In this document: positions 1 to 45,305 of the stretch, one piece after another
Layout: every line of letters begins with the position of its first letter
Position numbering within the stretch: the stretch's first letter is position 1
Assembly: GCA_025451535.1 (NCBI GenBank)
Contig: JANWKE010000187.1
Coordinates: 1 to 45,305, forward strand
Direction: 5' to 3'
DNA from: Verrucomicrobiia bacterium
GTDB taxonomy: Bacteria > Verrucomicrobiota > Verrucomicrobiia > Limisphaerales > UBA11358
DNA length: 45,305 nucleotides
Notes under the pieces: model-generated
Told to the model about the DNA's origin: nothing
Databases searched by the model: none
What the model saw: the letters and a program-made list of their open reading frames with translations, nothing else
Made by a program: the position numbers and the translations under genes

Positions 1-2233
1 AGGGCCGGCCAAGCTTTGAGTGGATGGCCGCGCGCGTCAACTGGCCGTTGTCCCATGCCAAGTCCACCACGAATCCGTCCCGGGCGCAAATGCCGGAGAT
101 CGAGCCGGACGGCCATTCCTTCGGCAAAGCGGGCAGCAGTTGGACGATGCGCACCGGATGGCCGTCGTGCCTTTCCGTCCATTGGCTTTGCAGCAGCATT
201 TCTATCATGCCGGCCGTGGCGCCGAAATTACCGTCAATCTGAAACGGCCCGCACAGATCGAACAAATTCGGCAGCGTTCGGCGTTGGAACAGCAGATTCA
301 GTTGCCGCCAGGCGAACTCACCATCCCCGACACGCGCCCAAAGCGGGATGCGCCATGCGTAACTCCAGCCGGTACTGCCGTCACCACGCCATTTGAGCAG
401 CAGTTGGGCGGCGTTCCAGATTTTGGGATCAGCCGGTGTGATCTCCGCGCCCGGATAGAGCGCCCACAACGGTGACATATGGCGGTGGTTGTTATCCGGT
501 TTGTCAATATCGTCAATCCACTCCTGCAACTGGCCGTATGTACCGGCTTGATTGGGTGGCAGTTGATCGCGCACTTCGGCCAGCTTCGCCGCGAATTCCT
601 TGTCCGTTCCCAGAATGTTGGCCGCGGCAATGGTGTTATTGAACAAAGCGCGGATGAGTTGATTGTCCATCGTCGGGCCGTAACAGAGTGTTCCTTGTTC
701 AGGCGAATAGGACGGCGAGGTGACCAACCACCCGGTTTTCGGATCTTTGACCAGGTCATCCACAAAAAATTGCGATGCTGATTTCATGTCCGGGTAGGCA
801 TGCGCAAGGAATTCCTTATCGCCGGTAAAGAGGTAATGTTCCCAGAGATGATAACATAACCAGGCGCCGCCGGTCGGCCAGACACCGTCAATGTTGTTGA
901 TGGGCGCCGCGCCGCGCCAAAGGTCGGTGTTGTGATGCACCACCCAGCCGCCACAGCCGTATTGTTCCCGGGCGGTACGACCGCCACTGATGACCAGGTC
1001 GTCAATCATATCAAAGAGCGGTCCGGTGCATTCGCCCAGGTTGGCGAGTTCGGCGGGCCAATAATTCATTTCGCAATTGATGTTGAGGGTCCACTTGGAT
1101 TCCCAGGGCGGGTTAAGGTCTTCGTTCCAAAGACCCTGCAGGTTGGCCGGCTGCCCGCCCGGCCGGCTGCTGGCGATGAGCAGATAACGGCCGTATTGAA
1201 AATACAACGCCGCCAGCGCCGGGTCGCCCTCCAGGCCGTAGGTCTTCACCGATTCCAGGCGCCTGTCCGTCGACAGCCTGGCGCGGTCAGTGTGACCGAG
1301 GTTAAAAGTTACCCGCTGGAAAAGGCCGCGATAGTCGGCCAGATGATTGGCCAGAAGAGATTCATAACTTTGCTGGTTGAGTTTGGCCAGATCGTTCACG
1401 CATCGTGCGTCGGGTTGCCCGCTGATGTCTTGAAAATTTTTGAAGCTGGTGGCTGCCACCAGAAGCACGGTGGCGGAATTGGCGTTATTGACAGTGAGGA
1501 TGTTTCCGTTGGTGCTGATTTGACCGCCGTCCGCGACCACGCGCACTTGCGACGCAAAACGCAATCCGCCGGTTTCGACCTGCCCGGTCAGTGCCAGCGT
1601 GTCCGCCGAAATGGCTTGGGTCCGGGAATTGGTTTGCGGGCTGTCCAGGTTGAGCGCGAAGCTGATGTGGCCGGGTTTGTCCGCGGTCAACCGCACGACG
1701 ATTACCTGGTCCGGATAGCTGGCAAAGGCGTCGCGTTGGTAACTCACTCCGTCGGCGCGATACGTCACGCGGGCGACCGCGGAATCAAGGTCCAGCTGGC
1801 GGCGGTAGTCCGTGACGTTGGTGTAGCCGATGAAATGGAAATGTAGATCGCCGAAGGGCTGATAGGCTTTTTGGCGCACCGGATCGCTGAGAAAGTATTT
1901 CCGGATCACGTCGGCGGCTTCCCTGGCTTTTCCATTGAACAACAGTTGCCGGATTTCGGCCAGATGGTCATGAGCGCCGGCACGGACGTAATCGTGCGGA
2001 TAACCTTTCCAGAGGGTGTCCTCGTTGAATTGGATGCGTTCATCCGGGACGCCGCCGAAAATCATCGCTCCCATCCGGCCATTGCCAATGGGCAGGGCGT
2101 CGGTCCAGTGCGCCGCCGGTTGCTCAAACCACAGAACCGGCGGCGGAATCTTTTCGCCCCGCGCATTGCTCACCGCCGCCAGCGTCAACAGCAGAAAAAC
2201 CGATAACGAGACAAGCGAGCGCCTTATGGTCAT
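1..2233 (-). CDS. GH95 family exo-glycosidase (alpha-L-fucosidase / alpha-L-galactosidase), 3' end cut by window
   Basis: Read on the minus strand from ATG at 2233, the frame stays open for 744 codons to the window edge, so only the extreme C-terminus is missing (GH95 proteins are usually about 750-800 residues). A signal peptide ([20 protein letters not shown]) is followed by the GH95 N-terminal beta domain, which begins [15 protein letters not shown]. The (alpha/alpha)6 barrel carries the family signatures [39 protein letters not shown] and [17 protein letters not shown], which hold the Asn pair, the acidic residue and the Asp used by inverting GH95 enzymes. The family removes terminal alpha-1,2-L-fucose, and some members remove L-galactose from rhamnogalacturonan II. 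It lies 116 bases downstream of the FGGY kinase on the same strand and may belong to that operon. Which of the two sugars it removes cannot be told from sequence. Confidence 0.9.
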
Positions 2234-2349
2234 GCGTGATGATTGCGTTTGGATGAATTCAAAACAAGGACATCTGAAAAAGGGAAGATATAAAAACTGG
2301 CAATTCATTTACGAAAAACGCCAATCCGCTTTCAATTTCCTGCACCCGG

Positions 2350-3828
2350 CTACAATGTCCGTTTCACCGCTGCGAGCCATCCGTCATAGAGCCGTTTGGC
2401 CTGGGCGGGGTCCATCCGCGGCCGGTAACTCCGGATTTCGCGCGGCAACGCCGCCAGGTCGTCCAGGGAATGGCAGATTCCCAATCCCAGCAATCCGCTC
2501 ATCGCTGCGCCCCAGGCGGAAGATTCCGGGACTTCCGCGACCTTGAGTTCCAGTTCCGCCAAATCTGCCGTAAATTGCATAAGAAACTGGTCACGTGTCG
2601 GTCCGCCGTCGGCGTAGAGGTTCTGCAGTTTGATTGGCGCATCCGCCCGCATCATTTCCAGCACGTCACGGATTTGATAGGCGATGGCCTCTTCCGCCGC
2701 GCGCGCGATGTGCTCCCGGCGCGTGTGGGCGGTCATGCCGATGATGGCGGCCCGTGCCTCCGGCTTCCAATACGGCGCGCTCAGCCCCGAAAAGGCCGGC
2801 ACGAGATATACTCCGCCGTTGTCCGGCACGGAGGTCGCCAGCTGTTCCGCCTCGGAGGAGCTTTGAATCAGGCCCAGCTGGTCTTTTAACCAGGAAATCG
2901 TCGCCGCCGAAAAATTGATGATGCCTTCGAAGGCGTAAGTTGGTTGCCCGCGCCAGACCCAGGCCAGGGCTGAAACCGCGCCGCGCTCCGAAAGGCGGAA
3001 TTTATCGCCGATGTTCAGCAACACGGACGTGCCCGTGCCAAAGGTTGCCTTGACCATGCCTGGCTGAAAACAACGTTGCGCAAACAAGGAAGCCTGCGAA
3101 TCGCCCATGACGCCGCAAATGGGCACCCGGTGTGGCAGGATGCCATCCAGATCGGTCTCGCCAAATGGCGACGCACTTTCGCGAACTTCCGCCAGCGCAT
3201 TCAACGGCACGTCGAAGAGTTCGCACAGCTGCTCATCCCAGCGCAGTCGGTTGATGTCAAACAACAGTGTCCGGCTGGCATTGGTATGATCGGTGGCGAA
3301 GACTTTTCCACCTGTCAGCCGATGCACCAGCCAGGCGTCAATGGTCCCCACGATGGCCTGGCTGCTCTTGAGTTTTGCGGCGATTTCCGGATTTTCCCGG
3401 ACCAGCCACTTGATTTTTGAGGCCGAGAAATAGGTGTCAATTTTCAGCCCGGTTTTCCCTCGAACCATTTCGTCGAGTCCCTGTTCGCGGAGTTTTTGAC
3501 AAATAGGTTCGCCACGGCGGCACAGCCAGACGATGGCGTTGTGCAGCGGTCTGCCGGTGGCCCGGTCGAACACCAGGATGGTTTCGCGCTGGTTGGTGAT
3601 GCTCACCCCGATGAGTTGCGCCAGCTGGTCACGATTCCGGCCAGCGATCTCACGGGCCACTGTCAAAACGTTCTGCCAGATTTCCTCGGCGTTGTGTTCG
3701 ACCCGGCCGGGCTGCGGATAAATCTGCCTGTGTTCCCGTGACGCCCGATCCAGCACCTTGCCTTGCGAATCGAACAGCACTGCCTTGGTGGCGGAAGTGC
3801 TTTGGTCAAGGGAGAGGATGAGGGGCAT
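2350..3828 (-). CDS. FGGY-family carbohydrate kinase, glycerol-kinase-like
   Basis: This is a 492-residue ATP-dependent sugar or polyol kinase of the FGGY family. It starts MPLILSLDQSTSATKAVLFD, with the first phosphate loop at the very N-terminus. The frame is open further upstream to 3879, but that part would be encoded by the repeat array and the neighbouring gene tail, so ATG 3828 is chosen. It resembles GlpK: SITNQRETILVFD, IVWLCRRGEPICQ, YFSASKIKWL, GDSQASLFAQ, FGTGTS, VPAFSGLSAPYW and YADGGPTRDQFLMQF. The E. coli glycerol-binding Arg83-Glu84, Trp103, Tyr135 and Asp245 positions appear conserved, but Phe270 is Ser here (codon 3027-3025). The gene follows an isomerase and split transketolase, so I infer a ketose kinase (for example apulose) rather than a dedicated glycerol kinase. 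An automated pipeline would probably name it glpK. Confidence 0.83.
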   Translation of the reverse strand: MPLILSLDQSTSATKAVLFDSQGKVLDRASREHRQIYPQPGRVEHNAEEIWQNVLTVAREIAGRNRDQLAQLIGVSITNQRETILVFDRATGRPLHNAIVWLCRRGEPICQKLREQGLDEMVRGKTGLKIDTYFSASKIKWLVRENPEIAAKLKSSQAIVGTIDAWLVHRLTGGKVFATDHTNASRTLLFDINRLRWDEQLCELFDVPLNALAEVRESASPFGETDLDGILPHRVPICGVMGDSQASLFAQRCFQPGMVKATFGTGTSVLLNIGDKFRLSERGAVSALAWVWRGQPTYAFEGIINFSAATISWLKDQLGLIQSSSEAEQLATSVPDNGGVYLVPAFSGLSAPYWKPEARAAIIGMTAHTRREHIARAAEEAIAYQIRDVLEMMRADAPIKLQNLYADGGPTRDQFLMQFTADLAELELKVAEVPESSAWGAAMSGLLGLGICHSLDDLAALPREIRSYRPRMDPAQAKRLYDGWLAAVKRTL

Positions 3829-3857
3829 GTGGCAAATGAGTCGAATGGGTCTAATGG
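3822..3857 (-). repeat. Degenerate 9-base repeat array, downstream flank of four-helix-bundle gene
   Basis: Read on the minus strand there are three clear units, CCATTAGAC, CCATTCGAC and TCATTTGCC, followed in phase by a weak fourth unit, ACATGCCCC. The first unit contains the stop codon (TAG) of the four-helix-bundle gene, and the fourth contains the ATG of the kinase. The consensus YCATNNGMC is shared, in the same orientation, with the array at 4408-4443. Confidence 0.75.
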
Positions 3858-4414
3858 GATTGAAGTTTGCGGGCTTCAAGCCGGGCGCGAGTCATGCGTT
3901 CACGAAGGCCGCCAGCTTTGAGAAAATCCTGTTCCAACCGGCGCTTAAGCTGATCCAGCAGATAGTTGGTTTGGTGGATCAGGCAGATAGCAATGTTGGC
4001 GATAACTTCGGGGGGCCGGGTTTCAATAAACTCGCGGAAGTCTTTATACGTCAGGTTGGCTTTGCAACCAAGTCGGCGGACATATCCGGCTTCCCTGGAG
4101 TTCTTGTCCCAGAGGCGCAGATGTCTTACGCGAAGGTAATCTTCGCAATCCTTGAGCAGTTCTTCCTGGCTGGCACGGGCAGTGTTGATAAGCTTGATTT
4201 CAACCTCCTTGGAGGTGCCCGAGAATTCTGAACCCTCGGAGATATTTTGCTTTCCCGATCGTGCCGCCTGGATCATCTGGTCAATGGTGCGGTCGCCTTT
4301 GGCGAGAAACTTGTGGCAGAAACGGAAAGTGATGTCGTAAACAACCTCGGCCTTCTGGTAAGAGAGCAGTTCGCGGTAGTTGCCGTGGGGTGGGATGAAG
4401 CCTTCCTGGTTCAT
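3851..4414 (-). CDS. Four-helix bundle protein (S23/IVP-like, long form)
   Basis: This is a 187-residue protein starting MNQEGFIPPHGNYRELLSYQ. It has the family hallmarks YDITFRFCHKFL, DQMIQAARSGKQNISEGSEF and INTARASQEELLKDCEDYLR, an amphipathic helical pattern like that of the proteins encoded by 23S rRNA intervening sequences and the Avd proteins of diversity-generating retroelements. The C-terminal part (FREFIETRPPEVIANIAICL) makes it longer than the usual ~120 residues and fits the 'four helix bundle suffix domain' variant. The family is thought to form nucleic-acid-binding oligomers; the biochemical role is unknown. It lies between the transketolase C subunit and the kinase, an unrelated function for a sugar operon, and has 9-base repeat arrays on both sides. 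Upstream in-frame ATGs at 4423 and 4441 lie inside the repeat, so the start is uncertain. Confidence 0.83.
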   Translation of the reverse strand: MNQEGFIPPHGNYRELLSYQKAEVVYDITFRFCHKFLAKGDRTIDQMIQAARSGKQNISEGSEFSGTSKEVEIKLINTARASQEELLKDCEDYLRVRHLRLWDKNSREAGYVRRLGCKANLTYKDFREFIETRPPEVIANIAICLIHQTNYLLDQLKRRLEQDFLKAGGLRERMTRARLEARKLQSH

Positions 4415-4443
4415 AGGTCGCATGGGGCTTATGCGACGCATAG
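4408..4443 (-). repeat. Degenerate 9-base repeat array, upstream flank of four-helix-bundle gene
   Basis: On the minus strand there are four contiguous 9-mers: CTATGCGTC, GCATAAGCC, CCATGCGAC and CTATGAACC. They match the consensus YCATNNGMC of the downstream array; CCATGCGAC and CCATTCGAC differ at one base. The transketolase stop codon (TAA) lies inside the second unit, so the last residues of that protein (LCVA) are repeat-encoded. The start codon of the four-helix-bundle gene lies in the fourth unit. Confidence 0.75.
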
Positions 4444-5433
4444 TAGCGAACCAGCCAAATGGCTCAAGCCTTCCATCGAAATACCGTAGTGCCGAAAAAT
4501 GTCCGCCTGTGCGCCAGTGACGGTGTCCTCGTCGGGAATGCCCACGATGCGGAAGGGCACGGAGACGCCGGCCTGCATCAATGCCGCGGCGCAGCCCTCG
4601 CCAAGCCCGCCGTGAACACTGTGTTCCTCGACCGTGACAATGGCACGGCACTCGCGTCCGGCACGCAGCACTGACTCGGTATCGAGCGGCTTGACCGTGT
4701 GCAGGCTCAGAACGCGGCACTGCAATCCCTGTTCGGCCAGTTTGGCCGCGGCAAGGAGGCAATGCACCACCGTCTCGCCGGTGCTGAGGAACGCGACGTC
4801 CCGGCCGTCCCGCAACGTGATCGCTTTGCCGGGATCAAATTTCGTTTCAGGTTTGTGCAGGCCGTACATCGCGGCCTTGCCGAGCCGGATGAACACCGGC
4901 TGTTCGCTTTGCGCCGCGGCGCGGACGGCCCCGCGGGCCTCAAAATTGTCTGCGGGAACGATGATGGAAATGTTGTGGATTGCCCGCAATGCCGCCAGGT
5001 CGTGCAGCGAATGATGCGTGCTGCCCAGCGCGCCGTAACTCACGCCGGCACTGATGCCGACCAGCACCGCCGGGACGTCTGAATAGCAAACATCGTTCTT
5101 GATCTGCTCCAACGAGCGGGCTGTGAGAAAACACGCCGGTGAAACGCCAAAGGCCTTTTTGCCCGCCGCCGCCAGGCCCGCCGTGATGCCGACGAGATTT
5201 TGTTCGGCAATGCCAATCTCAATCAATTGCCCGGGTAGCGCCTCGCCAAACGGACCCAGTTTGCCCGAACCGCGCGAGTCACTGGTGACGGCAACAATAT
5301 TGCGGTTGGCTTTCGCAAGCTCGAGCAACGTGGCGGCAAATTCGTCGAGGTTGGCGCGGCCCATTTTTAAACCGAGCTTTTCCGCCATTGCCTTTGCCGC
5401 AGGCGAAAACAGGGAAGAGGCCGGTGCGCTCAT
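4429..5433 (-). CDS. Transketolase, C-terminal subunit
   Basis: This 334-residue protein is the pyrimidine-binding plus C-terminal domain half of a split transketolase. Signatures are the Glu-containing LIEIGIAEQNLVGITAGLA (the glutamate activates thiamine diphosphate), then YGALGSTHHSLHDLAALRAI and IIVPADNFEARGAVRAA. A Rossmann-like C-terminal domain follows, with VAFLSTGETVVHCLLAAAKL and VTVEEHSVHGGLG. It must pair with the N-terminal subunit, whose stop overlaps this start by four bases (ATGA), the usual arrangement for stoichiometric subunits. The reaction is transfer of a two-carbon ketol unit between phosphorylated sugars. Split transketolases are used by several special pathways, including apulose-4-phosphate transketolase (AptA/AptB), as well as by some central pentose-phosphate systems. 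The extreme C-terminus runs into the 9-base repeat array, so the native ending may have been replaced. Confidence 0.9.
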   Translation of the reverse strand: MSAPASSLFSPAAKAMAEKLGLKMGRANLDEFAATLLELAKANRNIVAVTSDSRGSGKLGPFGEALPGQLIEIGIAEQNLVGITAGLAAAGKKAFGVSPACFLTARSLEQIKNDVCYSDVPAVLVGISAGVSYGALGSTHHSLHDLAALRAIHNISIIVPADNFEARGAVRAAAQSEQPVFIRLGKAAMYGLHKPETKFDPGKAITLRDGRDVAFLSTGETVVHCLLAAAKLAEQGLQCRVLSLHTVKPLDTESVLRAGRECRAIVTVEEHSVHGGLGEGCAAALMQAGVSVPFRIVGIPDEDTVTGAQADIFRHYGISMEGLSHLAGSLLCVA

Positions 5434-6266
5434 GCCGCCACCTCCCTCAGCCGGTTCTCGGCTGCTGCCAATTCCTTCATGGCGCGCTCGAAATCAGCGT
5501 CGCTCGGGACGCCATGATGCCACTTGACCACGTCTTCCATGAAGCTCACGCCCCGGCCTTTGACGGTGTTGGCAATGACACAGGTCGGCTTGCCGGTTTC
5601 CGCCGGTTGGCTCAACACTTTGGTGAGTTCGGCGAAATGGTGGCCGTTCACAGAGCGGACCGCCCAGCCGAAGGCCAGGAATTTCTCGTCCAGTGGCTCG
5701 TTGCTGCACACGTCGCGGGTACGCCCGGTAATCTGGAGCGTGTTGTGGTCAACGATGGCGGTGAGATGGTCGAGATTGTAATGTGCGGCCGCCATGGCGG
5801 CTTCCCAGTTTGAACCCTCGGCCAGTTCGCCGTCGCCGAGGAGCGTAAACACGCGATACGGGGTGGCATCCAGTTTCCCGGCCAGGGCCAGGCCGACCGA
5901 AATGGACAAACCGTGACCCAGCGCGCCGGTGTTCATTTCAATGCCCGGGACCTTGCGGGTCGGGTGGCCGACGAAGGGAGACTGATAGCGGCAGAGGGTC
6001 TCCAATTCCGCTTCCGGGAAAAAGCCGCGATCGGCGAGCACGGCATAAAGCGCTTCGACGGAGTGGCCCTTGCTCTGGATATACCGGTCACGATGCGGAT
6101 CACCGAAGGTTTCCGGTGAAACACGGAGGATTCGATTATAAAGGACGTTCAGGATGTCCACGCAGGAGAGGCTGCCACCGGTGTGGCCCGCGCCGGCATG
6201 ATAAATGTGCCGGAGCAAACTGCGCCGGAGTTGAATGGATTTGAGTTCGAGTTCGCGGTCGGTCAT
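5430..6266 (-). CDS. Transketolase, N-terminal (thiamine-diphosphate-binding) subunit
   Basis: This 278-residue protein is the PP domain half of a split transketolase. It opens with MTDRELELKSIQLRRSLLRH followed by AGAGHTGGSLSCVDILNVLY. The central region has KGHSVEALYAVLADRGFF, and the canonical thiamine-diphosphate motif runs from GDGELAEGSNWEAAMAA to DHNTLQITG. ATG 6266 is seven bases after the isomerase stop and matches family N-termini. An alternative ATG at 6296 would add ten residues and overlap the isomerase. Together with the downstream C subunit it forms one active enzyme. Its position directly after the isomerase suggests that it acts on the phosphorylated product of that sugar, not only in the general pentose phosphate pathway. 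Confidence 0.9.
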   Translation of the reverse strand: MTDRELELKSIQLRRSLLRHIYHAGAGHTGGSLSCVDILNVLYNRILRVSPETFGDPHRDRYIQSKGHSVEALYAVLADRGFFPEAELETLCRYQSPFVGHPTRKVPGIEMNTGALGHGLSISVGLALAGKLDATPYRVFTLLGDGELAEGSNWEAAMAAAHYNLDHLTAIVDHNTLQITGRTRDVCSNEPLDEKFLAFGWAVRSVNGHHFAELTKVLSQPAETGKPTCVIANTVKGRGVSFMEDVVKWHHGVPSDADFERAMKELAAAENRLREVAA

Positions 6267-6273
6267 TCGAGTT

Positions 6274-7695
6274 TCAGATTTCGTGCGTGTGCTCATACAC
6301 TTCCCAACCGAAATAATTTCCCAAGGCCTCGGCCAGGATGTCGGCGGACTTCGATTGGGTCATCACGACGTGGTGCTCGAAGCCTTGCTTGCAGACATAG
6401 CGCATCAGCTTCTGCAGTTTCGGCACGTGGGCGACGGCGCGGGTGCCAAACGTGTTGAGCGGATCGTTGGTGAGTTCGCCTTCGCCGACATAGGCGCGGA
6501 TTTTTCCTTCGGTATCCGCCGTGGTGATCCGGCCGAAGGTGAGCGGGCCGGCCGGCGTGCGACCGGCGAGGGCGCCGTACGTGTTTTTTTCGCCGACAAT
6601 GGTGCCGAGGATCGGCGCGGTGGCAATTTTGATGTCCGGCAGGAACGTTTTTGCCCAGTTGCCGCAATGGAAAAGAACGCATTTGTCGTCATCGTCCGCA
6701 TAATTGTTGTTCCAATCCACGAGCGCGGCCGGCGTATTGCCGGCCAACTGCATCGCATACATCGTGAGCGCGCCGGTCACGTCCACTTCGCAGGCGCTGG
6801 GCATGAAACGTTCGCTCATCATGCTCATCAGGGTGCAGGTGTTGCAGCCATAATTTTGCTGCACGGAGGTCCAACACTGAATCGCCGTCGCGTCGAGAGC
6901 ATGGGCGGTCATCCAGTCGTTCAGCACGACACCCATCCTGGCCATTTGCACGAGTGGTTTTTCGGGAACGCCCTGGCTCGGTGCGTAGGATTTGATTTCC
7001 TTGAGCCTGGCGACGACGGATTTTTCGCTGGCGTCCAATTCTTCCGCTTGGCCCAGGATTTCCGACAAGTCCACGGTGGTGACGCTGATGCCGTGGCGTT
7101 CGAGAAGTTTTTCGGAATAACGAACGGTGTTGAACGCGCCGGGCCGCGCGCCCACCGCGCCCAACCGCAATCCACGCAAGCCGTTCACCACCCGACAAAC
7201 CGCTAGGAACTTGTCCAGATCTGCGATGAACGAATCGTCGGCCGGCCGCACGACATGTTTGTTCGTGACGGAGAATTTGATTCCCGCCTGAACGAGATTG
7301 TTGCAAACGGATATTTTACCGCAGTAAGCATCGCGCCGGCGCGCAACGTCGAGCTTTTTCAAATCGTCGGGATATCCCTGAATCAAAACCGGCACGTTCA
7401 AACCGGACATTTTGAGGGTTTCGGCCACCCCCTTTTCATCCCCGAAATTCGGCAGTACCACGAGCACGCCGTCAATCTCGTCGCGATGACGTTTGAATAA
7501 ACTGGCGCATTTACGGGCGTCGGCGTGGGTCTCGATACCGCCGAGTTTGGTTTCATCCGGTGAAACCCAGATGGGCTTGATGCCGCGTTTTTGAAACAGG
7601 CCGGCGATGTCTTTACGCGCTTCCGTGATGAGCTGGTCGGGAAAGAAATCGCGGTTGCCGATGATAACGCCAAGAGTGGGAGTGGATGTTTTCAT
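6274..7695 (-). CDS. Sugar isomerase of the L-fucose isomerase-related class (COG2407-like)
   Basis: This is a cytoplasmic protein of 473 residues with no signal peptide. The N-terminal alpha/beta domains (STPTLGVIIGNRDFFPDQL, then GVLVVLPNFGDEKGVAE) and the C-terminal part (QCWTSVQQNYGCNTCTLMS, SACEVDVTGALTMYAMQLA, AALVDWNNNYADDDDKCVLF) match the L-fucose/L-arabinose isomerase fold. The Glu in CEVDV and the Asp in VDWNN are the expected metal ligands of the ene-diol mechanism. It is shorter than E. coli FucI (about 590 residues) and closer to the broad 'L-fucose isomerase and related' group, whose substrates vary. The start MKTSTPTLG is preferred over ATG 7713. It is first in the operon, ahead of the transketolase, kinase and GH95 genes. 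L-fucose is possible, but there is no fuculose-phosphate aldolase here and transketolase would not cleave fuculose-1-phosphate, so D-apiose is an equally good or better guess. Confidence 0.83.
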   Translation of the reverse strand: MKTSTPTLGVIIGNRDFFPDQLITEARKDIAGLFQKRGIKPIWVSPDETKLGGIETHADARKCASLFKRHRDEIDGVLVVLPNFGDEKGVAETLKMSGLNVPVLIQGYPDDLKKLDVARRRDAYCGKISVCNNLVQAGIKFSVTNKHVVRPADDSFIADLDKFLAVCRVVNGLRGLRLGAVGARPGAFNTVRYSEKLLERHGISVTTVDLSEILGQAEELDASEKSVVARLKEIKSYAPSQGVPEKPLVQMARMGVVLNDWMTAHALDATAIQCWTSVQQNYGCNTCTLMSMMSERFMPSACEVDVTGALTMYAMQLAGNTPAALVDWNNNYADDDDKCVLFHCGNWAKTFLPDIKIATAPILGTIVGEKNTYGALAGRTPAGPLTFGRITTADTEGKIRAYVGEGELTNDPLNTFGTRAVAHVPKLQKLMRYVCKQGFEHHVVMTQSKSADILAEALGNYFGWEVYEHTHEI

Positions 7696-7763
7696 AAAGC
7701 GGTCTGCTATCATGTTGCGGCAGAACCTATCAAGGCCGCAACCCGACCTACAGGATGAAACAC

Positions 7764-7779
7764 TGGCATAACCATGCCA
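7764..7779. promoter_or_regulatory. 16-bp palindrome, candidate operator for the isomerase operon
   Basis: TGGCAT-AACC-ATGCCA is a perfect inverted repeat with six-base arms. It is 69 bases upstream of the isomerase start, between the divergent isomerase and SGNH hydrolase genes. Its shape and position fit a repressor or activator site. The binding protein is unknown. The ten bases TGGCATAACC recur at 16075-16084, upstream of the tandem CE12 gene. Confidence 0.45.
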
Positions 7780-7947
7780 AGCACAATGAAGTCGCCCTGC
7801 TTGCGGTTTTTGATTTTTAGCATGTTTTTTTGAGCAACACCAGAATGCTTCGCCGGGCCGGCGCTTTTTGATTTATTGGGCGCAGGAATAAGTCCTCACA
7901 AACGGAACTTGATGAACCAGTTATTAAAACAATATTATGACTCCGAT

Positions 7948-8664
7948 ATGAAGCTTTCCAAGATCATCCAACAAATTTGCCGGGCAGGGTTGCTCTTCCT
8001 GGTATCGCTGGCCAGCGCCCTGGCGTCGCCGGTCCGGGTCGCCTGTGTGGGCGACAGCATCACGTGGGGCGCTGGCATCTCCAACCGGCAATATAATTCC
8101 TATCCGGCGCAACTGGCCGTCAGGCTGGGGACAAATTGGGACGTGCGCAATTTTGGCGTCAGCGGCACCACCCTGCTGCGGCAGGGAGACCGGCCGTATG
8201 TGAGACAAGCCGCCTATACCCGGGCGCTGGCGTTCAAACCGGACGTGGTCGTCATCGATTTCGGCGCGAATGACAGCAAGCATCCCGGCGATGGCAGTCT
8301 GGATGCGGACAAGGCCATCAATAACTGGCAGTATAAAACCAATTTCGTCCATGACTACGAGGAGATGATTGCCGCCTTCCGCCAGGCGAATCCCCGGGCC
8401 AGGATTTTCATCTGCCTGCCGACGCCGGATTATCCGGGCCGCTGGGGCATCAATGATAAAACCATCCGCGTGGACATGATTCCCATGATCCGGCAGGCAG
8501 CGAAAGAATCCGATGTCGTGGTCATTGACCTTTACACGGCGTTGAGCGGGAAAGCGGGACTGTTTCCCGACACGGTACATCCCGATGCCACCGGAGCCAG
8601 GCTGATGGCGGTGACAGTGTGTCGGGTGCTGATCGAACATGCCGCGCCGGTTGACGCGAAATAA
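7948..8664 (+). CDS. Secreted SGNH/GDSL-family hydrolase
   Basis: This 238-residue protein starts at ATG 7948 (MKLSKIIQQICRAGLLFLVS), which gives a clean signal peptide ending near LASALA. In-frame starts further upstream (7876, 7912) would only add a non-signal extension. SGNH blocks are present: GDSITWGAG with the nucleophile Ser37, NFGVSGTTLL with the oxyanion Gly, FGANDSKHPG with Asn, and a DTVHPDATG tail giving the Asp-His pair. These enzymes are esterases or acyl hydrolases of the TesA/carbohydrate-esterase type. In this setting deacetylation of a plant polysaccharide is likely but unproven. The gene stands alone on the plus strand, divergent from the isomerase operon and convergent with the GH28 gene. 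Confidence 0.85.
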   Translation: MKLSKIIQQICRAGLLFLVSLASALASPVRVACVGDSITWGAGISNRQYNSYPAQLAVRLGTNWDVRNFGVSGTTLLRQGDRPYVRQAAYTRALAFKPDVVVIDFGANDSKHPGDGSLDADKAINNWQYKTNFVHDYEEMIAAFRQANPRARIFICLPTPDYPGRWGINDKTIRVDMIPMIRQAAKESDVVVIDLYTALSGKAGLFPDTVHPDATGARLMAVTVCRVLIEHAAPVDAK

Positions 8665-8888
8665 GCCCGGCCGGACAGGGCCTGGCAACGATCCCGGGTG
8701 GCGGTGAAAGCGACGCAGGCGCATGCGAGTTGGATTCCATGCCGGTCAAAAGTTTCAACGATTTCATCCATAAAATCGGCGTAATGTACACTGACTCTCC
8801 CGTTGTTCCATAAGAACGCGTGAGGCAGAAAACACAGTTTTATCTGGCCTTGCCTGCCGGCGGCTTTGAGCGACTTAAATTCTCAATT

Positions 8889-10160
8889 TCACATTGACGG
8901 CTGGACGAGCCCTTGGCCTTGGACGTTGACTTTGGTCAGAAACGGTCCGTGGTAGTCGGTCACGCGGATGTTTACGAGCACCACGTTCGTCATGTTCGCC
9001 AGGCTCAAAACGCGGTCGCAGGTTCCCTGGACCTCGGTCAGGGAAAAGTCGGTCACCGGCCGCTGCGGTGGAATGTCCTTCGCCAACACCAGCTGGGCAA
9101 CGTTGTCCACCCGGATGTGGTCGAAGCGAATGTGACTGAGCCGGGTCCATTTTTGGGGGTCGCCGGTGACGGGATCGCTCGCCTGGATGCCCTTGTCGAG
9201 CAGATCAATGCCCAGGAACGTCGGCGAATTGCGGATGGTGAGATTTTCCCCGGTGACATTTTCGATGTACCCGCCCCGCCCGTCACGGCTCTTGAGAAAA
9301 ATCCCGTTTTGCCGCCCTGACAGAGTGCAGTTTTCCAGGTGCACATTGCGGATACCGCTGGACAATTCCGTTCCGATACCCAATGCGGCATAGGTGCTGC
9401 TGACCAGCGTGCAATTTCGGATCGTGACATCCTCGGTCGGCCGGTTCAGGCGGACCGCAGCCAGGCCGCGGCCCGATTTGAGCGCAATCGCGTCGTCACC
9501 CGTGTTGATGTCACAGCGCTCGATGAGCACCTGCTGGCAGGAGTCCACGTCAATCCCGTCGCCGTTGAGGGCGACCGACCGGATCGTCAAGTTCCGGGCC
9601 ACCACATTCCGGCAGAGCATCGGGTGAATGGACCAGAGCCGCTGGTATTGCGTGGTAAAACCGTCCAGCGTGACATTGGTGCATTCAGAGAATTCAATTA
9701 ACACCGGCCCGCGCGGGTCGCGCAGGAGGCTCACCGGCAACGGTGGCCCGAGGACAAACCCGCGGCCGACCACGGCAATGTTCTCCTGCTTCTCGGCGGA
9801 AATCAGGGCGCGATGACCCGGCACAAATTCGCCTTCGAACCGCATCTGGATCACAGGATAATCGGCGATGTCCGGGCTCCCGACCAGATACGCACGGCTT
9901 TCCAGTCGCAAGGTGGTGTGGTTCCCAATGACAATGCTGCCAATCAGGTAATCCCCGGCCGGCACCGCCACCGTTCCGCCGCCGGCGGCCGCGCAGGCGT
10001 CAAGCGCCTTTTGGAACGCGGCGGTGTCTTTGGTCGTACCGTCACCCGTGGCATCAAAGGCACGGACATTAAACTCACCTTTAGCTTTAGCTACCGTAGC
10101 CAGGGAAAACTGCGCCAGACCCCAGGTCAGTGCCAGGACAATCAAAAACAAACGGTTCAT
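8889..10160 (-). CDS. GH28 polygalacturonase / rhamnogalacturonan hydrolase-type protein
   Basis: This is a secreted right-handed beta-helix enzyme of 423 residues. ATG 10160 (MNRLFLIVLALTWGLAQFSL) gives a signal peptide with an AGGA ribosome-binding site just upstream; the frame start at 10184 is less likely. The N-terminus has the pectate-lyase-3-like FNVRAFDATGDGTTKDTAAF and AAAGGGTVAVPAGDYLIGS. The GH28 core motifs are NGDGIDVDSCQQVLIERCDI, INTGDDAIALKSGRG (catalytic Asp pair) and YAALGIGTELSSGIRN in place of the usual HGxSIGS, followed by NGIFLKSRDGRGG in place of RIK. It would hydrolyse galacturonan or the RG backbone, probably in exo mode. It is the last gene of a CE12-PL22-GH2-GH28 minus-strand group. 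Confidence 0.9.
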   Translation of the reverse strand: MNRLFLIVLALTWGLAQFSLATVAKAKGEFNVRAFDATGDGTTKDTAAFQKALDACAAAGGGTVAVPAGDYLIGSIVIGNHTTLRLESRAYLVGSPDIADYPVIQMRFEGEFVPGHRALISAEKQENIAVVGRGFVLGPPLPVSLLRDPRGPVLIEFSECTNVTLDGFTTQYQRLWSIHPMLCRNVVARNLTIRSVALNGDGIDVDSCQQVLIERCDINTGDDAIALKSGRGLAAVRLNRPTEDVTIRNCTLVSSTYAALGIGTELSSGIRNVHLENCTLSGRQNGIFLKSRDGRGGYIENVTGENLTIRNSPTFLGIDLLDKGIQASDPVTGDPQKWTRLSHIRFDHIRVDNVAQLVLAKDIPPQRPVTDFSLTEVQGTCDRVLSLANMTNVVLVNIRVTDYHGPFLTKVNVQGQGLVQPSM

Positions 10161-10216
10161 TTCCTGGATCCTAAGGTCAGCCAATTTGAGCGTCTATCGC
10201 CACAATGGGTGATGGT

Positions 10217-12721
10217 TCAATCCGTTGCTTTGCGGGCCGGGATGACGACCTCGCCGTCCTCCAACCCGGGTGCAGAAGCGGTGATCGATATGCGGCCCGA
10301 AGCCGTACTCGCCTTGATAAAGGCGACGCATTCCCCCTCGAAAACATGGCGCTCGCTCGCCGGAAACGGCTCGTGGCTGGCATTGTCGGCGTTGTCCACC
10401 GCCACAATCAGGCCGGGACCGGAAATCTGGAATCGGATTAAATTTTTGGCGGACGGGACCGGAACTCCATGGCGGTCCACCACTGCCGCGCGTACAAAAG
10501 CGACATCGTCCCGACTGTCGGCGAGTCGCTTAAGGTTCGTCGTGAGCCGGATTTTCGCGGGCTGGCCGGCCGTGCGCAGTTCATCCGTGGCGACTCCTTT
10601 GCCGTCGTTCCGCGCCACGGCCTTGAGCGTGCCGGGTGCGAAGTTCACCTTCCACACGCGCGGCGAGGCGTCGGCGTGAACCGGTTGCGTCCCGAGCGAT
10701 TTGCCGTTCAGGAACAATTCCACTTCCTTGCAGTTGGAATAAACTTCCACCGTTTCGTCGTGGGGCTGCAGGTCTTTTGGCGTCCAGTCGGCGAACAAAA
10801 CCTGCGGGCGGCGCAGAACGTCCTGGGAGGCAGGTTCGTAACCGGGATCCGTCGGCCGGAGCGTATTGGGTGCAATCCGGCGCGTGATGAAGACCATGGG
10901 TTTGTCCGACCACCAGCTCTGCCGCTCAAACGCCATCGGCCTGGGTGTGCCCGTGCGGTCCAAAAGACCCGACCCGGCGGCGATCACCGGCCAGCGGCGC
11001 GATTCTCCGAGGTAATCGATGCCGCTCCAGAGAAATTGTCCGGCGTAGGGCGGATTGTCGCGCAACGCCAGCCAGGCAACGCGGCTGTGCTGATTTTCCG
11101 TGCCGATGATTTTGCGCTTCGGGTCTTGCGCATGTGCGGCGAGGATTTCGTTTTCACGGTAATTCTGGCCGATGACATCCAGCATGTCCGCGAGCCCGTC
11201 GTCGTAATCGTGGCTGGCGTTGGGGCGAAACAATGCCTGCGTCACGGGCCGGGTCGGGTCGGTTTCATGGGCCACGGCCACCAGCCCCTGGAGAATGCCC
11301 TTCGCCAGCTCGGCTTTAGGCGTGTCATGGATTTCGTTGCCCACGCTGTAAAGAATGATGCTCGGATGGTTCCGGTCGCGCAAAATGGTGTCGCGTTCGT
11401 CGGTGAGTGACCATTCATTGAAGTAGAGGTGGTAGTCGTAAGGTTTCTTTCCCACCGTCCAGCAGTCGAACATTTCGTCCATTACCAGAAATCCCATCCG
11501 GTCGCATAAATCCAGAAATTCGGGCGCTGGCGGGTTGTGCGCGGTGCGGATGGCATTCACGCCCAATTCCTTCAAGGTCTGCAATCGTTCCCGCCAGACG
11601 CCCAGCGGCACCGCCGCGCCGAACGCGCCGCCGTCGTGATGCAAGCAGACACCCTTGATTTTGAAATTTTTCCCGTTCAACCAGAAACCCGTCGCGGCGA
11701 CGAAGTGAAATTCACGAATGCCGAAGGAAACGGCCACGTTGTCGTACATGGAGCCCCACGATTTGAAAGGAGCCATCGCGACTGTTGGGCGAGCAGTCTG
11801 TGATCGCGCGGAAGTCACCTCCAATGGCATCGGTTCAGGATCCGCTTCCGCGGGCGGGCCGCAGACGTCCACGCGCGCCTGGTAAAGCACCGGACGGTCC
11901 AGGTCCCAACGTTGCGGGTTCTTTACGAAGATGTCCTGGTTGAATTGTCCAGAGCCGGCATTCGTGATCGTTTGCAGCGGCGTTTGCGCCGTCCCGACAA
12001 TTTTGCCGTCGGGGCCGGCCACGGAAAGGTTCAGGAACACTTCAATGGGCGTACTGTATTCGTTGGTGACGGTCACTTGTGCCTGAACGGTCGCCCGGGC
12101 GTCGGTGACTTCCGGGGTTGAAAGAAAAAGCCCTCCTTGCGGGACATACACATGGGTCGTTTCGACCAGCCGGACGTGGCGGTAAATCCCCGCTCCCGAA
12201 TACCACCTTGACGCCGGCTGCTGCGAAGTGTCGGCGCAGACGGCAATGACGTTGTCGCTGCCGAAATTCACGTGGCCGGTCAGGTTATAACTGAAACTGA
12301 CATAACCGTAAGGCCGGTGGCCGAGGTGAAAACCGTTGATCCAGACATCGCTGTTCGCCATCACCCCGTCGAACTCGACAAACACGCGGCGATTTGGTTC
12401 GCCGGCCGGCAAGGTAAAATGTTTCCGATACCAGCCGACACCGCTGGGTAGAAAAGCGCCGGCGCCGCCGGTCTGGTTGGTCTCCGCAAACGGTCCTTCG
12501 ATGCTCCAATCGTGCGGCACGTCCAGTTTGTACCAACCGGAATCGATGAAGTTAACCTGCTCCGCGTCGGGTGGGTCGCCTTTGAGGAAATACCAGTCGG
12601 TGTCGAAAGACTCGATGACGCGGACATTCGCCGCAATGACCGCCGGCGGCAGCAGCAGCCACGCGGCGACGAACAAAACGAATGGGCGAAATTGTCTCAC
12701 GAATCGCGGTAAAGTCATCAT
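10217..12721 (-). CDS. GH2 family glycosidase (beta-galactosidase-like, DUF4982-type architecture)
   Basis: This is an 834-residue secreted enzyme. The start is MMTLPRFVRQF at 12721 (or the adjacent ATG at 12718), ten bases after the PL22 stop, and a hydrophobic signal (FVLFVAAWLLLPPAVIAA) follows. The domains in order are a jelly-roll sugar-binding domain (FLKGDPPDAEQVNFIDSGWY, KLDVPHDWSIEGPF, GVGWYRKHF), an Ig-like domain, a TIM barrel, and C-terminal Ig-like domains including a DUF4982-like segment (VEVYSNCKEVELFLNGKSLG). The acid/base is Glu463 in YSVGNEIHD and the nucleophile is probably Glu542 in IIGTENQHSR, 79 residues apart, as expected for GH2. It likely removes beta-linked galactose (or another beta-sugar) from RG-I or RG-II side chains. 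The exact sugar is not determinable from sequence. Confidence 0.92.
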   Translation of the reverse strand: MMTLPRFVRQFRPFVLFVAAWLLLPPAVIAANVRVIESFDTDWYFLKGDPPDAEQVNFIDSGWYKLDVPHDWSIEGPFAETNQTGGAGAFLPSGVGWYRKHFTLPAGEPNRRVFVEFDGVMANSDVWINGFHLGHRPYGYVSFSYNLTGHVNFGSDNVIAVCADTSQQPASRWYSGAGIYRHVRLVETTHVYVPQGGLFLSTPEVTDARATVQAQVTVTNEYSTPIEVFLNLSVAGPDGKIVGTAQTPLQTITNAGSGQFNQDIFVKNPQRWDLDRPVLYQARVDVCGPPAEADPEPMPLEVTSARSQTARPTVAMAPFKSWGSMYDNVAVSFGIREFHFVAATGFWLNGKNFKIKGVCLHHDGGAFGAAVPLGVWRERLQTLKELGVNAIRTAHNPPAPEFLDLCDRMGFLVMDEMFDCWTVGKKPYDYHLYFNEWSLTDERDTILRDRNHPSIILYSVGNEIHDTPKAELAKGILQGLVAVAHETDPTRPVTQALFRPNASHDYDDGLADMLDVIGQNYRENEILAAHAQDPKRKIIGTENQHSRVAWLALRDNPPYAGQFLWSGIDYLGESRRWPVIAAGSGLLDRTGTPRPMAFERQSWWSDKPMVFITRRIAPNTLRPTDPGYEPASQDVLRRPQVLFADWTPKDLQPHDETVEVYSNCKEVELFLNGKSLGTQPVHADASPRVWKVNFAPGTLKAVARNDGKGVATDELRTAGQPAKIRLTTNLKRLADSRDDVAFVRAAVVDRHGVPVPSAKNLIRFQISGPGLIVAVDNADNASHEPFPASERHVFEGECVAFIKASTASGRISITASAPGLEDGEVVIPARKATD

Positions 12722-12731
12722 GGCCCAAAAC

Positions 12732-14024
12732 CTATTGGGAGTCGGCTTTTTTAATTTCGACCGCATAAACCTGGCTGGCGCCGGACAGGTTGGAATGGAA
12801 GATGACCCATTTCATGTCGGGCGAAAACATCGCGTTGGGTTCGAGCGCATAATTGTGTCTGGCCATGTTGACGAGCCGTTCGGCGTGAAAGACGCCCGGA
12901 CGAATCAGGCCGGTTTCGTCCCGGTTGGTCTCCGTGGTATCGGGCACCCACTCCGGACGGAAAAGATAAATCCATTTGCCGTTCGTGGCGCGGGCCACCA
13001 TGCGGTCGTCGCCACCGTCGCCGCAAAACATTTTGCCATCGGGCGAGACGTTGAAATGCACCGACCACTCGTCGCGTTGCAGATGATACCACGTCCGCGT
13101 GCCGGTCCGGACCTTGTAGCCGCCCACCCAGAAATCCTCGCCGCGCGGCCTTTGCAGATCGTACCAGACCGTCTGGCCGTCGGCGCCCCAGAATTCGTGC
13201 CCGGCGATTTCCATGACCATGGTCCTCTTGTGAACCAGCGTCAGATCCGTGCCGTCGCTGCGGATGGTCCAGATGCGGTCCACGTCCTGCCACGGACCTT
13301 CGTGGCAGAACAGGAGCTGCTGCGGGTCGGTGGGTGAAAACTGGAGATGATTGAGCCAGTCAGTGCCGCGATTGTATTTCCTGACTTCGCCGGTTTTGAG
13401 ATTGAGGAAGAACAATTCCATCGGCAGATGCTCATTGAAACGCCGAATCAGCATCTGGCCCTTCCGTTCGCGCTGCTCAGTGGGCGTCAGGTCGGGGTTG
13501 AAGCGGAACGACGGTTGGTTGGTGAGATGACCCAAATCGACAATCGTGCCCGCCAGCAGCGTTTCGTCGCTGTTGACCGTGATTGCGTTTTCGCCCGGCG
13601 GCAACGTGGCAACTTCATGCGTGGCTTTCGTGTTCAGGTCGGTGGCGTAAATGACCCGGCTCTGGGGGGCGAAGCGGTTTCCGTTGAAACGATAATAATA
13701 CGCCTGGCCGGTCTTGCGGCCGACCATGAGAATGCCAACGCGGCCCTTGACCACCTGCTCGATTTGGCGTGTTTGGAGATCGATGGTGGAAATGCCACCG
13801 GGCGTAGTGATGACCATTTTTTTGCCGGCGGGTGTGAACGGGTTCAGGTTGAAATAGAGGCTTTGGCTGCCGGGTTCGCGCGAAAGCTGGATGACGCGGT
13901 GACCGGTGTCGGGATCAATCCATTCGGCCGGCAGGTTCGTGTCGGCGTGAGCGACCAGGCACACAGCGCAAAGGCCCGGCAGCCATGCCGCCGGCAATCG
14001 TTGGAACGAGGTAATCGTTTTCAT
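12732..14024 (-). CDS. Oligogalacturonate lyase-like protein (PL22)
   Basis: This is a 430-residue seven-bladed beta-propeller protein. It has a signal peptide (MKTITSFQRLPAAWLPGL, then AVCLVAHA), and the mature part begins AEWIDPDTGHRVIQLSREPG, typical of oligogalacturonide lyases. Other PL22 features are SLYFNLNPFTPAGKKMVITT, IRRFNEHLPMELFFLNL, HLQFSPTDPQQLLFCHEGPW, IAGHEFWGADGQTVWYDL with a presumed metal-binding His, and AMFSPDMKWVIFHSN. PL22 enzymes split unsaturated or saturated di- and trigalacturonides by beta-elimination. Many relatives are cytoplasmic; the signal peptide suggests export here. It lies between the tandem CE12 gene (19-base gap) and GH2 (10-base gap), so co-transcription is likely. 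Confidence 0.88.
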   Translation of the reverse strand: MKTITSFQRLPAAWLPGLCAVCLVAHADTNLPAEWIDPDTGHRVIQLSREPGSQSLYFNLNPFTPAGKKMVITTPGGISTIDLQTRQIEQVVKGRVGILMVGRKTGQAYYYRFNGNRFAPQSRVIYATDLNTKATHEVATLPPGENAITVNSDETLLAGTIVDLGHLTNQPSFRFNPDLTPTEQRERKGQMLIRRFNEHLPMELFFLNLKTGEVRKYNRGTDWLNHLQFSPTDPQQLLFCHEGPWQDVDRIWTIRSDGTDLTLVHKRTMVMEIAGHEFWGADGQTVWYDLQRPRGEDFWVGGYKVRTGTRTWYHLQRDEWSVHFNVSPDGKMFCGDGGDDRMVARATNGKWIYLFRPEWVPDTTETNRDETGLIRPGVFHAERLVNMARHNYALEPNAMFSPDMKWVIFHSNLSGASQVYAVEIKKADSQ

Positions 14025-14043
14025 GTCAATTTGGTTTCAACGT

Positions 14044-15774
14044 TCATGGTTGGTCAGCCGGCAGATACGGCGCGAGCGGATCGTTCGGGAGCGCCTTCAG
14101 GCCGGCAACAACGCATTGCGCGTTCAAGTCGGCTCCGGCGGCCGTAGTGTGCGTGTGTCCATCGGCAAAAAGCGGATCGACTTTCTCCCGTCCGAGCGCG
14201 TCGTAGCGTTCGGCGATGAGTTCATTGAGGTCAATGAAGGACGCATTTTCGGCTCGGGCTGCCTCCTCGGCCCAGCCGGCGTAACTGTCCTGGCTGCGGA
14301 CCATCTTGCTGTCCTTCCAGATCTTGCGCGGGATTTGCGAGCAGACAATCGGCGTGGCGCCTCCCGCCCGCGCGTCGGCGATGTATTTCCGCAAATACCA
14401 GCCGTAGGTGTGCACCATTTCCGGCCGGCCGGTCATGAGATTGGTGATCGCCTGGTTTTCATCACCCACCCCCGGAATGGTTCCGCGCGCCCGGGTTCGA
14501 TCGTTCAAAGGCCCCGCGTCGTTGTGGCCGAACTGCATCATCACGAAGTCGCCGGGCTTCATCATGTTCAACACACGCTGCCATTGTCCACCGGTCAGGT
14601 AACTGCGGCTGCTGGTACCCCCGATGGCGCGGTTGACGACGTTGATTTTGTCGGGGTCAAAATATTTGCCGAGAAAATCGCCCCAGCCCCACTGGTGGTT
14701 GGCGCCGGTGCCGCGGCCATTGCGCACCGTGGAGTCGCCGATGAGAAAGAGCGTCGGCAGTTTGGAATTGCCCGGTAACGGCAATTGCAGCCAACTGAAC
14801 GGGTCGGCCTTTACTGCCTCGCCTTGGGCCGAGAGGAATTTGGTAATCGGACCGGGTCGCAATCCTTTTAACCCCGCCACCACACCGGCGGCGTGGAGAT
14901 CGGCGCCGACCGCGTTGAAATGCGTGTGGTCGCGCGGGTAAAGCGCCTTCACCCGGTCCTCGCCCATCGCCTCAAATTGGTCGGCCATGATGTCCGTCAA
15001 ATCAATGAACAGCACGCGCTCGGCCCGCGCGGTTTCGGCGGCCCACGGGCTGAACCGGCCGGAGCCGCGTTCGATGCGGCCGTCATGCCAGATGTCGCGC
15101 ACGGTGAGCGTCAACACGATGGGTGTCGCGCGTTTGGCCCTGGTGTCCTCAATCAGCTTGCGCATGTACCAGCCGTAGGTGTGCACCACCTCGTGTTTCC
15201 CGGTCTGCCGATTGTCAATTGCCTGCGTCTCGTCGCCGAGGCCGGGCAGCGAACCGCGCGCGCGACGGGAGTCGTTGATCAAGCCGGCATCATTGTGACC
15301 GAATTGGATCAACACAATGTCGCCGGGCTTCACTTCGGCCAGCAGCTGGTCCCACAAGCCCTCGGTGATGAACGTGCGGCTGCTGCGGCCGCCGCGGGCG
15401 CCGTTGACGATGTTGACCTTCGCCGGGTTGAAGTAGTTGGCAAACGGTACCGCCCAGCCCTGCTGATTTTCACCAGCGCCGCGGGCAGCGGTCGAATCGC
15501 CGGCGATGAAAATCGTCGGCAACGCCGGATTGTTCACGTGAACCCGGGGTGGGGGATTGGTCTTCAAGTCGGGCGCCATGTCAGACACGGGTGCGGCGGT
15601 GGCCGTCGCGGTCTTCGGCGGCGTTTGCGCGCAGCCGGCCAGGACCACGGCCGCAGTGAACGCCAGCGCAGCCGGAATGAATCGGAGAGAGAGAGCGTTT
15701 TTCGTCAGGAACGCCGTGCCGGGCGAATCGACGAGCGCTAATCCGCAGGACACGCGCAGGGAGAACAGCATCAT
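14044..15774 (-). CDS. Tandem double-domain CE12 rhamnogalacturonan acetylesterase, probable lipoprotein
   Basis: This protein has two complete SGNH/CE12 domains in one chain (about 576 residues from ATG 15774). The first domain has IFIAGDSTAARGAGENQQGW, GGRSSRTFI, IQFGHNDAG and YPRDHTHFN. The second has LFLIGDSTVRNGRG, GGTSSRSYL, MQFGHNDAG and FADGHTHTT. Ser, Gly, Asn and Asp/His are therefore kept in both. A lipobox (VVLAGC) follows a hydrophobic stretch, predicting an outer- or inner-membrane lipoprotein. The frame is open back to an ATG at 15888, but that stretch is encoded by an inverted-repeat element, so the adjacent ATGs at 15774/15771 are preferred; the start is uncertain. The family removes acetyl groups from galacturonate in the RG-I backbone, opening it to lyases and GH28. 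It heads the CE12-PL22-GH2-GH28 group. Confidence 0.87.
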   Translation of the reverse strand: MMLFSLRVSCGLALVDSPGTAFLTKNALSLRFIPAALAFTAAVVLAGCAQTPPKTATATAAPVSDMAPDLKTNPPPRVHVNNPALPTIFIAGDSTAARGAGENQQGWAVPFANYFNPAKVNIVNGARGGRSSRTFITEGLWDQLLAEVKPGDIVLIQFGHNDAGLINDSRRARGSLPGLGDETQAIDNRQTGKHEVVHTYGWYMRKLIEDTRAKRATPIVLTLTVRDIWHDGRIERGSGRFSPWAAETARAERVLFIDLTDIMADQFEAMGEDRVKALYPRDHTHFNAVGADLHAAGVVAGLKGLRPGPITKFLSAQGEAVKADPFSWLQLPLPGNSKLPTLFLIGDSTVRNGRGTGANHQWGWGDFLGKYFDPDKINVVNRAIGGTSSRSYLTGGQWQRVLNMMKPGDFVMMQFGHNDAGPLNDRTRARGTIPGVGDENQAITNLMTGRPEMVHTYGWYLRKYIADARAGGATPIVCSQIPRKIWKDSKMVRSQDSYAGWAEEAARAENASFIDLNELIAERYDALGREKVDPLFADGHTHTTAAGADLNAQCVVAGLKALPNDPLAPYLPADQP

Positions 15775-15794
15775 CAGACCGGCCGCAGCCCGGG

Positions 15795-15865
15795 GAGCGC
15801 GGACCGCCTTGTCCGCGTGTTTCGTTCGCTGTAGCGTCTTTGCGGGGACAAGACCGTCCGCGCTT
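15795..15865. repeat. Imperfect long inverted repeat (interspersed-element-like hairpin)
   Basis: Two 23-base arms (15795-15817 and 15843-15865) are reverse complements at 19 of 23 positions, with a 25-base loop. Both arms contain the shared word GTCCGCG or its complement and the CTTGTCC/GGACAAG block. It sits at the 5' end of the tandem CE12 gene, inside the open frame upstream of the preferred start. It resembles a REP/MITE-like genomic repeat; copy number elsewhere is unknown. Confidence 0.6.
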
Positions 15866-15986
15866 CTGATAGCCTGGAATATTGTCATTTTAGGTCACAC
15901 AGTTTGGAGAATTGACGTTCAGGTTCCAGCAAAGGTAACCGGGAAGCAAGTCACCCAAACTGTCGATGGTGGGAAATTACAATTTC

Positions 15987-15998
15987 AAGCAAACGCTT
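15987..15998. promoter_or_regulatory. Candidate LacI-type operator AAGC-N4-GCTT
   Basis: AAGCAAACGCTT is a short palindrome upstream of the tandem CE12 gene. The related word GCAAACGTTTT is found at 37230-37240, 46 bases upstream of the GH67-like gene, in the same relative orientation. The two share GCAAACG[CT]TTT. The binding protein is unknown. Confidence 0.35.
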
Positions 15999-16099
15999 TT
16001 CCGCCTGCCACCCCTGTTTGCGTTTGCGGGACCGGTTTGTGCATCTGGATAAAATGTCCGATCATTGTTTGGCATGGCATAACCTGGCCCAACGTCGGG

Positions 16100-16414
16100 C
16101 TAGTCGAGGTGGAAGACTTCCCGGAGCGGGAAACACACAGGCGCGTTGTCCGGCTCCACTTCCATGAGCGGCGCCATGGCATCCCACCACTTGCGGACAG
16201 TGGGCGATTGCGGAAGATTGGCGGCAGTATTGCCGTCGGCGAGCTTCTGCACGGCAAACAGTGTCAGCGTTGCTTCGTCGAGGAAGATCGAGTAATCCGA
16301 AATGCCGGCCGAATGCAGTTCTCTCACCAATTCGGGCCAGATTTGGTCATGCCGGCGCTGGTATTCGGCTGCGGCACCGGGCTTGAGCTTCATTTTGAAT
16401 GCGTTGCGTTTCAT
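16100..16414 (-). CDS. rhaM: L-rhamnose mutarotase
   Basis: This complete 104-residue small ferredoxin-like protein interconverts the alpha and beta anomers of L-rhamnose so that the isomerase and transporter receive the right form. Family motifs are MKRNAFKMKLKPGAAAEYQR, HDQIWPELVRELHSAGISDY (catalytic His), YSIFLDEATLTLFAV (Tyr) and VRKWWDAMAPLM, with the Trp pair that lines the sugar site. It is cytoplasmic. It lies 60 bases downstream of RhaT on the same strand, a typical rhamnose pairing. The rest of the rhamnose pathway (RhaA, RhaB, RhaD or the dehydrogenase route) is not in this window. Confidence 0.94.
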   Translation of the reverse strand: MKRNAFKMKLKPGAAAEYQRRHDQIWPELVRELHSAGISDYSIFLDEATLTLFAVQKLADGNTAANLPQSPTVRKWWDAMAPLMEVEPDNAPVCFPLREVFHLD

Positions 16415-16474
16415 CCTGCGTTTTGGTCTGGCGGTTCCGGTGGTTGAGAAATGGCCCGTGTTCCCGGGCGAGGC

Positions 16475-17674
16475 TCACAACGTGTGATGAATGAAGGCCA
16501 TCAGATTCGTCCAGCCCGCGCCCGCGCCGATGACCATGGTGCTCAGAACCAACGTGGCAATGCCGGCGCCGATGAGCAGGTGCGCTTTTTTGCTGGCCCC
16601 CTTCCATTCGTGGAAAATCCAGCCCCACATGGTGGCGAAGATGATGATGCTGGCCATGTGCAACGTCCACGACGCAAAATCGTATTTGCCCATTTGCACC
16701 GCGCCCATCGTATAGAAGAAAAACTGGAAATACCACGTGGTACCCGCCAGCGCGGAGAAAAGATAATTGCCCAGCACGGGAATTTTCAGATCCACCGGAC
16801 CGCTGGATGCGGCAGCGGTTTCCGCCGGGCCCTGTTCACTGCCGGTTCCGCCATGGTGCGCATGTTCAATTTTGACGTGCGAGGCGAGATATTGATAGCC
16901 GGTGCCGTTCTTGAGGTTCAACAGAACGCACCAGATAAAATTGGTCGTGAAACCGCCCAGCAGGAGCACCGGGAGCGCGGGCAGGCCGGTCCAGATTGAA
17001 TTTGTCCCGGCGGCCAGCGAGGCCGCATTGATGCCTTTGCCGGCCTGCAAGGCAAAGGCAAAACACGCGCTCATGATGCCGCAAAACGTGGCGACCAGAA
17101 TTCCTTTTTTGAAACTGAATTCCTTGATTGCCTGCTTTTTTTGTTCCGCCGGCATCTCCGATTCCTTGGTGTAGCCGGCCAGCGCGGCGATGGCGATGCC
17201 CACCAGGCAGACGCCGACCCCCGCGAGCGTGACTTGTCCCGAGGTGGATTGGATGATTTGAACGATGCTGGTGCTGTTGGCGAACACAAAAAAATCCGGG
17301 GTGAGCGCCTTGAAAACCGGCGGTACCATGGTGCCGAACGCCGCGCAATATCCCAACGCCACGCCGGTGCCCAGCGACAAACCCAGATAGCGCATCGTCA
17401 GGCCATAGGTCAATCCGCCCAGCCCCCACAACACGCCGAAGAAATACGTCCACCAAAGCGTGCTGGCCGTCTGCTGGCGGATGACGCCGAAGAGATCGTT
17501 CGTCATCAAATACGCGAACAGCCACGGACAGAGGATCCACGAAAAAATTCCACCGACGAGCCAGTAGGTTTCCCATGACCATTTTTTGACGCCTTTGTAG
17601 GGCACATAGAAACTGCCGGAGGCCAGCCCGCCCAGCCAGTGAAAGAAAACACCGAGAAATGGATTGGGAGTCAT
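16475..17674 (-). CDS. rhaT: L-rhamnose/proton symporter
   Basis: This is a multi-spanning inner-membrane permease of 399 residues with about ten hydrophobic segments, in the RhaT branch of the drug/metabolite transporter superfamily. The start MTPNPFLGVFFHWLGGLASG at 17674 matches the family; the upstream in-frame ATG at 17728 would add a charged extension. Signatures are SFYVPYKGVKKWSWETYWLV, FGVLWGLGGLTYGLTMRYLG and LGTGVALGYCAAFGTMVPP. It is somewhat longer than E. coli RhaT (344 residues), mainly through a hydrophilic cytoplasmic loop (YTKESEMPAEQKKQAIKEFS) and a His/Gly-rich loop (EHAHHGGTGSEQGPAE). It imports rhamnose released by the CAZymes of this region. It is divergent from the sensor kinase, with a 208-base shared upstream region. 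Confidence 0.94.
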   Translation of the reverse strand: MTPNPFLGVFFHWLGGLASGSFYVPYKGVKKWSWETYWLVGGIFSWILCPWLFAYLMTNDLFGVIRQQTASTLWWTYFFGVLWGLGGLTYGLTMRYLGLSLGTGVALGYCAAFGTMVPPVFKALTPDFFVFANSTSIVQIIQSTSGQVTLAGVGVCLVGIAIAALAGYTKESEMPAEQKKQAIKEFSFKKGILVATFCGIMSACFAFALQAGKGINAASLAAGTNSIWTGLPALPVLLLGGFTTNFIWCVLLNLKNGTGYQYLASHVKIEHAHHGGTGSEQGPAETAAASSGPVDLKIPVLGNYLFSALAGTTWYFQFFFYTMGAVQMGKYDFASWTLHMASIIIFATMWGWIFHEWKGASKKAHLLIGAGIATLVLSTMVIGAGAGWTNLMAFIHHTL

Positions 17675-17882
17675 GGTTGTTTTGCTTTGTTGCCGCAAAC
17701 TATCCGAAAGACACGCCACCGAAGGCAATCACCATTTCTGGTTATGGCGAGGATCCGGGGATTCCCAGAACCTGCCTGCCGGCGGCCGGATGCGCGGTGG
17801 AATCGTGGGGTAAGCCATGCCATTCCACGAATTCGGCGGGTGATATCTTTACGAATCTCGATTTTTATTATAAACTATCCTC

Positions 17883-20800
17883 ATGGCCATTGGAGTGAAT
17901 TCCAAACGACCGGGCCTTTCGGGTAAATTGCTGGTGGCCGCACTGATTTCGGCGGGCACCTGGACCCTGCCGGCCGGCCCGCATCAAAATCCGGCCAACT
18001 ATTCCATGCAATCGTGGCAGGTGCAGGACGGCCTGCCTTATGACGCGGTCGACCGCATTGTGCAGGACGGGCAAGGATTTCTCTGGTTGGGAACCATCGG
18101 CGGGTTGGTGCGTTTTGACGGGGCACATTTCGTAACCTTCACTTCTCCCCTGATTGTTGGCGCCGATGGGCGCAACATCCGGGATCTGGTGGCCGGTCCC
18201 GGGAACACCTTGCTGATGCTGCCGGCAGCGGGTGGTGTGGTACAACTCGTCAACGGCGTTTTCAGCCTGCATCCCGCCAGTGCCCGAATGGCTGGCCGCC
18301 GACTGGTGTCGCTGTTCGTCGAACCGGACGGTGCCCTTTGGGTGGGAACGCTCGACGGTCATGTCATCCGCTGGAAGGACGGCCGGATGATCCAATTCGG
18401 GAGGAACGACGGGCTGAACAATCGTATTTGGACCAAACCCGGCTTCGCCATGGATGACCAGGGGCAGGTGTGGATTGCCGACGGGGATTTTCTCGGCGTT
18501 TACCGGGATGGACGTCTGGTACGGGTCAATGAGGGGCTGGTGTCGCCGATTGCAGTGGCCCCGAGCCGGTCGGGAGGGATTTGGATTGCCGGAAGGGACC
18601 GGCTCATGAAGATGGTAAAGGGGCGGTTCAGCCTTGTGAGCGCGGGTTTTCCCTGGGCGGGCGGGGCGGCGGTCAAGAATTTGTACGAGGATCGGGATGG
18701 CGGGTTGTGGTTGGGAACCAGCACCCGCGGGTTGTACCGGATGGTGGGCGGCACGTTTCACAGCATCGCCACTTCGGATCGCTCAATCACTTCAGTCACC
18801 GAAGATCGTGAGGGGAATTTGTGGGTCGCCACGGCGGGCGGAGGCGTTGACCGGTTGAACCCCACTTTTACCGCCTTTTACAACACCGCGTCGGGTCTCA
18901 GTGAGGATGTGAGCGACGCGATTTGCGGGGACCGGCACGGCACGGTGTGGTTTGCCAATCGCAGCGGCGGCGTCGCCCGAATGACCAATGGCGTAGTTTC
19001 GTTGGTGCCATTTCCCGGGGGCCGCCGATTGAGCGCGCAGGCGATTCTGGCGGATGATCAGGATCGCATCTGGGTGGGCGCCGAGAGCGGATTGTTCCGT
19101 TTTCCAGAAGATCACCCGGAAGCACTGGAAACGATGAATCCCAGCGTGCAACGAATCCATGTGCTGTTTCTGAGCCGAAACGGCGATGTCTGGGTGGCAG
19201 CCGAGCCGGCTTCGCTGGGACGTTTTCACGACGGCCAATACCAGGCTTTTTCCGAAACGGACGGGTTCCTGGGACAGCGGGTGCGCGCCATGGTCCAGGA
19301 TGCGGCGGGAACCGTCTGGATTGGTACCGAGGATGGCGAACTTTATTCCTGGGCCGATGACCGTTTTACCCGTTTCACCAAAGCGGATGGTTTGTCCGGT
19401 ATGCCCGTCCGCGCCTTGCTGGCCGATGCGGATGGCCTGTGGCTGGGAACCGTTGGCGGCGGCCTGACCCGGTTGGCGCACGGACGTTTTCAGACGATTT
19501 CCGCTGCCGACGGCCTGCCGGATGACGTGATCACCCAGATTCTGGAGGATGATCATGGCCGGTTTTGGTGCGGCACACGGCGCGGCATTTTCAACATTCG
19601 GAAACGGGATTTGCTGGATTTTTTTGCCGGCAGGAATCCGGAGGTCAACGTGGTTACCTTTGGCAAAAGCGACGAGCTGTCCCAGGCGTATTGTCTGGCC
19701 AGCGAATGCCAGCCCAACACGTGGAAGGGCCGCGATGGTCAACTCTGGTTTGTCACCCAGCAAGGCGTGTTGGACCTGGATGCCGACGCTTTCAAACCCA
19801 ACCCGCTGCCGCCGCCGGTATTGGTTGAAGGCCTCAAGGTCAACGACCAATGGCTGGCGACGACCGGAACGGTCCGGGTGGCGCCATGCCCCAGGAAGCT
19901 GGAATTTCAGTTCGCTGCCTTGAGTTATGCCGCGCCGTCGAAGGTGCGGTTCAAGTACAAATTGGACGGCGTGGATTCAATCTGGAATGAAGCCGCGCAG
20001 GGGGATGCGGTCTATGCCGGATTGCCGCCCGGCCGATATCGACTGCAGGTGACGGCCTGTAACAACGACGGTGTCTGGGACAGGCGCGGCGCGAGGTTGC
20101 CATTTGTCGTGCTGCCGGCCTGGTGGCAGACCTGGTGGTTTCGCGGGGCGGCCTTGCTGATCTTTGCCGGCATCGTATCGGCGGGCGGCAGATATTGGGC
20201 CAACCGGCGGTGGCAATTGAAGCTGGAACGTATGGAGCAGCAACAGGCGGTGGAGCGCGATCGCACCCGCATCGCCAGAGACATCCATGACGATCTCGGC
20301 GCGGGTCTGACCCAGATCACACTGTTGTGTGAATTGGGCCGGCGCGAACCGACGGAGGCAACGACGCAACTGGAGCGCATTTCTGATTCAGCCCGGCAGC
20401 TGACACGGGACATGGACGAAATTGTGTGGGCGGTGGACCCGCAACATGACACGTTTGCCGGGCTGATGGATTATCTCTCGGCGTTTACGGAGGATTATCT
20501 GCGGGTGGCCGGCATCCGGTGCCGAATGGATTTGCCCCCGGGCTATCCGGTGGCGCGGGTGGACGCGGAAATGCGTCACAACCTTTTTTTGGCGCTCAAG
20601 GAGATGCTCAATAACGTCGTCAAGCACGCGCACGCTTCCGAAGTGTGGCTCCGATTGCGCCTGGATAGAAAGTCTTTCACGCTGATTGTCGAGGACAACG
20701 GCCAGGGCGTACAAGCCGCCAATGGCAGCACCGCGAACGGAGCCACGAGCCGGATTTGTTCGGGCGCCGGCCTGCCGAATCTCCAAAAGCGTCTGGCGGC

Positions 20801-20924
20801 CATTGGCGGCCAGTGCCGGGTGCACAGTTCACCCGGGCGAGGCACACGCGTGGAAATGACCCTTGGCCTGAATGGCGCCGTATCGCCAATTGTGGCGATT
20901 GAATTACCCCTGTTGCCGCCCTAA
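17883..20924 (+). CDS. Propeller-sensor histidine kinase (Reg_prop / Y_Y_Y / HisKA_3)
   Basis: This is a 1013-residue membrane sensor kinase. A signal sequence is followed by a large periplasmic region (about residues 30-640) of repeated beta-propeller blades of the type GFLWLGTIGGLVRFDG, ALWVGTLDGHVIRW and GLWLGTSTRGLYRM. A Y_Y_Y domain comes next (YKLDGVDSIWNEAAQ, LPPGRYRLQVTACNNDGVW), then one membrane helix near residue 750. The kinase core has the phospho-acceptor His802 in RIARDIHDDLGAGLTQ (HisKA_3, NarX/LiaS type) and an HATPase with EMLNNVVKHAHAS and VEDNGQGV. The extracellular architecture is that of Bacteroidetes hybrid two-component sensors that bind oligosaccharides. Here the receiver and DNA-binding domains are encoded by the separate downstream gene. 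It probably senses a pectin- or RG-derived oligosaccharide. Confidence 0.93.
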   Translation: MAIGVNSKRPGLSGKLLVAALISAGTWTLPAGPHQNPANYSMQSWQVQDGLPYDAVDRIVQDGQGFLWLGTIGGLVRFDGAHFVTFTSPLIVGADGRNIRDLVAGPGNTLLMLPAAGGVVQLVNGVFSLHPASARMAGRRLVSLFVEPDGALWVGTLDGHVIRWKDGRMIQFGRNDGLNNRIWTKPGFAMDDQGQVWIADGDFLGVYRDGRLVRVNEGLVSPIAVAPSRSGGIWIAGRDRLMKMVKGRFSLVSAGFPWAGGAAVKNLYEDRDGGLWLGTSTRGLYRMVGGTFHSIATSDRSITSVTEDREGNLWVATAGGGVDRLNPTFTAFYNTASGLSEDVSDAICGDRHGTVWFANRSGGVARMTNGVVSLVPFPGGRRLSAQAILADDQDRIWVGAESGLFRFPEDHPEALETMNPSVQRIHVLFLSRNGDVWVAAEPASLGRFHDGQYQAFSETDGFLGQRVRAMVQDAAGTVWIGTEDGELYSWADDRFTRFTKADGLSGMPVRALLADADGLWLGTVGGGLTRLAHGRFQTISAADGLPDDVITQILEDDHGRFWCGTRRGIFNIRKRDLLDFFAGRNPEVNVVTFGKSDELSQAYCLASECQPNTWKGRDGQLWFVTQQGVLDLDADAFKPNPLPPPVLVEGLKVNDQWLATTGTVRVAPCPRKLEFQFAALSYAAPSKVRFKYKLDGVDSIWNEAAQGDAVYAGLPPGRYRLQVTACNNDGVWDRRGARLPFVVLPAWWQTWWFRGAALLIFAGIVSAGGRYWANRRWQLKLERMEQQQAVERDRTRIARDIHDDLGAGLTQITLLCELGRREPTEATTQLERISDSARQLTRDMDEIVWAVDPQHDTFAGLMDYLSAFTEDYLRVAGIRCRMDLPPGYPVARVDAEMRHNLFLALKEMLNNVVKHAHASEVWLRLRLDRKSFTLIVEDNGQGVQAANGSTANGATSRICSGAGLPNLQKRLAAIGGQCRVHSSPGRGTRVEMTLGLNGAVSPIVAIELPLLPP

Positions 20925-20961
20925 AATAGGGGCAAGAGAATGAAATATAGATTAACGGGAT

Positions 20962-20978
20962 ACTGCGCGCCGCGCAGT
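20962..20978. terminator. Short GC-rich palindrome between kinase and response regulator
   Basis: ACTGCGCG-C-CGCGCAGT is a perfect inverted repeat 37 bases after the kinase stop, followed by a modest TTTT run seven bases on. It could be a partial terminator or processing site that sets the kinase-to-regulator ratio. The T-run is weak, so the call is tentative. Confidence 0.35.
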
Positions 20979-21103
20979 CATGGGTTTTCATTTGGTGGAG
21001 CCAATGATGACGGGAGTTTTCCGATCGGCGCGTTTGGACGGCCGGGTAGTTTCCCATTCCGGGATGCCTCCCCCCAATGCTCCGGGACTTTTTCCTTCGT
21101 CAC

Positions 21104-21769
21104 ATGACTATTTCCGTGTCCATCGTTGAAGATGATCCGGCCGTGCGGGCCAGCTTGGTTAAACTGATAAATGGCTCGCCGGGTTACCGGTGTGTCAGCC
21201 AGCACCCTGACGCGGAAAGCGCGTTGCGGGAGATCCCTCCCGTCAAACCCGACGTGGCGCTCATGGACATCAATTTGACCGGGATCAACGGTGTCGAGTG
21301 CGTCCGCCGTTTGAAGCCGCAATTGCCCGGCACCCAGGTCATCATGCTCACGGTCTATCAGAACACCGAACACATCTTCAACGCGTTGACGGCAGGCGCC
21401 ACCGGCTATCTGCTCAAGCAGACACCGCCGGCGGAATTGCTGGCCGCCATCCGGAGCGTGCATGACGGCGGTTCGCCGATGAGCAGTCATATTGCGCGAA
21501 AGATCGTCCAGTTTTTTCAACAACCGGCGCCAGCCACCAACGGAGCGCAGAGTCTTTCACCCCGGGAATCGGAAGTGCTTGACCTGCTGGCCAAGGGTTA
21601 CCTGTACAAGGAGATAGCCGACTCCATGTCGGTTACCTACGCCACGGTCCATACGCACATCCGCCACATCTATGAAAAGCTTCACGTGCGTTCGCGAACG
21701 GAGGCGGTGGCCAAGCACCTCAGTCAGACCCGTTCCCTACCGAAACCGGCCAAAGCCTTTCGCATTTGA
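21104..21769 (+). CDS. NarL/LuxR-family response regulator
   Basis: This 221-residue protein starts at MTISVSIVEDDPAV (ATG 21104); a frame start at 21077 would add nine residues. The receiver domain has the acidic pair EDD, the phospho-acceptor Asp55 in ALMDINLTG, the Thr in MLTVYQ and the Lys in LLKQTPPAELL. The C-terminal LuxR helix-turn-helix runs from LSPRESEVLDLLAKGYLYKE to VHTHIRHIYEKLHVRSRTEA. It is the cognate partner of the upstream sensor kinase (179-base gap, same strand). Likely targets are the promoters of nearby pectin genes; the palindrome at 21909-21928 just downstream is one candidate site. Confidence 0.93.
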   Translation: MTISVSIVEDDPAVRASLVKLINGSPGYRCVSQHPDAESALREIPPVKPDVALMDINLTGINGVECVRRLKPQLPGTQVIMLTVYQNTEHIFNALTAGATGYLLKQTPPAELLAAIRSVHDGGSPMSSHIARKIVQFFQQPAPATNGAQSLSPRESEVLDLLAKGYLYKEIADSMSVTYATVHTHIRHIYEKLHVRSRTEAVAKHLSQTRSLPKPAKAFRI

Positions 21770-21908
21770 GCCGTCCCCTCACCCCGCCCCAATTCCGAAC
21801 CAGGGTAAAGAACGCCGCACGGCCCCTCCGCCGCCCGGCCGCGTAGTCCAGACCGTGCTGACGCGTCAGGCGACGCGCACGACATCCCTTTCAGATCAGT
21901 TTGAAAAT

Positions 21909-21928
21909 TATCGCCAGAACTGGCGATA
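21909..21928. promoter_or_regulatory. 20-bp perfect palindrome, candidate regulator-binding site
   Basis: TATCGCCAG-AA-CTGGCGATA has nine-base arms and a two-base centre, lying 139 bases after the response regulator stop and about 250 bases before the next gene. The geometry suits a dimeric DNA-binding protein better than an RNA hairpin (a two-base loop is too short). The partner is unknown; the adjacent response regulator is one candidate. Confidence 0.55.
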
Positions 21929-22096
21929 TTCAACGATTAGATATGTGATAGGGTTAAATGAAATCCACTTGTTATTGGCCTGAGTTGGAGGCGTGATGTT
22001 TTTGGGGAGTGAGAGCCGGTCGTGGCAAGTCGGAAACGAAACAAACAATTCGGCGAGTGAAAGATCCTGTGCGGATAGCGAATTCGAATTTAAGCG

Positions 22097-22124
22097 CGGG
22101 GTTCCGGCTGGCCCGGGAACCCCG
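22097..22124 (+). promoter_or_regulatory. Strong hairpin in leader of the autotransporter-repeat gene
   Basis: CGGGGTTCC and GGAACCCCG form a perfect nine-base stem around a ten-base loop, ending 51 bases before the ATG. No T-run follows, so it is not a simple terminator. It may stabilise or regulate the transcript. Confidence 0.4.
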
Positions 22125-22175
22125 ACACGCCGCCAATGGTGCACCAGACCTGTGTAATCAAGAAACGACATCACT

Positions 22176-25100
22176 ATGAAAACCGCAAACATTACCCAAA
22201 CCCGGTTAACGACAGCCTGTGTCCCCGCGAACCAGCGGCGAGGCTTCAGGCAAATCAGACGGCTGCTGACGTTCGGCGTCGGTCTTTTCGCTGCTCTAAA
22301 TCTTCGGGCTGCCAGTGACACCTGGACCAATACGCCGGTGGATAGCACCTGGGCCAACACCAACAATTGGGCAGGCCAGGTCGTGCCCGGCGCGCTCAAT
22401 CAGACCGGCAATTCCGTCAATAATGATGTTGCGACGTTCAATTCGCCCATCTTCGGTGGAATTGGTGGAGTTTCCAATCCCATCAAGCCGGATGATGCCA
22501 CCATTAACAATGATCGCAGCCGTACTTTGGGCAGCATCACCTTCGACACGGCAAGCTGCGGCGCCTATGTGTTCTTCTCTTCCAGCCCTGCCGTTCGCGC
22601 CACGGCCACCAATCCCGAAACCGGCATACTCAATTTGAGCCAAAACGGCAGCATCACGATGAACGCGACCGTGATCAACAGCGAAACGTTTCTGATCCCT
22701 ATTTTTATCCGCCTGCCTTCCAGCACTGCGGGCATTTACCATTTTGTCAACAATTCCACGACGCCCACGGCGACGCTTTTCATTAACACGGTCACCAACG
22801 ACAGTGCCAATACCCGTGGAACGGTTTTCGTACTTGATGGCTCGAACACGGGCACCAACACGGCAGCCCAACTTTCAAAGGGCACCACCACCACTGGCGC
22901 AATGGGACTCACGAAGCAGGGTGCCGGCACCTGGATATTGCCGAATACCAATGATCTTGCTTCTCAATCAGTCATCTCAATCAATGGCGGACTGTTGATG
23001 GTCAAAGACCCCGGCGCGTTTGGCGCCGCGACGGCAGCCACGATCAACAGCAACGGCACCCTGGAAATTGATGGAGTTGCTTTGAGTCAGAACCGGTTGA
23101 ATCTTCAGGGACAAGGAATTATCAGGGTTAATGGCAGCGCCACGGTGAACGGCGTCAACGTCGGCATCGGCACTGGCATCAACGCCAAGCTGGCCACCAC
23201 CAGTTCCGGTGATGTCATGACCGTGCTGACCAACTCGGGCGGCGCGGTGGATAGCGTTGTCCATGTCACCGGCCCGGGCACGGTGCTTTTATCCGGGGTC
23301 GGAACCTATGCGGGCAATTGGTCCTTTGACAGTGGCATCTGCCAGGTTGGCACCAACCTGGCGCTGGGCGCGGGTCCGCTGGCGACCATCAGCGCGGGCG
23401 GTACCCTGGACCTGACACCCCTTGGGCCGGGGACTAATTATACGTTGACGACCACGGGCCTGGGTGGCAGCGGCGCGGGCACCACTGTCGGTTCAACGGC
23501 CGCCACCATCACGGCCGGCGCCGGTACGGTGATAGACCTGGCGACCAGGGCTAACAACATTTCTTTGACCATCACTCCCGCTTCCTCCAGTGGCGACATC
23601 ACGCACCCGGCGCTTTATATTTCCCAAGGGACGCTCTCGCTTGGCAACAACGTCTTCACGATTGACAACGCGTCCGGCAGCCCGTTGGGCGTCGGCACCT
23701 ACACTTTGATTGCACAAGCCAGTGGAAGTATCACCAGCGGCGGTGGGTATTCCGTCGCCGATGTGACCGGCAACGGATTGGCTGTCAATACCATAGGGTT
23801 GATCCAGGTTACCGGCGGCAGCGTGAACTTGGTTGTCCAGTCATACACCGCCAAAAGCCTGGTTTGGCAGGGTGGCAATCCCAATGCCAATTGGGACAAT
23901 GGCACCACGGCCAACTGGCTGAACGGGTCGTCACCCAGTGTCTTCACCGAATCTGATCAGGTCACCTTCAATTCCGTCGGCTCCGCCAATCCGACGGTCA
24001 GTCTGGTCGGCGTCCTGGCGCCGGGCAGCGTGACCGTGGACACCACCGCCAACAACTACACCCTCAGCGGTGGCGGTAAAATCGGCGGTGCCACCGGCCT
24101 GACCAAGATCAGTGCCGGGACATTGGTCATGCAAACCACGAACACGTATTCCGGCGACACGGTCATCAGCAACGGCGTTCTTCAACTCGGCGGGAATAAT
24201 GTGATTCCGGGCGGCTCCAGCGCCGGCCAGGTTGCGGTCCAAAGCCCCGGCCTGCTGGACCTGAATACGTTCAACAATACCGTTGGCGCGCTGAACGGCA
24301 ATGGTACCGTGAATTGCACGGGTGGCAGTACAACCACGCTGACGGTGGGAAACAACAACGCCAGCGGAATTTTCTCCGGCCTCCTCGAAAACACCTCCGG
24401 CACGCTGGGGCTGACCAAGGTTGGCACCGGGACGGAAACGATCAGTGGCGCCAACACCTACACCGGCCCGACCGTGATCAGCAGTGGCACATTGCGGGCG
24501 GGCAATCTCAATGCCTTTGCCGACAGCCCGGTGACGGTCAGCGCGGGCACATTGGATCTCGGCAGCAGCCTGGTGGTGAGCAATCTGAGCGGTGCGGTCG
24601 GCAGTTCGATTGCCAATAATTCGAGCGCCAGTCCGGTTACCTTGTTCTCCCACGGCACCGGAGCGATCACGAGTTTGATCGCCGACGGTTCGGGCGGCGG
24701 CGCGGTCGGTATCGTCGTGCTCGATGGCGCGCTGACCTTGAACGCGGCCAACAGCTACAGCGGCGGAACCCTCGTGGCCAGCGGCGCGACGTTGAATATC
24801 GGTGTCATCAATCCGGGCGGTTCCGGCCAGGCAGGCGCCGGCGGCATCATTGCCAGCAATAACGCGACCATCTCGATGCCGACAGCCGTTTCCACCGGCG
24901 CCGGCCCGCTCAACAATATTACCACGGTTGACGGTGCCACCGTGACCTTTACGTCCGGTGAAACCGGCAACAGTTGGGCCGGCCAGTTCATCGGCAGCGC
25001 CACCGCCACCAATATCTTCCTCAATGGCAATACCTCCGTCGGCACTTCCGTGGGCAGCTTCGAGTCGTTCTCGAATTTTCTGGGCACGGTGATTATCACC

Positions 25101-26282
25101 AATGGCGAGGTCCGCGTTCAAACGGGGGTCGGCGGAGTCGGCGGCGGCGATAACACGTCGTTTGTCTTTGTCAACGGTGGCGGCATGTTTGCCCGCGATG
25201 CCGGCACCATTCACCTGGGTGCGCTGTCGGGCAACGGCGTCATTACCACCCCCAGCATCACGGCTCCGGGTACCTATATGATTGGGGCCAAGAATCTGAA
25301 CAGCGACTTTGCGGGCGGGATTGCCGGTACCAATAACGTCATCAAAACCGGCACAGGCACGCTCATGTTGGACGGCGGCGGCCAGTTCGTCACCAATGTC
25401 ACGCAGGTGGGATTGTTCTTCGTCACCAACATTGGTTTTGGGACCAACATGCTCGTCTACATCGGTTCCACCACCGTCAGCAACGGCGTTCTGGCGCTGG
25501 CAGTGCCGTCGGAGCTGACCAATTCCACGCCGGTGACGCTGGCGGGAGCCACGGCGGTGCTGGACGCCTCCGACATGGGCTATATCACCAATCAAATAAC
25601 CACGGACGGGAATGGCAATACCATCACCAACCAATTCCCGGTGACGAACAGCCTCTTCGAGGTGGTTTCCGGCCAGACCCTGGACGGAATCGGAACATTA
25701 CGCGGCATCCTGCTCGCCGACGCCGGCTCCACCTTTAGTGTCGGTCTGCCGGTGGGCAACTTCACCGTCACCGGCAACGCCGAACTGGCGGGAGCGGTGA
25801 CGATGAGTGTGAATGCCTCGACGACACCCAACTGCAGCGAGTTGATGGCGCCAGGTTTCACGATTGATCCGAGCGCGACGCTCGCAGTAACGAACCTGGG
25901 TCCGGAACAGGCCGCCACGTTCCAGTTGTTCAACCATCCGGTGAACTTTGCCTCGGTCACGCTGCCGGCGCTGACGGGCACCAATTCCTGGATCAACAAC
26001 CTGAACGTGAACGGTTCGATCACCATGGTCGCGCCGAAGCCTGTCCCGCCCACGCCGGACATCACGAGTATTGGACTGAACGGGACGACGTTGAACCTCA
26101 CAGCCACGAACGGCGCAGTCAACGGGACCTTTGTGTTGCTGGAGAGCACGAACCTGGCGACGCCGCTGACCAACTGGGTGCCGGTGTTGACCAACACGTT
26201 TGACGTCAACGGCAATCTCAACTTGTCGACCAACATCGTCAATCGCGCGGTGCCACGCGAGTTCTTCATCCTTTTGCAGTAA
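22176..26282 (+). CDS. Secreted autotransporter-associated beta-strand-repeat (PATR) protein
   Basis: This is a 1368-residue protein. The N-terminal region up to about residue 45 is a long, Arg-rich signal peptide ending near FGVGLFAALNLRAA. The mature part begins SDTWTNTPVDSTWANTNNWA. It is rich in Gly, Thr, Asn and Ser and carries repeated passenger-type units such as GLTKQGAGTWIL (about 245), GLTKISAGTLVMQTTNTYSG (about 640) and GLTKVGTGTETISGANTYTG (about 745), each predicting beta-helix rungs. No C-terminal outer-membrane beta-barrel is present. Instead the protein ends with a module of about 75 residues (LLESTNLATPLTNWVPVLTN, ending PREFFILLQ) that is also found in the PL4 and, more weakly, the LamG proteins here. 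It is probably a surface or extracellular protein that binds or scaffolds at the polysaccharide. No catalytic motif was recognised. Confidence 0.88.
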   Translation: MKTANITQTRLTTACVPANQRRGFRQIRRLLTFGVGLFAALNLRAASDTWTNTPVDSTWANTNNWAGQVVPGALNQTGNSVNNDVATFNSPIFGGIGGVSNPIKPDDATINNDRSRTLGSITFDTASCGAYVFFSSSPAVRATATNPETGILNLSQNGSITMNATVINSETFLIPIFIRLPSSTAGIYHFVNNSTTPTATLFINTVTNDSANTRGTVFVLDGSNTGTNTAAQLSKGTTTTGAMGLTKQGAGTWILPNTNDLASQSVISINGGLLMVKDPGAFGAATAATINSNGTLEIDGVALSQNRLNLQGQGIIRVNGSATVNGVNVGIGTGINAKLATTSSGDVMTVLTNSGGAVDSVVHVTGPGTVLLSGVGTYAGNWSFDSGICQVGTNLALGAGPLATISAGGTLDLTPLGPGTNYTLTTTGLGGSGAGTTVGSTAATITAGAGTVIDLATRANNISLTITPASSSGDITHPALYISQGTLSLGNNVFTIDNASGSPLGVGTYTLIAQASGSITSGGGYSVADVTGNGLAVNTIGLIQVTGGSVNLVVQSYTAKSLVWQGGNPNANWDNGTTANWLNGSSPSVFTESDQVTFNSVGSANPTVSLVGVLAPGSVTVDTTANNYTLSGGGKIGGATGLTKISAGTLVMQTTNTYSGDTVISNGVLQLGGNNVIPGGSSAGQVAVQSPGLLDLNTFNNTVGALNGNGTVNCTGGSTTTLTVGNNNASGIFSGLLENTSGTLGLTKVGTGTETISGANTYTGPTVISSGTLRAGNLNAFADSPVTVSAGTLDLGSSLVVSNLSGAVGSSIANNSSASPVTLFSHGTGAITSLIADGSGGGAVGIVVLDGALTLNAANSYSGGTLVASGATLNIGVINPGGSGQAGAGGIIASNNATISMPTAVSTGAGPLNNITTVDGATVTFTSGETGNSWAGQFIGSATATNIFLNGNTSVGTSVGSFESFSNFLGTVIITNGEVRVQTGVGGVGGGDNTSFVFVNGGGMFARDAGTIHLGALSGNGVITTPSITAPGTYMIGAKNLNSDFAGGIAGTNNVIKTGTGTLMLDGGGQFVTNVTQVGLFFVTNIGFGTNMLVYIGSTTVSNGVLALAVPSELTNSTPVTLAGATAVLDASDMGYITNQITTDGNGNTITNQFPVTNSLFEVVSGQTLDGIGTLRGILLADAGSTFSVGLPVGNFTVTGNAELAGAVTMSVNASTTPNCSELMAPGFTIDPSATLAVTNLGPEQAATFQLFNHPVNFASVTLPALTGTNSWINNLNVNGSITMVAPKPVPPTPDITSIGLNGTTLNLTATNGAVNGTFVLLESTNLATPLTNWVPVLTNTFDVNGNLNLSTNIVNRAVPREFFILLQ

Positions 26283-26319
26283 GCACCACGCGATGGAGAT
26301 GGTTGCTGGAAAATTTAAT

Positions 26320-26347
26320 CGCCGGGTGGTTTGACCGCCGCCCGGCG
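26320..26347 (+). terminator. Hairpin after the autotransporter-repeat gene
   Basis: CGCCGGG and CCCGGCG form a seven-base GC stem with a 14-base loop, 38 bases after the stop codon. It has no T-run of its own but lies immediately before a second hairpin. Confidence 0.4.
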
Positions 26348-26350
26348 TGG

Positions 26351-26385
26351 ATCGGGCGGGGGAAAAGATATGGCCGCCCGATTTT
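26351..26385 (+). terminator. Probable intrinsic terminator before the first pseudopilin gene
   Basis: ATCGGGCGG and CCGCCCGAT make a perfect nine-base stem with a 14-base loop, followed directly by TTT. It suggests that transcription of the autotransporter-repeat gene ends, or is reduced, before the pseudopilin. Confidence 0.5.
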
Positions 26386-26402
26386 GCGGCCGGATTGAAA
26401 TT

Positions 26403-27350
26403 ATGAGAAGAAGCGATTGTCGAAAATGTAAAACCGGTTTGAAGAAACCGGGCTTCACCTTGATTGAACTCCTGGTGGTCATCGCCATTATCGCCATCCT
26501 GGCGGCCATCCTCCTGCCGGCGTTGGCGGCAGCCAAGCGCCGGGCCTGGATGATTAGTTGCTTGAACAATTTACATGAAATCGGCGTCGGTGCTTTTGTT
26601 TACGTGATCGACAATGAAGATGAGTTTCCCGTTACCTCAGTTGGCAGCCGGAACAATTACGCGGCCGGCAGTGTTAATCATATCGCAGGGATCCATTATA
26701 CCCGTTACATTTATGTGGCCGATTCCTGGGCCGATGGCGTCCTCATGCCGCAATCCGTGCAGCAGAGCACAAGTACGCAGTTGGGTTTCGAGGATCAGAA
26801 TTTGGGCTATTTATATGCCAATGGCATGATCCCCAACGGAATGGCGTTCTTTTGTCCGGCGTTTGCGAACATCAGCTCCCCGGGTTCGCCTGACTATCCC
26901 TTGAGCCCGAAGTATTATTCCAACCCGCAATTCATGGCGACACATTCCAATGGCGCCATCCGTTCCAGCTTCATGTTCAACCCGCGGCTGGCCAATGCGG
27001 CCGGTTATAGTGCCGGGGGTGACAATATTCTCCGAAAGTACCAGAAAACCCGGGATATCCGACACCGGGACGTATTTGCCTTCGATTATCTGGCCCAACC
27101 CGCCGCCGCAAACCTAGCACCCGGCGGCACGCCCGGCGGCACGCCCGGGGTGCCGTTTAATTCAGCGAATTGGCCGCACTGGCCCGACAAAGGTCTGGAC
27201 ACTTTGTTTACCGACGGATCAGCCAGAATGGTCCAATTTAATGCTCTTTATTTCAATGCGATTACCACGGTGCTGACTACCGCTGAAACCGCAAATTCCA
27301 TGTTGATCTATGACCAGATAGAAAACTTCCTGCAAACCAACGGTAATTGA
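26403..27350 (+). CDS. Type II secretion / type IV pilus-like pseudopilin (prepilin N-terminal domain protein)
   Basis: This is a 315-residue protein from ATG 26403. It has a short basic leader ([17 protein letters not shown]), the prepilin peptidase site G^FTLIELLVV with Glu at +5, and a hydrophobic helix ([20 protein letters not shown]). The globular part resembles the large Verrucomicrobia/Planctomycetes pseudopilin group, with [20 protein letters not shown] after the helix and the late motif [15 protein letters not shown], the equivalent of the H-x9-DG signature. An upstream TTG-initiated extension to 26331 is unlikely. It sits between the surface repeat protein and the PL4 lyase, not in a pilus operon, so it may serve extracellular enzyme display or secretion; that is inference. 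Confidence 0.88.
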
Positions 27351-27451
27351 ACACTGATGGGCTAATCAGAAATGGTGACATGCCCGAACTAGGTGGAAGT
27401 TGTATCATTGGCAAAGTGATGCGTAACCAGCCCTGAGCTGTCCCCGGCTCC

Positions 27452-30400
27452 ATGAAACTGCTGATTCAGAGGTTGATGACTGCTCTGGGGTGCCTTTGTG
27501 CACTCCCGGTTTTCGCCAACGTTCCCGGCGGCGGCACCAACGGTCCCAATGTGACGCTCACGGACAACGGCAGCACCGTGACCCTCGCCAACGGGACGGT
27601 GTCCATCGTTATCACCAAAGCCGACGCCTCGATTCACCAGATCTATTACACTTACAACAACGGCGCCGGCACAGTGACCAATCAATTGCTCGCCAATGGG
27701 TATAGCGGGGGGAAGTTCTATTGGGAGAACAGCAATAATGAAGGGCTGGCCTTCACCAACTGGACGGTCGCCGATCCGGCGAACAATGGCGGCAATTACG
27801 CCGAAATTGCACTGACTTCGACGACCGTGTCCAACGATGAGCTGGAGGTCCATTATTCAATGCTGCGCGGCTCGACCGGGTTTTACGTGACGCCCATCTG
27901 GAGTCATCGCAGTACCGACGGCACGTTTTCCATGGGCGAGTGCCGCGACAACATATATGCCGGCGCCCAGTTCAACTGGATGAGCGTGGACGCCACGCGC
28001 AACCGGCTGATGGAGGTCCAGCCCGGAACCTCGGCCATTGGCGTGCTGGGCGCGCCCAAGGAGGTTTCGCTGTGGACCAACGGCATTTACTCCGGGCGGT
28101 ACGAAGACAAATACAAATACAGCGCCGACCTGGGCCGGCAGCGTGCCTGGGGTTGGAGCAGCGTGGGCGCCGGGGGCAGCAATGTCGGCCTCTGGAATAT
28201 CACCGCCAGCCCGGAGTACTACAACGGCGGGCCGATGAAACGCGAGTTGATGGAACACATCGGCACCACGATTCTCAACATGCTCAACGGCAGCCATTAT
28301 GGCGGCGGCACCGACGGCTCGTTCGCCGCCGGCGAAGTCTGGACCAAGGTCTATGGCCCTTATTTCATTTACTGCAACAACATTGCCAACACCGTCACCG
28401 ACACCAACCAGGCGGCGCAGGCGCTTTACAGTGACGCGCTGGCGCAGGCCGCCGCCGAAGCCACTGCGTGGCCGTATGCCTGGTTCACGAACGCGAATTA
28501 CACTCCGGCCTCCGGCCGGGGCACCGTCACCGGCCAGATGGCCATCAACGACAGTTACAATCCCAACGCTTCCGCCGCCGGACTCTGGGTTGGCGTCGTG
28601 CAGCAGCCGTCCACCAGCAGCGCCGACTATGATTTTCAGAAATGGATGAAGCCTTACCAGTTTTGGGTCGAGACCGACACGAACGGCAATTTCACCATTC
28701 CCAACGTGAAGGTCGGCGCCAACTATACGCTGTATGCCTTCGGGCCGGGCGCGGCGGGCACCTTCCAGTCGCAAGCCCAAACCGGCGGCAGCGCGCCGAA
28801 CGAGTTGGACATCCCCGCGTCGCCGTTCAGTGTCACGGTGATGGCGGGCGCAACCAATAACCTCGGTACGATTACCTGGACGCCCACGCGGGTCGGGCCG
28901 TCGGTTTTTGAAATCGGCCAGCCGGACCGGACGGGCGACAAATTCCGGCATGGTGAAGACTGGTGGGTGGGCGACCTCGGGCCGAGCCCGGCCTATCCCA
29001 GCCCGATTTGGAGCAAATGGCTGGAGTACCCGTTCGACTTTCCCGCCGGACCGAATTACGTCGTCGGCCAGAGCCGTTGGACCACCGACTGGAATTTCAG
29101 CCAGCCGTGCGTGGTGGACAGTCGTGGAATCTACAACGACTCCAGTTCGACCATTACTTTCAACCTGGCTTCGGCCCCGGGTGGAACGGCGTCCTTTTAT
29201 ATGGCGTTGTCCTCGGATTACCAGGGAGCGATTGAGGTGGCGGTCAACGGCACGCAGATCGCCGGCAGCTCCGGCTACAATCCCGCGTATCAAAGCTCCG
29301 CGAATGAAAGCGACACAACCATCCGCGAGGGCGTTCACGGGCTCTTCAGCGATAACCGGATCAATTTTTCCGCCAGCCTGCTCCATCAAGGACAGAACAC
29401 AATTCTCATCGACATGCGCCAGACCGGCAAGGTCAACGGCAACGGTTATTTCGCCGACCACGCCATGTATGATTACATCCGGCTGGAACTCACCGGCTAT
29501 GTGCCGCCGCCGCCCGCCGGCGTCACCGCCTATGCCGGGAATGACTGCAACTTGATTTGCTGGCCGGTGACGCCGGGCGCGACGGGTTACAATGTCCTGC
29601 GCACGACCACATCCGGCAGCGGCTACGTTCCTGTCACCAACGGCGTCACCGGCCCGATCTGCGGCAGCGGCTGGAACAACGCGACGTTCGTCGACACCGG
29701 CGCTGTGAATGGCACGACTTATTACTACGTCGTTCAATCGGTTAATCCCGTTGGTGTCAGTGCCGATTCCCCGGAAAGCTCCGGCGTGACGCCGGACGCA
29801 GGTATTTCCACCAACCCGCCCACCGCGCCAACCGGTCTGACGGTCGCCAGCGCCAGCCACCAAAACGTGACACTTAATTGGAACACCTCATCCGCCGCGA
29901 ATTTTTACACCGTCTATCGTTCCACGTTGTTCGATAATGGCGGCGGTGTTTCCAATGTATTGGGGACCATTATATTGGCCAACAACGTGACCGGCACGAC
30001 CTTCACCGACGCGTCGCCGACCGATGGCAGTATTTACAGCTATTTCGTCACCGCAACCGGCGCCGGCGGCACGAGCGGCAATTCGAGTCCCGCCGTGGCC
30101 GTGCCGTTGCCCGCGCCGCCGGCGGGCGCGCCCGGCTCATTGACGGCCACGCCGTCGTCGGTGACGAATATTACGCTCGGTTGGTCCGCTGTTTCCGGGG
30201 CCGTCGGCTACGTCGTTCAGCGATCAACGAGTCTCAACGGGACTTACGTTCTCCTGAACAGTGTCACGGAGACGAATTACACCGATTTTGGACTCAACAC
30301 GAATTTGACCTACTACTACCGGATCACACCGGTAAACGCCGGCGGCATTGGGTCCGGCGGCCTGACAACGACAAAACCGGCGGCCCCGGCCAGCCTGACG

Positions 30401-30880
30401 GCTTTTGCCGGCAACTCGGAAATTTTCCTGGTCTGGCCCGCTTCAGCCGGCGCCACAGGCTATGTGGTCAAGCGCGGAACCAGCAGCGGCAATGAAACCA
30501 CCACCGTGGTTTCAGGTATCACCAACACCAACTACCTGGACACCGGTCTCGTCAATGGCACCACTTACTATTACGTGGTCAACGCTACCGGCTCAGCGGC
30601 CAACAGCGGTAATTCACCCGAAGCCAATGCCACCCCCGGAACCCTGCCTCCGCCAACCATAGCGAAGATCACCCTCAACAGCGGCAGCTTCATTCTCAAC
30701 GGTACTGGAGGATTCCCCACCGCAACTTATCATGTTCTGGCCACGACGAATCTCGCATTGCCGGTGTCGCAATGGACATTGGTGGCCACCAACCAATTCG
30801 ATGGCAGTGGAAACTTCACTATCACCAATTCCGTTAATCCGGCCTGGCCGCAAACGTTCTACCGGCTGCAATCGCAATGA
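27452..30880 (+). CDS. PL4 rhamnogalacturonan endolyase with four FN3 domains
   Basis: This is a 1142-residue secreted enzyme with a signal peptide MKLLIQRLMTALGCLCALPV. Residues from about 30 to 350 form the PL4 beta-supersandwich catalytic domain. Lys220 in GRYEDKYKYSADLG and His282 in NGSHYGGGTDG are 62 residues apart, matching the Lys150/His210 pair of Aspergillus aculeatus rhamnogalacturonan lyase. An FnIII-like domain (PNVKVGANYTLYAFGPGAAG) and the PL4 carbohydrate-binding-like domain (VFEIGQPDRTGDKFRHG, DYIRLELTGYVP) follow. Four FN3 repeats then run from about residue 685 to 1065, each with motifs like NGTTYYYVV. The last 75 residues are the C-terminal module shared with the autotransporter-repeat protein (ATTNLALPVSQWTLVATN, ending QTFYRLQSQ). 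It cuts the Rha-GalA backbone of RG-I by beta-elimination. Its last codons overlap the next gene by four bases. Confidence 0.91.
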   Translation: MKLLIQRLMTALGCLCALPVFANVPGGGTNGPNVTLTDNGSTVTLANGTVSIVITKADASIHQIYYTYNNGAGTVTNQLLANGYSGGKFYWENSNNEGLAFTNWTVADPANNGGNYAEIALTSTTVSNDELEVHYSMLRGSTGFYVTPIWSHRSTDGTFSMGECRDNIYAGAQFNWMSVDATRNRLMEVQPGTSAIGVLGAPKEVSLWTNGIYSGRYEDKYKYSADLGRQRAWGWSSVGAGGSNVGLWNITASPEYYNGGPMKRELMEHIGTTILNMLNGSHYGGGTDGSFAAGEVWTKVYGPYFIYCNNIANTVTDTNQAAQALYSDALAQAAAEATAWPYAWFTNANYTPASGRGTVTGQMAINDSYNPNASAAGLWVGVVQQPSTSSADYDFQKWMKPYQFWVETDTNGNFTIPNVKVGANYTLYAFGPGAAGTFQSQAQTGGSAPNELDIPASPFSVTVMAGATNNLGTITWTPTRVGPSVFEIGQPDRTGDKFRHGEDWWVGDLGPSPAYPSPIWSKWLEYPFDFPAGPNYVVGQSRWTTDWNFSQPCVVDSRGIYNDSSSTITFNLASAPGGTASFYMALSSDYQGAIEVAVNGTQIAGSSGYNPAYQSSANESDTTIREGVHGLFSDNRINFSASLLHQGQNTILIDMRQTGKVNGNGYFADHAMYDYIRLELTGYVPPPPAGVTAYAGNDCNLICWPVTPGATGYNVLRTTTSGSGYVPVTNGVTGPICGSGWNNATFVDTGAVNGTTYYYVVQSVNPVGVSADSPESSGVTPDAGISTNPPTAPTGLTVASASHQNVTLNWNTSSAANFYTVYRSTLFDNGGGVSNVLGTIILANNVTGTTFTDASPTDGSIYSYFVTATGAGGTSGNSSPAVAVPLPAPPAGAPGSLTATPSSVTNITLGWSAVSGAVGYVVQRSTSLNGTYVLLNSVTETNYTDFGLNTNLTYYYRITPVNAGGIGSGGLTTTKPAAPASLTAFAGNSEIFLVWPASAGATGYVVKRGTSSGNETTTVVSGITNTNYLDTGLVNGTTYYYVVNATGSAANSGNSPEANATPGTLPPPTIAKITLNSGSFILNGTGGFPTATYHVLATTNLALPVSQWTLVATNQFDGSGNFTITNSVNPAWPQTFYRLQSQ

Positions 30881-32130
30881 TTCGCCTGTTGCTTTGCCCC
30901 ATCGCTGCGGTGTCCGGTTGCGCGGTTGCGTTGATGTGCGTGACCCGTGTCGGCGCGGAGGAAAGAACTGATTTCAAATTCGCTTTTGGCGCGGCGGCAG
31001 CGCCCGGCGTTATTTCGGTCTGGCCGACGAATTTCTATTCCAACACGGCTGGTTACGGGTTGGAGCCGGGTGCCAGGGTCACCGCGTCCGGCGGTTGTAT
31101 CACCAGCACGAACCCTTTCTATTTTTCCATCAAGCTGCCGGAAGGCAATTATCGGGTTACCATTACCCTGGGCGATCCAACGGATGCATCCAGCACAACC
31201 ATCAAGACCGAGTTGCGGCGGCTGATGCTGTATCACATCCAGACCCCGCCCGGCAAATTTGTGACCCGCTCGTTCATCGTGAACGTGCGCACGCCGGAAA
31301 TCGCCGGGGACGGCGAAGTCCGGTTGAAGCCGAGGGAAAAGACCAGCGAGCAGTGGGATTGGGATGACAAGCTGACCCTGGAATTTAATGACACACGGCC
31401 CTGCCTCCGTTCGCTGACCGTTGTCAAAGTGGACGTGCCAACGGTCTTCCTTCTGGGCGATTCCACCGTGTGCGATCAGCCCGTCGAGCCGTGGAACAGC
31501 TGGGGCCAGATGCTCCCGGCCTTTTTTAAACCGGACATTGCCGTCGCCAACCATGCCGAGTCCGGTGAAACCATTGCAGATTCGCTAAGCCGGAATCGGT
31601 TCGAGAAGGTGTTCAGCTTGATGAAACCGGGCGACTATTTGTTCATCCAATTCGGACACAACGACATGAAGAACAAGCGGCCGGACGCGCTGGAGCAGTA
31701 CAAGGTGGACTTCAAAAAGGTCATCGCCGGGACGCGCGCCAGGGGCGGCATACCGGTACTGGTCACTTCCATGGAACGCAAAGCCGGCGTTGCGCATCCC
31801 ACGCTGGAAGGCTATCCGGAGGCCATGCGCGAAGTGGCCAGGGAGGAACATTGTCCGCTGATTGATCTCAACCAAATGAGCTTGGTTTTATACCGGGCGC
31901 TCGGTACGAACTTGGATAAAGCGTTCGTGGACGGTACGCACCAGGACAACTACGGCAGCTATGAACTGGCCCAATGCATCGTCGCAGGCATCAAACAGGA
32001 CCACTTGCCACTCGCAAAATATATCGTGGATGATTTCAAGAGATTTGATCCGGCGCATCCCGATCCGGTGGCCACGTTCTACATGCCGGCCAGCCCCGGG
32101 TATTCGACGGTCAAGCCGTTGGGAAATTAA
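30877..32130 (+). CDS. CE12 rhamnogalacturonan acetylesterase with N-terminal beta-sandwich domain
   Basis: This is a 417-residue secreted SGNH esterase. The signal peptide (MIRLLLCPIAAVSGCAVALM) is followed by a carbohydrate-binding-like beta domain (FKFAFGAAAAPGVISVWPTN, YFSIKLPEGNYRVTITLGD), as in YxiM/YesY-type enzymes. The catalytic domain has Ser196 in FLLGDSTVCD, Gly230 in HAESGETIAD, Asn262 in IQFGHNDMKN and the Asp352/His355 pair in FVDGTHQDNYG. Its start overlaps the PL4 stop (ATGA), so translation is coupled and the two enzymes are probably made together: deacetylation lets the lyase attack RG-I. It is a second, differently built CE12 besides the tandem one at 14044-15774. It converges with GH106, with only seven bases between the stops. 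Confidence 0.9.
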   Translation: MIRLLLCPIAAVSGCAVALMCVTRVGAEERTDFKFAFGAAAAPGVISVWPTNFYSNTAGYGLEPGARVTASGGCITSTNPFYFSIKLPEGNYRVTITLGDPTDASSTTIKTELRRLMLYHIQTPPGKFVTRSFIVNVRTPEIAGDGEVRLKPREKTSEQWDWDDKLTLEFNDTRPCLRSLTVVKVDVPTVFLLGDSTVCDQPVEPWNSWGQMLPAFFKPDIAVANHAESGETIADSLSRNRFEKVFSLMKPGDYLFIQFGHNDMKNKRPDALEQYKVDFKKVIAGTRARGGIPVLVTSMERKAGVAHPTLEGYPEAMREVAREEHCPLIDLNQMSLVLYRALGTNLDKAFVDGTHQDNYGSYELAQCIVAGIKQDHLPLAKYIVDDFKRFDPAHPDPVATFYMPASPGYSTVKPLGN

Positions 32131-32137
32131 GCCACAG

Positions 32138-34864
32138 TCAATTTGCCGATTCGGGGGTTGGGCCGGGTTCTATCGGTGTCAGTGTCACCGGGCCCAGTAG
32201 ACCGGAATCGGTCAATGGCCAGTTGGAGGCATCGAACGGACGGTAGTCGACGTTTACAAAATTGATGTCGTTAAAGTATTTCCAGCGCACATGATGCCGG
32301 TCCAGGTCACGGATGCGGTTGGCTGACACATTCGTGGCTTCAACCTCGAGTTTATTGTCCTTCGGTTTTAAATTGTCCACGACGACGCGGAAGGGCGGTG
32401 TGATGAACGTGCCGTAATCCCTGCCATTCAACTTTACTCGCGCGCTCTGGCAGACTGAACCCAAATCAAGCAAGTATGTCTCGTTACCACCCGATGGTGC
32501 GTCGAATGTAAGCGAGTAATCCGCCGAACCGGCAAAGGCCTGCGTGTTGGTGTCCGGGAACGTCGTCCACGAGGCGAGTTTCGTCGTTCGGTAATCCGCC
32601 GGCAATGTCGGTCCTCCTTGGACGAATTTCACTGACCATTCGCCGGTGATTTCCACCGGCTGGCCGTTGGTCCGCCGGTAAGTCCATGCCGGGCCTTCGA
32701 CTTTTTTACTGGCGAAGGCGCGAAGAATTACGGATTCCCCGGCGGCGAGTTGCAGGTGAACTTCCATTGAGTTTGCGGCGTTCTGCCGAGACGCCGCTAC
32801 GCCGGAATGGCCGGTCATCGGGTCAAGGATGATGACGGACCTGGCGGCGCGGCCGAGCGTTATCCAGCCGTCAAAATTAGTTTCGCCGCGATTGGCGATG
32901 AAATAATTCCAGCCGTCGTCAAATGAGCGGCGGATAAATGACAGTCCCGAATAAACCATCGTTTCGCCGAAGGGAAACCACAATTCATTGTCGCATTCAA
33001 TTTGCCCCAAGCCCAACTTGGCGGTTTGATTTATTCCGCGAACAAGCCTCGTTTTAATCTTGAATGACAGTTTGGATTTCAAATTTGCGAATGCGGCGCG
33101 TTGATTTTCCAGATTATTCAGACCTGAAACATCCGTCGGTAATTCGTTGTAAAAAATTACCGTCGCGCCTTTTTCCGCCAGCGCGAGCAGTTGTTTAAAC
33201 GTCTCCAACGGCATATATTTGCATTCCGGCACAACGACGACCTGGTAATCGCCGCCGGGCATCCGGATTTTTCCGTTCGCAACTTTTGCTTTCAGTAATT
33301 GCGCATCGGAAATGTAGTCGAAGGCGTAGCCGTGGTTCAGCAGTTCGTGCGCCGTTTTGCCGATGGGCTGGTCTTCAAACCAATCCGTCTGGCTGACGCT
33401 CATCGGCTGCAACCGACCCGACGGATTACTCCAGAAATCGGCGATCGGCCAGTAGAGCAGAACGTCGTTGTCCGGCTTGCCCGATTGGAGAACGGACTGG
33501 CAGCGGGCGACATAGGTATTGAGTGCCGGCACGTCATGCCAGATGGAATTGCGCGGGTTCATTTCCGTGGCGGCATAGAAAACCCAGCCCGGCCACGGCG
33601 CCGACTCCGGCGAATAACAACAGCCGTGGTAATAAATATGATTTACGCCGGAGAGGAACATATCGTCGGCGAGATATTTAAGTCCGGCGAGCGTTTCGGT
33701 GAAATGTTCCGCCAGCCAGGTGCCGGTCTCGGCGCCAGTCAGTTGGCGGCCCTGGGTGTGCGTGGCGGAGGACGCGAATTTGGATATCAAGATGCTGCGA
33801 TCGTTGTGGAACATTTCGGTTTCGGGAATATCGGCGTCGCCGTACAGATCGAGCCAGTTGCCGGGTGTGCCGTGCGCCTGGTAAATGGTCTGAAAGCCGT
33901 GCCGGTGCGACCAGTCTATCCAGATGGGTTCCGATTGCTCCGCCATAATGTCCGACACCGTGCGGCGGTAGTCGTATTTCACGCGTGCAGCGCGGTCGTC
34001 CTGTTCGTTGCTGAAGAGCGCGGGCAATTCGGACTGCAATTTGTAGCCACGAAGCTTTTCAAACTGTGCGAGAAAATCCGGCGACCAATCGGTGCGATAT
34101 TCGTAGGAATCCTGAAAAACCGCCTGGGGTTTGGAGCCGTAGTAATCGGCAAAGGCCTGGTCGAACCAGCGCAGCCAGTCGCGCATCGCCTCCGGGTAAA
34201 GCGGATTCAGCATCCAGCCGGCTCCGCCGGGCGCGGCGCGCTTGACTTTTTGGCCGGACGGCCGTTGTGAAATGGCATAAACCGTCCAGGTTCCGGCGGG
34301 TGCAATCCAATTTACTTCGCCCTCGTCGGAAATTGTACGCGTCAGATCAACGGACTGGCCATCTGTTGAATATGCCATCAGTGCCTGGGTTGAAACGCGG
34401 TTGAATTTTTCCTCCAGTTTTCCGCCGCCGGCTACACTCAAGGTTTTTACCACGACGCTGGCGTTGGCATCCTGGTTACTCACGGTTGGCCCGCCGAAAC
34501 ACCAGCCCGTGCCGAGGGTCATGTCCATGCCCAGACCCAACCGGCGTGTTTCCCCGGCTGTATCGTTCATCATTTGCATCCACTCCGGGCCGAGGTATGG
34601 CAGGTAGTGGGATTCCCAGCCTTTCGCGCCGTAGATGGGTGTGACTTGAACGCCGCCCAGGCCGGCCTGCTGGAACAGCTTCAATTGGCGCGTGATGTTC
34701 GTCGGGTCCACTGCGCTGCCGGGCCACCACCACCAGACCCAGGGCCGGCTTTGGGAAGTGATCGCCGGCCAGGAGAGTTCGTCGGCGTGGCTCGAAATAG
34801 TGGTTTCAACGAGAAGCATTCCGCACAGGGCGGACAAAAAACCCAATCTCTCGGTGAGGTTCAT
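32138..34864 (-). CDS. GH106 alpha-L-rhamnosidase
   Basis: This is a 908-residue secreted enzyme: signal peptide MNLTERLGFLSALCGMLLVE, then the hallmark GH106 opening RPWVWWWWPGSAVDPTNITR (residues 40-60) and GLGGVQVTPIYGAKGWE. Other family features are LGMDMTLGTGWCFGGPTVS, QAVFQDSYEYRTDWSPDF, TGAETGTWLAEHFTETLAG (probable catalytic-region Glu), FLSGVNHIYYHGCCYSPE and a late beta-sandwich (YLLDLGSVCQSARVKLNGRD). GH106 enzymes are inverting, calcium-dependent rhamnosidases that act on RG-I/RG-II side chains and flavonoid glycosides. It fits with RhaT and the mutarotase in this window. It is probably co-transcribed with the gene upstream (34989-37184; 124-base gap). Confidence 0.9.
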   Translation of the reverse strand: MNLTERLGFLSALCGMLLVETTISSHADELSWPAITSQSRPWVWWWWPGSAVDPTNITRQLKLFQQAGLGGVQVTPIYGAKGWESHYLPYLGPEWMQMMNDTAGETRRLGLGMDMTLGTGWCFGGPTVSNQDANASVVVKTLSVAGGGKLEEKFNRVSTQALMAYSTDGQSVDLTRTISDEGEVNWIAPAGTWTVYAISQRPSGQKVKRAAPGGAGWMLNPLYPEAMRDWLRWFDQAFADYYGSKPQAVFQDSYEYRTDWSPDFLAQFEKLRGYKLQSELPALFSNEQDDRAARVKYDYRRTVSDIMAEQSEPIWIDWSHRHGFQTIYQAHGTPGNWLDLYGDADIPETEMFHNDRSILISKFASSATHTQGRQLTGAETGTWLAEHFTETLAGLKYLADDMFLSGVNHIYYHGCCYSPESAPWPGWVFYAATEMNPRNSIWHDVPALNTYVARCQSVLQSGKPDNDVLLYWPIADFWSNPSGRLQPMSVSQTDWFEDQPIGKTAHELLNHGYAFDYISDAQLLKAKVANGKIRMPGGDYQVVVVPECKYMPLETFKQLLALAEKGATVIFYNELPTDVSGLNNLENQRAAFANLKSKLSFKIKTRLVRGINQTAKLGLGQIECDNELWFPFGETMVYSGLSFIRRSFDDGWNYFIANRGETNFDGWITLGRAARSVIILDPMTGHSGVAASRQNAANSMEVHLQLAAGESVILRAFASKKVEGPAWTYRRTNGQPVEITGEWSVKFVQGGPTLPADYRTTKLASWTTFPDTNTQAFAGSADYSLTFDAPSGGNETYLLDLGSVCQSARVKLNGRDYGTFITPPFRVVVDNLKPKDNKLEVEATNVSANRIRDLDRHHVRWKYFNDINFVNVDYRPFDASNWPLTDSGLLGPVTLTPIEPGPTPESAN

Positions 34865-34988
34865 TTGGTGATTAGCGGTAATTTGTCAACCAAGGTCAAG
34901 TACAGCGGCTGATGATAAATTGGTGATAGGCCGGATAAAAACACGGTTGCGGAAAAGAGCCCGGAGGGCAGGCTGAAACCGGTGTTGG

Positions 34989-37184
34989 TCAACGGATCCA
35001 GGCCGGGGGCAGGTAATCCGGGCCGACGATGCCTTCCACAGACGCTTCGGAATCCTGATACAACTGCCGCATGAGTGGCATGGGGTTACCCAATGAAGGC
35101 TTCCGCTCGAGTTCATTCACAGGCACATCGTAGCAACTGAATTTTTGGCCGGCGTCGTATTGGAACAGCAGCTGCGAATGGACTTTCACCGTGTCGTAAG
35201 CTTGCGCCAGATACTTCATCTGTTCGGGATCGGTCGTCAGCATCGCGGCCTGGTAACGGAGGTAGCGGTAACGCCAGAGACTTTCGTTGAGCGCGCCATT
35301 GACGATCGCGAATTGCTTGAGCCACGTGAAGCGTGTGGTCAATTCACCGGCCTGGGCCGGCGTCAGGTAGGGTTTGGCCAGGGCCAATTGCCGGAACATT
35401 TCGTCAATCTCGTCCAGGCATTCTTTGTTTTGGGTGACGACCTGCTGAATGTTTTCCCGCGTAGGTTCGAGATACGGTGCATATTCAGGCAGAAAGTAGC
35501 GGTTGGTGTATTTCAGCAGGGTTTCCCGGCGCTGAATGCTGTCGGGAAATCCCGAATTGGTGTCGGTCCCCATGCCGAGCGGCGAGAACGCCTTGTTGAT
35601 CACGTCTTCGGAGAGACCGAGGGCCTTGATGATGAAGGGGGCGGCTCTCTCTCCGTAGATGGGCACCGCCCAATCCGCCCAGATACGGTTCACGCTGGCG
35701 TCCGCCTGCCAGGAGAGCTGGCGCCAGGTGTACAGGTTGATGCTGTTCAAAATGTCGTTCAGAACGGAATAATTGGATTGCTCGGTGCCTCCGGGGAAAA
35801 CCGCCACGCCGCCGTCCGGGCCCACGCGCGCGCAACTTTCCGTCATCGTCCGGGCAAGGTAATCCACATCCGCGTCGGGGAAATAAAAACGTCCGGTGGT
35901 CTGGCCGGTAATCTGATACTCGGCAATTTCCGGATGCGGGTGCGCGTGACCCAGAAGCTCTGAAAACGGCGGGTCGGGCTGACAATCGGAATCATAGACT
36001 TTCGTTTGGAGCATGATCTCCGGGGGCAATTCATGAATCACCCGCTCCCAAACGTTCGTTTCCTCGCCGCTGAAACCGCCGTTCCCCGGAGCGTGGACCC
36101 ATTCGTCACCATACCAATGCGGTACCCCCGACGACCACGTGCGCACGATCATCTTTTTCCCCAAGGCGGCCAGAACGTCGTGATAGTGTTTAACGCACTC
36201 CTGAAGCTCGTTGGGAAACCGGTTCAGACCGTCCTTCACGCAACGGTCATCCTGGCAATAAAGACCGTAGTGGTCCCAAAACGTGATGCACAGGCCGTCC
36301 CCATGCATTTTCCCGGCGAATTCCTTCACATAGGCGTCAATAACTTTCCAGGTCATCGGGTCGGACGGGCATAGCGTGGCCTTTTCCCAGGAGTGTAAAG
36401 CCGGCGTGCCCTGCGCCGAGGGATACGCCTTCAGGACTGCCTGATAAAGAATAGGGGACCAGAGATGAAAGTCATTGCCGTACAAAATGGGATAGTAGGA
36501 TACGTCGGCGTCGTGGCATTCCCTGGCGAATTCTGCGGCGTTCTGTTCAACGCGCTCGCTTTGCCAGTCCAGTTGTTGCTGGTCGTCTTTGCTCAATCCG
36601 GCGTAAACCTCCGGCAACGTATCTTTGAAAGTGACCGGATTCGCGTCCGCCTGTTTTCCGATGATAATATTGACACCCATGGTGGCCACATATTCCGCCA
36701 ACGATTCATGGCCGTTGTAGGCTGCGGCTCGGACGGCAAACGTCGGATCACGCACGTACGTGCCGGATCCCCGATTTTTCCACAGGTTCACATCCCCGGC
36801 CGCAAAGAGCAGCGAACGAGGTCGGGCGCCATAAACCAGCGCCCCACCGGTTTTGAAAATAACGGCATAACCATCATGCTTGATTTTTTTGGGCGTCGAA
36901 CCCAGCAGTGCCGCCTCCGCCGGTGGGGCTGAGTCCGTCAGCACAATTTGACCCGGAGCGGGTGCGCCGGGCTCCGGGACGGATTGAATGGCAGCGTCCG
37001 GCAGCGCGAGCTTTTGCGCGAGGATCCGGGCCGCCGAGTGAATCGCCGGAGGGCAGGAAGCCGGGATGACGATCTCTTTATAACCAGCCGCGGCGGTTGT
37101 TCCTGAGACAATCAGAAACGCCAACAGCAGGCATAAACACGACATGGTGGTGGTCACAAACAATGGTCTAACCCGTGAATCCAC
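34989..37184 (-). CDS. GH20/GH67/GH115-superfamily-like secreted protein, possible glycosidase
   Basis: This is a 731-residue secreted protein. ATG 37184 gives a signal peptide with a basic N-region (MDSRVRPLFVTTTMSCLCLL); a start at 37145 would lack positive charge. The N-terminal domain (about residues 35-140) has the alpha/beta pattern found before alpha-glucuronidase and hexosaminidase barrels: IVIPASCPPAIHSAARILAQ, KIKHDGYAVIFKTGGALVYG and RPRSLLFAAGDV. A probable TIM barrel follows (MHGDGLCITFWDHYGLYCQD, KKMIVRTWSSGVPHWYGDEW, PEIAEYQITGQTTGRFYFPD), then a helical C-terminal domain. The closest family I can suggest is GH67 or an uncharacterised relative. The expected GH67 catalytic pattern was not recognised, so the activity is open. 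It lies directly upstream of GH106 on the same strand, which hints at removal of an acidic or capping sugar from RG side chains. Confidence 0.6.
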   Translation of the reverse strand: MDSRVRPLFVTTTMSCLCLLLAFLIVSGTTAAAGYKEIVIPASCPPAIHSAARILAQKLALPDAAIQSVPEPGAPAPGQIVLTDSAPPAEAALLGSTPKKIKHDGYAVIFKTGGALVYGARPRSLLFAAGDVNLWKNRGSGTYVRDPTFAVRAAAYNGHESLAEYVATMGVNIIIGKQADANPVTFKDTLPEVYAGLSKDDQQQLDWQSERVEQNAAEFARECHDADVSYYPILYGNDFHLWSPILYQAVLKAYPSAQGTPALHSWEKATLCPSDPMTWKVIDAYVKEFAGKMHGDGLCITFWDHYGLYCQDDRCVKDGLNRFPNELQECVKHYHDVLAALGKKMIVRTWSSGVPHWYGDEWVHAPGNGGFSGEETNVWERVIHELPPEIMLQTKVYDSDCQPDPPFSELLGHAHPHPEIAEYQITGQTTGRFYFPDADVDYLARTMTESCARVGPDGGVAVFPGGTEQSNYSVLNDILNSINLYTWRQLSWQADASVNRIWADWAVPIYGERAAPFIIKALGLSEDVINKAFSPLGMGTDTNSGFPDSIQRRETLLKYTNRYFLPEYAPYLEPTRENIQQVVTQNKECLDEIDEMFRQLALAKPYLTPAQAGELTTRFTWLKQFAIVNGALNESLWRYRYLRYQAAMLTTDPEQMKYLAQAYDTVKVHSQLLFQYDAGQKFSCYDVPVNELERKPSLGNPMPLMRQLYQDSEASVEGIVGPDYLPPAWIR

Positions 37185-37653
37185 AGCAGACTAAATCAGG
37201 CAGGAAAATAGACGGACAACCGCGCGATGGCAAACGTTTTGATGCCGTTCCTGTCGTCTGGGGCGCAACCCGGCATCAATCCTTGCTTTGTGTGATCCGC
37301 CGTGACCGGGCTGCCGGCACCGATTGCGAAGATCCCGATCCCGGCCGGACCATGCGAAGGTGAGTTGTCTGGATGTTCCGCCTTGTTTCAGGCAAGATGC
37401 CATTAAATGATATTTCCCCGTGTCCCACTAAAAACCTTAAAATAATACCATTTAATAATAAAATAAAATCGATGGTCGGGCGGTTTGTCTCGGATTTTAT
37501 GCGCAAATATGGACTTTTTAAGATCCGGACGTTTGCTTTGGGGAAGTCGTAAAACCATAAATAAAATGCGTGAACCCTCAATGACATGGCAGTTTTCAGT
37601 TAGTAGGGTACAATCACGTTTAAACCACTCGAAACATCCAAACCACTCAGTCT
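37185..37653. other. Divergent promoter region between the GH67-like and LamG genes
   Basis: This 469-base stretch contains no supported gene. On the minus side, GCAAACGTTTT (37230-37240) is a candidate operator near the GH67-like start. An AT-rich tract lies around 37425-37475. On the plus side, a TACAAT hexamer (37609-37614) 40 bases before the LamG ATG is a plausible -10 element, although its -35 is poor. It is followed by the palindrome GTTTAAAC (37618-37625) and a direct repeat AAACCACTC at 37622-37630 and 37640-37648. Confidence 0.5.
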
Positions 37654-39693
37654 ATGAAAACAGACTTCGCACCCTTGTTGACGATGATTGTAGTCGCTTG
37701 CGCCACGGTCCTCCCGCTCCCGTACGTGCAAGAAGCCATGGCGGCCCCTTCGGTTGTTGGCCTCTGGCGGTTCAACGAAGGCAGTGGCACCACCGCCTCC
37801 GATTCGTCGGGACTGGGAAACGCCGGGACATTGACCGGCGAGAATGGAAATGATCCAGCCTGGGTCGCGGGCCAAGCCGGCTTTGGCGGTGCCTTGAGTT
37901 TTACAAACAATGGCAACGACCATGCCTATGTGAACATACCGGGCGCCAGCTCGCTGATGGTCGGCCAAACGGCGACCAACGCGTGGAGCTTTACGTGTTG
38001 GGCGTTTGAAGATTCAAATGGCACCGGCAATTTCGTTTCCACTTATGGGCGGATGCTGACGATGGATGATGGATTAATATTCCAATTGGAATCCGGGGCG
38101 GTGGGGGATTCGGAATTGTATACCTGGAGCGCGCTGAACGCATCATGGCAGATTCCCTGGGGTATCGGCTCCAGCGTCGCCCCGCTCCTGGATCAATGGG
38201 TGCATTGGGCGGTGGTTTATGATGGCACCAACATTACCATCTACCGCAACGGCAATCAGGGTGTCAACGGCGGGGTAGCTTCCAGTCCCGTGACGGCGTC
38301 ACTGGGGCTTCCCAATTACACGGGAGCCATTTTAATTGGTTCGGAACTGGATGGAGGGCCGGCTCTCGCCAATTGGAACGGAATGCTGGACGATGTGGCC
38401 GTATTTGACGGCGCCTTGACGCAATCCCAAGTCGACACCGTGATGACGGGTGATTTTTCCTCGTTCATCGGCGGCCCGGTTAATTTCGTCAGTGGGCCAC
38501 AGAGCCAGACCGTGTTGCAAGGTTCCAGCGTCACTTTAAGTGTCGGTGTCGCCGGACAGGCGCCCTTTCAATATCAATGGTATTTTAACGGGACCAACAA
38601 ACTGTCGAGTGTCAGCAATCCGACGGCCACAAACGCGGCATTAGTCCTGTCCAATATTCAGTTGAACCAGACGGGGACTTATTCGGTGGTGGTCAGCAAT
38701 TCCGTGGGCAGCGCAACGAACGCGCCGGTGACACTCACCGTATTCCGCTATCAACCCTTGGTCGGGCTTTGGCGATTTAATCAAGGCAACGGAACCAATG
38801 TCCCCGATTCATCCGGCTTGGGGAACAATGGGTTTCTCACAGGTGAAAATGGCGATGTCCCGGCATGGACAGCAGGCCAGGCGGGCTTTGGTGACTCTCT
38901 CTATTTCACCAATAACGGCACGGACCATGCCTTTGTCGTTATTCCCAGCAGCGGTACATTGCTGATCGGCCAGACGGCCAGCAGTCCCTGGACCATCACC
39001 GCCTGGGCTTATGAGAAATCCGACGGCACGGGCAATTTTGTAGCGAGCTATGGACGGTTCATGGTCATTGACGATGGCACGGCATTCCAATTGGAGTCAG
39101 GAGCAGCCAATGACGACGAAATTTACACTTGGGCCCGCGCCAATGGTGCGTGGCAGCTTGGCTGGGGCATCGGTTCCAGCGTCGCTCCGCTTCTGGATCA
39201 ATGGGTGCATTGGGCGGTGGTTTATGATGGAACCAATATTACCGTTTACCGGAATGGAAACCAGGGACCCAACGGCGGCGTTGCCTCCCTGATTGCGAAT
39301 GCCCCGCTGGGCGGATACATCGGATTCCAGGACGGAATCCTGATTGGTACTGAGCTGGCACAGGACGGTACTCGCACCTGGAACGGCATGCTGGACGATG
39401 AGGCAGTATTCAACGTCGCATTGTCGCAAGCCCAGATTCAAACTGTCATGGCCGGCAATTTCAGCGCCTTCATCACGCAGCCTCCGCCCCAATTGTCCAT
39501 CAGCAGCGGGGCGGGGAACGTTGTCCTGAGTTGGCCCGAGGTGCAGGCTGCTTACCAGCTTCAGTCCACGCCCAGCCTGGCGCCGTCCGCGTGGACCAGC
39601 GTTACCAACTTGCCGGTGCAAAATGGGAGCGCGCAGACTGTGACGCTGCCAGTGGGTTCAGGAACGCGGTTCTTCCGTTTACTCGGACAATAA
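37654..39693 (+). CDS. Double LamG-domain secreted protein with Ig-like linker
   Basis: This is a 679-residue protein with a signal peptide ending near VQEAMAA. Two concanavalin-A-like/LamG domains (about 30-270 and 365-600) share almost the same blocks: VVGLWRFNEGSGTTASDSSG versus LVGLWRFNQGNGTNVPDSSG, and WGIGSSVAPLLDQWVHWAVV in both, followed by YDGTNIT.YRNGNQG. They flank an Ig-like domain (PQSQTVLQGSSVTLSVGVAG, ending TYSVVVSNSVGSATNAPVTL). The C-terminus (about 610-679) is a short module ending GSGTRFFRLLGQ, like those of the autotransporter-repeat and PL4 proteins. No catalytic motif is seen, so it probably binds carbohydrate at or outside the cell surface. It is followed by a strong hairpin. 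Confidence 0.9.
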   Translation: MKTDFAPLLTMIVVACATVLPLPYVQEAMAAPSVVGLWRFNEGSGTTASDSSGLGNAGTLTGENGNDPAWVAGQAGFGGALSFTNNGNDHAYVNIPGASSLMVGQTATNAWSFTCWAFEDSNGTGNFVSTYGRMLTMDDGLIFQLESGAVGDSELYTWSALNASWQIPWGIGSSVAPLLDQWVHWAVVYDGTNITIYRNGNQGVNGGVASSPVTASLGLPNYTGAILIGSELDGGPALANWNGMLDDVAVFDGALTQSQVDTVMTGDFSSFIGGPVNFVSGPQSQTVLQGSSVTLSVGVAGQAPFQYQWYFNGTNKLSSVSNPTATNAALVLSNIQLNQTGTYSVVVSNSVGSATNAPVTLTVFRYQPLVGLWRFNQGNGTNVPDSSGLGNNGFLTGENGDVPAWTAGQAGFGDSLYFTNNGTDHAFVVIPSSGTLLIGQTASSPWTITAWAYEKSDGTGNFVASYGRFMVIDDGTAFQLESGAANDDEIYTWARANGAWQLGWGIGSSVAPLLDQWVHWAVVYDGTNITVYRNGNQGPNGGVASLIANAPLGGYIGFQDGILIGTELAQDGTRTWNGMLDDEAVFNVALSQAQIQTVMAGNFSAFITQPPPQLSISSGAGNVVLSWPEVQAAYQLQSTPSLAPSAWTSVTNLPVQNGSAQTVTLPVGSGTRFFRLLGQ

Positions 39694-39704
39694 TGTTTTT
39701 GAAG

Positions 39705-39736
39705 AACGGGGGGGCGATTCAATTCGCCCCCCGTTT
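39705..39736 (+). terminator. Strong GC hairpin after the LamG gene
   Basis: An arm AACGGGGGGGCGA pairs with TCGCCCCCCGTT (one bulged G), 11 bases after the LamG stop. Only a short T-run follows (GTTTAAAC), so it is a probable but imperfect intrinsic terminator. It ends just before the GTG/ATG starts of the next gene. Confidence 0.6.
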
Positions 39737-39741
39737 AAACA

Positions 39742-42462
39742 GTGATGGTATGTATGACAAAATTTACGGGTGGAAAGGGTTGTCAAAGCGCACCGTGCCA
39801 CTGTCAGCGAAACAATATAGAGATTCGGTTTCCATCGCTTAGAAAAGTATGGTGGTTACTTGCGGTGGTTGCGATTGGTATCGATGCCCGGGCAGCCACG
39901 AATCTTCCTGCCTATTACGCCCATTCCACGGAGTTGGATTCGTATGGGGTCATCGCACCCTGGTATCACGGGTTAAACGGCCAGTTGGATGAGCGGTTGC
40001 ATATTGCGGTGGACGTCTATAAGCGATATCCGTGGGTGGACAAGCCGCAGGCGGTGATGGCCGCACCGGATTTTGTTTACAGTTCCCACTGGAGCACCAG
40101 GCCCGACGGTACCATTTTAATGGCTCCGACCAGCGACTGGATGTGTGGTGATTTGGCGCAACGCGCGTGGAGCATTATAAAAGGCCTTACCGCGTACTAC
40201 CAATACAGCGGAGATCCCGTTGCGTTTGTCTATATCCCGCGGACCGTGGATTACATCCTGGATTATGGATTGACCAGTAAAGATGCCGCCTGGCCTCAGT
40301 TTCCCATCAGTACCCCGACACGGGGAAAAGCGTACGGCAAATGCGATCCGACGGGTCGAAACCAGCTGGATCTGTGCGCCATTGTGGGCATTGAAGTGCT
40401 TCGCGCCTATAAACTGACCGGAAATCCCCGTTATCTGCAAATGGCGCAACACTGGGGTGACGTGTTTGCCGCCAAATGTCAGTTCAACGATCCGGAAGTT
40501 TCCCCGTGGAATCGTTATGTGGATCCGTCGGTGGTCGGTTGGTCTGACGTCCTCACCGGCACCACCTCCATCATTGTTGATTTTCTGGATGACCTGATCC
40601 AGACGGGTTATTCCGGCAAAAACGACGCAATCCTGAAGGCCAGTGACGCGGGGAAACGTTTTTTGAACGAACGGATGTTGCCCGCCTGGTGGGTGGATGA
40701 CACGTGGGGGCGAACGTATTGGGATTGGGATAATCCAATGATGTGCGGCATGGTGGCGATGTGTGCCGACCATTTCCTGAAACATCCCCAGGCCCATCCC
40801 AACTGGCAAAACGATGTGCGGAACATGCTTTCACTGCTCTGGAATCGCAATTGCGCCGCCCCGGATTCGTACGGTGACGTGTACAGCGGCGCGTGGGCGT
40901 TTCCCGAGTCCTCGGTTTGCTGCGGCACGTCGCTTTCTTACAACCAGTACACGGCCGGCCCGACGCTACTTCACTACGGCGCGTTGGCGCACAATCCATG
41001 GGCGGTTGAAACCGGGCGGCGGATGATGATCATGGCAACGTACGACAGCCTGCCCAATGGCATCGTCAAAGACGGATTGTTTGGCGATCAAGTTGCCACC
41101 ACTGACTGGGCGAATCTGTCTCACCCATGGCCGTTGTGTCAGGTCATGGAAGCCATTGCCTGGCTTCCTAAAGATTTCGCTCCGAACCGGGAAAACCATA
41201 TTGTCCGTTCCTCGACGGTCGTACAGAAAGTCCTCTACGGGAAGGGCAGGATCACCTACACCACTTTCGACGCACCGCCGGGCGTGCAGGAAGTCATGCG
41301 ACTGGCTTTTTGCCCGGAATCAATTCGAGCTGATGGCCGGCGGCTTAAAAAACGTGCTGCTTTGGATGCCAGCGGTTACACCCTGGCTCCCTTGACAAAC
41401 GGTGATTGGATCGTTGCCGTGCGGCACGATGGTCGCCGGAAAATCGAAGTGACCGGAGACAGTGATCCGCAACAAGTTGCTGATGCTGATGACGGCGCAT
41501 TTGCGTTTAACGGCGCATGGACTGCGGTGAAAGACAGCGCCGCACCGCGAGGCTCATTTCAATCTGCAGATCAATCAGGCGCGACGATGACTTTCCGATT
41601 TACCGGCAATCAAGTGCGATTGTTGGGAGTGGTCGGCCCCGAGGGTGGCTGGGCTGATGCCTTTCTCGATGGCATGAAACAGCCAACGCTCATCGAGTGT
41701 TGGAATCCTGCCGTGCGACAGGAACAGCCGGTTTTTATCAAGAGTGGTCTGACCAATGGCCTGCACGAACTGAAGGTGGTCGTGCGTGGCGAGAAAAATC
41801 CCTTGGCGCGTGGTGCACAAATCGGAATCGAGTCCGCCCAATTTTCCGCCGCGACCGGCGACGCCGGTTTCGGCTCGGGCGGTGGCCCGGCCGCCCCGCA
41901 GCGGCTGATCTTTGGTTACACCGGGCGGCACGATTATATTGATGCCAGGGGGAACGCCTGGCGGCCCGGCACCGAGTTCGTCGCCCGGGTGGGAGCAGAC
42001 GTGGATACCGTTGCGCAATGTTGGTGGCGTAACCGGCGCAGTATGTACATCGGCGGAACTCATGACGAAGAAATTTACCGATACGGAATTCATGCCCCGG
42101 AATTCTGGGCGAACCTGACGGTGGCCCCGGGCAATTATACGGTACGTTTGCACTGGGCGGACACACCCGAAACGCCGTGGGTCGAGCGCGAAGGAACAAA
42201 TTGGGCAACGGTTTCGCGTCCCACCACGGTGCTGATCAATGGCAAAACCGTGATTGATAATTTAAATGTGCGGGACAAAGTGGGAACCTTTCACGCGTAC
42301 GCCCGTGAATTCAAAGATATCGAACCACAAAATGGCATTATTGAATTGCGATTCGAATCCACCCCCAGCCACGAGGCGATGATTCAAGCGGTGGAAATTA
42401 TACCTGAAAAGAATGCCGACGAGCACCCGTCGGCCCGCCAATCAGGAAACCAGCGTTTATGA
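39742..42462 (+). CDS. Large secreted protein: alpha/alpha-barrel-like domain, CBM-like domain and malectin-like C-terminus
   Basis: This protein has up to 906 residues, from GTG 39742 (ATG 39745 is next). A hydrophobic signal ([15 protein letters not shown]) lies about 38 residues in, giving an unusually long N-region; no ATG lies closer to the signal. Residues from about 55 to 510 are Trp- and helix-rich with the look of an (alpha/alpha)6 or six-hairpin glycosidase or lyase: [60 protein letters not shown] and [21 protein letters not shown] beta domain follows ([20 protein letters not shown]), then a malectin-like domain ([33 protein letters not shown]). I do not recognise a CAZy family with certainty; an exo-acting glycosidase or unsaturated-uronyl hydrolase relative is plausible. 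Its stop overlaps the next start (ATGA), coupling it to the pseudopilin. Confidence 0.7.
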
Positions 42463-43268
42463 AAAACAGAATCGGCATCCGTTTGTCGCCGGTTGAATCC
42501 GCGTTTACCCTGATCGAGTTATTAGTGGTGATCGCCATCATCGCGATCCTGGCGGCCATGCTGTTGCCGGTGCTTTCGCAGGCCCGGAGCAAAGCGGAGC
42601 AGATCTCCTGTCTCAACAACCTGAGGCAGATTGGATTTTACATGCAGCTCTACACGGACAGCCACCATGAAGTCTTTCCCGCACACCGAAATCAGGACAT
42701 CAATAATAACAATGTAAATATATCCATGACCAATTGGTGGGGCACCGTCCTGCTCGCCTCGGCGCATAACTCGTCGCAGAGCAACCTCTTTCATTGCCCA
42801 GCCCTCAAAGGCCGTCGAACGGACGGGGGTGTGACCTGGTCCTGGAATTTTGACCCCCATTTTGTCGGATATGGCTATAACAATTATTTTCTTGGCCTGC
42901 ATCCATTCGGGCCCACGACTTTGCTGGTGGGGGGAATCCGTTTTGACACCGCGCCCGATTTTAAGCGGAGCTCCATCCACCATCCATCGCAGACGCTCGT
43001 GGTTACTGACTGCATGCCGGCCTCCGGCAACATCGCGGCGTTGAATTGCTGGAGTTCAGATTGTTGGTGGCCGTATTCTTCCCACACCGGTCTGCAAGGG
43101 GTGGATACGTTCCGGCATCAGGGCATGGGCAACGTTGTGTTCGCGGACGCCCATGCCGAGGCGCGCAAGGACGCCAATATCAATCCGCCGGTGGACCCCG
43201 CTTCGGCAACCGTTAAAGCATTGATCAATTCCAGATTTTGGGACCCGTTGCAAAGATCTCCTCTTTAA
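42459..43268 (+). CDS. Pseudopilin with atypical Ala at the -1 cleavage position
   Basis: This is a 269-residue prepilin-type protein: leader [15 protein letters not shown], then [20 protein letters not shown] with Glu at +5, then the conserved [20 protein letters not shown] and the late motif [18 protein letters not shown] (H-x9-DG-like). The residue before the predicted cleavage is Ala, where prepilin peptidases normally need Gly. The start overlaps the stop of the preceding large protein by four bases, so translation is coupled and the two proteins may act together. GH172 follows 35 bases downstream. It is not part of a recognisable pilus or type II secretion operon. Confidence 0.88.
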
Positions 43269-43303
43269 TCACCCATATTTTCAAAAAAACAACTGGCAAT
43301 CAC

Positions 43304-44830
43304 ATGAATCGAATATATTCATTCATTATTCTCCTGATGTTATCCGGTACCACAGTTTTCGCCCAGCTCGACCCGGGCAATCCGTTGTCCGGTCTCGAAA
43401 AGCTCAAGGATTTCAAAACCATGCGCGCGTCGTCCACCGACCCCAACTGGCGCAATGGAAACGGGGATTGCCGCTGGATCAGGGCCGGAGGCAGTTTGAC
43501 CCTGGCGGAACTCAAAGGCCCCGGCGAAATCGTCCATTTCTGGTGCACGATTGCCGACCAGGAGCCGAATTATTCCCGGTTGCTCACGTTGCGGATTTAT
43601 TGGGACGGCGAAACCAATGCCAGTGTCGAATGTCCGATCGGCGACTTCTTTGGCATGGGCATGGGCGTAGACAAACCGTTCACTTCGCTGCCCATTCGCG
43701 TGAGCTCCGATGGCCGGGGCCGCAATTGCTATTGGCCGATGCCGTTCCGAAAGTCGGCACGGATTGTCGTTACCAATGACGGCAAGAAACCGTGCGATGC
43801 CTTTTACTACTACATCGACTGGCAGAAATTGAAGTCACTGCCCGACGACAGCGCCAACTTCCACGCGATGTATCGACAGGAGTTTCCGTGCGTGATGGGC
43901 CGGAATTATTTGATCGCCGATATCCAGGGTCGTGGACAATACGTCGGCACGGTATTGAGCGTTTATCTGACTTCCCCGGGCTGGTTTGGCGAGGGGAATG
44001 ATTACTTTTTTATTGATGGCGAGACGGAACCCGGTTTGCGCGGCACGGGAACGGAAGATTATTTTTGCGATGGCTGGGGATTTCGCGAGCAGTCCGGTCC
44101 GTTCTACGGCACACCGCTCTGGGAAGGTTATGACCCAGGGGATCGGGGCAGTGCGTATCGCTGGCATATTCCCGACCCGGTTACCTTCAAGAAATCGCTG
44201 CGCGTGGAAATCCAACATCGCGGCTACCAGAAGTTTCCCGACGGCAAGGAAACCGGTTACATCGAGCGTGACGACCTGATGTCCAGCGTGGCTTTCTGGT
44301 ATCAAATCGGGCCGCATAAACCTTATCCGCCATTGCCGCCCGGACCGGAGCGATTGCCGTTCCATGACCGGATTTTACTTAAAGGCTACACGGCCGTGGC
44401 CACGGCGAAACATTCCGACGACCCGATTGAAATACAACCTTTGGATGGAGTCACCGACGGCAAACAACTCTGGTTTCACCCGCACAATGACAAAGGGTGG
44501 GTGGAAGTCTCTTTCGAGAGTCCGACCAATCAAAGCATCGAATTGACCGTCAAAACGGTGCATTCCTACGACTATGGGATTTATCGGGTGCTGCTGGATG
44601 GCGAACAAATTGCGCTGCTGGATTTTTACGACCCCGACATTGTTCCCACTGCGGAAAAACTGGGGATGCATAAACTGGCGGCGGGAACCCACACCTTGCG
44701 TTTCGAGTGCGCGGGGAAATCGTCCAAGTCGGCGGGATATTTTCTGGGTTTTGATGCGTTGGTGGAGCGGGTTTCGGCTTACGTCAGGCCTCCGGGCCTC
44801 GACCTGCGCACGCTGCAAAAGCACAAATGA
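43304..44830 (+). CDS. GH172 (DUF2961) glycoside hydrolase
   Basis: This is a 508-residue secreted protein from ATG 43304 (MNRIYSFIILLMLSGTTVFA, signal peptide); the frame runs upstream to 43238 but that part is not signal-like. The DUF2961 core includes RWIRAGGSLTLAELKGPGEI, VHFWCTIAD, VECPIGDFFGMGMG, the FFIDGETEP segment, LRGTGTEDYFCDGWGF and GPFYGTPLWEGY, with acidic residues expected at the active site. A C-terminal beta domain (YDYGIYRVLLDGEQIALLDF) completes it. GH172 members include alpha-D-arabinofuranosidase/fructofuranosidase and difructose-anhydride enzymes, so release of a furanose sugar is inferred. It converges with the AraC/XylR-type regulator, with five bases between the stops. 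Confidence 0.87.
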   Translation: MNRIYSFIILLMLSGTTVFAQLDPGNPLSGLEKLKDFKTMRASSTDPNWRNGNGDCRWIRAGGSLTLAELKGPGEIVHFWCTIADQEPNYSRLLTLRIYWDGETNASVECPIGDFFGMGMGVDKPFTSLPIRVSSDGRGRNCYWPMPFRKSARIVVTNDGKKPCDAFYYYIDWQKLKSLPDDSANFHAMYRQEFPCVMGRNYLIADIQGRGQYVGTVLSVYLTSPGWFGEGNDYFFIDGETEPGLRGTGTEDYFCDGWGFREQSGPFYGTPLWEGYDPGDRGSAYRWHIPDPVTFKKSLRVEIQHRGYQKFPDGKETGYIERDDLMSSVAFWYQIGPHKPYPPLPPGPERLPFHDRILLKGYTAVATAKHSDDPIEIQPLDGVTDGKQLWFHPHNDKGWVEVSFESPTNQSIELTVKTVHSYDYGIYRVLLDGEQIALLDFYDPDIVPTAEKLGMHKLAAGTHTLRFECAGKSSKSAGYFLGFDALVERVSAYVRPPGLDLRTLQKHK

Positions 44831-44835
44831 TATAT

Positions 44836-45305
44836 TTACGCCAGGCGAAACCGGCCGCGAGAGGACAATTCTGCCTGCTTGCGAAATTCTCCCGGCGTGA
44901 TTCCCGTTTTCTGCGTGAAGACGGTATGGAGATACTCGGCGTAGTTGAAGCCTGTCCTTTCGGCGATCTGGGCCAGATTCCAATCGGTGTCGGTCAACAG
45001 TTGTTTGACCCTTTCCAGCCGCAATCGCAACACCTCCGCCTTGGGTGACCGTCCCATCTGCGCTGCGAATCGTCGTTCAAAAACACGCCGGCACATGCCC
45101 GTCACCCTGGCCACTTCATTGATGGTGATGGGATCAAAGGCATGATCACGAATGAAACGCAACCCGACCGCCAACTGGCGGTCGTCCAAAGCCAGGACCT
45201 CGGTGGAACGCCGGGTGACAATGCCCCGGGGCGGGATGTGGATGGGTTTGGCCGGAGGCTTGCCGCCGGCCATCATGCGTTCGAGTAAGACCGCCGCATC
45301 ATACC
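44836..45305 (-). CDS. AraC-family, XylR-type transcriptional regulator (N-terminus beyond window)
   Basis: Only the last 156 or so residues are present; the frame is open to the window end (YDAAVLLERMMAGGKPPAKP...), so the start lies outside. The linker PIHIPPRGIVTRRSTEVLAL is typical of XylR-like proteins, which carry an N-terminal periplasmic-binding-protein-like sensor fused to an AraC DNA-binding domain. Both helix-turn-helix units are visible: ITINEVARVTGMCRRVFERR and WNLAQIAERTGFNYAEYLHT, the latter followed by FTQKTGITPGEFRKQA. It presumably responds to an intracellular sugar and may control the neighbouring CAZymes. The sugar is unknown. Confidence 0.9.
   Translation of the reverse strand, partial: YDAAVLLERMMAGGKPPAKPIHIPPRGIVTRRSTEVLALDDRQLAVGLRFIRDHAFDPITINEVARVTGMCRRVFERRFAAQMGRSPKAEVLRLRLERVKQLLTDTDWNLAQIAERTGFNYAEYLHTVFTQKTGITPGEFRKQAELSSRGRFRLA

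Follow-up and report, generated by a model that had tools for sequence, protein, structure and literature searches.

The window, by which we mean the whole 45,305-nucleotide stretch of contig JANWKE010000187.1 from a Verrucomicrobiia bacterium, carries on its minus strand, in this order, an isomerase with an L-fucose isomerase C-terminal domain, the N-terminal half of a transketolase, its C-terminal half, a small cassette gene and an FGGY-family kinase. The cassette is located at the junction between the transketolase and kinase genes and not in an rRNA gene, and a short tandem array of 9-nt units is found at each of its ends. The features are as follows.

4429..5433, minus strand: transketolase C-terminal half, 334 aa, upstream operon gene (PF02779/PF02780; same length in the G022 orthologue)
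4407..4442, minus strand: upstream array, four 9-nt units TATGCGTCG CATAAGCCC CATGCGACC TATGAACCA (sequence, shuffles, genome pattern search)
3851..4414, minus strand: cassette gene, ATG start, 187 aa, S23/Avd-type four-helix bundle plus C-terminal 'suffix' domain (TIGR04258, TIGR02436, AlphaFold2, VIA-align)
3821..3856, minus strand: downstream array, 9-nt units CATTAGACC CATTCGACT CATTTGCCA CATGCCCCT (sequence, shuffles, genome pattern search)
2350..3828, minus strand: FGGY-family kinase (glycerol kinase-like), downstream operon gene (PF00370/PF02782, NF000756)

The cassette gene, its protein and its arrays

At either end the units have the form YATNNGNCC, four units each, some of them imperfect. 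As the first-pass annotation had described, stop and start codons are embedded in them: the upstream array contains the transketolase TAA (4429-4431), which is part of one of its units, and the cassette ATG (4412-4414), and the downstream array contains the cassette stop codon (3851-3853) and the kinase ATG (3826-3828). The latter ATG is the kinase start, the longer TTG-started ORF call being one that runs into the cassette. The kinase N-terminus has been kept despite the cassette (MPLILSLDQS, similar to MSLVLAIDQS, MSLILAIDQS and MPAILAIDQS in relatives), as has the transketolase length of 334 aa, so that the operon genes are indeed not broken, and the cassette gene itself proved to have no link to sugar metabolism.

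The cassette protein scores 80.7 bits against TIGR04258 (four-helix-bundle suffix; cut-off 40) and 24.3 bits against TIGR02436 (four-helix-bundle protein), the latter barely above its cut-off of 24. Against PF05635 (23S_rRNA_IVP) it reaches 23.9 bits (E 5e-5), below the Pfam gathering score of 33.8, and it is related to this family even under that score. An AlphaFold2 model of the protein (mean pLDDT 87, from an alignment of 14 sequences) is superposable on 2GSC and 2RLD and has the S23/XCC0516 fold: VIA-align placed 2gsc first (Z 15.6, rmsd 1.8 over 113 residues) and 2rld second (Z 13.9), and Avd came next among the relatives (8ub7, of which we take chain B to be Avd, Z 11.5; 4dwl, Z 11.3). 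These matches bear out the proposed tie of the family to rRNA intervening sequences and retroelement accessory proteins; since unrelated helical proteins among the chains re-aligned reach Z 10-12, the S23 match rises above this background, which the Avd match alone does not. A PDB sequence search with the single protein gave no match, a PDB profile search gave one match only, at a meaningless E=0.55, and Foldseek with the model gave none under E 0.001, with 2rld at rank 21. Domain-profile searches found no enzyme domain in the protein. It is 54-72% identical to 13 suffix relatives, and among the matches listed two Planctomycetes copies (L249 and L250) are 71% and 74% identical to it, above a copy from the same genus (L043, 64%).

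When each 120-nt flank was compared with 2000 dinucleotide shuffles, the best 3- or 4-unit motif score was reached by none of the 2000 in either flank, a test that is partly circular, the motif having been derived from these two arrays themselves. The motif-free lag-9 score was reached by 0/2000 shuffles downstream and by 5.8% upstream, and the upstream array is therefore weaker when no motif is assumed. Evidence free of the circularity comes from the best-listed relatives, in which the 9-nt unit of the window recurs at unrelated loci across phyla. The claimed presence of 9-base arrays at both cassette ends is thus upheld against shuffled flanks. Genome-wide (4,399,804 bases), a 24-base version of the array (YATNNGNCYYATNNGNCYYATNNG, at most one mismatch) has five matches, four of them at the window locus, and its backwards control has one; within this genome the array pattern is all but confined to the window locus. 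The unit comes close to a palindrome (over four units the upstream array has a score of 21 in the sense and 20 in the antisense direction), so direct and inverted readings of the two arrays differ little, and the idea that both have the same orientation is right in a weak sense only (upstream versus downstream similarity 0.60 direct, 0.53 inverted).

Empty junctions and mobility

Transketolase genes were searched in 40 genomes, including that of the window, and eight had a match at E 1e-60 or better. The cassette and the arrays are absent behind all six transketolase orthologues of the same genus, which are 77-90% identical to that of the window. In four of them (G022, G014, G007 and G012) the transketolase runs directly into the kinase, with overlapping stop and start codons (ATGA) in G022 and G014; the distance from the transketolase stop to the DQS codon of the kinase is 17 nt in G022 and G014, 22 nt in G007 and 51 nt in G012, versus 621 nt in the window. 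In G008 a different gene lies between the two, and in G021 the transketolase frame extends to 477 aa before the kinase. The best 3-unit score at the six junctions is 12-13 versus 17 in the window, and the lag-9 score 10-14 versus 20; scores below those of the window indicate that these junctions are without arrays. Since junctions of the same genus lack both cassette and arrays, the cassette was inserted and the arrays arrived with it. This comparison of junctions with and without the cassette had been called for at the outset, and its result sustains a mobile cassette inserted between operon genes and contradicts the suggestion that the host reading frames were adapted to, or built from, the repeat, given that none of the six orthologous junctions has an array. 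Because the transketolase tail has diverged, the exact insertion point in the window cannot be fixed, and a scan of the flanks for direct repeats found no duplication of this tail at the window (L050).

Related elements behave in the same manner. A 7-nt element (L006) is absent as one block of ~450 bp, with contiguous flanks, from G003, G004, G021, G023 and G370, and copies at the same site in G022 and G024 have the gene interior deleted and both arrays kept. G019, G360, G007 and G008 carry homologous genes with the same TTTACGA-type arrays at a second locus, and G024 and G017 carry them at yet another. For the 9-nt element L090 the site is empty in G101, G083 and G066, where 29 nt separate the flanks instead of 741. 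Two Nostoc plasmids with flanks 91-99.7% identical carry reciprocal filled and empty sites, and at one Nostoc site the TAATG stop/start overlap of the empty site is split, leaving an ATG on both sides and both genes intact. Empty sites, internally deleted copies and gene-plus-array copies at other loci together establish gene and arrays as one mobile unit. Loss through the repeats, the other part of the first-pass proposal, was not seen: the two decayed copies of the 7-nt element lost the gene interior and kept both arrays.

According to rough ORF calls in long flanks, the element lies between two genes in its own direction at 55/143 suffix and 21/39 non-suffix loci, so operon junctions make up a good share of the sites and are not a rule. 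The neighbours vary between copies of both classes (sugar operon, HsdM/HsdS, ribonucleotide reductase, cas genes), and one S23-type gene with 8-nt arrays is situated between cas10/cmr2 and cmr3; the available part of one study counts 18 such genes inside cas loci, for example between cmr3 and cmr2 (PMC3936711). A non-periodic direct repeat of at least 40 nt flanks the element at 8/142 suffix loci and 1/99 loci of the other class, and at none of the unmatched control draws of either class, whose total is given as 150 though draws with short flanks were skipped. Judged by translation, five of those at the eight suffix loci correspond to the 3' tail of an adjacent gene (HsdM-like in L262, L274 and L306, HsdS-like in L077, ThiC-like in L265), and L274 may be two elements in tandem. 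Such gene-tail duplications would spare the operon too. No relative carried by a phage was detected for the suffix type among 35 pattern matches in viral_contigs.

Repeat length and unit sequence across relatives

Repeat length was scored without any motif, with 28 comparisons per flank for each of the lags 5 to 12 and both flanks summed; gene starts in these scans are approximate, and hence some flanks may be misplaced. The suffix set comprised 70 loci (30 given by the search tool and 40 hand-picked lower in the list, mostly by score), including that of the window as L050, and one locus (L069) was dropped for short flanks. The genome of the window has 16 TIGR02436 matches, some of which are halves of one broken gene; 13 of them (not the second gene halves L014 and L015, nor the window copy) entered the non-suffix set together with 29 listed loci and 60 lower in the list (n=102).

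The best lag was 9 in 52/69 suffix loci, and in 31/32 of those with a score of at least 34, versus 1/102 non-suffix loci (L148), the others being best at lag 7 (80 loci), 8 (17), 6 (2) and 12 (2). The suffix profile matches 70/70 suffix proteins and 0/102 non-suffix proteins. Repeat length is therefore tied to protein type, and the 9-base periodicity that we had been advised to look for in related genes belongs to the suffix type. In regions distal to the genes, lag 9 was best in 9/68 suffix controls and lag 7 in 8/95 non-suffix controls, and in shuffles lag 9 was best in 52/345 and lag 7 in 70/510, respectively. Coding DNA favours lags 6, 9 and 12 because of codon periodicity, and these lags are favoured in the distal regions as well (lag 9 in 25/95 non-suffix controls); the weaker lag-9 calls are consequently not specific, and the stronger scores are, no suffix distal control with a score of at least 34 being at lag 9. 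The 13 other genes from the genome of the window have best lags of 7 (10 genes), 8 (2) and 6 (1), and a reading of their flanks suggests that each of these copies is enclosed by its own short arrays, the unit differing from copy to copy.

A later set was made up of the best 80 of at least 575 relatives in named genomes across phyla, with L280 and L292 dropped for short flanks. Titles among the matches listed include Verrucomicrobia, Planctomycetes, Lentisphaerae, Acidobacteria, Bacteroidetes, Chlorobi, Chloroflexi, Nitrospiraceae and several Proteobacteria. Wide horizontal spread is a property of these elements. In this set lag 9 was best in 64/78 loci versus 16/71 distal controls and 34/390 shuffles, and at scores of at least 36 in 32/32 versus 2/71; without the four of these 78 best-listed relatives that repeat discovery loci, the count is 60/74. 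A best lag other than 9 was obtained for 17/69 suffix loci and for 14/78 loci among these best 80 of at least 575. One unit, approximately [C/T]AT-A/N-N-G-[T/A]-C-C, fits 80 of the 118 strong 9-nt arrays, and 38 do not fit it.

Plasmid copies were examined in 12 of 31 records with a match, without a control. These 12 S23-type copies (11 cyanobacterial and one from Riemerella) have lag 7 in 11 cases and lag 8 in one; 7-nt arrays flank the cyanobacterial S23-type genes seen here. One suffix copy turned up on a plasmid, in Prevotella nigrescens, and has lag 9 with a weak upstream array. Among non-suffix S23 genes, 7- and 8-nt units form no separate protein clades: on the tree, the 8-nt units (15/99 rows) require no fewer than 12 changes versus 14.2 for shuffled labels, 19/500 of which were as low. 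Repeat length was accordingly rejected as a clean clade marker in this group, in which 7 and 8 switch often, and the core domain alone does not fix the unit length. Of the links between unit length and protein, only that between 9-nt units and the suffix is strong.

The more alike two proteins are, the more alike are their 7-nt units, and this holds for elements at different insertion sites too. Unit similarity among lag-7 elements rises with protein identity (r=0.269, 0/2000 permutations; 0.114 for the opposite strand), also after removal of 26 pairs with similar flanks (r=0.246, 0/5000 permutations), with protein relatedness handled by permuting loci and not by a phylogenetic model. Mean unit similarity is 0.633 for the 31 pairs whose proteins are 60-80% identical and ~0.44 below 50%. 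The two arrays of a 7-nt element are inverted relative to each other: across 69 lag-7 elements, the similarity of the upstream array is 0.674 to its downstream partner read as reverse complement, 0.407 to the same partner read directly and 0.456 to the arrays of other elements, and inverted beats direct in 64/69. No single orientation rule could be retained for 9-nt arrays, in which inverted beats direct in 9/19. Arrays have ~3 to 22 units, with median lengths of 30-31 nt in the 7-, 8- and 9-nt classes under three settings; that this length is a fixed footprint is suggestive only, the detection floor being 19-25 nt.

Interpretation and relation to known systems

We consider it rather probable that the window holds a small mobile cassette composed of one gene and two tandem arrays travelling with it, whose protein recognises the arrays and whose insertion chemistry acts in trans. 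The cassette entered the transketolase/kinase junction, probably at an ATGA stop/start overlap, and its arrays (~31 nt each) now provide the stop codon of the transketolase and contain the start codon of the kinase. We infer that the S23/Avd-type protein binds its own arrays: it would recognise them at either end of the element, whether in DNA or in RNA, much as factors of transposons or retroelements recognise the ends of theirs. By homology to XCC0516, quoted as a homopentamer in the accessible text of PMC4990558, the protein would be a pentamer, and an array length near 31 nt whatever the unit would suit a fixed footprint. Because no enzyme domain was found in the protein, cutting and joining must come from elsewhere, presumably from enzymes of the host or of other elements acting in trans; no movable catalytic gene is attached to the cassette. 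In its behaviour the element resembles a small selfish element with a protein of the S23/Avd-type family.

The alternative that retains most plausibility, though it is an unlikely one, is a self-regulating resident gene, with the arrays serving as operators through which the protein controls translation of its own gene or of the operon, and mobility being old or incidental. The upstream array spans the start codon of the cassette and the downstream array that of the next gene, and the conservation of the suffix proteins, seen in the 13 relatives of the window protein, implies that the protein is under selection. However, neighbours change from copy to copy in both classes, and an operator leaves unexplained both the array beyond the stop codon and the spread across phyla. 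Self-regulation could be true in addition to mobility.

Much less probable is an RNA element similar to rRNA intervening sequences (IVS), in which the arrays would pair across the gene and RNase III would cut the cassette out of the transcript. Stems of this kind are possible in the 7-nt class (mean -42.8 kcal/mol for cognate and -19.0 for non-cognate arrays, 47/68 below the 5th percentile) and in the 8-nt class (-42.9 versus -17.8 kcal/mol, 8/14 below it), and the part of PMC4990558 available describes for the Coxiella IVS tandem heptamers, a terminal 28-bp stem and excision by RNase III. Pairing passes in only 3/19 elements of the 9-nt class and fails in 16/19, however, and the array duplex of the window reaches only -9.1 kcal/mol, with the upstream array folding on itself; a gene-spanning stem was rejected for this locus. 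Since most 9-nt arrays, including those of the window, do not pair, pairing is not the common principle. That the arrays are host-site repeats, pre-existing or made by slippage and unrelated to the protein, is scarcely credible: their varying copy number would be expected from slippage, but the empty sites that were read have no arrays, related proteins carry the same unit at different sites, the common 9-nt unit recurs across phyla among the best-listed relatives, and the signal is absent from shuffles and far rarer in distal regions.

Returning to the mobile cassette, the match between arrays and encoded protein in the relatives points to a widespread, little-noticed kind of mobile element, and the class, taken together, has a fair chance of being a new kind of element. 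We put forward more tentatively, as a conjecture that may well prove wrong, a family spanning many phyla in which a ring-forming, non-catalytic four-helix-bundle protein reads the end arrays by a unit code set by the protein and borrows its insertion chemistry. Unit length (7-8 or 9 nt) would then be set by the protein type, the unit sequence would evolve with the protein, and insertion could duplicate a stop/start overlap or the 3' tail of a gene, so that operons survive. No function is known behind the genome annotation 'four helix bundle protein' (S23/IVS/Avd-like); should these genes be one half of array elements, the protein half, their scatter across genomes would have a cause and the heptamers in rRNA intervening sequences would be accounted for. 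The way in which the unit tracks protein similarity also offers natural material for working out how a single fold reads different repeats.

In the literature covered, from which subscription papers and bioRxiv were mostly absent, we found, apart from the Coxiella heptamers, nothing that ties these genes to tandem arrays, a weak negative, and likewise no account of 9-nt arrays, of arrays as a general feature or of the suffix domain, and no report of such a protein binding its array. Among the closest known systems is the 23S rRNA IVS with an S23p ORF of Coxiella burnetii, which has the same protein fold family, is a small one-ORF element, is termed selfish and carries heptamers before its ORF resembling the arrays of the 7-nt class, as far as the available text of PMC4990558 goes. 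The window element is no rRNA IVS: the Coxiella IVS lies in rRNA and is excised by RNase III via its terminal stem, whereas the window element lies between protein genes, with 9-nt units, a suffix domain and no gene-spanning stem. In the parts of the sources available, the family is also present in rRNA insertions of CPR bacteria (PMC11270868) and PF05635 is related to Avd (PMC10053308). Avd of diversity-generating retroelements (4DWL; 8UB7 chain B) shares the fold with the cassette protein, but no reverse transcriptase is found beside the window cassette, the only RVT_1 match in the genome (97.9% complete) being on contig C101 and the window on C187.

REP sequences are short, partly palindromic repeats tied to one protein family, the RAYT/TnpA-REP transposases, and are similar to the present arrays in both respects. 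The cassette protein is not a Y1 transposase, however, and there is no Y1_Tnp on the window contig, the seven matches in the genome (five over the cut-off, three strong) lying on other contigs. The STRR sequences of cyanobacteria are tandem heptamer repeats, and in this they are like the 7-nt arrays that flank cyanobacterial S23-type genes.

Arrays within the reading frame and unusual unit lengths

Among the suffix-type cassettes, whose protein carries a C-terminal TIGR04258 domain, 22 of the 143 loci (including L072, L075, L084 and L092) possess an additional 9-nt array within the cassette reading frame, the limits of which are rough, and these in-frame arrays are translated into repeated tripeptides (DPS and DQT, for example). 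A C-terminal motif resembling a zinc ribbon (CPxCG, recognized by reading) often follows the tripeptide repeats.

Arrays with 9-nt units also surround one non-suffix gene, L148, whose protein has a C-terminal extension unlike the suffix and ends with the residues DPSDPSHLSHS. This locus is a second route to the 9-nt unit. Arrays with 6-nt units were observed at two genes, L010 and L159, the former being a very long branch in the protein tree.

Transketolase-kinase junction

In two relatives, G021 and G008, the junction between the transketolase and kinase genes is occupied by a different protein sequence (L020 and L021, respectively). The two sequences share 56% identity, L021 being a separate gene and L020 being fused to the transketolase frame. 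The junction may frequently take up inserts. Near the transketolase, cassette and kinase genes of the window, a domain match identified a further gene:

6274-7713 (-), isomerase whose C-terminal domain is of the L-fucose isomerase type

Its match to sulfoquinovose isomerase is weak (86.8 bits against a cut-off of 700).

Cassettes in restriction and cas loci

The hsdM/hsdS interval of type I restriction loci (gene identities assigned by reading) is a recurrent site of suffix-type cassettes (L026, L028, L039, L262, L274 and L306). Some of these are flanked on each side by one copy of a duplicated HsdM-like 3' tail, possibly representing a long target duplication. S23-type cassettes are housed in cas operons of cyanobacterial plasmids, at cas6/cas4 and cas10/cmr3 sites (L335, L338 and L340), with array units of 7 or 8 nt.

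Internally deleted copies

In L232 (genome G024) and L233 (G022) the interior of the element has been deleted and both arrays have been retained, so that these copies resemble non-autonomous miniature elements.
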